Source of the DNA: Tubulanus polymorphus
Lineage: Eukaryota > Nemertea > Palaeonemertea > Tubulaniformes > Tubulanidae
Length of the DNA: 64,000 bases
Reading direction: 5' to 3'
Assembly (NCBI RefSeq): GCF_964204645.1
Contig: NC_134027.1
Span: 4,886,485-4,950,484 of the forward strand
Shown: positions 1-64,000 of the stretch, piece by piece
Layout of the letters: each line of letters starts with the position of its first letter
Numbering within the stretch: the stretch's first letter is position 1
Program-made: the position numbers and the translations under genes
Notes under the pieces: generated by a model
Told to the model about the DNA's origin: nothing
The model's database searches: none
The model's input: the letters and a program-made list of their open reading frames with translations, nothing else

Positions 1-1083
1 AAAAAACCCAAGTCAATCACAAGAATAGTTGATACATTTTTTTGTAGAAGTTGGATAAACGTAGGATCACTCGGAATAGAAAGTCCATATAAAGCGTTAT
101 CTAGTTTTTCATGTGTAAAAGATGAAACATTTTAGAACTACTTAATGGCGTAATTTTCACAATTATGATATCAATCTTTTAAGTAAGATATATATGTGTA
201 GCTGACTCACGTGTAAAGCGAGGGAATGTAAAGAGGTGATGGCATCAACCCCCTTGCCGTTCATGCACAATATAGTGAAATATGTTAGAGTGGAAATAGA
301 ATGGTTAGTAAATAAGAAGGGGAGGGTCCAAGGAAAGGCATTTCTCGGATAAAACAGCGTTGGAGGTTGGAGGCGGGGTGGCCTAGCTTGATCAGAATTA
401 CAATTCAATCCGAAAAGAAGCAATTACAAAGAGGATGGGCTTCAAATTTGCAGGTTTTAACGATGTCATGATGAAAGGGCAACCCGAATGGGAAGTCAGG
501 GGTTCCGCCACGGACATACCCCTATTGAGCTGCAATACGTGGCGTCACAGCGCGTAGTATTGGCCGTCAAAACTGAAGTTAAACCTCACATTGGCCATTT
601 GACGGCCGATATGACGCATATGAAAAATACGCGTGACGTCCGTGTTTAATCATGGACTCTAACGAATTCGTTTTGGACTCGATGCTTTTATTTATAGGCG
701 AATGACCATCAATTCTTCAAGGACCTCGGCGAACAAGTCAGCAGCCAAGATCGAGGCCAATGTGTTGTGACTTAATTTTCATCGAAAAGAGGAGAAAATT
801 GACCGAAAATGGGCAATAATGTGGGTGGCCATCCCGTCAGGATTATCACTTATTTGCTGCAAAGTGACAGCTACAATCCAAACAGCTGGGGTTATACGAC
901 GATACATGCGGGTTTAGATGCAGGTTGTTACACTTGTTCCTGATGAACGTGAACACGACGGCGATAACTGAGGGTTATTGAGTTCATTGTCTACTTCTAC
1001 GTCACGTGCTGATGGCTAATACTGGTCTTTATACTAGTAAGAAGCTGGATAAGACTATCAACAACGAGTCCTCTTTATAATAA

Positions 1084-1165
1084 GATATATATATATATAT
1101 ATATTGATATTTATATATATATATATATATATTGATATTTATTCATATATTGATATATAAGTTTA
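1084..1165. repeat. Degenerate (TA)n microsatellite
   Basis: Two runs of alternating TA, each about 20 bp, are separated by TTGATATTTA, followed by more TTGATAT units. The alternation of (AT)n with TTGATATTTA suggests a compound repeat of about 32 bp rather than a simple TA run. Confidence 0.85.
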
Positions 1166-3836
1166 AACAAGAAAACTATTTAACCTCACCTAACTAAGCA
1201 ACAACGAAGAGTTCTCTTCATCCAAGATAAGCTGATATACTCTCGTGATAACGGGTCTTATAAACAGGCATTAAGGTTTTAGATTGGTGTAATGCGATTA
1301 GACACTGGACGCACCGCAGTAATTACACCGAAATGGCGGGGTTAACAGGTTTACGGGAATCTAGCATCAGGCTTCAGTCGTCAAATCATTCGATTCTATT
1401 CGTTCCAATGCCTTTTCATATTTTTCAAGACTTTCTAATAATTCGCGTCATAAACACATGAATAAGTTAAATTGAAATGTTTTTTTATGAATAATTCTGG
1501 CGTGATATGCGATTAGTTATGTTTCGATGGTTTTACGGCTGGGAAACCCTGCCAGATACAAGTATTATAAATGATTTCAGGACGGTATCAAAATGACGCA
1601 GGCATTTCGCGCCATTGATTCCTCCGCGGTGTGACCGGTCGCCTATTATTCATTCTGTTCAGAGATTAATGCGCACGGAGCGAGGGCAACGTAATAAAAT
1701 AACGATTAGACCACGATGTCAGTTTGATACGACGAAAAATTTACTTATTGTCGATCTAAGGCGGAAGACTGGCTCCATCACATCCAAAGTTGTCAATTAC
1801 CGGTCGTTCGAATATTTTTCCGGATTGAAATTGCCTATGATGAATATATTTATCTATTTATTGTGACTTTTTGCGTCTGTATTCATAGATCAGCCAACAA
1901 GCTAGATCTCAACTAACACAATCGGTCCACACATATTCTCCAAAACGATACATATATCAACCTTCAATGAGGCGAAGAATACTAATTCATATTTATTGCT
2001 GAATTATACGCCCATACGAAGATGTACCGATCTCCTTTCACACAACAAAGACTCATTTGGTTTATGGTAATTTCCAATGAATTTTGATAACTACGGGTAC
2101 CCTAGAGACTTCGTCCGTTTGCTAGAACGTCCAAGCAGTGGGTACTCAAATATTCAAAGGTATAAAACGACACGTGTGATATATATTTGATTGGTAGAAT
2201 AATAAAGCACTTACGCCTAATGAAACGATCTCCCATTTGTAGAGTTCTGGAATTGGTTGAAGTAAGACAAAATTACCCCGGGAATTGTCAATGCAAAAAT
2301 GCTATGTCTAATTGGAGACCACATTGCGGTACCCCGATTAGTTACAATAGAACAAGAATTACGCAGAACGTGGAAGTCTTTCTTTTATAGATTTCAAATC
2401 CACATAGAAGGCCTTGATTGATATTTCGGCACATGGAAGATACGCAACGTGCATAAAAGTAGAGTTTTACTGTTTTATAGTAGTTGTAAATGCTCACCTG
2501 ACCTTAGACTTCAAAGTCCCGCAGCATTTCCAACAATGGGCGGGAAGACACAGTCTACGTAACAGAAATAGTTTTTGGAATATATCATAAACTCTAAAGG
2601 TCGAATACATCAGCTTAATTGTTTATCCATGTTCTCAATACACATCTCAACGTCAGATAAATTTTCGGCCGGGAGTATATCGGAATTTTGTAAAAAGTAA
2701 TCAAGTCAGAAGTAAACCCGTTGTAAGCTTCTTTCCCTCGGTGCCTTGGCTGCTGATCAAAGAGACGTATCCCGGTGATCCTTGTTCTACTATTTTCGAT
2801 CGAACCATATTTTTCCTCGTGTGAGCTGCATGTAACTTCACTTCCTTGTCAATATTGATAATTATTAAGGTGAGCCTTAATTCATCGTCTGGTTTGCATC
2901 ATAACTAACGTTTATCGTAGAATAATATGGGTTTACAAGTGCCATTTCGACTTCAAATTCTCGTTTACAAAATTGTAGTGAATTCCAAAAGGAGCATCAT
3001 CTCTACTAATCCAAAATCGATGTTTGTTTTAATTCTTGACTGTGGAACTTGTTTCTTCTCACGAGACTGATACGAAACTGATACGGAAGCCACACGGATC
3101 TCACGAAAAAGAATATTTGATTAATTCATAACCGCAGCCGCGGTGATATTCTTTTTGGCGCGCACCTGTGCTTAACTTAATAATTAACTTTGTTAAAACT
3201 CCGTCACACCATATTTGCTCACATCTAAAAATCCTTCGGCGGAATAACAAATGCAGCATTCATCGTCATAATTGGCCCAATTCTCTTTTCGTAATATCCG
3301 CGAGTGTTGGCTCACTAACTTGCCATGAACTTTCTGTTGACTAATTGTTCAAGCTTAATCGATGTATTTTCTATTTTCTCGCAAAGAAATCTGTTATCAC
3401 TTCGTAAAATATAATGTGTTCATCTATTACGTCATCAGATGTTTATTCCTTTTGAGACAGACTTGTAGAATCAAGATTTTACGTACATTCCAGTATAAAT
3501 TGGCATCTGATATTTATTCTTAACAATAAAATCAGGCTGTGCATTTTAAATTCTGCTTTTAAAATTTTTCTGTACAGCTAGTATTCTATTCATTCAAGTC
3601 AAACCATTATTTCGACACGGTTCATTTACGATAAAGATAATATTGTTTAAGATATCTATGCCGACTCGGTAACCTAAAAAGAAGTGCCGTGATGGGGATA
3701 CTTGAACAACGGGATACCTTACGACGAGTTGAATTCATAGGCATTCTCTTGAAAGAATTTAATTACTATTACGCGAGAAAAAGATGAAAATAATCAAGAA
3801 AATACCGATGAACTCACCTCTGTCACTTACGTCAAC

Positions 3837-3865
3837 CAGGGAAGTGTGATGATGACACTTCCCTG
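3837..3865. repeat. Perfect inverted repeat, 11-bp arms
   Basis: The arm CAGGGAAGTGT at 3837-3847 and its exact complement ACACTTCCCTG at 3855-3865 are separated by seven bases (GATGATG). The hairpin is flanked by CGTCAAC on the left and GCGTCAAC on the right. No coding context is visible. Confidence 0.8.
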
Positions 3866-4902
3866 CGTCAACAAAAAAGGTATCGTCTCGGCTTCCCAGC
3901 CTACGGTATACGTAGTTCAATCACCTCTGAATCTCATAATGTAATCAATACACTCGCGATTATTTAAACGGTTGCATCATATTTCTTAAAATATATAGGA
4001 AAATATTCAAAGATTCTCGGTATAAGCCGGACTGTCTGCATAATCATCACACTTGAATGGACTTTTTAGATGACGTATAAGCACAGTGTAAGAATATATA
4101 TAAGTGTATAAGGGAAATATTGGAGAACATTGATCTCAAAAGTGAATTTGACGATTCGTCACTGAAATTATAAAGACTACGCGAAAGTTTCAAGATTGTT
4201 GGCTGGGACGATGCTGAGTTGATAATTTGAGTTATATATATTTTCTGGCTTATAACCATGGCAACTGTTCACACTTCTGGATGATTATTAACACGTGTAT
4301 GAACTAACGCAAACGTGTGACAATATTTCGATACCGGTCTAATTTAGTTCCATGGTTCGGCCTATTCAGCCTATTTAGCTACATATATATTTATACATAC
4401 ATATGCGTTTTTACATGAAGGCCCTACACAACAAACTGAGCTGTCGGGATTTTCGTCTGTCTAATCTTTATGATTATTTCCAAAGTTGTATTTGGCCCGA
4501 AATATATGTTTGTAAATTAGCATACTGTTCGTTCAAAACTAACGGGTTTCAACGGATGCTGTGCACTGATAGGATTAAGATATTTGAATCACAGATTACG
4601 TCAGTTTGGTACGTACGTAGGACCACTGTGACGCAAACGATCAACGTATTTCGTAGAACCTACATTAACACATTGTAAGGCATAATCGTGTGGATATATC
4701 AAAGGTTGTTTTTGAGTTTTCATGTTGTATAGTCGCTGGATACATTTCACATATCTGTTTCTGTTTTTTGCAGTTTCGATCAGTCGGTTTGAAAGGCATT
4801 GATATGATCTGCCCATGCAGAAAATTAATAACGTCCTTTTCATGTACGTAATACGCTTTTCATCTGCGGGTTAAGAAGGTATCAAAGTGATAACTTAAAA
4901 CC

Positions 4903-4955
4903 TAATCAAAGTTTGATGAAATCCCAAATTCAAATCCTTCATCAATTTTGATTTG
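4903..4955. repeat. Imperfect inverted repeat, arms of about 16 bp
   Basis: AATCAAAGTTTGATGAA is followed about 17 bases later by TTCATCAATTTTGATT, its near-complement with one bulge. It could be a small hairpin or a remnant of an inverted-repeat element. Nothing else supports an RNA gene. Confidence 0.45.
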
Positions 4956-5833
4956 AAAAATTGTACGTGAATAATTGATCTTAAATTAGATTTTTTATCA
5001 TCACCAGTGTAATAGCGGTAGTTTCAACTTATTTTTTTCTCTCATATTCCCTTCTCAGTCGCAAATGATGGTGGTTACTGCTGTCGTTTGTGCAGCAGGG
5101 AAATTATGTGAATTATTTTCCGTTTCCTCGATACCGAGCTCTTCACAAAATTCCAGCGTGATCCTCAAGAAGCTTAACGGTCGGGAATGTCGCCTCTGCT
5201 GATTAACTCAACCGATGCTACGATTTTTTGGGTATAGAATTCGGGTTTCCTTTGAGTTATATTTTTCAGTTGTTCATGTATAAATAATGGAACCTATTTA
5301 CATCGGGAGAAGAAAATCTGATCGTTTTAAGGAATCGATAAAAATCGTGTCAAGATCTTCCGTTTAATTTAACGAGGTTCCGTAATGTATCAATTCAGAA
5401 AACTCGAAGGAAGGGGATAATTGTCCTGGTGATTCATTAGTAAAGGAATTATTTTTCTGGATGCTACTGTAGACAAGGACCCATCAGTGAAATCCACTGA
5501 GTAGCTCTGCCCTTAATCTAAATCTCAATAACCGCGAAATAAAAAGACAAACGCAAATAACTCATGAATTTACTTAACAGTGTTTAATAATGGCTTTCAT
5601 AACAATCTACAAATATTCAATAATGACAGAAACAAAGCGTATCGTAGATAGTACATCAGATCTGTTAATTAAATAGGAGCGATGATAAAAACCCATGAAA
5701 ATACTTATCATGATCAATAAGTAGCTCCTGTGACCTTTCTCTAAGAACCAATAAAGCTTACTTATAAACTCTAGGTGACGTACAATATGCCGGTAATACA
5801 TTTGTCATTTGTTTAAGTGTCGGAAGTACTTAA

Positions 5834-8495
5834 CTAAAAGTCGGACATCATTTCATCTTCTAGACCGCATAATAATTCTGCAATAGCTGAAATATGGAAG
5901 AATAAAACATACAAAACAGAACATTTTTAAGGTGACGTTTTACATTGAAATTGCTAAATCTACCAAAATACATACCTGTATCTGAATATAATGGATCAAC
6001 TGTTACTGATGCGGACTGTTGAGTTGTGTCAACAGCAGCACGAGTTGCAGTATTAGTGTTGCGAACTTTATCCGTATCTATGGTCAAGAAGTCACCAGAT
6101 TTTCTGAAAGCTTGTGATGTGTTGTTTTTGGTCGCACAGTATGGATTTTGAGAAATATTTGACGCATGACTAGAATTTTGATTAGTGCTTGCTGATTTTG
6201 CGATATTCCTATCGACAAACGGTTTTTTTGTTTGTTTTATCGATGATGACGAATTAAAACTCATAGAAGATGATGTTGTTTTATCGGTTTGATTGCGGTT
6301 TCTGGGTATATTAAACTGTCGAGAGGGGTTTGTGAGAGGAGATGAAAATAATGAATTAGGTCTACTGGATATCGCCGGCGATACTAGTATCGGAGAGGAC
6401 GTTTTTTCTTCAGAAATCTTCATCCAAAATTGTTCGTTTCTAGTATTGACTTGTTCTAGTAGACTACGTATTGACTGGGTATCCTTACAGTAAACTTGCC
6501 CATCTCTTTTATTGTAGATATACACGATATTGTTGAGAGTTATGTTTAGGTAATGTTTGCGCAACGTTGGACTAAAAACACCAATCTGAAATGATAACAT
6601 TTATCAATTGTCAGCATGTATAGATTTGTCAGGAAACTGTATTTTTATGGATTATCTTTCTCGTTTACCTCGCCTAGAACCAGGGCTGATCCGGGTAGAA
6701 GTTCCATCTGGAGTTCTTTTACAACTTGTCTATGTAATGTTGCTTTGATATCGCCTCATGTCAAAAGAAAAACGTAGAACCATTAAAATACTGTAGAGAT
6801 GACATTAACTTTATATATTACTTCACTCCTAGAATCAAGTTTAAAAGCGGTCAGTAGAAACATACCAGTAGGATCTTTAAAAATAGCACTAGCCTCTGCT
6901 CCAAATAGGTTGATACTATCCAGCAGTACACACATGAATGGAATTTTACAGTTCACCAGTTGCCTCTGGGCCGCCTACAAGAAAATACATTAAATAAATC
7001 ATTTTAAAAAAGTTAGTCGAGATAATCTTATTAAAATGAAAATCCGATGTCATTTTACTGCAGGGCCAGATTTAAATATATTTTAAGGGATGGATCAAAT
7101 ACCTTTTCAATAACTTTTGAAATGCAATGCTGCTGACTGAGCTTAAACAAGTTTATTCCAATATCAGATTTCATTGTGCCCCACGATGAATCATCAAACT
7201 GACTGATTTGTGTCGATTGACTACACAGCACCTTTAAAACAAATATTTGTATAGTTGAGAAAGAAAAAATACACAAAAGAAATAAATGCACCGGTAATTT
7301 CACTTCATAACTTCAATTCATACCTTTAATGGAGGTTCTCTGGGGATTTTTTCGAAATCAGTATTTACGGTATGATCTGCAATAGCCTGACCAGGACTCT
7401 GAAATAATCAAAGTTGAATTTGATGCACGGGGCTTTTTCACAGAACGACTTTATGTAATCATATATCACGAAAAAATATACTATACTAATAACTGCACAG
7501 AAAACAATTTTTTTTAGTTGTTATTTACCAGTTTGGGGAGAGCACCAGCAGGTCCAGGAAATTTCCGTTTTAGTCGCCCTGAACGGATGTTTGGAGTCGT
7601 TTCTTGAAGCGGATAAGAGATTACGGGGGTGGTAAGTGAGACAGACTTGCATCTAGAATCATGACTTTTCATAGATTCCAGCAAATTGGCATCTGATAAG
7701 GTTCTTGACTCAGTTGCGTTAGTATCATTATGGTTAGACGACAATTTAGTCTTATTCCTAGAAAATATGGATGAACTTTCTCTGGTTTCAGAGAATGTTT
7801 GAGTGTCTATTTTGGTAAATTCAGCAGCTGGCAATATTTGATTATCTAGGTCATCACTCTTCTCAGTTACGTCAACGCTTTTCACTACACCATTTGGTCC
7901 ACGTGAATTACAAATCGTGCTAGTCTTTAAAGCTTTGCTAGTAGCTCCAGTTACAGACGCTTTACTGTCGCGATTGAAGGACGAATCAAAGTCGGTTTCG
8001 TTGAGAATGATATCAAAGTCTGTATCCGACAAATCAAGGTCCCAGTGTATATCGCAACCCGACACAGCAGTTTTATTATTATTATTCCTATTGGTGCTGA
8101 TTTCCACGGACAATTTTTCCTGCTTTTGACGATTTTTCCTGTTAATATCGTTTTCAACGCTATGATCGCTACTTGTCGTCCTCTTTGCAGTATTGTCACT
8201 CATTTGTGTAGTCCTCGATGATTCAGAAACCGGTGTGGAACCCAACTCGAATGAGGATCGATTATTTGCATTTGTTATTGATGTTGATTTTGAAGTGCTG
8301 AAAAACTCCTGGAAACATAAAAAACAATCAATGAATCTTCAAGAGAAAACATGGCCTAACTAATTGATTCAGTCAACTGTGACAATATGCCAGTCCAACT
8401 GTAGGACTGCCAGTGCCATGTTTAAAAGCCTGTGATGTATCTACCTTCTCCAGAAAAATTAAATCATCATCATCATCATCATCAAGACTGAACAT
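5834..8495 (-). CDS. HROB: HROB (MCM8-MCM9-associated homologous recombination OB-fold protein)
   Basis: HROB (MCM8IP, human C17orf53) recruits the MCM8-MCM9 helicase in homologous recombination and crosslink repair in the nucleus. My model has eight coding exons: 8495-8445, 8308-7529, 7398-7324, 7231-7103, 6974-6866, 6754-6669, 6585-5976 and 5877-5834. All junctions are GT-AG, phases close, and the product is about 627 aa (human protein about 650). The evidence is strong in the conserved parts. The motif KRKFPGPAGALP sits before exon 4. SSWGTMKSDIG is in exon 5. The OB-fold core follows as IFKDPTGD, ATLHRQV, LLPGSALVLGE and IGVFSPTLRKHYLNIT. An acidic tail GLEDEMMSDF ends the protein, as in vertebrates. 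The N-terminus has seven Asp in a row (MFSLDDDDDDD). The middle is Ser/Asn/Thr-rich and probably disordered. The start is the ATG in the exon bearing the Asp run, because the upstream ATG at 8660 runs into a TGA in the same frame. Confidence 0.93.
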
Positions 8496-8627
8496 CTTCT
8501 CTATGTTCGAGTTCAATCCTAAAAAATTAACAATTTAATCACAGACTATAAATCACATTACGTAAAAAGGTGAAAATTAGTAATATCAGCGTGATATCTG
8601 AGCACTTACCAACACTAGCATACTCTA

Positions 8628-8660
8628 AATATCACAATCCATCAAACAAATCAGTTGCCA
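8628..8660 (-). other. Upstream ATG and 9-codon uORF in the probable HROB leader exon
   Basis: On the minus strand an ATG at about 8660 reads MATDLFDGL and then TGA. The exon continues to a good donor (TGTTG, then GTAAGT) at about 8607. The reading frame after the TGA (YLEYASV) is open and joins HROB exon 8518-8445 in frame. So this is either a leader exon with a uORF, or an N-terminal coding exon broken by a single TGA. I favour the uORF because the next ATG has an A at -3 and leads straight into the conserved acidic N-terminus. Confidence 0.5.
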
Positions 8661-8743
8661 TTGATAAAAAAAGGCTGTTAACAACATATTATCGTAAAAA
8701 ACATCGATGTTTTAGCCAGAGGTAAGTTGAATCTCCCGGGTAG

Positions 8744-8956
8744 ATGGCAGCACCTACTGGTGTTGTTGATGCTCGAAGTCCAAAACCTCGTCCTTTGTGT
8801 AAATATGCGCCTTATGTTCCACCATACATACCAGTCAGGAATGCTCCAACTGTATCATTTAACCATAGCCTGGAGGGCTCCCCAAAAGATTATAACCCTA
8901 CACGCAGAAAACCTGACGTTAGCCAAAACTCCAACGGTATTCCACGCCATACCTAA
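8744..8956 (+). CDS. Small protein of unknown function, 70 aa
   Basis: This single-exon frame starts MAAPTGVVDARSPKPRPL and continues through a Pro/Tyr-rich stretch (CKYAPYVPPYIPVRNAP). It ends with a polar, basic tail. I see no signal peptide or membrane segment. It begins about 85 bp from the HROB leader ATG on the opposite strand, which suggests a shared bidirectional promoter. An AATAAA at 9149-9154 could end its transcript. The composition looks more like a real protein than like translated noise, but I do not recognise the family. A second frame through the same bases (8727-8975) looks less protein-like and I treat it as a shadow. Confidence 0.4.
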   Translation: MAAPTGVVDARSPKPRPLCKYAPYVPPYIPVRNAPTVSFNHSLEGSPKDYNPTRRKPDVSQNSNGIPRHT

Positions 8957-9071
8957 GGAAAATTGTTACAAATAACTCAGCTGATCATCCATGGGCTTCA
9001 GCAGAGGAACTGAGCGAGAATCTGACTAAATGATCAAACAACTTCTAAATTTCTAAACAACTTTACATTCA

Positions 9072-9154
9072 TTTATTCAATTACACACAGAAACTTGGAT
9101 ATAAAGACAAAGCTACACCTAGAACTTGATTTTCAATTGTATTTTGCAAATAAA
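9072..9154. terminator. Convergent polyadenylation signals
   Basis: An AATAAA on the minus strand (TTTATT at 9072-9077) lies about 155 bases past the PMPCB stop. An AATAAA on the plus strand (9149-9154) lies about 190 bases past the small ORF. If both are used, the two transcripts overlap tail to tail by roughly 100 bases. Confidence 0.5.
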
Positions 9155-9230
9155 TATAACATTCGTCCTTTTTCGTGATAAGATGTTAACTATAAACGTA
9201 TATGTATTTTTCAACTAGGATTCAACTGTA

Positions 9231-12200
9231 TTATACACGGATCCAGTACATGCTGCTTCGAATTCTATTGTAGTCTGGTAGTTGTTCAATTGGACCTGAA
9301 AAAATAGACATGTACGATTCACAAACCAGACATGCATACCTATGACATCCTCCATTGGGATTTGAACTGATGGCATCAAGAGTGCAAACAATACTCACCA
9401 ATTGCAGCAATAGCTGGGCATTTATCATAGATAAATTTGGTGCAAACCTCTTTGACTTTCTTAGCATCTACTGCCTGTAATTGTAAATGATGCATTGTAT
9501 AACTATCAAGGGCAATATAAATTCCAGAATTATGGACATTTAGGAATATGTAAACTTATCACGTACATCAATTCTAGCTTCTAATTCATGTGCAGGTACA
9601 CGTCTTCCATAACACAACATCTGTCGACCAATGTCCTCACAAATAGGTGTCGATCCATCCAGTTGCAACAACATGTTCGTTCTCAACAAATTCTTGGCTC
9701 GCTGGACTTCAAATTCAGTTACATTATTGCAAAGTCTCATCCTACAAAATCATTAGCGTAAGTTTCATTCAGAAAAATCCGCTTTTCACCTGACATCGGC
9801 AACCAACACGTAACTGGCCAACAAATTGAACTCTCAAAATCAGACCATCATTTAAATTGTGATACTTACCATTCACTTTGAATTTGGAAAATCATGGTGT
9901 CTATTTGTAGGGGATCGCAAATCAAGTAAATACCCCTGAAGTAATCAAAACAAAATGAGTCAAAGAACCGCAGAAATTCTGGTATATCAAGCGTTAACAA
10001 TGACATTCTACGATCCTTCTCTTACCAGAGTCCTGTATCAGTGTAACAAGTGCTGAATGATTGGAAACTGTGACACAGATTACCAGTAGCGCAGTTAGCG
10101 GCCAGTTTACTGCTGAGATGAGGTCCACCACCGTGAGAACGATCCCAGCTTCCGATCAATGAATTAGCGATCATCAACGGGATATTATCAGCATCGTCCC
10201 AACCAGCACCTTCAACGGCCATCGCGATATGAGCGAGTGGCATTCCATCATCTCTGATACGTATCTAATAAAACATCATTCAAGATAAAAATTCTGAGAT
10301 AAATAACCTAGATAAAGTATGGCTGAATGAAAACGTGCGGGTCTCGTACCTCACTACCAGTGTATCTACACGGTGTCACGATAGGAACTTCTCCCTCGAC
10401 GGCTCCAAGTCCCCCAAAATATTTCTCAGCCAAACCGACCAATTCATCGTGATCAACTCCTCCAGCACCCGCCAGTACAATACGAGGTCCCTTATAATGT
10501 GTGTTGATGTACTCCACAAGATCACCTTTTTTAATTGACCTGAAGAAGCATCAATGGAATTATCACTTTACACACCTTTTGATATATTTCTCATGGATAA
10601 GATTCATAGGTTCTTAATAGACTTACTTAATGTTGTCGGTAGGGCCTAAGATTGTGCGTCCCAGAGGTGTGCCCTGGAAAGCTGTTGAATGAAGATGATC
10701 GAAGATAACTTCTTGCAGATTTGTTTCAACTTCCTAAAAAGTAAGAGTTACCAGATGTTCAATGTAATTACATAGATAAACCCGCAATTTATTGGTTTAA
10801 GATATTGTGTGATATCGAAGCAGTACGTACCTGCATCTCTCTTAGAATAACGCTTCTTTCTCTGTCAATAGCTGATTCCTCTAATTTACTATTCTGTGTG
10901 ATGTCGGATAAGATGTCCACAGCTACAAAAAGAAGATGACAACTTTTTAATATCTCTTTATATTCAACTTTTTAATAGTAAACTATAAGGAACGTAAGTG
11001 ACAAAATCAGCAGTTCTCATTAATTCTACCTTTTTCGAGATCTTGAGAAAAGCACTTCGCATAGTAAACAGTTTGTTCCCGGGATGTGTACGCGTTTAAA
11101 TGTGCTCCCATATTCTCAATTTCTAATTCCAAGTGTGTCTGAGAACGCTTCGAGGTACCCTGGAAATATTCATTCATGCTACCGTTGAACGTTATATGAT
11201 TTCAATGTGAATCCGAGCTACGAGTTTCTAATCGTCAACAATTTTACCTTGAACGCCATATGTTCTAAGAAATGAGCAACTCCATTGTTCTTAGCATTTT
11301 CGAATCGACTTCCAGCATCAATCCAAATACCAACCTTGATGAAAAACGGAGAGTGCAAAGAATTATACGATATATTTATGTACCCAGTAAATAACAAGGG
11401 AAGTTCCAAACTGAGTTAGCTAATACATACAGTGGCTGTTGAAATACCAGAATCTTCCGTGGCTACACGTAACCCGTTCTTCAAAGTTGTTACTTTGGTC
11501 TCCGGTACATTCAATTGTACGGCTTCATTCGTTGATTGCCATCTTTGCGAAACTATCACCGGTAGGCGATTCTAGAATATATAAAAACACACGGTTTTAT
11601 TCATTTAGGAGAAAAGCTAACAAAACCCTCTCAGGTGTGTTATTAAGGAATTGTTGAAGTACTAAGGACAATGTGTTCAGTATGTAAAAAATACAGGCAG
11701 TTTGAAATGATGGTCTGGTGCCAGAGGTAGTCAGTAACCTGCCGGTGGTTAAGTTTTACGATCGCATATTTTCACAAGCCATATACAAGCCTATTTGATT
11801 ATAAAAGCTTACCACCAACGATTGGGTAACTAACTAGTACCAGTGGTAGAATGGTGCACTAGCACATAGCAGATTGTGGATTCAAAACTCAATACAGGAA
11901 TAATGCCTATTACAAATATTCACTTCCTGAATGATCTTATATATTGATATGATCGGGGAGGGGAGGGAGTACGAAAGTCAGTGGATAGAAATCATAAAAG
12001 AACGCCAGCCCATGCTGAAGCTAAGCATTTATTTCCCCACACACTTAAAGGAAAGGGAGTTTCTCTTTAGTCGGTTCACTGGATCATTATCTATGAAATA
12101 ATCAAAGTATTGGATTGAGTACTTGTACTATAATTCGACAAAATTACATAATGACCGACAGATGGCGTACTTTTCACATTTCTATTCCATTACTAAGTCC

Positions 12201-12367
12201 AATTTTGTACAATTCAAGCGCTTAATTCAAAGGAAATCAATGTAAATACGATTTAATCGATGTATTTTTGTTGACTGATGTATGATTCAAACCATAACAC
12301 GTACCTGAGTTACTTTACTGAGGTAATTGTGAAGTGAGGGGACAACCTTCCAAAGTCGAGTCGCCAT
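9231..12367 (-). CDS. PMPCB: Mitochondrial processing peptidase beta subunit
   Basis: This M16 metallopeptidase is the catalytic partner of MPP-alpha and removes targeting presequences in the mitochondrial matrix. Twelve coding exons join in phase: 12367-12305, 11571-11431, 11334-11248, 11159-11030, 10922-10831, 10733-10627, 10539-10350, 10264-10026, 9935-9870, 9741-9567, 9474-9399 and 9295-9231. The product is 476 aa (family about 480-490). Exon 1 encodes a basic, hydrophobic presequence ([18 protein letters not shown]). The zinc motif HFLEH is at residues 89-93, with the third ligand Glu at about residue 169 (VILREM), the 76-residue spacing of the family. Other hallmarks are [24 protein letters not shown], the KYFGGLG region and the C-terminal SSMYWIRV. 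Intact HxxEH and the MPP-type sequence favour PMPCB over the related complex III core protein UQCRC1, whose metazoan copies have usually lost the motif. It is expected to be constitutively expressed. Confidence 0.96.
11711..11848. mobile_element. MITE-like inverted repeat in PMPCB intron 1
   Basis: Arms of about 40 bp (near 11711-11752 and 11808-11848) are imperfect reverse complements: CTGGTGCCAG and GTAGTCAGTAACC on the left pair with GGTAACTAACTAGTACCAG on the right, and GGTGGTTAAG pairs with CTTACCACC. The loop is about 55 bp. There is no coding capacity. This is the structure of a short non-autonomous DNA element. I cannot assign a superfamily. Confidence 0.5.
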
Positions 12368-13274
12368 TTTGCTAAGGAAATGGAATAGGCAGAAAACGCG
12401 GATAGCTATTTGGATTGACGGACTGACGACATCGATCAATTTAAACTCTATCGCTCTTTATGTGAAATACAAAATATCGGATAAAAGCAAAAGTAGCAAT
12501 TAGTATATAACATAGAACACACTACTGTGAGGCAGAAACTTGACGAACTAAAATGGAATACCAGTTAGTCTGAGTCCCAAACCGTCATTTGCGCCCCAAT
12601 GGTTTATTCTACAACGAAAACTTGTGATAGGGTTGCGGTGGCTGCACAAAAACATCAAAGTCAATGAAGAAAAGCATTTGTTACAATCTATCGATCCTGT
12701 TAAACTCAAATTTAGCTCATTTATATGGTTTTGTGTAAATTTAGCGAAGTCATTCAGGATTTTTATTTCCTTTAGTTAAAGCGCGTACGACGTTTCGGCA
12801 TTTAATTTTAACTCAACACAAAATGGTTGCCGAAGAAAGAAATAAATGCATTATGATCTGACATTTCGGCGAAAAGCTGCGTACATATTCGCATTTATTA
12901 CTCATTATTGAGATTTGAACGAAGATGTTGTGGTAGGTTATGATATTTATGTTGAATAACTATGTTTTGCACTTACGAGATCGCGGAATAATTACCGGTA
13001 TTGAAAATTTATGAGTATGAGTCAACTGGTCAAAAGAAAAGTGTCCGACTCCAACTCTTCCTCTCTCGTCTCAGCTCAGCCTCCACTCCTCCATCTCCGC
13101 TCCAGTCTTATACTCCTAGTCTGAGTGCAGCTCCTGACTGGCCTCTCAATTGTGAGATTATTCTGTCAGGCATACTCTGCATTGGAACCTAAATGCAAAT
13201 GTATTCTAACTATTTTGCATCTGAATTTAATATTATATTCTTGTATTTGCAGTTACTTTTGACAGACCTTGAGA
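12368..13274. other. Divergent intergenic region between PMPCB and the receptor phosphatase
   Basis: About 900 bp separate the start codons of PMPCB (minus) and the receptor phosphatase (plus). It must hold both promoters or leader exons. A pyrimidine-rich stretch at about 13040-13150 (repeated CTCC and TCTC) is not coding and may be leader sequence of the phosphatase. I see no clear TATA box. Confidence 0.5.
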
Positions 13275-16200
13275 ATGTGGTACTTTGTATTTGTAATTGT
13301 TTTATCTTGGCACCAGTCGGTTGCTTATCCAGCAGGTAAAAATTTAACACTTTTAATTGATAATCGTCTAAAGTTTGATTTGATGAATTCATGATGCTGA
13401 ATGAGTATTCCGAATTCTGAATTGCAGGAACTAAATCTCCAGTCCGATGGCGTGTCAAGCAAACTGTCATAGTTGACATCCCTACCCTATCAAAAACAAA
13501 AAATCTAATGCGTGTGGTTTGGAAGTTTGGGCCAGAACTAAGAGACGTTGCAGAATGGACTACAGGCGAGGGATTTATTAGGTCGACAGATCAAACATTC
13601 AACCCACGGATATCGATGTCAAAAAATTATTCATTGATCATAAGGAACGCAGAGTTAACGGATACCGGGAGTTATACGTATATAGTTGAACGAGCTAACA
13701 ACTCTTATAAACTTACTGACGAAGAATTGATCATCGTCGAAGGTAAATATGTCCAATCTTAATTCCGATCAGACCTATGTGACCTGGAAAACCTGGATAA
13801 CTCGCGGAATGAAAAAAATTCTGAAAAACATGAAATTTTCTGCAAAACTTTGGATATGTTATGAGAATTTGGATATGTTATTGACCACGGGCTTCTTTAG
13901 CGATACTTGATTCATGAAAAATGAATAAATTGTAACATTTTAAACCAAGAAATTTACTCAGGGAATTTTGTATTATAACATGGAAAACTCAGGGAATTTG
14001 TTAATTGGCAGAAAGTAGCCACCTTGATGTAAGGTTATTGCAGAAAATTGTATTTGTGTTTGGAAATCAATTTTAGTTGTTTTGAGTGTAGATTTTATTT
14101 ATTGTATTGCAGATAAGCCTAGTGCGCCAACGCAAGTGAAATTAACTGCCAAAGAACCGTACAATTTGTTATTGGAATGGAAGGGCAGCGATAACCATAA
14201 CAGCAAAATTCAGCAGTATATCGTAACAATTAGGTAGCTGTTACTTCCTAAAATCCTTTGAGTGAATTTGATTGATGAAGGAATGTTTACTATTTGCACG
14301 AAATTTTGTGCTTATTAGTAATCATCATTGTTTTATCATGGTTTTATCTAAGTATTGAAACCTTAATGAATTCTGTGTCGTTGTTTTCTGTAGGACTCTA
14401 GAGGACAGTTGGGATTCGAGCCGTCGATACTACTATACCGCTGATGATTTGAAGTCTGATTATGCTTACAGTATTCCGAATCTCAAACCGTTCACTGACT
14501 ATCAGGCTAGAGTTTCAGCTTTAAACGGAGTAGGCGAGAGTGACAGCAGTCTTGACACTGATGTGGTGAAGACGATGCAAGGAGGTGAACTTACTAAACT
14601 ATAACGTTATCGGTGGTGTTATGGTCTTGAATTGCGAGTGATCAGTTCGATCAAATTAATCTCATCGAAATATCGTTATCATTGTAGTACCATCAAGTCC
14701 TCCGATCATTGATTGGTTCGCTGTCAAAAATACGAGTGTCCACCTCATATGGAAACCTCCACCACCAAACACTATCCATGGTATCATGGAGGGATATGTG
14801 CTCAGTTATGTGCTCAAAACGAGTTCGAGAAGTGAAGCTGTCAAATTAGAAATGAATTATGGTGTAAATACTTCAATGACATATTCGCTGATAGGAAAAG
14901 ATGTAAGTTATGCAATTCTTCTAGATATTTTGATTTAGATAGTGGTATGGCGATGTGAAAATCTTTAAGGATATGAATGTTCGTCAATTGTTGATATTTA
15001 TTTGTAGCCTGTGTCCGATAAGTTTATAGAAGAGTATGAAATTAAGGGACTATTATCTTATCGTGTATATAATATAAGTGTACGAGTTAAAAATGGATAT
15101 CAAGTCGGTCCTCCAGCGACTAAAACAATCAGAACTCTACCTGGAGGTAAGTCGACCAGAACGAATGAGCCAGCCATGGTTGCTGTGTGTAGGAGCTAAC
15201 TGCCCCCTTATCCCTTGAAGGTTCTCTTTCTGGTTATCCGCTCTTATTTCATTATCGAACTTCATTTCAGTTCCATCAGAACCAACGATTTATCACGTTT
15301 CTGATCAAACCTGGCATAGTTTCCGCGTTCAGTGGACTGAGCCTGTATTTCCAAACGGTGTTATTCAAGGCTACAAGTTATACTGGACGAGTAAAGGAAC
15401 TGATACTGGTTGGGAAGGTATTGATGTCGATGGTACCTCACCTCAGATGCATGCATTTGTTAAGAATTTAGGTAAGTCGTCGACTATCAAAATTCTACGT
15501 GTTCTGGATGGACCGTGCCCAGGTAATCGCTTTCAAGAAGTAAAGCTATTCGAGATGTGAAAAATATATTTCAGAACCAAAGACGTATTATCGATTGGCT
15601 GTAGCGGCTCGTACAAAACAAGGATATAGTGCAAATAGCTCAATATATGATGCAATGACTGATATAAAAGGTTAGAAAATAAGTGATGCATAGACAGGGT
15701 GGGCATTTACCTGGAAATTCTGGAAAAAGTCAAGGAATTCTCCTTCGAAAAGTCAGGGAACAGTCGGGGAATTTTGTGTAAAGCTAAAAACGTGCATGTC
15801 AGGGGTATAGTCAAATGAAAAGTGAAGTCAAATAAAAGTGGCTGCCCTGATAGATCATTTCAGTTTGATAAATGTTCTCAAGAAATTCTTGTTTTATTTG
15901 ATGATTTGTTGTATTTTATTCAAGGTCCATCTGCGCCGGTTATTTTAAATATAACGGCGAACGCCACGAGTCGTAGTATCCGCGTCAGGTGGAGACGACC
16001 GGAGGTTTTCGGCGAACGAATCGATCGATATCAAATTGTGTATGAACGCGTTCAGTCTCGTGTTCATATGATCATTCAAGGAGATCTGACTGAACAGGAT
16101 GTGATACAGGTATATACAATACCGGCGGTAATACAATACTATATAAACTTGAAGCAATATCACTAACAACAACACCGATGTTTCTTATTTTTTTTATGCG

Positions 16201-19200
16201 CCAAACAAATTAGCTTACTGATTCCATTCAAAGTTGTTGACAAGATGGGTGGTCGGACAAATTCAAGTACCTTCAGTTGATTGAAGAAATGTAGCTAATG
16301 CTATTGGCTTTGTATTTATTTTTCAGGCTGATATTACCAATTTGTCCCCAAATAAATGGTACAAGGTATCAGTGTTCGGCGAGGCAAAGAGTATGTTTCA
16401 TCGCGGTCAGTACTATCCAGGACAGTACTCTGAAAAAGTTGAAGTTTTCTTGCGAGGTATGTATTTCTCACTTATAGAACAGGTAGGGCACAAAATTGTT
16501 ATTTTGATGATTCACAGGTTTCTATTTCGCCTATTTTCAGGTTTAGTAAAACAAAACGATGAGACATCAAACAATACTGCTGTGGTTGCTGTCAGCATTG
16601 TGCTCTGTGTTCTGATAATTGCTATTCTTATCGCCGTTGCTATTGTTTTAAGGTGCGTTTTAGATAATGTGTAGTAATTTATTCAAAAATATCCGATTTC
16701 ATAACATAGGAACCTCCTTACTGTGTTGTCCGCTCTCAATTGAAATCAGTTATTGTTCTTTTTCAGACGATACTGGAGACAATATCCTCAATCTACACCT
16801 CTCGTCAAGTCAACTATTGTGGCTCTAGGAACGTATGGTATGTATAAAAAGGCGCTGCTCATTAAATGACAAATTCAAACCCCTGAGAACAGCAGAAATT
16901 ATTTCGATGTTCCTAGCTGTTCCTTACTCATAGCATCATATATTCTTATATACTGCACTGTTCTTAGTATTTTCTCTCATTGATCTTTTCACATGAAAAG
17001 TTTACAAAATTGGAAAATCTCTGTACAAAATATTACAGCGATACGTTCTTCAGATGTTGTTGGCATTCACGCGTACTGTGTAAGTCGCACGCTGTGATGA
17101 TGAATTTCATATCTGTCTCTAGATCGTCTGCATCCAGTGTTTTATCTCTTCGATTTATACGCGTACAAACAGCTAATTCCGTGAAAATCTCTTCGAATCG
17201 CTTTAATCTTTGAATACCGTGTGACTTGTAGATCTAGTCATCTGTTGTACGTGTGTATATTTCGATTGTTGCTTGCATACGGTTGCAGATCTTTGGGCTG
17301 TAATGAATATATACGCGTACATGTTATGATATGCATTTCATTCATGTGATCTCTTCGACTAACAAAAATCAATGAAATCCTGAATATTCCAAGTTTTAAG
17401 TGTTAAATCTTTTGTGATACTTGCAGACAAAATTGCTAATAAACCAGGTAAGAATAGTCGTGTTGTTTTACTCCTTATTTTAATAATCTTGTAACATCTT
17501 TACTTACCGACACAGTCTAGTTCTGGTAATTCAAAACCTGAACTAAGTTTTGAATTACATTGATAATGTTGTTTATATTTAGTTACAATATTTTCTCTAC
17601 CCTCTAAGTCCGTGAAAACAAAATCCCTATTGCTTTTCATTTATGTTTTCCATTGATAGTTCTTCTATTTAATCTTTAAAATAAAACACGCATTACACTC
17701 ACATAGCAAATTGTTAGAAGTTTAATTTTTAAGGGGTTGGCTTTAGATTAAATTTGCAGAGAAAATCAATAATACATTAACCAAACTAAGAAATATTCAT
17801 ATTATTTCATTCTTCTTCTTCTCTCATGTCTTCTGTGGTTGGCGGTAGTATAACCTATTAGTATTTGATGGTCAGATTCCTAAGCCTGGCAGGCAGCAGT
17901 TTTGAGGATAAATCTAACTTCCTGGTTTATGATTTCATCAGTATATATTTATTCAGTGCTCTTTACGTTCATTGAATTGAAACTGAACCAATTATCATAA
18001 CCAGTATTCTCGTATCTATCATTTTCACTAACGAGCAAAATACACACTTTCAGGATGGGTGAAATTACTTTAAAGTGAGACCAGGAAGTGGAAAGCAAGT
18101 TCCATACATTAGTCAGTGGATCAATCAAAGAAGATAAAATTAAATATTGTCATTTAACGATTTCAGTCGATGTCATTTATAAAAACGTTTATAGTAGACA
18201 AAAACTTAGATAAAAAAGAATTAAATTCCCATGCAGTGGCATCATTGAGGTAAATAATGGTTTGGATATCGAAGAATGTAAACCCCTTAGGATATTCTAC
18301 ACATATTTCTGGTCTTGTGCGCCAAATTTGGCAAATGTCGTGGCTGAAGAGGAGTTGCGTGACAAACATTTTCTCACCACTGTCAATTATAGCAAGATGC
18401 AATTTAACCAATTAATAGTTATATTTGGCTATGATTATAGATGAAGTGGAGGTTTTCGGGGCTCTTAGTGTTAGTAGAATTTTACTGCGTAAGTTCAGTG
18501 GGTGAAATTATTACAGATTGGGACATTCTTGAAAAGACTCAGCTCCGTGACTATTGACTTGAATCTTATTTATTCATCGAATATACTTGTAGTATTTTCA
18601 TGCTATTCACTATCGATCTATCAGTTGTAATGATGTATGTTGCTTTCAGGTCCAGGAACTGACCAACTGTGTGTATCTTACACTGATAATAATGTACAAC
18701 ATAAACCTGGTAAAAATCCTATCTAACCGTAACACACTTTTACACTATAGCATCCATCTGTTCTCTTTATTATGTACATTACATTCTCTTGTTGGTCTCG
18801 TGGTTTCATGACATTTGAATTCTTGATCGTTGCTGGAACATGTCGAATCTTTTACCAGCATGTGAAGTCAACTGCTGTTTTAAGACTATTTAGAATGAAG
18901 TATGCATAAGAGAATAAGATGTTATTCAGAAATATTTCTGGGGCTATGGGTTCTGTGTTGTGGTGTTTGTCAATTGTTATGTTTTCATTCAAATAAGAAA
19001 GGACAAGTCTCCTTGTATTTATCTTACACAATGCACTCTTTTATTTCTAATTTAAGATAAATGTTGTGTTGGGCCCAAATTGTGTGCTTATTTTTGTAGC
19101 TTTTCCATTTTTCTTTACGCATGCAAATATAAATTAATCTTATTAATAGGTTTCGACCTGCAACATAGTTTTTCAATTGCAAAGTTTGGACATCCTGAAG

Positions 19201-22200
19201 GAACCCGATTTTTCTGATTTTCCAAAATTTGAGAAAATTTTGTTTACTGGCCACTTGTCATTAATGCTGTATCATGAAGAATAATGCTATGTTTTTATTC
19301 TTGGGTTCCAATAAACCGGATTTATTTCATTTGTCCCAATGATACAGATTAAGGCAGGTTTCAAATGAACATACTTTGGTTTCAGTTCAGGATTGTATAA
19401 ACTCTACCTGCCTTCTATCATGTTTACAGATTATGTTATTCCAGAAAAAGTAGAATGTATTGTGGTTGAAACAAATGCTCTAGAAAAGAGACCAATCAAA
19501 ACCTGCCTTAGTAGAATCGACTCTATTTATCAGACCAATACTGATAAACTAATGGAGAGTATTGTTCGGTTGTTCCTTTTAGAAAGTTTACATTGCTTCG
19601 AAAGGATGGTTCACAGTATTTTAGAATTTCTGATAATTTAATTCAGTCATTTGACCCATATGTATGCGGGTAATGTGATAATATGAAAATTAGTTTTCAG
19701 ATCTTGTGTAAATCATAACTTCCTCATGTATTCATAACTGTATTGCGCAAATCATTTCATTCTGATATTTCACACACTGAAATGAAGCTGTCGTTGTCCT
19801 TTGGTTTATGAAATCAAAATCGATTGAATTCGCACATTTTCTTGTGATTGATAATATGATGAATTTGGAATATAATCCGCGTGTTTATGAAAAGTTACGC
19901 AAGAGAAACCAAAATTAGTTTGTGTATAACATTGGCATGTTCGGAATTAATGTATAGATGTGTGGAATATATAAGGAAGAATGTATTGTATTTGTTTGGT
20001 CAGTGTACACTCGGATTAGACATTATCTAGCATGGATTCATGGAACGATGTGTTCATTGTTATGTTTTTTCTCGGAGCCGGAGTTGGAAGAAGATTCGTC
20101 TTCAGATGATCTTTTGCAATCCCGCTCTAATTTCTATGTGCAAACCGAATGTGATGATGATATTGAAATTCTAGATGAAACTCTTGTTTCAGAACTTGAC
20201 ATTTCATCACCGTGTACGGATTTACTTTTTATTCATTATCAAAATTCTAATTGCTTGAATAACTTGACTAGGATTAAAACTTTTATGCGAATTTCGATTA
20301 TTTTGCATTTTTGTGTCCTAAAGCTAAACAGCTGGCTTTTTTCTCCATTTGTTAGATGAATCTGATGGTCATGGTGCTATTGAGGTAAAGGATTTCCCGA
20401 AACATGTTGCAAAACTTCACCAGGACAGTGATATGGGATTTTCGCAGGAATATGAGGTGGGCTTGGATTGAAGTGTTTTTTCGAGTACTGTAGCCTAATT
20501 TGTAATTGCTTCATGCTTTGAATAATACGTGATGCTTTTTTCTATTGTATACTTTTAGGAGCTCCATGCAAGTGGGAGAACTGATCTAACTTATGCTCAT
20601 TCAACCGATACTGAAAATAGGGATAAAAACAGATACACCAATATAAATGCTTGTAAGGGAACCATGAAAGCACATTTACCGTAAGATTGCTTTGAAATGG
20701 AATCATTTTCCACTCAATAATTCTCTCAATATGTTTCAGATGACCACAGCAGAGTTGTATTAGGTCCATTAGGTGGTGATAAAAAACACAGTGACTACAT
20801 AAATGGCAATTTTGTAGATGTAAGTACAAAACACCTGATTTATCCTGGAAAATGGAAAGAAATGAATTTGTTTGAATTTTTGTTGATAGGGTTATCATAA
20901 GGAAAAGGCTTACATAGGAACCCAAGGACCAATGCCTCATACTTTCTCAGACTTTTGGCAGATGATCTGGGAACAGAACTGCACTGTTATTGTGATGATA
21001 ACAAATCTAGTTGAAAAAGGAAAGGTAAGCAAACAAAAGGTTGATAGATTCCTGCAATCGAATATTATGATAAGTAAATGGGTTATTTCAATGCTAATGT
21101 ATACCTGATTGTTGTACATTGTGATGTTGATTGTATGTGTTTTTTTTTTCAGTTAAAATGTGATCAATACTGGCCATCAGAAGGTAATACCACGTACGGT
21201 TTTATTCAAGTGAAACTGTTAACAACTGATGTAAAAGCTCATTACACAATACGGCGGTTTACTGTGAAAAATGTGCGGCACAAAAAGGTAGGTATCTGAA
21301 CATGTAAACACTACCAGCTAATTTCAATCCAAAACTGTAAAATAACTTCGGTCTCGGTCTCTAACAATCATTATTATGTTTTCCAGCACCGTGGGAATGA
21401 GCGAATTGTGTATCAATATCATTACACCGATTGGCCCGATTTCGGTGTTCCTGATTATACATTACCGGTGTTAAGACTAGTCAGAGAATCATCAGCCATG
21501 AATTCTGAGACATCTGGTCCAATTGTTGTTCACTGCAGGTGATTATTACCCGCCGTTCTAAACATATCAATTACTTTTGGTTGAAAGGATGAGTCATGTA
21601 TATGCCCCAATGGGATTCAAATAAAACAAAGAGGTTAGTTTCATGTTCAATGAACTAGGGTTTTGATGAATTTATTTTATCGTATGTTTACTACAGTGCT
21701 GGTGTAGGACGTACAGGAACGTATATAGTGTTGGACAGTATGATGCGACAGATAAGAGATAAAGGAACGGTTAATGTATTTGGGTTCCTCCAACACATTC
21801 GAAATCAAAGGAATTATCTTGTACAAAGAGAGGTGACTTATTTTCGTTTTTTCGGTGTTTCTGTAGCGTCTGAAGTTAAAACATATAAACACAAATTAGT
21901 CGAAACATAAAACATATAACTTAGAACCAGAATCAACTGGACAAACATAACCGTATATATTTGTCTTCAGATCCAGTATGTTTTTATCCACGATGCTTTA
22001 TTGGAGTTTGTCCTGAATGGTGGTGAAACTGAAGTGATAGCTCGAGATCTGAGCATGTATGTACTGCACATAAATGATACATCAGAGACGGATGAGCTTA
22101 CTCCATTCCAGAAACAATTTCAGTTGATTACCTCTTATAAACCTAAAGAGTATGACATGGCCGCAGCTCTCAAACCGTTCAATAAGGCAAAAAATCGACA

Positions 22201-23635
22201 AGATGCCCCATTACCAGGTACGTTCCATTGATTATATCTCAGTATATTTCAATTGGGCACAAATAATTCACCCAACATTTAAAATGAACTTTTACAATTG
22301 ATATTGATATATTGTAGTTGCTGATACGAGGGTAATGTTATCTGCAATACCAGGTGTTGATGGATCTGATTATCTCAATGCTTCATTTCTTCATGTAAGT
22401 TTTTAGATAAAAGTTCTATATAATTTGCTGAAATGAATCTCTATCCATTGATATGTAAAGAATATTCATCTTCGTGGTTATTTGTATAGGGATATAACCA
22501 CAAAAAGGAATACATAGTGGCTCAGCATCCACTTAAAGAATACATGGAAGATTTCTGGAGAATGATCTGGGATCAAAATTCATCAACTGTCGTTGTGTTA
22601 ACAGAAATCAAAGATCCAGTAAGTCATTAAATGAATCGCATTTTGAAAATAATGAGATTCCCACCATAAGCAATGTAATACTGGTGATTATTTGTAGGAT
22701 TACACTAAATTCTGGCCTGTTATGGAGGAGCACTTGGATTGTTATAATTTCAAAGTCAGTCAGATAGAAGAACGTCAAAACCTGAACAGTGTCACCCTAG
22801 ACTTTTTACTCGAATCTAAACAGGTAATTTATTCATATTTAAGCAATCAGAAGATAACTTGAGGTTTACCGCTAGGTTATTATGGATGGCATAGTCGCAT
22901 TGTTTGCATTGTATTTATATAGGATGACTACGAGCTTATGACGAGGATAATTTGTTCGTCGTATTGGCCGGACGGTTGCGAGAACCTCAGTCGGGCATTC
23001 GAACTTCTAGTTACCGTCAAAAACTGGTACACTGATCATCGTTCTGGACCAATTATTGTCGTAGATTGGTAACAACATTTCTCTTCACGCTAGTTTACTA
23101 ATATTTAAGTATAAATGGGTCAGTAAATACTATAAAGATGTTTCATATTTTGACCTTTGTAGTATGGGTGGTGTGACTGCTGCTACTTTCTGTGCTCTAT
23201 CAACATTATACGACCAATTACATCACGAAGGCAAAATTGATGTCTATGAAATTGGTCGTATGTATTACCTAGAACGGCCTGGTGTATTCAAGAATGAGGT
23301 AAATCTTTTTGACTGAAGTAATGCGTTTATAAATTCATTAATTCTGATCGAAGTCTTGTGTCGCATTAAAATGTGACTTATTCGACGAAATTTTGTTGTG
23401 AATTTTACAGGAAGATCTGTCATTCATATACAAGGCAATGGAAAGCATTAGCAAAGACATTGTTGAGAAGGAATCTAGTGTGATGAATGGATATCATGCC
23501 CCGGGAAGTCCTCATAACAATCACACGCCATTACTACACAATTCATTATCTCACAGTCATAATCTAAACAACATGTCCATCCAGTACCGCCAGCGACAAG
23601 GAGAACGACCGCCACGTCCTGAAACAACCATCTGA
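13275..23635 (+). CDS. Ptp99A: Receptor-type tyrosine phosphatase, R5 group, Ptp99A-like (Ig, four FN3, TM, D1-D2)
   Basis: Single-pass cell-surface receptor that dephosphorylates phosphotyrosine. Fly Ptp99A acts in axon guidance. My 28 exons total 3,837 nt (1278 aa): 13275-13335, 13428-13742, 14113-14233, 14394-14584, 14688-14902, 15008-15146, 15271-15471, 15575-15670, 15925-16109, 16327-16456, 16541-16652, 16767-16837, 17427-17447, 18650-18709, 20356-20456, 20559-20652, 20740-20819, 20890-21024, 21153-21287, 21387-21538, 21697-21832, 21971-22217, 22318-22394, 22490-22618, 22698-22823, 22923-23068, 23163-23298 and 23411-23635. The signal peptide is [20 protein letters not shown]. An Ig-like domain (about 22-125), four FN3 domains and a TM helix at about 564-587 follow. 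D1 looks active: KNRY, WPD (837-839), then [11 protein letters not shown] with Cys871. D2 keeps WPD but has Asp1158 at the catalytic Cys position and Thr1164 for the Arg, as in PTPRG/PTPRZ D2. No carbonic anhydrase domain is present, which favours the Ptp99A layout. Confidence 0.93.
13770..14030. repeat. Dispersed repeat remnant in a phosphatase intron
   Basis: Units such as ACTCAGGGAATTTTG and GGAAAACTCAGGGAATTTG recur within this intron and end near AGTAGCCACCTTGAT. Similar units and a similar end (AGTGGCTGCCCTGAT) appear in the element at 15695-15849, so both look like copies of one family. No clean termini are visible in this copy. Confidence 0.45.
15695..15849. mobile_element. 155-bp MITE-like element with 5-bp direct repeats
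   Basis: The element starts CAGGGTGGGCATTTACCTGG and ends GTGGCTGCCCTG, so its ends form a short terminal inverted repeat (CAGGGTGG against CAGGGCAGCC). It is flanked on both sides by ATAGA (15690-15694 and 15850-15854), consistent with a target-site duplication. The interior holds repeated GTCAAGGAATT and GTCAGGGAACA units. It lies in the intron before the fourth FN3 domain. CAGGG-type ends are common in hAT-like elements, but a 5-bp duplication is not, so the class is open. Confidence 0.55.
17427..17447 (+). other. 21-nt microexon of the receptor phosphatase
   Basis: The sequence ACTTGCAG, then ACAAAATTGCTAATAAACCAG, then GTAAG gives a microexon with a good acceptor and donor. It is phase 1 at both ends and adds DKIANKP to the juxtamembrane segment. 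Symmetric phase means it can be skipped without a frameshift, so regulated splicing is plausible. Confidence 0.65.
19430..19558 (+). other. Candidate cassette or alternative last exon of the phosphatase
   Basis: A good acceptor (CTATCATGTTTACAG) opens a frame in the same phase as the preceding exon: [20 protein letters not shown] and onward. Ending at the donor GAGA|GTATTG gives a 129-nt phase 1-1 cassette. Reading through instead reaches a stop at about 19641, which would make a membrane receptor without phosphatase domains. I left it out of the main model. Confidence 0.4.
20048..20213 (+). other. Candidate alternative first (or cassette) exon of the phosphatase
   Basis: An ATG at 20048 opens [20 protein letters not shown] and an acidic stretch ([12 protein letters not shown]). 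It ends at CCGT|GTACGG in phase 1, the phase needed to join the exon at 20356. Used as a first exon it would give a cytoplasmic phosphatase with N-terminal cysteines that could be palmitoylated. Alternatively the acceptor GTTGGAAG|AAGATT would make it a phase 1-1 internal exon. The donor is weak. Confidence 0.4.
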
Positions 23636-26302
23636 TAGTGCGAATATTGTTGTTTGCAGCTTATGTTATCCAGTGCATGCATTTATAGTCATACACAGGC
23701 ATCTCCGGGTGGAATACGGGTGGATAGAAATCAAACTCAAGATCAGTGATCTTTAGACAATTATATTTCAAAATTATTATATTTAGATATATATATATCT
23801 ATTGAAATGATATACCGGTACTAAGATTCTATGGCTTCATAGTATGAAATTGTTAGTTGCCAATTGATGTGATATCTTTGGCCGTTTGGTTATTAGGAAA
23901 TACCACTTTTAACTTGTAGTATATTGGTAGGATACAAGTCGAGGAGATGTCTATGTTACACCTTGTAATGTCTCTCTAGTCCGTGTTGATGTGATGTTTT
24001 ATTAAGAATCCTATAAGATATACGGCTCTCTTTTAACTGAAAGTTGGATATTTAATGCGCTTGTTGCACTGCAAATGATCCCAGCAATTCCTAAATCTGG
24101 CGCATTTCTTAAAGAATGCAAAGCTAATTTGACCATTATCAATGTATTTCACTGTAATCAACTTTACATAACATTCTATACATGTAATCTCTTTCATTAT
24201 TATTGTTGTGTAGTTGTAATGAATATCTTTGCGCGTGTTTCTAAAACGCCCCGAAAGATTTTTGTCTTTCTCATTAATCATGCTGGTCATATTTTATTAA
24301 GTAGAGTAGATTGAATGGTACTGTTTCAGTTATTTCGCTCAGAAATCGTGGTTAGTTTGTATACTTCTGCTGGTTGATTTCTTAGTTGGAACGAATATGA
24401 TGCCTTCGTAAACTTTTCATTGGGAAAGTATTGAGTGTATGTGAACAATTTGCAAGCATTTTTATTTAATTTTCAAACAGCTCAGCAAATCTGTTTTCAG
24501 GTTCACTTATAGCTAGATCAACGTTGACAGTATATATCATGGGAATGATTGGAACTCGCTTTATTTCACATTCTTTTGATGTCAATAGAATCTTGGAACT
24601 GAAACTTGATAAGTTCTTCAGTTCTCCTTTAACTGACCTGATCTGGGAACTTGCTTGAAAATCTAAAATCGTAAGCGTTGTATCATTGGTTCGTGATGAA
24701 TTGAGCTTAGTTTATTCTAGATGTACTGCGGTACATTTTATTTTTTTGTTGGACAATTCGAGCTGGTCGAAATAGTTGTCTCCTTGTTGATTATTCCAGT
24801 TTATTTTTGTGACTATATTCGAATGAATGTTGTGAGATTGTGAATTGTATATAAACCATACTCTAGTGTTTAGCTAAGTCAGTAATTTTAGAACTTATAA
24901 TTTAAAAGTATATAAGTTTCTTTTACTTGTGATACAAAAAGAATTGTACATGCTTTTGTATTTGGTTATTTCTGTGTGTGTATATGGTTATTATTCTTTA
25001 CAATATGGATTGTTATTCGGGAAATGATTTGTTTACTAAAATGTACCTGTAGTTGGAAAAAAATTGAGATTCACCTTAGATTTCTAGCTCCTTGGCACTA
25101 ATAACGAATATAGATATTGATAGTGTAAATGTCAGTGTACTGACCAGTACTAAATTCATGTACAAGTAATATGAGAAAATTCTTTTTGTTGTTGGATTTT
25201 TGTGCAACTACTGCCAACCTTTTGTTATGTTTGGCAACGTGCATGTTTAGTTGATCGTTCTTTTCCTTAACTATTGTACGTAGTGTCGATATGAACTTAG
25301 AGTAATAAGACTGTATTACTCCAAAAGATATGACAAATTTACGACTGATTTATCTCCTCGTTAGTGAAAAATCATATTTATGAAATACAGACAGCGATCC
25401 TGGTGAAAACATCAGGTCTTTTCAACCTGTATTGCATAATTATCGTAATTTTGTACGCGTGACAAAATTCTGATTATGTATATGCAAATAATGATAACGC
25501 ACACAGTTCTTACAATATACTGATTCCATTGAAAATCATCATTGTCTGAAGAATCTATTTTCAATCCCGTGAAAACCTTAAATCCTATTTATATCAATAT
25601 GACATGGTTTCACTTAGATCAGCCTGCAAGAGGATTTGCAGTCATCTGTTATCGTAGATCCAGCTACATATATACTGTACATTTCGACTTTGATATTTTT
25701 GTATAAATCATTTTTATAAAATTTGCCACTGCGATGTTGCTTTTCGGCTTCATTTCGTATATTTTCTAAAGATCAATATTGTTTTCTATTGATAAGTCTT
25801 GCTACGTACAATTTATGATGCAAATCAATGTCGAGGTGTGTGTTTTTGCTTTATGTGCTAAAATGCTGTTGATGCTTCAGAAGTATTGGCTGCATAGAAA
25901 AAGTAAAAAAGATTAACTATACATCTAATAGAATCGGCCTTGGACCAGTAGTTTTCAGACTTAAACCTGGCCGATTTATGTTAAGTTTTAAAGTAAAACG
26001 AAGCATGGTCTTAAGTTTTAGAATTTCTGCTTCCCCATATTTTGCAAGGTGTATACATATATTACTATTTATTACGTGAAATATTAATTCGATTAAAAAG
26101 CATTAAGCAATTATATCACTTGGCTTATTCTCGATCATATTTGGAATATATTCACTTTTCCTGTCAGCTGAAAATATATATCAACGGCTACATACAAATG
26201 AATAACATTGACTGGAATGAAGCTTTGTAAAATTTCTTTTTTTGTTATATTATTTAATGTGATTGTAAATGAAGATGTTATGTAAATATAAGATACAATA
26301 AA
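23636..26302 (+). other. Probable long 3' UTR of the receptor phosphatase
   Basis: The 2.7 kb after the stop has no supported coding frame. It is T-rich on the plus strand, as long animal 3' UTRs often are, and contains TGTAAATA-type motifs. The best polyadenylation signal is AATAAA at 26297-26302. The part from 25538 onward lies inside the tandem duplication, so a second copy of this end sits at 28181-28945. Confidence 0.45.
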
Positions 26303-26342
26303 GATAGAAATGATACGTGTTGTGTACATTACGAATAATCGA

Positions 26343-26371
26343 CGATTATTATTATGATTATTATTATATAC
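26343..26371. repeat. (ATT)n-type microsatellite
   Basis: A short GATTATTATTATGATTATTATTATATA tract just past the presumed polyadenylation signal. The same tract recurs at 28986-29014 in the second duplication unit. Confidence 0.7.
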
Positions 26372-26584
26372 ATGTAATTATGGCGAGATGTCTAAAATTA
26401 AACAGAACAAATTGCTTTCAAATTAACTCTTCGAATTTGTCTTTTCTTAATTTCCATAAAGGAGACTTTAAATGGAGTAAGTGAGGTAACCCAAGCGAAA
26501 TGAATAAAGGCGATCTAGAGGAATAGCTTTCTACGTACATGTACATGAAATCAATAGACAAATAATAAGAAAACCAATTAAATC

Positions 26585-26645
26585 ACAAAAAAGATTTGTA
26601 TTCGAACCCAACCGTTGTGTGTACGCGCTGAGCCTGTGGGGTGGA
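26585..26645 (-). other. Possible tRNA-like (SINE-type) remnant
   Basis: On the minus strand, GGCTCAGCGCG followed by GGTTGGGTTCGAATAC resembles degenerate A-box and B-box sequences of a tRNA-derived element, with a T-run shortly after. The cloverleaf cannot be completed, so it is not a tRNA gene. A second copy is at 29228-29288 because of the duplication. Confidence 0.25.
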
Positions 26646-26730
26646 GAAATGATGGAGTAGTAAGATGTTTGGGGGAAAATGCAGGAATTACCGACATTTC
26701 ATTTTGCTGACTCGTACCAAATGTGTAGGT

Positions 26731-27690
26731 CTACGATTTTTGCCGATTTCTGCAGAAAAGTGTGTCACAGAAATAATCACGAATTTCTTGTCCAAGTAAA
26801 AGATATATATAGAAATTTATGACATAGTTTAAAGTTAAGAAATTATTGAATATATTATAAATGAAATATTGCTGGTCTCCAGGAATTGGCAAAAATGCAG
26901 TAATAGTGGTTGGAATCGTGAATAACGTAAACGCCAGCGAAACTGTCACAAGCATTATCGTTGTACGTTTTGCTTTCGTGATTTTCTTATCAGTTGAAAC
27001 TATTGAACCTTTGAATAACTGGACAATTATAACGATATTGGAAGTAATAATTAAGGTCAATGGCACCACATACACGTAGACAACGCCGAAAATATTAATG
27101 ATTATGAATTCGTTGAATGAGCGGTAGTGACATCCGAAATGTTTGGAAAAATCCATAATCGTTGGAAGAATTCCTACAACCATAGCGTTCACTACGAAAA
27201 TGACCGCTATAACACATCGTGCGAATCTGGGTGTGCATATCAAACGAGACGTGAACGGGAAGAGCACAACTGCCGCACGTTCTAGAGAAATAGCTACTAT
27301 AAACCATGAACTCGTAAAGCACGAAAGCTCCATTATATATTCGTAAATTTGACAACTTATCAACGAAATCATCAGATTTATTGGACCGACGTTTGGGTGA
27401 AATAGGACATACTGTATCACAGGCATCAGCGTGCAGTTCAGACAAAACATATAATCGCAGATAGATAAGCCGATAAGATAATTAGCATAAGATAAACTAC
27501 GAAATTTATGACTTATCATTATGAGGAAAGTAGCTGAATTTCCGAATGCTCCCAGTGAAAATACGATCAGCAAAAATACTATTGTTACCACGCGATGAAT
27601 ACCAGATTTATTTTGCACAGACATAAGTAAAATGTAACTACTGTACGCCCGACCAATCTGCATATTTGTAGAATTCTCCGTAGAATTCAT
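26731..27690 (-). CDS. Class A orphan GPCR, copy 1
   Basis: An intronless seven-transmembrane receptor of 319 aa. Two N-glycosylation sites (N2, N6) lie in a short extracellular tail. TM1 has the GN motif (N51), TM2 has the Asp (SICDY, D79), and Cys113 can pair with the Cys of ECL2 (FGCHY). The DRY motif is ERA (137-139), and the TM7 NPxxY motif is NFYIY. The third loop is short and basic (KKITKAKRTT) and the tail is short. These are features of a rhodopsin-class peptide or small-ligand receptor. The ligand cannot be told from sequence. It converges on the phosphatase gene. Against copy 2 it is nearly identical except around TM4-ECL2-TM5 (TIMDFSKHFGCHYRSFNEF) and one ECL3 residue (PGDQQ). Confidence 0.9.
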   Translation of the reverse strand: MNSTENSTNMQIGRAYSSYILLMSVQNKSGIHRVVTIVFLLIVFSLGAFGNSATFLIMISHKFRSLSYANYLIGLSICDYMFCLNCTLMPVIQYVLFHPNVGPINLMISLISCQIYEYIMELSCFTSSWFIVAISLERAAVVLFPFTSRLICTPRFARCVIAVIFVVNAMVVGILPTIMDFSKHFGCHYRSFNEFIIINIFGVVYVYVVPLTLIITSNIVIIVQLFKGSIVSTDKKITKAKRTTIMLVTVSLAFTLFTIPTTITAFLPIPGDQQYFIYNIFNNFLTLNYVINFYIYLLLGQEIRDYFCDTLFCRNRQKS

Positions 27691-29373
27691 GATTTACGAG
27701 AAACCACGAGTCAGATGATTATGAAAAATATGAAAAATGAAGGATGTCTCCTGCACTGTATATCTATTCATATTTGTTCATGTCAATCTTGTTTGATTTT
27801 ACTACGAATACATATTTGTCACATAATCAAATCAGTCGTTCAACAATCATCCGACTTATTGGTGTTGAATTGTTAATTTGTAAAACTTCGCATAGAATTG
27901 ATTCAACCAACTTAAATGTGATATTGTAAATATCATATAAAATGTGATATGATAATGTACTATAATGTAATATAATGTTACAATAATATTGTTAGATATG
28001 ATATAACAAAATCCTCTGGAATTGGTAGAATGCAGTGATATATTAGCTGGAAGTGTAGGGTTGATTTATATAGCCCCTCTTAAACTGTCCACTATTTACG
28101 TAAGCTCTCGGTAAACAGGTGATGGTCTTAGATATTCCTCAAATGTCCTAAATACACGCCAAATGATTACAGACGATATGATCATTGTCTGAAGAATCTA
28201 TTTTCAATCCCGTGAAAACCTTAAATCCTATTTATATCAATATGACATGGTTTCACTTAGATCAGCCTGCAAGAGGATTTGCAGTCATCTGTTATCGTAG
28301 ATCCAGCTACATATATACTGTACATTTCGACTTTGATATTTTTGTATAAATCATTTTTATAAAATTTGCCACTGCGATGTTGCTTTTCGGCTTCATTTCG
28401 TATATTTTCTAAAGATCAATATTGTTTTCTATTGATAAGTCTTGCTACGTACAATTTATGATGCAAATCAATGTCGAGGTGTGTGTTTTTGCTTTATGTG
28501 CTAAAATGCTGTTGATGCTTCAGAAGTATTGGCTGCATAGAAAAAGTAAAAAAGATTAACTATACATCCAATAGAATCGGCCTTTGACCAGTAGTTTTCA
28601 GACTTAAACCTGGCCGATTTATGTTAAGTTTTAAAGTAAAACGAAGCATGGTCTTAAGTTTTAGAATTTCTGCTTCCCCATATTTTGCAAGGTGTATACA
28701 TATATTACTATTTATTACGTGAAATATTAATTCGATTAAAAAGCATTAAGCAATTATATCACTTGGCTTATTCTCGATCATATTTGGAATATATTCACTT
28801 TTCCTGTCAGCTGAAAATATATATCAACGGCTACATACAAATGAATAACATTGACTGGAATGAAGCTTTGTAAAATTTCTTTTTTTGTTATATTATTTAA
28901 TGTGATTGTAAATGAAGATGTTATGTAAATATAAGATACAATAAAGATAGAAATGATACGTGTTGTGTACATTACGAATAATCGACGATTATTATTATGA
29001 TTATTATTATATACATGTAATTATGGCGAGATGTCTAAAATTAAACAGAACAAATTGCTTTCAAATTAACTCTTCGAATTTGTCTTTTCTTAATTTCCAT
29101 AAAGGAGACTTTAAATGGAGTAAGTGAGGTAACCCAAGCGAAATGAATAAAGGCGATCTAGAGGAATAGCTTTCTACGTACATGTACATGAAATCAATAG
29201 ACAAATAATAAGAAAACCAATTAAATCACAAAAAAGATTTGTATTCGAACCCAACCGTTGTGTGTACGCGCTGAGCCTGTGGGGTGGAGAAATGATGGAG
29301 TAGTAAGATGTTTGGGGGAAAATGCAGGAATTACCGACATTTCATTTTGCTGACTCGTACCAAATGTTTAGGT
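27691..29373. other. Spacer between GPCR copies 1 and 2
   Basis: Contains the upstream DNA of GPCR copy 1 and, from 28181, the second copy of the phosphatase-3'-UTR-like sequence. A 70-odd-bp stretch after ATATATTA at about 28040 (AGCTGGAAGTGTAGG onward) is absent from the matching place in unit 2. No gene is seen; repeated small frames (28685, 28778) are duplicates of noise. Confidence 0.6.
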
Positions 29374-30767
29374 CTACGATTTTTGCCGATTTCTGCAGAA
29401 AAGTGTGTCACAGAAATAATCACGAATTTCTTGTCCAAGTAAAAGATATATATAGAAATTTATGACATAGTTTAAAGTTAAGAAATTATTGAATATATTA
29501 TAAATGAAATATTGCTGGTCTGCAGGAATTGGCAAAAATGCAGTAATAGTGGTTGGAATCGTGAATAACGTAAACGCCAGCGAAACTGTCACAAGCATTA
29601 TCGTTGTACGTTTTGCTTTCGTGATTTTCTTATCAGTTGAAACTATTGAACCTTTGAATAACTGGACAATAATAACGATATTGGAAGTAATAATTAAGGT
29701 CAATGGCACCACATACACGTAGACAACGCCGAAAATCAAGAGAATTATGAATTGGTTGAATAAGCGATAGTGACATCCTAAATGTATTGAAAAATCCATC
29801 ATCGTTGGAAGAATTCCTACAACCATAACGTTCACTACGAAAATGACCGCTATAACACATCGTGCGAATCTGGGTGTGCATATCAAACGAGACGTGAACG
29901 GGAAGAGCACAACTGCCGCACGTTCTAGAGAAATAGCTACTATAAACCATGAACTCGTAAAGCACGAAAGCTCCATTATATATTCGTAAATTTGACAACT
30001 TATCAACGAAATCATCAGATTTATTGGACCGACGTTTGGGTGAAATAGGACATACTGTATCACAGGCATCAGCGTGCAGTTCAGACAAAACATATAATCG
30101 CAGATAGATAAGCCGATAAGATAATTAGCATAAGTTAAACTACGAAATTTATGACTTATCATTATGAGGAAAGTAGCTGAATTTCCGAACGCTCCCAGTG
30201 AAAATACGATCAGCAAAAATACTATTGTTACCACGCGATGAATACCAGATTTATTTTGCACAGACATAAGTAAAATGTAACTACTGTACGCCCGACCAAT
30301 CTGCACATTTGTAGAATTCTCCGTAGAATTCATGATTTACGAGAAACCACGAGTCAGATGATTATGAAAAATATGAAAAATGAAGGATGTCTCCTGCACT
30401 GTATATCTATTCATATTTGTTCATGTCAATCTTGTTTGATTTTACTACGAATACATATTTGTCACATAATCAAATCAGTCGTTCAACAATCATCCGACTT
30501 ATTGGTGTTGAATTGTTAATTTGTAAAACTTCGCATAGAATTGATTCAACCAACTTAAATGTGATATTGTAAATATCATATAAAATGTGATATGATAATG
30601 TACTATAATGTAATATAATGTTACAATAATATTGTTAGATATAATATGACAAAATCCTCTGGAATTGGTAGAATGCAGTGATATATTACTCGGTAAACAG
30701 GTGATGGTCTTAGATATTCCTCAAATGTCCAAAATACACGCCAAATGATTACAGACGATATGATCTG
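28181..30767. repeat. Tandem duplication, unit 2
   Basis: Second copy of the 2,643-bp unit, slightly shorter because of one deletion of about 70 bp near 30690. It ends at GATATGATC, after which unique sequence (TGATCGCTTCCG) resumes. Confidence 0.95.
29374..30333 (-). CDS. Class A orphan GPCR, copy 2
   Basis: 319 aa, intronless, same architecture as copy 1: ERA in place of DRY, NFYIY in place of NPxxY, two N-terminal glycosylation sites, and the conserved Cys pair. It differs from copy 1 mostly in TM4-ECL2-TM5, where it reads TMMDFSIHLGCHYRLFNQF, and at PADQQ in ECL3. At these places it agrees with the older copy 3, not with its tandem twin. The frame is intact, so it is likely functional. 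Confidence 0.9.
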   Translation of the reverse strand: MNSTENSTNVQIGRAYSSYILLMSVQNKSGIHRVVTIVFLLIVFSLGAFGNSATFLIMISHKFRSLTYANYLIGLSICDYMFCLNCTLMPVIQYVLFHPNVGPINLMISLISCQIYEYIMELSCFTSSWFIVAISLERAAVVLFPFTSRLICTPRFARCVIAVIFVVNVMVVGILPTMMDFSIHLGCHYRLFNQFIILLIFGVVYVYVVPLTLIITSNIVIIVQLFKGSIVSTDKKITKAKRTTIMLVTVSLAFTLFTIPTTITAFLPIPADQQYFIYNIFNNFLTLNYVINFYIYLLLGQEIRDYFCDTLFCRNRQKS

Positions 30768-31539
30768 ATCGCTTCCGTAGTTCTGTGGCTCCGTGCGAAA
30801 TTTCGTTTCTTTTTTGTTTACAATATTTGATATTTAAGTCAGCAATATCTATCTTCATATTGTTTGAATACCCATTTACAACTTTAAATAGATACCTTGT
30901 ATCAATACAAAAATACGTAGGGATTGACCGTGTTGTTTATTTGATAGGTAGATTTCGTTTGATTAGTTTTGATTTGGTGTACCTTACAAACCCACCACAC
31001 CTGCTGGGAGCGAAAAAGGAGTGATTTTAAATCGAAAATTGAAGTACAGATATAAGTGCGTGAGGAGCGGTCGAAAACAGATTTTTCTTTTTTAAATCGA
31101 AGTACATATATAATTGGTAATTTTGGTTCTGATTCATTCAAGCGATCTTCCAACCAACCTGAACCGGCCAGCGACTGATTAGAGATAATTTTGTATGCTA
31201 ATGTTGGAAACAACTTCATAACTATGTTGACGATTTTGATTCCATTTTGTCAATCTCTATATTTTTTGTCGTTTTCCTCGTCTAAATAGCCCGGAAGTTT
31301 ATCTATCTATTTTCTTGGTTAAGTTTCGTTTGTTTATCGTATAACTCACTTGGTAACTTTTTTTTAACCTCTTTTTGGTTTTACTACGTCACCCAGCTAA
31401 GTAATGGGATGTGGGATGAATTTCTTTAAATATTTCGTAATGCACGTATTGTCCAGTTGTACGAAGCATTGGGAACTGAGGAAAGGAATAGGGAAACATT
31501 ACGAACAAAAGTACTGGAAATTCCAACTTTTTATACTGC
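30768..31539. other. Spacer between GPCR copies 2 and 3
   Basis: Unique sequence after the end of the duplication. Two short frames on opposite strands (30785-31024, 30902-31219) have no recognisable features. I see no regulatory element I can name. Confidence 0.5.
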
Positions 31540-32511
31540 CTACTCGTAGGCCAACGATTTTTGCCGCTTTCTGAAGAAAAGTTTGTCGCAGAAATATTCA
31601 CGAATTTCTTGACCAAGTAAAAGATATATATAGAAATTTATGACATAGTTTAACGTTAGGAAATTATTGGATATGTCATAAATGAAATATTGCTGGTCTG
31701 CAGGAATTGGCAAAAACGCAGTAATAGTGGTTGGAATCGTGAATAACGTAAACGCCAGTGAAACTGTTACAAGCATTATCGTTGTACGTTTTGCTTTCGT
31801 GATTTTCTTATCAGTTGAAACTATTGAACCTTTGAATAACTGGACAATTATAACGATATTGGAAGTAATAATTAATGTCAACGGTACAATATACACGTGG
31901 GCAACGCCGAAAATCATGAAAATTATGAATTGGTTGAATAAGCGATAGTGACATCCTAAATGCATTGAAAAATCCATCATCTTCGGAAGAATTCCTAGAA
32001 TATTAGCGTTCAGTACGAACATGACGGATATAACGCATCGCGCGAATCTGGGTGTGCATATCAAACGAGACGTGAACGGGAAGAGCACAACTGCCGCACG
32101 TTCTAGAGATATCGCTACTATTAACCATGAACTCATAAAGCTTGCAAGCTCCATTATAAATTCGTAAATTTGACAGCTTATCAACGAAATCATCAGATTT
32201 ATTGGACCGATGTTTGGATGAAATAGTACATACTGTATCACAGGCATCAGCGTGCAGTTCAGACAAAACATAAAATCACAGATAGATAAGCTGATAAGAT
32301 AATTAGCATAAGATAAACTACGAAATTTACGACTTATCATTATCAGGAAAGTAGCTGAATTTCCGAAGGCTCCCAGTGAAAATACGATCAGCAAAAATAC
32401 TATTGTGATCATGCGATGAATACCAGATTTACTTGCCACAGACATTAGTAAAATGTAACTACTGTACGCCCGACCAATCTGCACATTTGTAGAATTCTCC
32501 GTAGAATTCAT
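31540..32511 (-). CDS. Class A orphan GPCR, copy 3
   Basis: 323 aa, intronless, clearly homologous to copies 1 and 2 over its whole length but with scattered substitutions: SVASKSGIHRM near the N-terminus, an altered TM3 (MELASFMSSWLIV), and a C-terminus ending KSLAYE. The key motifs (GN, SICD, ERA, NFYIY) are the same. The flanks do not match the 2,643-bp unit, so it comes from an earlier duplication. Like the others it has no visible intron. Confidence 0.9.
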   Translation of the reverse strand: MNSTENSTNVQIGRAYSSYILLMSVASKSGIHRMITIVFLLIVFSLGAFGNSATFLIMISRKFRSLSYANYLISLSICDFMFCLNCTLMPVIQYVLFHPNIGPINLMISLISCQIYEFIMELASFMSSWLIVAISLERAAVVLFPFTSRLICTPRFARCVISVMFVLNANILGILPKMMDFSMHLGCHYRLFNQFIIFMIFGVAHVYIVPLTLIITSNIVIIVQLFKGSIVSTDKKITKAKRTTIMLVTVSLAFTLFTIPTTITAFLPIPADQQYFIYDISNNFLTLNYVINFYIYLLLGQEIREYFCDKLFFRKRQKSLAYE

Positions 32512-35500
32512 TATCTACGAGGAAGCACCCGCTGTTATGAGTATGGAAATATGGAAATGAAAAAAATCATATCTCTTACAGTTGTTATCTACTCATTTGT
32601 TCGTGTCAATCTTATTTCAATTTGATAACAATACACATATATTTGTAACCTAATGAAATCAATTTTTCGAAAGTTTCCGACGTATATTAGATTTGAAGTT
32701 GAATTGATGTCTAAAAAGAAACGTGCGTAGTATCGATTTAACCATTTCAAATATATATACAATATTGTAAAATAACACAATGGAATGATTCAGTAATATT
32801 GTTAGATATCATAAGATACATATCCGAAATAATCAATTCATCATCTCTCTATTTTGTCGTGAATAAAGTTTCTGGAAACGATTTTCATTTTGGTTTAACC
32901 TCGAATGAATGTTCTCATTACTCTAGATTGATATCCGTAGCGCCAACAGTAATTTTGACTTGTTGGTTAACTATACGTTGATGTTAAAAGAACCAACATT
33001 TTCTGCCAGGTATATCCGAAATTTGGGCTGTTGAAAATTGAATGGTTATGATTATTTATTTAACTGTTAGAAAAATATCGCTTTATAAACAGTTTACATT
33101 TCGAAATTCGCCATGACTTAGAAACGACGCACACGCCATATAATTTGAACATAACATCTACCGGAATTATTTTATAGTGTATTTCATATTTTTTGAATAA
33201 ATAAATTCTCGATTTTAAAATTCTTTTAATTTGTACATAGCTGGTTTTTATCCTATTATCTACCGGAAGTTTTAACGATCGATTGACAATGATGCCATCT
33301 ATTGGATTTTCAGTTCAACTCGTAGTGACCTCTAGTACGTATCTACCAATTACACTGCGCATTCGTAGCGTGATATTGTGGACTTTTTTTTATATGAGTT
33401 AACAACCGTTATCTTTATGTAGAATATTATGTTTCGTACAAATACATCTGATCGGGAACGGTTTAGAGTTTACTGACTAAGATAGCCATGCGCTGTTAGG
33501 TCTTTCTCGTCTCCCGTACACGATGCGGTCAGTTTTCGGTGAATCTTATGATTAGCAAGAAGAATACACTGATTTGCTTTCATTTAATACAATCTATTTC
33601 ACATTTCTGTTATTCTCTATTAATAACTGATAGATCATTCATCCTCTATACGCGCGGTAGGTCACATCAGATATTAATGAATCGATTGGGGGAAACATTA
33701 ATTCCCGGCCCGTTGGGAATTATCGAATAAGACGAATCCTCGTGTACGAGGAGATTAGCATTTCCACCTTCAAACCGATATGAAATGAAGACAGAGATTA
33801 TTATGACGGTAAAGTTTAATGCGCAGACGAATATCAATCTGACCTTTAACCCGCATCTTGTCACAGATTTCAAGAAGCCATTAGCCACGTTAATTACTCA
33901 GCTCAGTAATCCTGTTGAAGAATCAGCTATTTCAATTATGGTTTTGCAGTACATGTACCGTATCAGTTTGTCAAACAGTTCTTTCAACATACACACTTCA
34001 AAAGTCCGTTCTTTGAAATTAGTCACATACATCTCCATCGGTGCGATATTTTTCTTATCATTTTTTCAAGTGTTTCATCTATTGATATAGTTTATTCACA
34101 GAAATGTGACAACGGTTCTGATATAAGCAAACAATGATCGCATCTCAGATTTCGGGTTTTCATTCGTTCTTCGCTTATGCCGCTGGTGTGAATGAAATCG
34201 TGCGTGAAATAACAAGAAACTTTTCGGAAATGATTGAAAATTTTCAGGCGACGTTGTCTGGGAAGTGTATCGGGAACCGGCAATTTACCGTGTAAATGCG
34301 TGTCCAAGTGACGCATCAGTGGATTCGACAGTGAAGCGTTCCTCACCACAGACACATTTTAACCCGGGGCCAGATACCACGCGTCCAGTATTACACAAAT
34401 ATTCACGCAAAAAAGGTGTAATAAAAGCGCTCTATTTCATCAGAGTAAAAGTGTAGCAAACTTTCTCCAAGATAATGGCTATGGGTGATCAGGCGACAAT
34501 GTATCGGCAATAAACCACGAATAGCAGCTTACACCAGCCGATTTAGTACGCGATCCCCACATCCGGCAGAAGTTGGTCTCAGCTCATGTAACTTAATTCT
34601 AGAGGGACTAAAACGGCGCGTATCAAACATAATTCACTTCCTGTTTTGCTAAAAGCATCGAATCTGTTAATTCCCTCTCGACCACCAATGCGCTATTTAG
34701 ATGCTTAATAAAATTCTTCTTTCTCAAGTCGGGAAAATGCGATTTCCTTCCCATTTCCTGCGGATCTGTTTACCGGAAGTACTTGATCGGGCTTTTTCAT
34801 AGACAGCGATCACATGGCGAAATTGGAGGATAAAAACCAACTGTTTCCTCAGACAAATCGCCTCAATAGTAACAGAGTTCAGGGTCGAATTAACGACCAA
34901 CTCCATTAGACTATTGAAATAGCAGCCAGTTCTACAGTTGAGTAGAATAATTGTAACCAATCTGTTAGAATGACTATTCTGAAGTTTAAACATACAGTTT
35001 CCACACCAAACTCAAGGCTTCCTTTTAAATGTTTTTATTTCTTTGAAATCATAATTGACTGCGATCTTTTCAATTATTATCAAATACCATACATACATAT
35101 TTACACAATTAGACCTATTCGTCTAATAACTAATGATATATAACAGTTTGCACCTTTTCGATGAAGCACAATTAATCAATCTATTTTTTCGAAAGTTACT
35201 AACTCAACTGGGTACAACCGGTAAATTATACTAGTAACCAGAATCGTGTAGTTGCAATTCAATGCACAGAAACTTTTTATTTACAAACGACGAATAAACC
35301 AGAAAATCAAAATACACAATATTCGTAGTTTTCCACAATATAATTCCAATACGACTAAGCGGACTCTTCAAAACTAGTAAAACACTGAAATTTTAAAGGC
35401 GTTCTTTGAGCAAAAACGCTTACATTCTTAAGACTAACTTTGTGTACGTTTGATCATTTCTAAATCTACTTGGAATCTTAATTATTAGTATAATATGAAA

Positions 35501-35787
35501 TGCGGCAAATATTTATTCCGCTGTAATAGCACCAGTATATTTCCATGTACATTTCAATAAATGTTTTTCTTTATACAATGAACACATACATAATGAACCT
35601 CAAGGCTTCGGTCAAATCATCTCCTTTCATCAAAATCTCACCACACATCGAATTTACTTGAAATATATAATGACCACTGTACCCTCTTAATATGTGATAA
35701 CGAGGAGGTGACCATTTACAGTCCACGAGGTCAATACTTATTGTTCTCGCTGTTCACTCACTTAGAAGCGTCTTTTTTCTCCTCATG
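32512..35787. other. Intergenic region between GPCR copy 3 and ELK
   Basis: No gene with recognisable domains. The last several hundred bases before 35788 are probably the 3' UTR of ELK (minus strand), with several TTTATT strings that would be AATAAA on that strand (for example near 35275 and 35513). One minus-strand frame at 33667-33888 is listed separately. Confidence 0.5.
33667..33888 (-). CDS. Doubtful 73-aa frame with one membrane segment
   Basis: The frame starts MANGFLKSVTRCGLKVRL, followed by a hydrophobic stretch (IFVCALNFTVIIISVFIS) and a polar tail. This resembles the cytoplasmic tail and signal anchor of a type II membrane enzyme. No luminal domain or convincing donor follows within the next kilobase. 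It could be a lone first exon, a gene fragment or chance. Confidence 0.2.
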   Translation of the reverse strand: MANGFLKSVTRCGLKVRLIFVCALNFTVIIISVFISYRFEGGNANLLVHEDSSYSIIPNGPGINVSPNRFINI

Positions 35788-36897
35788 TCATTGAACAGAA
35801 ATCGTTTTAGTCGGCGAATGCGAACTGAATCGTGGCGATGGCAAATCGTCTAAATGCATCGGTGGCATCGGTACTGGTGAGAACATTGGTCCCGGAATGT
35901 ACGTAGGGAATGGAAATGCGGGCGCCGCGGGGTAATGCGGGCTCAAGGCGAGTGAACCCCAAAAATGTAAAGGGAGAATTGGTGACCGTTGACCGAATCC
36001 AGGACTAGAAAATAGAAACGGTGGTGATAAGGACTGACATCCACTTTTGTATAGAGCGTGTCTGTGGGGAGAGGAGAATGTATACAGTCCAGGTGAAGTG
36101 AAACTCGACTCGGACGCTAATGACGGCGGAATTGGAATCGGATACGGAACGTGTCGGCGACCGTGCAGATGTGACGTCAAAACCGATGGGGGCGAAGAAA
36201 GTCCAGCACTGCCGCGGTGTGTGTTAGAATCGGTGGATGAATTTAACGGAGAAGATAAACCGTGACTACTAGTGCTACTGTTCCTTCGATGAGCGGGTTC
36301 ACTATTCGGCGAGTTATACGGCGAAAAGCGTCGAGGACTTTTGGATCTACTGCGGTCCCGCGAACTCAAAGGCGTTTGTTCAGTTTTGCGAATCGTCGGA
36401 GATCTACCACGCGGTTGGAGCTCAGGCGAATGACTTTGTTGGCGGGTAGTAGAAGGTGGGCTGGACCTAGGCGCCGATACAAATGCGGAATGAGGAGACC
36501 AATGCCCGTGACTGCGCAATTCGTTGGACATTCCGGGTGATGTCAAACCGAACGGTAGTTTGTACTGTCCTTCGTTAGCTAAGCTCTCCATTTTTACTTT
36601 GAACGGAACCTTATTCTCCGTTTTGATGACTTCGGGGAACGACACGAATTTGTACACGAATTTCTGTCCCATCACTTTTTTGATGATGTTCTTGTCGTAG
36701 TAATATCGCAACGCGCGGCTTAATTTATCGTAGTTCATATTACGTTTGTTTTTTCGCATTCCCCACAATCGCGCTACATCTTCTGCGTTGAGCAATTTAA
36801 ATTCTCCTTCGTTGTTGGTCCACTGTATGATATGTGTATATTGATTACTGAGCAATAACTCCAACAGAAACTGCCACAACGTTATATTTGATTCCAT
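35788..36897 (-). CDS. ELK: ELK-type ETS transcription factor (ternary complex factor)
   Basis: A nuclear ETS factor of the TCF group, which binds GGAA sites with SRF and is switched on by MAP kinases. From ATG 36897 it is 369 aa. The ETS domain (about 1-90) starts at the very N-terminus: [11 protein letters not shown], then [31 protein letters not shown] and [14 protein letters not shown]. That position and sequence are typical of ELK1/3/4. Two sumoylation-type sites follow (IKTE, VKME). The middle is Ser/Pro-rich with many SP sites. [10 protein letters not shown] fits a MAPK D-site, and the C-box [12 protein letters not shown] plus FPFP fits the ERK FXFP dock, as in vertebrate TCFs. A clear SRF-binding B-box is not evident. 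All of the ETS domain is in one exon. The acceptor lies just upstream of the ATG (TTACAG|GAATGG). Confidence 0.93.
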
Positions 36898-37751
36898 TCC
36901 TGTAAGACACGAAAATAAAGAACGTTTAGTTATCAACGATATTCATATATAAAGTCTATCAACGGTTGACGCACAAAAACAAATGCATTAAATAGTCCAA
37001 TTGGCAGATGCTAACAATATTGTATAGATGCGGGCACCGATCTATAATCAACTGGTTGAATATCACACCAAATAAGAAGGCACTCCGTAAAACGAATCCC
37101 AAATAGCACTTCAGCGCAGCATGTGCCGGATGAAGGCCGCATCCTTTTGTTAATTCATTTACAAAAGGACTTACTCGAATGAAACCCTTTCAACGCAAGA
37201 CCGCCGAGTGCGACATACGCGTGCTTCAATGACCAAAAAACTGTGTATATATTTTTCCTAGTTTTTGAGAGGCTAGCAGAAGCGTCTATCAAAAATGGTG
37301 AGATAGTCGTGTGTTTACTTAGATGCTCTAAAGCCCGCGTCTGCCCGCGGACAAAACAATGATATACAGCTTGCAACTTGAGATCCTTTTCAGCCCATTA
37401 GAAGCCATTTAAATGACTGCGCTGTCATTTGAACTAGTTCACACTCCTGTGATGAGAATAGGGGCAAGCCTGTTCCCAATGACCGCTGTATCAGATGTGA
37501 TTGAAGGAGCACTCTTGACAATCCTTAAATGTGCACATCTGTTATTTTTCGTAGTATAACTCTTCGTATGGTAAATAATACAACAACGAGATATTGAAAT
37601 AAAAAACAACGTGCGACAGATTAAAAAAAAAACAGTAAAAATATAGCAAAGCTAGTTTCGCTTCAAACGACATTCCACCCGAAATTATTACAGTAAATTG
37701 GTTTCAGAGTTCTATAATCAATAACAAATACAGTTAGACGATAGTAATTAC

Positions 37752-37809
37752 CTAAGGGAAGAGTCGATCTCATAAGCTGACCAGTTACTGCTGGTAACAT
37801 GTCACACAT
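37752..37809 (-). other. Candidate upstream exon of ELK
   Basis: On the minus strand an ATG at 37809 opens MCDMLPAVTGQLMRSTLPL and runs to a donor (CCCTTAG|GTAATT). Spliced to the acceptor at 36899 it stays in frame and would add about 20 residues (ending LPLG) before MESNITLW. It may instead be non-coding leader that is open by chance. Confidence 0.45.
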
Positions 37810-40800
37810 GGTGAAATATATACTTATAAACACATTCTACAAATATCTCGTGGAATATCGACACTTTAAGAAATTAATCCCTGTCCAAAGTCTAATATTT
37901 TGCGCACCAGAGAACGTGCTGTAAATTCGTTCTCAAACTACTGTCAACTGTTTCAGCGTTTTACATACAGATGATATCTAGCCTTGCAAGTTGTTAATAA
38001 CTTCCGTGATGAATGTCGATTCAAAACACAACTCGCACTAAACTATAGAGCTTTTGTACACAATTCCTATGCTTCATAGGGATCCGAATGAAGAAAGTCG
38101 TCTTTCGAAGCTTTATGATCTTGATATTTTGAGTCGATGAACTTATATATCGTCGCCTACCCATGATGCCTCGCGATGGAGACGGATATTGTTTGATTTG
38201 ATGAGAGGAGTAGAGATCACAATACCTCGGGGCAGCACACGCGTTAGGTTACTAATCCTACGAGGGATTAGAGCAGATACCGATATTAATCTAGCTAGAT
38301 TAAATTGTTATATTCCGATATTTAATAACTGTTTGATTTACTTTCGAAGATGGGTTTCGTCATTAACTATTGATTTTAGTCAATAAGTTTCGGCGATCAC
38401 CGACTCCCTGGAGTATTAACACAACAATTTTCACCACTTGAAAAGAGAAAGCCTCGAAAGCCTAAACTCAAAAGAATTAACTCCGAGTAGATATTCACTC
38501 AAACTTTGAACGGATAACTAAAAAAAATGAGTATCATTTTAACTTAGCGCATTCCGCCACGGAGAAAAGTCGTTTCTTTTCTGAATAAACATGAGAGATC
38601 AACGGATGGTTGGTCCCGCCAGATATTTATGAATATTTCGCCGGTTTATGTTGGTAGAAAAAAACGTAAGAACAGCCGAGAACTGTAATGTCAAGATGCG
38701 GAAATGAAAATGTTATTTCCCTTTAAAGATGGCAAGATATTAAACCCTATTGCAGGAAATTAAAAATAAATCTTCTGCTTGCTCAATGGCTAGTTATATA
38801 AGCTCTTCCTGTTACTGAACCAGCACCGCAAGCGGAAGTGGGTACTTCAATTCGGTGTCTGTCTTTTGGGGCGCTTGCAGCAATAAAACAACTAATCTCC
38901 AAACAAAGGGAGACTTTTCTCACTTCCTCCCTCTCCGGGAAGATTAGATTGCACAGCGAAGCTCGAGATCCTCTGTCACCACAGAGTTTCTCCCTGTTTG
39001 ATGATTGTAAGCGGTTCGTTGGTATTGACCCGAACACGTGTATGATTACATTAGTAGATTAATATGAACTTAAGACATTGCTTCCTACAAACAGATTTTG
39101 CTCAGAACATAGACATGGAGTCATTCATGAGATTCTTTTTTTTCGACATAACTGCCGAAGTTTGGAGGAATTACGATATTCATATTACAACTTATTGCTA
39201 TTATCTTCATACAAATTTCAAATTTAAATCCTAAGACGTCATCATTATACCTGACCGGTTAGCACCAGTCTAGGTCATCGGTTGTAAGGTAAATGCACCC
39301 GAAAACCTCGACGCTAAACACGTTTCAACGGGTTTTTCAAATTGTGGTCGAATTTTATCGATAAACAAGTATCAATGGGCCCGCATATTACCAAAAACGG
39401 CCAAGCCGCATCTGCACAGAAAGTAACGGGCTATTCAATCATTGTGTTCTTAAGAAGTCTTTTTATACCTTTTGATTTTGGACTGGTGATCCTTGAATTG
39501 GCCACATCCGCCTCTGGTGACGTATCGCCCATCTTACAATATCCAGTTCCGCAATTATCTGAAAGATTAAAATCATTGAATAAGATATCCAGATTCTGTT
39601 AGTCTTATTACGTTTAATATTAGTCGCTTATATTGCATCGTGGAGTCTTATTTTATATTTGACTGATTTTTAAAGAATTTTTTGATGTTGTTTTTTTGAA
39701 CTGATGTCATTCAATCAAAAAAGACATTCACGCCGATGTCTAGATATTCTTTTGCGCATTTTTAAACGTCTTTATTCCAAAATGAAATATTCAAAACGCT
39801 TGAAACTAGCGGTGAATGTTTTGTAGAAAAAAGTTCGCTGCGGTTATCGCGTTGGAGCTGAAGGAGCTGATTCCCACGCTACTGAATAAACGAGTCCTTG
39901 GGCCTTGTTCACTTTATCATAATAAAATTTACGAATCTTTTGTTGGGCGTGAAAAACCTGATATTAGATTATGTGGGTCGAGCGTGGCGTGAGCATCTAA
40001 ATAATCAGTGACTAGTTCGTTCGGTATTCGACTTGTGACCGCCAAACCACCCACGCGTCATCTTCACCACAATTATAAATGAACTTATCTTCGGACATGT
40101 GATGTAATATGAAAAAATCTCACTAAACTTACCTTCCATAAACGTCATTCAAACTTGAAAGGCTTTCTAAGATATGCGCTAATCTGTCAAAAAGAAAATT
40201 GAAGATATGAAATGCGGTGTTCAAAGAAACAAATCAAAAAATAAAATTGTTTCCAAATGCGGATCCCGTAGCCACTGAATCACAAAAAGCTATTGTTACA
40301 TAGACAAAATTGCAGTGATACTTCTTAATATCAACCAAAACGTAGGAAGGTTTGGGAATAACCAGGAAGTTTATAAAGGAGGTTATCTTGAGGTAGTTTA
40401 CCCTAACATAATTATGTGTCTGATAACAATTATTTCAGGGGGCGGCAAATGCCGGTGACAGAGGGCCGGAAAAAATTTTTACGACCTAAGCACATTTTTT
40501 TTTACGCCGGACGAAAAGATGAACGATCAATGCGTTGTTTCTTAGATAAATACCTTCGTTGACATAAAAGTATCAATCACAAAATAACCGACATTATAGA
40601 AGAACCAACATTTGAAAAATACATTAAGAAAACATCCTACTAAGACCGTTTAGTAAAAAGGGAACAAGCTCGAATACGTATATGATTATTATGATAACCA
40701 TGTAAATGTATATACATATATTTATGTTTAATAATAACTAAATAGGTTTCAAATTACCTAATTACCTATATGTTCATTCGTTCATTCATGATAGTAGACT

Positions 40801-40915
40801 GCACTAGAGGTTATACTCCATATAGCGTATAGAGAGAAACTGCATTCCATCCGTGTTCTCTGCTCATCACGTCTAACTGCCCCGGATATTATTAATGACG
40901 GTCATTGCGTCACTG

Positions 40916-40982
40916 TGACGTCACGAATAGCGGTATCAACACGGGGAAACCCGGGATTGGAATTTGACCTGACGTGACGTCA
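40916..40982. promoter_or_regulatory. Two perfect CRE palindromes 59 bp apart
   Basis: TGACGTCA occurs at 40916-40923 (in CTGTGACGTCACG) and at 40975-40982 (in GACGTGACGTCATC). Each is a full palindromic site for CREB/ATF. Two within 70 bp is rare by chance in AT-rich DNA and suggests an enhancer or promoter. Confidence 0.5.
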
Positions 40983-43900
40983 TCAATCCGTTTTGTATTT
41001 TATGCAGTCGACCCGCTTTAGGAGGTATTCATGAATAATGATGGCCGAATTACTGTTCTAAATAAGGCTCGTTCGGAATCAACCCACGCTTTCAATTGTC
41101 ATTTTTCCATGCGTTATATCACGCGGAAGCTAAAACATTTTTTTGGATTGTGATATAAATAGATGAATGCCTACGCAAGTACGGGAAGAGATGTCCGACC
41201 ATGGGGCAAATCAAGTTATTTCCTAAAATTTAGACATTTCGTCTGTACAGCTAGGCAGGGCTATCGTGAATACTTCCGATTTGAAAGGAGAACGCTTTTG
41301 GTATTTCAGTTTCTGCTGAGAAGGGCGCCGGTTGATATCTAAATACTAACTAGGCTCATGACAACCGACAACTTACGCAATATAAATCAAAGTCGGATCT
41401 CACTTTCGTCTGAACGAAATTTTTTCCGCGGACTCTGAATAGTATTTTCTTTGAACTATCAATATCAACAATAGGCCCAATAATCGCTAATCATTAGGTT
41501 ATTATATAACTGTGGCGTTGCTAGGTGTATTGGACAGACGACAATGCCATTCAGCTATCTTTGAGGGCGTTATCAGGGCAATTAACGCTTGTTTAGTGAG
41601 AAAAGATTGCGGGGCTAATTGGCACTAAGCACAATTAAATTTTATGTTTGACCACGAGAACAAATTTAATCCTGACCGCAATAATTGAGACCTAATCGTC
41701 GATATATCTGCGTAGTAACGCGCTCATTTACTTCCTGTGTAGTTAATTAATCACCAGTACGCTTATTAAAGAAATTTCATGGTTCCCGCCAGACTGTCTT
41801 GCATTGTTAGACAAATATTCTGATGTGTGGTAAGAACCAGCAAAGTTCATCCTCCGATACTACATAACCGCTTGTTTCTGCATAGAATTAAACGTGTTTG
41901 CTCCGTTTTGCATAGTAGCATCAGACATATATCGGATAAAAAATCTGTCTAAGTCATTGTTATCAATTGAACTAATCTATATATTGTCGCTGCTGCCCCA
42001 AAAAAATATCCCAGCCGTTAGGAACCATTATCACCCGACAATAAGATGTTCTAACCGGACACGGGTTCCCGACCGTCATGAGAAAAACAAGATCCTATTG
42101 ACAAATATCGAGCACGGGGGACAACAATAAACGGCGGCGGAGTTGATACCCGCCTGACAACCGTGAATCTATAGTGCACTTGACTATGACAAGTGTCCGC
42201 CTTGTTACTATCAACCTGTTGCCGACTGAACAGACGACGCTGTCACGTGACCGCGTGATCAACCGAAACGGATGGTTGATCCGCGTTTACATTATTGCGT
42301 CGATTTCTGTTGTTCGTAACATGCACTCTCTCCGAGACGCGAAACACTTCGAAAAAATATTCAAAACATATTCGAAAAGTATTTTCCAAATAGTATGCGC
42401 AATGATGGCCCAATTGGAAAATCTAAACACTCAGCGCAATCATAAATTCAGATTTGACTATATATATTTTGAATTCAGATCATTCTTATCAAATATCTTA
42501 TTCTTTATTAGATTCAAATCATTCTTTTTTAAGTTGATAGAAAAATACCGTTATACATACGCGGAGTGATGGATAATGTTACTACCGGATGTGTATACGC
42601 CATTACTGAGATTTCTGGCCCATAGCAACAATAATCATGATTTTTCACGACAATACAATTTAAACCGGTTTTTTATGTAAGCGTTTATTTCCGTTAAGTT
42701 TCCGAACAGGCAAACGAGACGAACTTGGTGACCGATCCGTTAGTCGCCTACTCAACTCCGTGCGAAAAATCAGCGAAATATCAATTCGGGTAAAAGAATA
42801 AACTATTATCCCACTGATTAATACTAATCATTTGAAGGCGCGATGAGTGCCGCAACTACTTAATACTCCATTATATTGATATTTCTAAAAGTCTCAGTTA
42901 TGTAATATATTGCCTTTCAATTAAATTGATATCAAACAAATAATTCAATTGGTTTGGTTCAATCGGGTCACTTATGTACGCGAGCAAAATATCGTTTCAA
43001 ATCAAAACATATTCGGCATAAACAGCACCACTTCTAAAACATAGCGATTCCTAAAGAATGCCGAGTATTCCTCAAGTCAACAGTAGTATCTTTGATAATC
43101 GTCCGGAACTATGGCTCACAGTAGGGCGCACGTCGGAAGTTATACCGTGTTCCAACCTCTGGAATTCGGTCAAGTTGAAGACATATATATCTATTCATTT
43201 AAACTCTCCATACGCACTTTTAAGGTTGTAATTTTGATACATTCATATCTGGAATATCTGAAATTCTGTAACCGTTTTCTTTTTCATACGATAATACAGT
43301 TACTCACTGGACAACTATCTTTGGTGAACTGGGCGATGAACTTACGGCGGATAACAAGAATGAGAACCGCACTGAACCGCTTCGGTTACCGCGATAGCAT
43401 AAATTTTTATGTGGTATCCCTAAAATGGCAATAAAAACTTTGAAAAATCCAATGGTCGGTTAATCCGCTTTCAGATAAGTTTTAAAACGATGCCTTGTCA
43501 CCAATCTTATCTAATGTGGCGTAATACCTTTATCACGATTGTAATCTTTCATTAATCTGAATGTATACATATATAATTCACGCTAGATACGGTAAGTAGA
43601 GAGGACACGTGTCCAATGTGATCTGTGACATCAGGAATATGAAATGTATCGAGGCAGGTAAATATAAATATATAAAAATGCGGATTACTTCATTAAAACC
43701 GCAAAGGATGAACTGAAATTTTTTCAAATGGTTTTTATGCGATCATTTTTCAGAAATCTGCACGACTTAATTCAATAGTGTCAATTTATCAAAAAATTTC
43801 TCTGCGTAGATATAGAAGGCATACATAAAACATGGACCTATATACCGCTGGAGAAGATGCCACTTCCCAATGCCTAAAATGCGCGCGTATCACCGACAAA

Positions 43901-44306
43901 AAATATTGTTTACGATATCTTAAATATACAAATAACTTTGATTCTATATAGTTTATGACATTTGCTACTAATTGTTGAATCTTGATGAAATTACACGAGA
44001 TTCCTACTTACTTCGCCGTTATTTCAAAAAACTGACCACTGCGACAAGACTGCGCAAGCGCGTATTTTGCATGGATAAAATTAAAAAATTAAAATGAAAC
44101 GCACTTACCAATAGAAATGAATAAAAGTGGTTTAATCCGTATCCAAGTGCAAACAAATTCGTTGAAGTCAACTTTAAAAATATTTTCTGCCTTCCCAGCT
44201 GTTCAATGGTAACTTGACAGGATGGTGGTCATGATTGGAAATGGCAATCACAGCGCGTGCACTTGCATTTTACCCGAGACCGGATATTCGGGGCATCACC
44301 ATCTTA

Positions 44307-44314
44307 TGACGTCA
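44307..44314. promoter_or_regulatory. Perfect CRE palindrome
   Basis: TGACGTCA within TTATGACGTCACATGAG, in a GC-richer island about 1.5 kb from tRNA-Sec and 2.6 kb upstream of the MAF start. Confidence 0.4.
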
Positions 44315-45370
44315 CATGAGTCTGGCTGAATGGCATTCCCATGCATGGTGACCCCGTCATCAGACTAACGGAAGTATTTAGGCTATCACTGCCTTTTGTG
44401 TCGGTCTTCATCTTGTGCCCGCGATTATGCGTAGAACTCGTGTTATCAATGGGTGATCATTTCTACACAATAGATCTGGGCGGTTTGGTCGTTGCCGCCC
44501 AGGGAACTATTTAACTTAGTAACACCGCATGGAGAACAGGTCCTCTTGTATTCTCGTGTCTTTTACAATAAACACCGGAGGCTACAATAAAATAAAGTCG
44601 TTATTTCCCGGACGCGCGCGAATTGCAACGGATCTTCTAAATCGGCGCGATTCAACAGGTCTCCGAGTCCACGGTAACTCGCAACATAAACATTTACGAA
44701 AAGGTTTCAACCGAAGTATTTGATCTTTGATCTTATTTTTGAACGTTCGCGAGCCTAACATTATTTTGTTATTATGCCGTAGGTGAGAATTCCTATGCAT
44801 AAAGTACAGCACTTGAAAAATTGAACTATTCGCACGAGCTACGGATTTCGTCAGTTCTTGCCACTGAATTTTCACTACTGCAAAAAGCTTAGCAAAACCG
44901 GGAGCCGTTGAATGCGAATGGAAATTTACGGTTGTAGTTGATTTATCACCCTCAATAAGTATCCCCCAAGGTAAAAATCTATCATGCTTAAAATCCCCCC
45001 GAAATTCAGTTTTCTATCAAAACCAGAGTATAAAACCAAGATAAAAACTAGATGATACTTTTCACAACAATATTTAGGAATACATATGTACGTAGATATT
45101 GTATTATTACTTTCCAATTGTATCTCTTCATGGAGATTTTCAAAAATACGATAATGACATTTTGATGAATGTAGCTAGCTTGAAGTCACAGATTATCCAA
45201 GATGAATAATGTGACCAATGCAACGGAGAATTTAAAATTTTTTTATTCAATCAGTTTTTAAACGTAAGAACTTTGAAATATCTTCAAGTGAATTCAAATT
45301 TTGGGAAATTTAACCAGGGATAATTTTGACTTACCAAAAAGTACACATTATAGTTACACTACAAAAAAAG

Positions 45371-45598
45371 CAGAGGCGGATCCAGGAATAAAGGGGTTCC
45401 CTAAAAATCCAAGCGTACTTGGTACATGGACGCGAGCGCCTTAGACGCTGAGTTCTGAAGATGGTTTGGGGGCCCAAGAAAATTCAATCCATGAGTGATT
45501 TTAGAACAAAATGACCGGCAATAACTTGCCACTGTGTAACTTTCGTTGTGAAAAAGTTATTTTGGCAAAAAATCGGGAGGATCTTGGAACCGCCCCTG
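45371..45598. mobile_element. hAT-like non-autonomous element (228 bp)
   Basis: The left end CAGAGGCGGATCCAGGA and the right end TTGGAACCGCCCCTG (inverted: CAGGGGCGGTTCCAA) form imperfect terminal inverted repeats of the CAGNGGCGG type typical of hAT transposons. There is no transposase. The flanking bases do not show a clear 8-bp duplication (left AAAAAAAG, right AAGAGGTT). It lies about 210 bp past the 3' end of tRNA-Sec. Confidence 0.6.
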
Positions 45599-45806
45599 AA
45601 GAGGTTTATGTATTTGCGACTTTCATGAACAGTTCATTTAAGATTTATTATAATCACCGGACATCAGACACCAAACAGGCCTTCGAAAAATGCAGATCTT
45701 CGTGCAAGGTACTTAGAGCCGTGTGTCAAGAATGCTTTATAAGATGCAAAAATAAATTATCTCGTTGGTTTGGACATGGCACGCGCAGGTAGTCACAAAT
45801 TACTTA

Positions 45807-45893
45807 CGCCCGAAAGGTGGAATTGAACCACTCTGACGCTAGTCAGCTACAGGTTTGAAGCCTGCACCCCAGACCACTGAGGATCATCCGGGC
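45807..45893 (-). tRNA. trnU(uca): tRNA-Sec (TCA), selenocysteine tRNA
   Basis: Read on the minus strand, this 87-nt gene starts GCCCGGATGATCCTCAGTGG and ends TTCCACCTTTCGGGCG. The anticodon is TCA within GCTTCAAACC. The long variable arm, extended acceptor stem and T arm (GTGGTTCAATTCCAC) are those of eukaryotic tRNA-Sec, and the body is nearly identical to the vertebrate gene as I remember it. It is charged with Ser, converted to Sec, and decodes UGA in selenoprotein mRNAs. Pol III transcribes it from an external promoter (next entry). Confidence 0.97.
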
Positions 45894-45917
45894 ACTCTAC
45901 CACTCGCGTCACCACCG

Positions 45918-45957
45918 TTAAATAGGTGTTGTTTTATGTACTCTTTACAAACACGGT
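45918..45957 (-). promoter_or_regulatory. External Pol III promoter of tRNA-Sec: TATA box and PSE
   Basis: On the minus strand TATTTAA lies at about -31 to -25 (45924-45918), and ACCGTGTTTGTAAAG lies at about -64 to -50 (45957-45943). These are the positions of the TATA box and proximal sequence element of animal tRNA-Sec genes. The second string resembles the vertebrate PSE (ACC at one end, TGTAAAG at the other). Confidence 0.75.
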
Positions 45958-46627
45958 ATATACCCGGTAACCCAATTTATTTAGATGACATGACAGCTGT
46001 GAAAGAATGCAACATAGTTTGCAAAATAAACATCACGATATTTTCGTATTTAATATGGATTGTCTTTGAAATGGCGCTCTTCCCAATGTGTTGTTTAAAA
46101 CGGTTATAGCGCCCATCATCTGCCGGTGCAATATTTCTAATACCCGATAACTAGATGGCGCTAAATGCATTGACTGGTTCAGTCGTAGATATCGGTCGTT
46201 GATCGTCTTTTTACTTACTTTTTCCTAATTCATCTGGAAAGAGAAGGAGCCTCAAATTATGTTTTGTATGTCATGTCAAAGCTACTGGTAGCAATAACCT
46301 GGTGATGAGTGTTTGGATATCTGATCGAAACGTCTTGTTTGATAAATAATATTTCTGAATTTACTTACTGCAATGTTTCAAACGTGTTACTAACCGCCCT
46401 AAAAATGTTTAGATGGCGCGCGCTGTCTTTCAAAATGACCCATCAGTCACATGCGATAGCGCAAAACTGGATCGATATAAGCTATCTCACTAAGTTCCGC
46501 GCACTGTTCTGTTGTATGAAATCATAAATTACATATTCAGCGCGTTGCAGAACTGTACTGTGTAGTTGTGCAACAGCGTTAGAGCTGACTTGAGGCCGGT
46601 GATTGGCTAAAGACTAATCCGCCATGA

Positions 46628-46650
46628 TGACGTCACAGGAAGTATATATA
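46628..46650 (+). promoter_or_regulatory. MAF core promoter: CRE, ETS site and TATA box
   Basis: TGACGTCA (46628-46635) abuts an ETS-type site ACAGGAAGT (46635-46643), which abuts TATATATA (46643-46650). The TATA box would place transcription start near 46675-46680 and leave a leader of about 210 nt before the MAF ATG at 46888. Confidence 0.7.
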
Positions 46651-46887
46651 CGCTGGAAATCGCGCTAGTTTGCGTGCCCCTTTTCTTCCCAGGTGGATGG
46701 TGGTATCTCCCTCAGCCACCGTTTTTTCCACCATTGCCTTTCAATTAGTGAACAACATATTGCAAATTTGAACATTTCTACAATTCGGACAATTTTATTG
46801 GTTATAAGAATTTGAAATCGTTGAATTTGGAGGGATATAAATAACGTACTACTGACGGTCAATCAGCAACTTGAAAACGTGGTCGAA

Positions 46888-48424
46888 ATGGAATTTCAGG
46901 ATTTAGTCAATGACTTGCATTTTGATTTCGACCAGTTAACGAACAATGGATTACCGGAAGTGGACACAATAGAAGTGAAGACGGAAGGCGGGTTCGACGA
47001 TGGATGGATTTCGGCTGACTCCCTGTGTAGTCCCGGATCCTACCTGACACCTTCCCCTGCACCGTCTGGAAACGACCCAATCGACTTGACCTCACAATCG
47101 GCATCAATCTATCCTCACACGTCTACTAGCAACGAACTCGACCTGGCTTGGCTTACCCTGCCCATGAATTATCTAACAACTTCTAACAACGTAATTGATC
47201 TGACCATCGATGACCAAGACCCAGCGATGATGACCCCGGAATCGCCGTCAGCTAGCTCCGGTAAGTGTTGAATTTATCCAAGATAACCATTATGCTTTTC
47301 GAGTTCGTTATTTTGAGAGACAATGTTTGGATTCAATTCATTAAAACGAATTCATTCTAATAAAAGCTTATTGTGTTCCATATGTAATTCATTTATTCAT
47401 GGTAATCGTTATAAATGATTTTTTCTCTTGGCAATCGCTTTATGACCGATAATCATATAAATGCAAACGCTTAAGACTGCCGGCTAATGTTACTTTCAGC
47501 ATATAAGCGTGTTTCACAAAAGTGTCCACGTATTTCCATTCAATGGCAATAGCATAGAAATAAAGTTAGGCTATATAAAATGTATTTCATTCATTGTTAT
47601 ATTGATTCATGTATAGACAATCTAGGAATTTTGTCCTACATAGATAAAACTAGCAAACACCTTGAATAGCATAATATATACATATCAAAACTATAAGAAA
47701 TTAACTGACTTTAGATTGGCGTTCTAGTACATAAAAGAAGAAATAGATTTTCATGATGATCGGATGATTTATTATTCAAATCGTGGTCTAAATAACTGTC
47801 AAAATTCATGAATAATAGATGAATATATAGATAAAACAAAAACTGTGAAATATTTCTAAAGAAAAAATGAATAATTCATAATGCCCTGGAATAAAAATGA
47901 ATGAATCCGTAATGTCTACTTTTATTTATGATATATATGCTAATTCCATGTTGAACAGCCCGCATTTTAACGATATCCAATGTTTTTCCTTATGATATTA
48001 ATCAGATATCTTTTTGATTATTCTTACAGTTTTAGACACAACGAATGACAACGACATGGATTCTGACGAGTGTTACGGTATCACCGATGAGGAGTTGGTC
48101 ACGTTATCTGTACGAGAACTAAACGGGAAGTTGCGTGGTTTAAGCAAAGACAAAGTCCGAAGGCTTAAATACAAACGAAGAACATTGAAGAACCGCGGAT
48201 ACGCGCAGAGTTGCCGAACGAAGAAGAACCGCCAAAAATACGACCTCGAAAACAGGAATACCCAACTGGAAAAGGAAAATTTGATCTTGAGGCGTCATTT
48301 GCAAGTAATTATACGCGAACGCGACCAGTTTAAAAAACAAGTAGAAACTCTTCGGACGCGCAATAATTCAGTTTCAATCAGCCAGCCAAGCTCACCGGAA
48401 TCGTGTGACTTTGATAATTTGTAA
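46888..48424 (+). CDS. MAF: MAF-type bZIP transcription factor
   Basis: Two exons (46888-47260 and 48030-48424) join in phase to give 255 aa. The C-terminal half has the Maf extended homology region ([20 protein letters not shown]), the basic region with the diagnostic [14 protein letters not shown], and a leucine zipper ([19 protein letters not shown]) followed by [10 protein letters not shown]. It binds MARE elements as a dimer. The N-terminal half is acidic and Ser/Pro/Thr-rich with a sumoylation-type VKTE and the motif [13 protein letters not shown], as expected of a transactivation domain. So it is of large-Maf type, not a small Maf. It is shorter than vertebrate large Mafs and lacks their His and Gly runs. 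The start ATG has a good context (GAAATGG). The intron is 769 bp, and in vertebrates the comparable single-exon genes lack one here. Confidence 0.93.
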
Positions 48425-49048
48425 CAGGAAAAATCAACTTTACTGTGATAAAATCATTCCAGAACGTACAAGTCGACTCACACGAAGAACAAGACGGGCC
48501 CAAGGTGATGTGATATTTTTTTAAATATATTTTTCGTGCGTTGGTTTTAGCCGAGGGCTTTTAACATATTAAGCCCTCGAGAAACGCATATTAATTGACG
48601 GCTAAATGGTGCTATTTTAGGGAGAAAGTTGATGCATAAAAGTTGCCTAAAATTTTTCTTTTGACACTTGCATACTGATGATATGTATATCATAGATTTT
48701 AGATACCCGAAAAACGGAAATGTATTTGTAATGGCGTAGCCCGTGTTGGGGCCTCGTCAATGAGAATTTAATGCGAAGCGTCAAAAGTGTATCATAGACA
48801 TAAACATTTTTTTCTGTATTATAAATCCAAAAGAGTCGGATCACAACTTGATGTATTATTGATCGTTTTGAGTTTAGTGTTCAGAATTACATATGCTTAT
48901 TGAGATTTTCTGTTGCATTATTTGTTCATAGATTTTTAGAGAAATACAGTTTTACGTGTGTACGCACCATTGGCATTGATTGTGAATGTTTTAATTATGT
49001 TGAATACTTATCAAAGTTTATTGGAATCACTAAATATAGGCAGTAACT

Positions 49049-49061
49049 CCCCCCCCCCCCC
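49049..49061. repeat. Poly-C run, 13 bases
   Basis: An uninterrupted run of C in AT-rich DNA. Length may be unreliable because homopolymers are error-prone. Confidence 0.85.
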
Positions 49062-51136
49062 ATTCAAATCCATTATATATGTCTTTAATAATCTCTGGCA
49101 GATGCATAATATTATAAACGGTTATTCTGTTACAAAACGTTATGAATTTATGTAGAAATTTATTATCTTATTTTTGGCCAAAAACTGTCACCTCGAATTA
49201 TAAATCATTTAGTATGTTCAGTTATACAATGGATGTGCGCAGAGCTCAGGATTTTATGTTGAATATCTTATCTAAAGGGCAGTGTACCTGGTTCAAAGAT
49301 TGGCAATTCGATTCTATTTGAGTGTCAATTTCACATGTTTTAGGTTTTTCCAGTTTTATACATTCGCCATATCGAACAGCATATGTTCATTTACCATTAT
49401 AACATACACGCGAATTTTGAAGCTTTTCCCGATATAAAGATCGATGTTTTTCATTAATTCTGATCCACAGCCGTTGTATTAACGCGCAACAGCTGTGTTC
49501 TTTCAGTTCGCGTATTATGCATACAGAATATTGTATTTTCATTCATACATTTCTGTATGTATAGTGAATGTTTGATTAATTCATAACCATTTCGGACAGA
49601 CCCGAATGAAAAAAGATGATTATCATTTGTTGAAATCAAACATATTCGTACATTTCATATTCTTTTTTTGTTTTGACAATGACAGTGGTTGAACAGTAAT
49701 TGTTGTTAGCGCAATGAGAACCTAGACCCAGTACATCAATTCAAAAAAATATTTCACTTGTTTCATTAAACATAAAACTTAAACCTACCTGGCAGCGCCT
49801 GAGGCAAACCTTACTAGTACATTTCCAATTTTATTCAATACAAATCGCATCTCATTTCTCTTATTCGCACATCGATTATTGCGAATGTTTGCTGTATTCG
49901 ATTTTGTGTTTGATGGTAAGGCCTTTAGGCAAAAATCTATCCGATGTGTATGGATGTTGTTATTTAGTTTCTTTAGGTTTCAAAGGTCGTTATATCTTCG
50001 TTGTTGTTTTGTTATCATAGATATAAGCATTTAAAAAATCATGAAAAAAGTCTTTGTGATTACCCAGTAAATTTGTGCGTATGTTACTTTGTTTGCTTTT
50101 GTTTGTGCAGATGTTATATCGCCCAAGACGGCTGACTTGTTAGTATTTTTTTCACGGCGCACAAATACATAGATGTTATATAGTACAGAATATATATTTG
50201 CGAAGACTTCATTCCCCGGAGGACATACAATTAAATATATCCATGAAGCAATCAATCAATATGTGCGCATTCAAATATTCATTATCTGTAAGTGATCGGA
50301 AAATGGAATATGGTCAAATACTGTACATTTATAAAAACCTTTATCAGCCTGTGCATTATCTCTAATAATGTCTCATAATTTATTCATATCTCGAAAAGTT
50401 CTAATGTCTATCTAGCTAAGGTCGTGTTTCTCTTATTCATTTTTTTTCATACCAAAGGCAACTGATATAGCATCAACTGAGCGTACATAATACGTTATTA
50501 TAGAGTCAATATTCCGTTCGCTAATTGTCGCGTGTTTTATTCTTACGAAATATAACGAACTGGCTAGACTTTACCAGAACTTATAGAACCTATAGAATAT
50601 TGACGTGTGGCTTCCATTCAATTGTCGATATTACTCTCGTTTATGGTTTTGAAAATCACAAACATCGTCTTTCCCCGGTGAAAGGCCAACAGCAGAGTTT
50701 TACTGATATCGTAAGGAAACACGAAATACTTAAGGAATAAAGTACACGCTTGTTAGTGACCATGGAATTTTGACTTCTTTTTAGTAAAGTGTGAGATGTA
50801 CTGAAATCCTGATATTGTAAAATTCGTATTCTTATTAGTATACATTTCCCGCAGCGCAGGAGTCAGACCGATTGATTATACAAGTGTCAGTTAAAAAATG
50901 AAAACAAATCGGTCATAGGTAATATGTCTGTGAGGCACGTTATCCTGAAAGAAATAATACAAAACTGATGTGTGTTGATAGGGACAAATGGGAGATAATA
51001 TTTGAGAGATTTTTGTTCGGAACACAGGACGGACATGATGACCAGTTAAGCTATATAGATATTTGTAGGTTTGTGCCCGCAGAGCTGCGGGAGAGGGATT
51101 TTATGACCCATACTGGGTTTTTATAGGTCCCGCTTA

Positions 51137-51241
51137 TAAAGATGGCTGTCGAAAAAGCTCTCTTCAAAACCACCCGCCTCTACATTCTCAAGCTAATTCC
51201 ATCGCAAGATATGTCTATTGAGTGAGGTGGCCATCTTTATT
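51137..51241. repeat. Possible short inverted-repeat element
   Basis: ATAAAGATGGC at the left and GCCATCTTTAT at the right are exact reverse complements about 85 bp apart. The interior has no coding capacity. It may be a small MITE, but no target-site duplication is clear. Confidence 0.35.
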
Positions 51242-53441
51242 TGATTGAGGGATTCTATAACATTAACGACGACGGACTGACTAAACGGATTCACCTAACT
51301 TTGTAAAGTAACTCGGATAACGATTTAAGATGAATACAGAAGAAACGTTGAAATCTAAGAGAAAAAGGACACAAAAATATAAAAAAAACTTCCCTTTCCA
51401 TATGTGGCACTCGCGCGGCATGTTACTCTCGTAAATCATAGACGTTGTTGCCAATGTTGAGACGCCAATTCTTATGGAACGGGAATTTAAAAAAAAATAG
51501 AAAAAAAGAAAAAAATCAAAAATATTCAAGTCGAGGCGTAGGACCAGGGAAAATAAACCGGTCTTGTCGGGCCTCGGCTCTCGAGTTTGTCAATCTAAAA
51601 TGGATTAAAGATTTGACTGATTCCGCCCAGGGAAATTGACAATGCATTGTTAAATGGACCACGAGTTTAAATCACTTATTTTTTGTAGGCTATTTTTCTG
51701 ACTCTTTTAACAGCACAGTCGAGTGTGTAGCCCATAGTAGCATGTGTCACTTTGTGTAATAATGCTGTTAATTACTAGTAAAATCAAACTTACCCGACGG
51801 GTAATCTTTTCAGTGAGTCGTCGATCATTTTGCAAATGATGGCGCTAAAATAGTAATAAAACTATGAAAATCCTGCTTTTTGTTCGTGGATACATTTTAG
51901 ATGTTTCTTGTATTTCCGTTTTAAATGGTTATTTCTCTCGTGATATGTACTATTTTAATTCAGTTTAATTTAAAGTGACACATTTGTTGAAAGGAAAATA
52001 CTCAATGTTTCGACCCGAACCACTAAAATACCACGTGGATACATTTGAACAAATCATATGCGCTTTGATGAAATAGAAAATTCTGTTTCAGCTTTTTTGC
52101 ATACAGCGAATACAATTTGAGCGGTTTCGGGTCGCCATAACCAGTAAAACCATGTGGCTACACAAGGATATGTGCTTTGTTACTGAAGAAAAGAACAATC
52201 ATACTTCTGAAGTAAAGCATAGTGCACCAGCATTTTGGAAAGTTGTTTCTCTAACGGTTGATACTTATAAGGTAGAAAGAAGCGTCTACTGACTTGATTG
52301 GATTCATTTTAGAAATCTAAATACTGCAGTTCATTTCAATGTATGTAATACGTGAAGACAAATGAATCAACTGGTTTTCACATTTGGCGCTAAAAACCGA
52401 ATAACTCTATGAACATTGACGAACTATCGTTATTTTGGTGTTCCAAAAGTGCATCAGAACAGCAGTCGCTGACTGATCGTGTCCGAGGACTCGCAATGAT
52501 CATTCCGAATGCTAGAGAAATTTCATTTCAGGGTTCACAATAAACCGAGAAGGGTATTTGGTAATTTAGAAAAAATGATCAGGTTCTTATTCAATGCCGC
52601 CTGAAAAGCCATCGGAGTACTTTCATTCTCGGCGGACATTGTAACGAATAGTGAAAAAGTGAAGATATTTAAAAGATAAGAGTTTTATCGTTTTGACTTT
52701 GTACTGTCAGTGAGTAAAATGACATGAACCAATGTTTGTACTGGTATTTATTGTGGCAATGATAACGCACGTTTGTTAAAGGTATAAAATGCTGAACTAT
52801 AAAGCTTTACTTTTTGAAATATATTGAAACTTTTCGTAAATAAATAAAGCAAGAACTAAAAACAGAAAATGACTTTTTGCTTTTATTTTTCATTGTACAT
52901 ACATGTATAACGTGTTATGGCGATCGAACAGCTGACTAGAAAAAATCGCACCAAGCACTTGGATCTGAATGTACTAAACTGTGATAATTCTCACAAAACT
53001 TGAGAACGTTTCGATCGATGTATATGTATATGTATATATATTCATAACATCAAAACCGCACATGTTCTATCCGTATAAAGGTATAGTCATTCGTGCACGG
53101 ATATTGCGAGGCTGTGTGTGAACAGCTGGCTGTAAACCCATGCGACATAGTTGCTCTCCCGCTATCAGTTAATTGAAGCGATATGTTACTTATAGTTTGT
53201 TTGCCCATAACCCCTACAAGGTTATTCGATGCCGAGACCTATCATAATTTTTTGCCTCCGAACCCGAAAAAAACATCTACATAGCACAAATAAATTTTGA
53301 ATTGAATTGACTTGACAAATATGAGAAAGGTAGATGATGAAATCACGTGACTCAAAAGTTTTCTTTGTTTGATTTTATGAGATGCAGAAATTACTGATTT
53401 ATATTGCGGTTAAGCATACACACACCACATACAATATATAT

Positions 53442-53443
53442 AT

Positions 53444-53513
<70 letters not shown>
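53442..53513. repeat. (TA)n microsatellite of about 65 bp
   Basis: An almost pure alternating AT tract with one AACA interruption near its left end. It can form cruciform or unpaired DNA, and its length is likely polymorphic. Confidence 0.95.
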
Positions 53514-53517
<4 letters not shown>

Positions 53518-55331
53518 ATATGTACCGAGGCGATTTGTAAAACTCGAATTCTCCTGAAAATCGGTTGATTTCGCTTTGATATTTAAGATCACGAACAAAA
53601 TAATGGATCTAAACGTTTAATCGCCGTAGGCAGAATTTCATTGATCGATACATCCTTATATCAGCGCAGCGTGCCGACCGTGGAACATATGTGACTGAAT
53701 ATTCAATTACAATAGCCTGAAAATACTATGGCTGTTGTAGACAGGTGCTCTGCGACTGAATCCGCACTGTCTATTGGACGTCATCCTATTTCAATTTCAT
53801 TTAGAAAATTAATCAAGATCATCGTTTTGAAAATAAAATGCATTACGCCGGTATTGCGGTATATAATCCGGTGTTTAACATATCGGATTAGAATTCATTA
53901 CAAACAAGTAATGTTTTTTGCTGAGCTGTCTTTCGGTTTCATATGTTTGACTCCATCTTGGAAACTCTGTGCAGGATACATTTCCAACAAAAATGAAGCT
54001 TTCATATCAAACAATTTGATTGACCAATAACCAACTAAAACTTGTCGCATTTTTCGATATCCACGTTAGCCTGAAACCATCTTTACCAAGATGCCTGTAG
54101 GCACTAGAAGTTTCTTCGTTCTAGGTTTCAGATATCCAATTAACGAGCACCATTTGTGCATATACGTCATGGTATACGCCATATAAAGTAAAATCTAGCT
54201 ACAAATTCTGCCTTCGGGCATTTTCCGTAACTTCTGCATGCAAATTCTTCTTTGTAATGACAGAAATCGATGCACTACGCTTTTCAAAACGCTAGTTATT
54301 TTACAGTAAGTTACTGTTTAATTTGTAGAATATACCCGATGCCCGAGGCAATGTGCAGTCGACGAAACCGAAGAATCAAACATATATATCTTCTTTTGAA
54401 AAAAATTGGTCCATACTTTATATTCGGATTTGAATGAACAAAAGAAATATTCCAAGCTGTGTCACCTTGTTGCAGCGATTCTCGGGATACCGGAATTGAG
54501 CTCGCCCCGATTTGCCAATTTTCATTGGTCCCACAATCTGACTGGTGTTACTGGTATCTCCGAGTACGATTGCCATAATTGGAGCAAAATTATAGCAAAT
54601 CTATATACTATATATCATATAGAGAAATTGGGTAAAATTGGACAGGTGGGCTGGCACAATTATGCATTACATGTGTATATTGATAAATCTATTGGCAAAC
54701 CCGGGTGTGTAAATATAAATGGATAACGGCAAATTTCATATTTTAGACAGCATAACAAAACAAATACGGTTGAAGTAAATTGTACTGTTTAATGACAGCT
54801 GCGTTTCAGCTTTGCTTCGCTCTACAGGTGATTATCAACCACCGATTGGATAAGATTGCACATCCAGCTGGGTAGTCAGTATACAATAATCGATGATTCA
54901 AATAAACTCGTATATAAATATAACTACCCTACAGTTGTCAGAATGTAAAAATGCCTATCAGAAACTTTATAATGGATACGCAAAATTAAGAACAAAGGAA
55001 TTAGAAGTTGAAAATTCATGATTTTTCCAAAGGAGAGCTATGGCCCTCTTGCGGATGGTTTCAATAACATAAATCCGCTATGTTTATTAGTATCAGATTT
55101 AACCACCATTGGCTTGCGGCAGCACTTTACGGTTTACTTGGTGCAAAACTGTTGCCGTGTTTTTCATCAACCGTAGTTACGATTATCACACTGTCCAATG
55201 AAACAGTACACTGGTTACCATAGCATTGCAACCGATCACTCTTCACAGTTTTGAATCTTAATCCGTGGATCGTGTGAAAAATTTATCGCTAATTTCTTTA
55301 AATCAATCAAGAGAAAATTGAAGTTCAAATC

Positions 55332-58300
55332 ATGACGTCTGAATCTGATTCCGACGAGTCTGCGTTTAGTGAGATCTCGGAAGAATATGGACTTAAGGAT
55401 CCTTTTACATCATTATTCTTTGGTCCAGAAACGCCAGGAACAAGTTCAGCATTAAACAGAGTCTTCCAGGTTGCGCCGTCGCAGTATGGTTTTCACAGAG
55501 CATGTAAAACAAAAGTAACAAATTGTCGACAGGTTCAAATAATAGACGTACGGCAGCTGTTTACAAAAATGGTCAAGTCTGGCGCCCAGTACATCCCTGA
55601 AATAATTTTGAATGAAAAAGAAAGAAGTGAATATGAATTCGTTAATATTGACCATTTCGGAGATAAGGTATATTCACCGTCTTAGTTCAATTTCTACTCG
55701 AATCTGAATTTGTAGGACCTAGGGTAAGGTTCTAAATGGCAAGAGACTGTTGGTATTAGCGTTGGCTATAAATAGATATCTTGTATTACATCTAATACAA
55801 CGAATAATTTACTATTGCTAAAATTTGCTTTAAATTTAAGGATAAGATCACCATGTTACACCTCTTCACTGCTCGTGGAGATGCTTTGATGTTGCTCAAA
55901 TTGATAGATTCAGGGGCAAATGTGAACCATCAGCAAACGGTAGGCATCGGCAAACAGTTTCTTCATCCTCTTTTGGTTAACACGTATCTAAATGTGCATA
56001 GCTTATACTTCCATTTCATTGGACTTCTACTACTCTTGTTTCAGAATGGAAATACAGCTCTGATGGAAGCTACTGCTAATGGACAATATGAATGCATGAA
56101 ACGACTGATAGCCGGAGGAGCTAAAGTCAATATACAAAACAAGGTAGAATAGATATCCGAAAAACCATTAATTGGCCTTCTTTTTAGGCCTTCGTATGAT
56201 AGAAAAAAACTAATTATTTTCAAACGTTCTCAACGACTTTGATTGATGATAGATGGAGTTGATTTATTACGCATCTGACTATTATTTCTATTAATAATTT
56301 GAAAATCCTAATATTTTGAATCGCGTAAGTTCTGTATCAGAATTTTTCTGAAGCTGAAACGGTTAAGTTTGAATCGTTATCCTCATTGAAATTTGAGGAC
56401 TCCACGTTTTATTTCTTTAATATCTAGACTGGCCACACGGCCATAATGATCGCTGCTAATAACGGAGACTTCAAGGCTATAAAAATATTAACGGCGCAGA
56501 GGGTTTTGAACATAAACTTACAAACAAAGGCGAGTATGAATTCATATATTGCATTTGATATTTCGAAGTTCGACGTAATGAATGCTTTATCATCAAGGGA
56601 GGAGGTTACATTAAACTGCATCATTTAAATTTCTAGATGGGTAACACCGCTTTGGTTTTTGCTGCTGTTGAACAGCACGAGGACGTTATACGTTTTTTGT
56701 TAATGAAATGTGGAGCCGATATCTTTGCAAGACGAAACGTGAGTTACTGTAATCATGCAGACCACTGAATAATGGTGAAAATTGTAAAAAAGCGTTTTCA
56801 AGCGTTTTGCGCGATTGAATTGTTTTTACTCACACGAACGTTTTTTGTTTTGTATTGGTTAGCTGCCTTTGACAGCCTACTGTATAAGCTCTTTCCAAGA
56901 AGATGACAAGTGTTGTAGAATTCTTGCTGATCGACTCATGAAGCTTAATCTTGTTGGCGCTTTCATAAAGGTAGATTTGACACGTCAGCATCCAGTTGCA
57001 TAATCAAGGCTTAGACTAGTTTAAGACCACCTAGTTCTATGTCCAATCTAACAACTTAAGATCAATCTTAAGATTTAAGACAATTTTTAGCTTAAGTCAT
57101 ATCTGTGCAAATGGACTCTCAAGATCCAAACTACATAAGTTTGATATATTGTTAGTTGTTGTATTTTGGTGATTTTAGAATCGTCTGCGTATCCTTGGAC
57201 GAAACAAAAACGATGGAGTGTTGCTGCTTATGACGACGTTTTCGTTGTGTCCGTTTCTGGTGCTGGTCCAGAAGATACCCGAAAAACTCCGCATGAAATC
57301 TTACGAGCGCCTGATGATGCACCGTTCCCATGATAACCACAGCAAACATTGCCGTACGATGCATCGCCTGTTACCATGGTCACTGATAGTTATGGGTCAT
57401 CCGATTCGACTGATGAAACTAAACAAGACTCAAATAACAACGATATTTCAAGATTTTCACGAAACTGGAGCTAGTGACATTTTTCTTCAGTGCGCCACGA
57501 CCTACGGTAACGATGACGTCACTTTTTACCATTTGCTGGTAATCATCGGCTTTTTCTGCTCTGTTGAAGAAGGCCGGAAGTGGCTTGAAGTGCACGCTCG
57601 TCTGTTTTCGCGGTGTGCAAAGATCCTTGATAAAAAAGGAAAGTTCATTGGTGACCAAAAGAACAGTCTTACAGATCAAGCACCGAGTGATTGTGTGCTT
57701 GCGTTGACATCAGAAGATTATCTTGAAGTCCGTGTACAAAACGCCGATGTTATCTTGAACTTGGTTTTACATCGAGTCGCTGACATGAACATGAGAGAAC
57801 TCATTGCCGCCGAGAGCGCAGAAAAGGAAAGAGCAGAGAAAAGAAGGCAAATGAGAAGGAAGAAGAGACAAGCAGGAAAATGCGAGCAATTGAAGGGCAA
57901 AAATACTGTAGTGGCACCAGCGATAAACGACGCAGATGATGAAAGCAGTGATGAATCGGACCAGGATTTGAGGAGAAATGTACCACTATATTCTGCCACG
58001 AAGATGATGGTATCGACATCACCCATGCCAAATATGGCTTTGACAACCATTAAACGAGAACCAAGAAATAACAAACAGCGTTTGAAATGCGCAATGAAAG
58101 AACATGAAAAAGTGACACCACAATTACAGTACGACACACGGAAGTCCATGAAATATCAAGAGGAACCAAAATTTAGAAATCCACCACAATCAGATCACAA
58201 CGACGCTAAACGACGGCAAACAAACAAGCCTTTAAGACCGAAGTCGAAATCCCAACCATCGACTCCTGTAAAGTCCACGAAGCCTCCATCACCACTTACG

Positions 58301-61300
58301 ACAACGTATGGTACACCGCCAAGGACACAAACCGTTCGGAAGGAGCCGAGAAAAGAGCCGATACCGTTTACTGAATTTATGACAATGGCTTTCAAAAATC
58401 TTAAAATAGAAGATTGCGGTAAGTTAACCGGCGCCTGGAAAGAGAAAGTTACAAAAGGAAAAGATACAACGGCAAAAGATGAACAAGTACAGCGTGGTAG
58501 CTTAGATAAAGAATTGATGAAAAATCGCCCGGAGACACAAGACCCTGCTCGACTCGGTTCTAAATGTCGACGTAAACACTTCAATCCTGCGACTGAAGAT
58601 AAGACAACAAAAGCTGCAGAACCACCAGCTCTACTTACACCAACACCAAAGACTACCATCAAAAAAGAAATTGTTACTCCGAAAGTCGTCCGAAAACCGG
58701 ATATAAAAATAGCTCTAGCACCTTCCAAAAAAGTTCGAATGGAGCCTTACGTGATGCCTGCGCATATAATAAGGAAGGCCGAAAAAAAGGTTGTCGATAG
58801 ATGCGCGCATAAAGAGAAAGTAACGGTTAATGTTATTGAAGAGAATAAACTGGATGAAGAATTTGATACTATGCGTATGACTGCTGCTATCGATAACCTG
58901 TTCGATTTTCCGTCTGACGATGACGACAAAGACGCAAAAGACGATGACATCGATCAGTTTCCCGACCTGGAAGAGTGGGACGAGTTCATTCCTCCTAAAG
59001 AACAATCACGACAAGAGACTAGAGAATCATCGAGACATGAAAATAAGAGTGCCACAGTGCTTAAGAAAACGAGTAGCGCATACTTATCTACTGTAGAATA
59101 TCAGAGCGCTAGCGAGGATGCCGACGGTCGGGGTTCACTTTCGTCTTCACTCTCCAGTGAAAATAACGATTACGTGAGCTGTTCATCATCATCCGATCAA
59201 AACGATACAAAAAGCAATGACGATAACAAAGAAGTAGTTGACACTAATCCCGAACAAGAATCTAGCAGCATCACTGATCCGCATTCACAAGACACAGATG
59301 GGATGTCCAAAGTGGAAATGGACAAGTCCAAAGAAGTTACTGTGGAGGTTATAAGATCAGAAGAGAAAAGAGAACAAGAGGATATAAGTCCAAAATCATC
59401 GAGCGCATCAATTGATGTCAAATGCATATCACCCGCAGTCCACGGTGTTTCTGAAATAACGTCACTCGAAGAAACGACACAAATAAAACAACTCATTCCT
59501 GAGCAAAAACCATCTGCTCCGTGTCAGCCAGTTACAGCGTTCTTTCCCAGTATGCCAAAAGGGAACTTATTCGACGACTTGCAGCACATATTTCACGGGT
59601 CTACAAAAACGTTCGTGGCGAATGAAGACGGTGCCGTCGATGTGACCGATGGGTATCCACGTGATAACGTTGACCATGCTGGCGATCACGAAATCTACCG
59701 GAACCCCTTCCAGGAGTTATGGCATGCACCAGCACCCCCACAACCTGTGCGTATCAACTGGACGTCATGTAGCAATCGATGGAATAAACTTTTTGAGAAA
59801 TTGGTAAAGGCGGATACCGTGTGTCGAACAAAAGTCTACCAGTATTACATGTACTGTGACAATCCGGAGATGGTAATCGCGCAAGGGTAAGTGCTTGGTG
59901 GTAGATGAATAATGAGTTATTCCGCTGCGGTTCTTTGTCACTGATAAAGGATATTACATCGCAGTTATACTGGAAAAGTCTTTTTTTTTAACCTCCAGTG
60001 CATTTGGTAATATCATCAGTGTAGGGCTACACGAAGACGGTCGCGAAGTCAGCGTCAAACGAATGCTCAAACTCAACACCGCCACAATAAGGGACAGAGC
60101 TATCGATTTAAAACTTCGCAATTTAGAGACCCCTTATTTACTCGCATATCTGGTATACCTTTAAAGCGAACTTAAAAATATCCTGCCATGTTCACTCTTT
60201 AATTCCACCTTTAATGCATTTAGGATTACGTGGAAGATCAGCATTTCGGATATTTGATAACGGATTTGACTGAGATGTCGCTCGACGAATACATACCAAA
60301 CGAATTGATTTATCGCCCAACTACGTGGCAAAGAAAAGCTCGAAATCTGTGCCTACAAGTGTTACTAGGACTGAGAGTTCTACACAATGAACATATCCTA
60401 CATGGAAATCTGAAGGTAAGCTCGTTGGAGTGCGTACAGTTGGGAAATGATTCCTGGCGAATATTATGGCACAAATAACACCACAATCTCAAATTACCGA
60501 CACTAATATTCGTTTCTATAGCCAAGCAACGTGCTAATAACGAAAGAAGGAAACTTGAAATTAGCGGATTATGGAATATTCGAAGGAGATAGCGTTACGT
60601 CTGCACAAACTCCGGTCAATAGAACAGGACTGTGCTGGAAGCCTACCGAATGTTTACTGCCCGGAGAAAGTCGAATGCCTTACACCGAAGCGTCCGATAT
60701 ACAAGTATATTTTTTTTTCTTTTCGGCATCGTGCTTTTTCCCATACAGTTCGTTAATGTATAAGTTTGATTAAGCACTGTTTCATTATTTTGAGATAGGT
60801 TTCCGGTATGTTGTTTCATTATATGATTACTGGAGGAAGCCATCCTTTCGGCAATGATCCCGCCATGAGTGAGCTTCTCGTCAGACAATGCCGCCCGAAA
60901 CTTCACCCGAACCTCGACGACATAACCATGCACATCATGGGCTGTATGTTACATCCAGAACCGAATAAGAGGCGATCGGTACAAGTCTGTACTGAGTATG
61001 TATCATTTGAAAAGGTTAAATCCGCACTTCATGTTCACCATTCAAAATCTTTGAAATTTCCATTACAGTCACCCGTTTTTCTGGTCGCAGCAAGATCAAT
61101 TTAACTATATCCTGGCAGTTGGAGCACAGCCGGAAGTGAGATCTGCACTATTTTGCGAGGTGACCCGTCTTATGAACAGCGCAATCTCGTGGACCGGCTA
61201 CATTAACTGGGTCTGTAACAATAATACTTGCTTGTGTGAAATGTCTACGTAACACGCCTAGTTTGCATCGTAATAATCACGTGTTTACTATTTGCAAATG

Positions 61301-61746
61301 TAGACTTGTAGAATCGATCCTGGACTGTTAGAATATGTTTCACGGGGACAAAAACGCATCATCGTGTACCAAGACTACTTCTGCGATATAATCAGCTTCT
61401 TGTATGACTTGGACAAAGAATACAAAGTTATGTAAGTAATGAAGATGTGAATGGAGAATGTCGAGTATATGATCGTCGATAATACGACAATTGCATTGAT
61501 CTGTGCATACCACACTGAGTTAATAGGGTTCGCGGGGAAAGGATGCTTAAATCTGAATTGTCTAAAAACGATTGAAAATTCAGGCCTCAAGACTTGAAGA
61601 GAACGATCCCACAACCGAGCGAATACTACCGAGTTATGTTCCCGCGTATATTCCTACCCACTTTCGACATCATATCAAAGAGCACATGGAGTAAACGAAA
61701 GAACTTGTTAGCATTTTACGAAATGTCGACACCGACGATGATTTAG
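55332..61746 (+). CDS. Ankyrin-pseudokinase-KEN protein (RNase L/IRE1-like architecture, probably catalytically dead)
   Basis: My model has 15 exons, phases closing, about 1570 aa: 55332-55667, 55841-55939, 56045-56143, 56428-56529, 56637-56738, 56863-56970, 57179-59886, 59999-60152, 60224-60415, 60522-60704, 60799-60995, 61069-61210, 61304-61431, 61584-61746 and possibly more upstream. Four to five ankyrin repeats (about 115-260) are coded on 33-34-residue exons. Then comes about 900 residues on one large exon: a helical-looking part, a basic stretch (KRRQMRRKKRQ), and charged Ser-rich sequence with DDDDKDAKDDD. The kinase-like domain starts near 1180 with GAFGN and REVSVKRML (Lys1205 kept, as in IRE1), but the HRD motif is HGNLKPSN (Asn1298) and DFG is DYG (1316-1318). 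SHPFG follows, as in IRE1. The KEN-like part opens DHPFFW (1427-1432) and ends near QPSEYYRVMFP. Expected catalytic Arg/His are Tyr1508 and Glu1513. Family function is RNA cleavage in the unfolded-protein or antiviral response. Here a regulatory or scaffold role is more likely. Confidence 0.85.
56530..56636 (+). other. Probable GC-AG intron in the ankyrin-KEN gene
   Basis: The only in-frame way to join ankyrin exons 56428-56529 and 56637-56738 uses the donor AAG|GCGAGT with acceptor TTCTAG. The nearby GT alternative (GCGA|GTATGA) gives an immediate stop in the next exon. The flanks match the strict consensus seen at GC donors. Confidence 0.7.
57016..57130. repeat. Inverted-repeat element in an intron of the ankyrin-KEN gene
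   Basis: The intron 56971-57178 has GCTTAGACTAG near its left and AGCTTAAGTC near its right, plus a perfect inner palindrome CTTAAGATCAATCTTAAG. This looks like a small folded non-autonomous element or its relic. Confidence 0.4.
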
Positions 61747-62539
61747 ATTTATTTGACTGGATTTTGCTTCCGACGACCTTTAAATCAATGGGTCTCAATT
61801 GTGAAATGTTACCCTTGAATGCCAATACTCTTAAGATATTAAACCTGGAAGAATAACTTCTCACACAGGGGGCACAAAAATGACTTCGTATAACTTGGGA
61901 CAGAACTAGATAGAAAAATATATGAAATATTCGATTTATACTATATCTTATAATTATATACTGGACAAGTGTTATTTTTCCACCGAGCATGTACATGCAT
62001 GTGATTGTTTTATATACATTTGTTATCGTGTACCTTTTAACGCAGAATAAATTTTGTTAAAATATGTGTTTGTTTAGTGTTTAGTTTCTCGCACCTTTCT
62101 GATCTTACTGATCTTTGAAATTAGGCGCCCTATTGTCATTGGCTTAATCATTTCCCCAGTTAAGTCGTGTTGACGTAATTTTTGATAAAGGCTTTGAACA
62201 AGGCGTTGACTTACTTAGGTAGAACAATGGAGATGATTGGTACGAATTATTATTGATACCTGGTAGGTGACGAATAACCGCGGAATTCTGCGCGACATTT
62301 CCATTCTCGGCTTCCGTACGGAACGGTTAATTGCTTTACTACAATCTCTCGGTGACAATACGTGCTTTATAACCTGCGGGCTTCGCATGTCTGTAGTTGA
62401 ATAATTCAAATTTACGCCCATTCGCGGTGGTTCATACCTGTGCAAAAACCTGTGCCGTGCAGACCGAGTTTGAACTCTATGTCGAATTTCGGCTATATCT
62501 TATGTGATATTCTGTTGCTGAAATTGGAGCTACAGAAAA
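61747..62539. other. 3' UTR of the ankyrin-KEN gene and short intergenic region
   Basis: An AATAAA at 62046-62051 lies about 300 bases past the stop and is the likely end of the transcript. The remaining 490 bp lead into the presumed leader of the next gene. No other structure is seen. Confidence 0.55.
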
Positions 62540-62572
62540 ATGGAAGTAACTCAAGACAACACCGAATCTCAG
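62540..62572 (+). CDS. Probable first coding exon of a gene running off the window
   Basis: ATGG in good context (AGAAAAATGG) opens MEVTQDNTESQ and ends at a strong donor (CAG|GTAAAC). No matching downstream exon is recognisable in the remaining 1.4 kb, so the first intron is long or the gene continues beyond the window. The product is unknown. Confidence 0.4.
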
Positions 62573-64000
62573 GTAAACATTAAAGTCCTAAGTTAGAATC
62601 GATTTACATTTATACAGTACAATGTCTAATTTCGTTGTACACTGGGTCTTGTTGAACGAATGATTTTAAGCTTAAAACGGTTAAATTCGAAAAACCAAAA
62701 AATGTGTGCGTTTAACTTGTTTTGATACTGCGCCCTGAACAAAGAATAATGAATTTTTATTAAAACACCATGATCCGGTTCCATAGTTGTGGGTTAGAGT
62801 TAACTCTGAGTTAAGATTAGTTCATTTTCGATGTTTTAACTCGGGGTCAAATCTTAACTCACGACTGTGGAACCGGGCCCATAATATTTTCTACGGGGAA
62901 AATGGTCACTATCATTAGTTTCAAGGTCTGGCTAAAATTAAAAGTTGAAAGTTGACCTGGCCGGCCGATATCTACCGTGTAGATTATTTTCTTTAATATA
63001 ATGATCAAGCTAACCTTAACAGATCCGGCGGCTGATTACAAATTTTATTGTGATTTACAAAATGACCTGGTCGATTAGGAGAAACCAAGGTATCATTTTT
63101 TATGGTATGGTAGGGGGATTGGATTGATAATTGTTCATCTGTGATCTATTCTTATCATTCGGCGAAAATAGAAGGGAAACTCGTCCGATATTGTGTAAAA
63201 GTAAAACGTCTATTCAAAGTACAACATAATCAAAGTGGTCATATGTTGGTTAACTAATCCCTGAGATCAATATGACTGACAAACATTACATACATGAGAA
63301 TCTAATTGACATCTCTTGTCTTTCGATTAACTGGACAAACAATTTGTCAGCACATAATTTATAAGCTCACAAGTAAAGAAGTTCCATAAACAATTTAAAG
63401 ATGATTTGATTTTGCTTTGAAGTAGGATTCCGCTTATCTGTAAATATCCTTTATTTCCATATTTTGAACACATTAGATAACGCCTTATAACGTCATATAT
63501 AGTTTATATATGACTACTGAAATAATGGAATTCCCTTCAGATATATATTGGCTGTCTTTTTAGTCGAAAAGAAAAGGTGGAAATCCCTCTGATAATAACA
63601 GGTTGTTCATACCTATATTTATCATATAGTTATATATTACTGTGTATAAATATATATGATTATTGACCACGACAGGACTCGCTGTATCTCGTAAACAATG
63701 AGATTGACGATGATGTTTATACAATAGGCGCTGTAAGTACGGACAATCTGTTGTAACGTCTGACTATATATGTGAACGCGCAATGAATTCCTGACACAAT
63801 CGAGTCCAAAGAGCTGCAGCAGATGCTGTGTTCGTTTCAATTTGAATAATCGAACCGTGACAGTCTGTAATATTGAATTTGAAATCACCTGTCGCTGTTT
63901 GGACTTCACTGTAAAAAGCAATTGATAGACGCATGAATTCATGGATTGTAGTATTTTTTTGCGGTTATGTTAGATTCATTTCCTAGAGATAGACGTATAG
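62573..64000. other. Right-edge region, probably first intron
   Basis: No supported exon on either strand. The minus-strand frame at 63637-63942 has no recognisable features. One inverted-repeat element is listed separately. Confidence 0.4.
62775..62876. mobile_element. 102-bp MITE-like inverted repeat
   Basis: The left arm (CCGGTTCCATAGTTGTGGGTTA, shown in part) and the right arm (TAACTCACGACTGTGGAACCGG) are near-perfect reverse complements, with inner GAGTTAAG and TTAACTCGG repeats. The whole could fold into one hairpin. There is no coding capacity. Non-autonomous elements with such ends are common in marine invertebrates, but I cannot name the family. Confidence 0.6.

Follow-up and report, generated by a model that had tools for sequence, protein, structure and literature searches.

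An intact spiralian gene encoding a probably non-catalytic RNase L-like protein with ankyrin, pseudokinase and KEN domains

A single gene on the forward strand of the window (the whole 64,000-nucleotide stretch of DNA analyzed here; gene at 55332-61746) encodes a protein of 1570 residues that carries ankyrin repeats, a kinase domain of the IRE1/RNase L type and a C-terminal KEN domain. The explanation that we favor, with somewhat better than even confidence, is an intact spiralian gene, single-copy within the searches made, whose product has the order ankyrin, disordered linker, pseudokinase and pseudo-KEN, has an ancestor in common with RNase L and very likely does not cut RNA. The protein thus probably serves as an RNase L-like scaffold or sensor without catalytic activity; on present evidence it appears RNase L-like by descent and not RNase L by function.

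The gene model was built by joining 14 exons at consensus splice sites in the DNA sequence (Table 1). All frames are kept from the ATG to the stop codon, with no frameshifts; 12 introns are of the GT-AG type and one (intron 4) is GC-AG, with lengths of 71-284 bases. A pseudogene was considered and rejected, as all 14 exons are open and the junctions are good. The initial annotation had noted the motifs REVSVKRML, SHPFG, DHPFFW and PSEYYRVMFP, and all four lie in frame in this one model (exons 8, 11, 12 and 14). The domain order that it had read from them is borne out by Pfam, which finds Ank_2 (2.5e-25), Pkinase (5.2e-27) and Ribonuc_2-5A (PF06479) in the same gene. The last of these is borderline: the KEN region alone scores 24.5 bits (3.2e-5), above the curated cut-off of 23.3, and within a longer stretch it falls to 21.4 bits (2.9e-4), below that cut-off.

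Four ankyrin repeats pass Pfam and a fifth is degenerate; each occupies its own phase-0 exon. They are followed by a unique region and a linker of about 600 residues, such that approximately 890 residues separate the repeats from the kinase, a distance on which the initial annotation had not remarked. The linker (residues ~516-1140) is rich in Lys, Ser, Asp, Glu, Pro and Thr and is read as disordered. Over residues 1-516, Pfam detected nothing besides the ankyrin repeats. For the first ~220 residues encoded by exon 7, there was no Pfam match and no further copy was found in the genome; an AF2 model of the contiguous start of this exon reached a mean pLDDT of 42 and was unusable for fold search. 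The 2.7-kb exon 7 is linked to the kinase by its junction with exon 8, which falls within the glycine-rich loop (AQG/AFGN) in phase 2.

Table 1. Exons and poly(A) signal of the RNase L-like gene (positions in the window).
Feature	Position	Strand	Content	Basis
Exon 1	55332..55667	+	Start codon; N-terminal region, aa 1-112, no known domains	Gene model; stop codon just 5' of ATG, ORF opens at 55302
Exon 2	55841..55939	+	Ankyrin repeat 1, aa 113-145	Gene model, Pfam; phase-0 exon
Exon 3	56045..56143	+	Ankyrin repeat 2, aa 146-178	Gene model, Pfam
Exon 4	56428..56529	+	Ankyrin repeat 3, aa 179-212; GC donor on following intron	Gene model, Pfam
Exon 5	56637..56738	+	Ankyrin repeat 4, aa 213-246	Gene model, Pfam
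Exon 6	56863..56970	+	Degenerate ankyrin-like repeat 5, aa 247-282	Position and length; weak repeat
Exon 7	57179..59886	+	Unique region, aa 283 to ~500; basic helix/RRKKR (508); linker ~516-1140; start of kinase N-lobe (to aa 1184)	Gene model
Exon 8	59999..60152	+	Kinase N-lobe: GAFGN loop, VSVK (Lys1205 kept), alpha-C Glu replaced by Ala1219	Gene model, Pfam, alignment
Exon 9	60224..60415	+	Kinase, ending in HGNLK (HRD Asp replaced by Asn1298)	Gene model, alignment
Exon 10	60522..60704	+	Kinase, DYG (Asp1316 kept); 3' boundary SDIQ/VSG, phase 0 as in human RNASEL	Gene model, intron comparison
Exon 11	60799..60995	+	Kinase C-lobe, SHPFG	Gene model, Pfam
Exon 12	61069..61210	+	DHPFFW; first part of KEN; Trp1474 (RNase L W632) kept	Gene model, alignment
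Exon 13	61304..61431	+	KEN core, active site lost: D1502 kept; Y1508/D1509/E1513 replace R667/N668/H672	Gene model, alignment
Exon 14	61584..61746	+	KEN C-terminal region, PSEYYRVMFP; stop TAG	Gene model, Pfam
Poly(A) signal AATAAA	62046..62051	+	300 bases 3' of stop	Hexamer scan

The catalytic residues of the KEN domain, the loss of which had escaped the initial annotation along with that of the kinase HRD Asp, are replaced at all three aligned positions (Table 1), and the Rx4-6H motif is absent. According to a paper on HEPN/KEN domains, known members need both the Arg and the His for KEN activity, which is lost when these are mutated (PMC3710099). RNA cleavage by the window protein is therefore very likely absent. 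The IRE1 of the same genome (contig C4) keeps HRD, DFG and RNKKHH, so the loss is specific to the window gene. A retroelement-like stretch with multiple ORFs lies in an intron of this IRE1, between kinase C-lobe exons (L039, 100-4900; G000:C4:18930600-18935400). In the kinase domain of the window protein, the alignment shows that the VSVK Lys and the DYG Asp are kept, HRD has become HGN and the alpha-C Glu is an Ala; the domain would accordingly be a pseudokinase, which might still hold nucleotide.

For 2-5A binding, the reference was RNase L with its nine ankyrin repeats and the contact set W60, K89, F126, E131 and R155. At the position of W60/F126, the repeats of the window protein carry I, N, H, N and L, i.e., no aromatics, with some uncertainty of register among repeats; the known 2-5A site is thus not conserved. 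According to a paper on the mouse enzyme, the 2-5A contacts of RNase L differ in part from one species to another (PMC5927464). With the KEN active site, the kinase HRD Asp and alpha-C Glu, and the 2-5A aromatics all gone, the protein is apparently not an RNase L in function. The suggestion of an antiviral RNase accordingly finds no support, as both Rx4-6H and the aromatic 2-5A contacts are missing; a stress or antiviral role of another kind may still be envisaged.

The KEN domain resembles that of RNase L specifically. Against solved structures, its best matches were RNase L from pig (1.2e-8) and human (2.5e-8), compared to 0.004 for IRE1, and a profile comparison gave 1.1e-8 for RNase L versus 5.8e-6 for IRE1. 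When the HPFFW segment was left out, RNase L of pig and human still scored 19.3 and 17.6 bits, respectively, and the best of 3000 shuffles reached 9.5 bits. The corresponding scores against the host's own, human and yeast IRE1 were near noise, at 1.0, 2.3 and 7.7 bits, and were equaled by 149, 43 and 2 of 3000 shuffles, respectively. Outside its own group, each of the two KEN domains, that of the window protein and that of RNase L, finds its best match in the other. They also have in common a three-residue gap before the YF/YY motif, where yeast, human and the host's own IRE1 retain the residues.

The kinase domain behaves differently. Its best matches among solved structures are all IRE1 (1.6e-26). 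The domain scores about 70 bits with IRE1 and 10-22 bits with RNase L, which is expected if the kinase of RNase L has decayed further and is also expected under a separate origin. IRE1 is a slow-evolving relative; thus, two independent descents from it should each have stayed nearer to IRE1 than to one another. The KEN domain shows the reverse, whereas the kinase domain does not. Phylogeny was addressed with fixed-topology tests. For kinase and KEN together, the grouping of the window protein with RNase L was favored (AU 0.013-0.027 for both alternatives, whether the model was LG+G4 or C20 and whether gapped columns were kept or removed); KEN alone gave 0.02-0.06, and the kinase alone gave 0.08-0.18 and was not decisive. 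By itself, this test is weak, given the very long branches and the small number of taxa.

Further evidence comes from introns. Those of human RNASEL were placed on the alignment from its exon lengths in the literature (PMC2048516), the human RNase L sequence having been checked against the solved chain. One intron, at DLE/DLG in human RNASEL and at SDIQ/VSG in the window gene, is identical in position and phase, and three further 3' introns, near but not exact in position, have the same phases (2, 0 and 2) at distances of 9, 3 and 4 columns. Under random placement, three introns fell within 4 columns in 0.07% of trials and four within 10 columns in 0.02%, with thresholds set post hoc. Between the host's own IRE1 and the window gene, no intron is shared exactly or within 4 columns. 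The ankyrin part is another matter: its sequence shows no special likeness to the repeats of RNase L, and it is encoded at one repeat per exon versus a single exon in vertebrate RNASEL.

Taken together, the KEN similarity, the KEN gap, the intron phases and positions and the topology test favor an older ankyrin-KEN family over assembly from IRE1. Of the two origins offered earlier, a family predating vertebrate RNase L or a combination that arose again, the former is therefore preferred, without the antiviral RNase attached to it. We infer that the kinase-KEN half shares ancestry with vertebrate RNase L, as probably does the whole protein. Descent would probably be from an ankyrin-pseudokinase-KEN ancestor predating the protostome-deuterostome split; the protein type would then probably be older than the vertebrates and, in this animal, work without cutting.

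Compared to RNase L, the vertebrate 2-5A-dependent ribonuclease (PDB 4oau, 4o1o), the window protein is alike in domain order, KEN sequence and KEN gap, and its gene agrees in intron phase over the final four introns, with one of them identically placed. It is unlike RNase L in having 4-5 repeats, one per exon, instead of nine, a stretch of ~890 residues before the kinase, no R/N/H triad in KEN and no recognizable 2-5A aromatics. Its pseudokinase has also decayed differently, with HGN and DYG in place of the HQD and DFD of RNase L. With IRE1 (ERN1, including the host's own copy), it shares the kinase-KEN order and the closest kinase match; it differs in bearing ankyrin repeats instead of a lumenal and membrane part, in its lost kinase and KEN catalytic residues, in its intron positions and in a KEN domain that is hardly alike. 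A third likeness is to the inactive HEPN/KEN domains, i.e., KEN family members without Rx4-6H. The paper on these domains puts conservation of the KEN motif at 95%, mentions that solo KEN has expanded in Oikopleura and gives KEN with kinase and ankyrin as a known architecture; its accessible part does not describe an ankyrin-pseudokinase-dead KEN protein of this kind (PMC3710099).

In the host genome of 268 Mb, a single Hox cluster, compact and ordered, lies on contig C6 (G000:C6:5318000-5635000), with about ten genes on the same strand. A Lox5-like KLNGP follows one of the homeodomains, and a UbdA-like IKELN of the Lox2/Lox4 type follows two; these signatures place the host in Spiralia, and the earlier description of the genome as apparently invertebrate was right. 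No mitochondrial COX1 was found in the assembly. On contig C9, OAS1_C matches occur in tandem at 12.14-12.20 Mb and correspond to three near-identical OAS-like genes (G000:C9:12142500-12205000; L041, L042 and L043) that keep GSLGKG, ADID and HEVDLLP. As the nucleotidyltransferase aspartates are kept, the animal can probably make OAS products. A reverse-transcriptase ORF adjoins one of these genes (L043). An exon-by-exon KEN profile search of the genome found only an intact IRE1, and a protein-level search gave the window gene plus ordinary kinases and IRE1. As the profile search missed the window gene itself, its failure to show further KEN genes counts for little, and a second, active one is possible. 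No relatives were found in viral contigs.

A survey of twelve lower Metazoa, oyster, limpet and Lingula among them, reported OAS and no RNase L (PMC6307210), and the OAS/RNase L axis was reported absent from the Aplysia immunome (PMC9334734). Among open-licence papers, we found none on an invertebrate RNase L-like protein, which does not in itself prove novelty. With KEN split over exons and barely above the Pfam cut-off, the failure of the whole-genome profile search suggests why such genes may be missed. The sole RNase L-like protein found in this OAS-bearing genome by the exon-by-exon and protein-level searches looks dead as a nuclease. It thereby provides a concrete gene for testing the origin of RNase L, as well as a candidate for testing the missing reader of OAS products.

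How such a protein might act can be sketched from its parts. The ankyrin repeats would bind a partner, possibly a protein and less likely a nucleotide messenger, and the pseudokinase and KEN domains would pair up, as they do in RNase L and IRE1. The dead KEN domain could then serve as a platform for dimerization or for holding RNA; inactive HEPN domains have been proposed as RNA-binding receptors that do not cut (PMC3710099). Such a platform may scaffold or restrain a stress or antiviral response. A bolder and distinctly unlikely version holds that the RNase L architecture is bilaterian or older and that the protein is here a dead receptor, with a scaffold that resembles RNase L and does not cut as the reader of OAS products.

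Shared ancestry with RNase L has to be weighed against several other accounts. A spiralian IRE1 duplicate could have lost its lumenal and membrane parts, gained ankyrin exons and decayed, with the likeness to RNase L arising independently. We regard this as a real possibility, albeit an unlikely one: the kinase scores, the ankyrin part and a tree grouping that may come from long branches are all in keeping with it, whereas a KEN domain that is specifically RNase L-like and near noise against even the host's own IRE1, the gap common to that domain and RNase L, and the complete lack of shared intron positions with the own IRE1 speak against it. Alternatively, the locus may hold two neighboring genes: exon 6 would end one, for an ankyrin protein, and exon 7 would open the other, for a kinase-KEN protein. 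A methionine does occur about 17 codons into exon 7, and exon 6, if left unspliced, runs shortly into a stop. Nevertheless, the gap is only 208 bases, has consensus splice sites joined in phase 0 and contains neither AATAAA nor ATTAAA, and RNase L itself has the ankyrin-then-kinase-KEN order. In the hexamer scan, AATAAA was absent from all introns of the gene and, within the gene, was confined to exon 7. Two separate genes are therefore improbable, and exons 6 and 7 are predicted to join ankyrin and kinase-KEN parts in one gene.

With regard to function, the main rival to a non-cutting RNase L-like scaffold is a dominant-negative or regulatory partner of the host's own IRE1, forming a heterodimer that tunes the unfolded protein response. 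This proposal, which would fit either origin and which we consider doubtful, accords with the IRE1-like kinase domain, the catalytic deadness of the protein and the intact IRE1 in the same genome. However, the dimer surface is formed in part by KEN, a domain that in this protein lies far from its IRE1 counterpart, and no membrane anchor was recognized among Pfam domains. Highly improbable is a functional RNase L in which 2-5A from the host's OAS binds the ankyrin repeats and triggers cleavage through unusual catalytic residues. The domain order would suit it, as would the ADID and VDLLP aspartates kept in the three tandem genes on C9, but the equivalents of R667, N668 and H672 are all replaced, every repeat lacks an aromatic at the W60/F126 position, the repeats are fewer than nine and the linker is very long.

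Several other genes lie in the window. About 7 kb 5' of the RNase L-like gene is a Maf-type bZIP transcription factor (46825-48424, +; bZIP_Maf 2.4e-23), and an ETS-domain transcription factor gene occupies 35788-36942 (-; Ets 6.6e-34). A possible HROB (homologous recombination OB-fold) gene at 5860-8338 (-) matches Pfam at 1.9e-6, below the curated cut-off. Three nearly identical rhodopsin-type GPCR genes stand in tandem as single ORFs on the reverse strand (26731-27693, 29374-30336 and 31540-32514; 7tm_1 E-values of 2e-16 to 3e-18) and are a recent local expansion.
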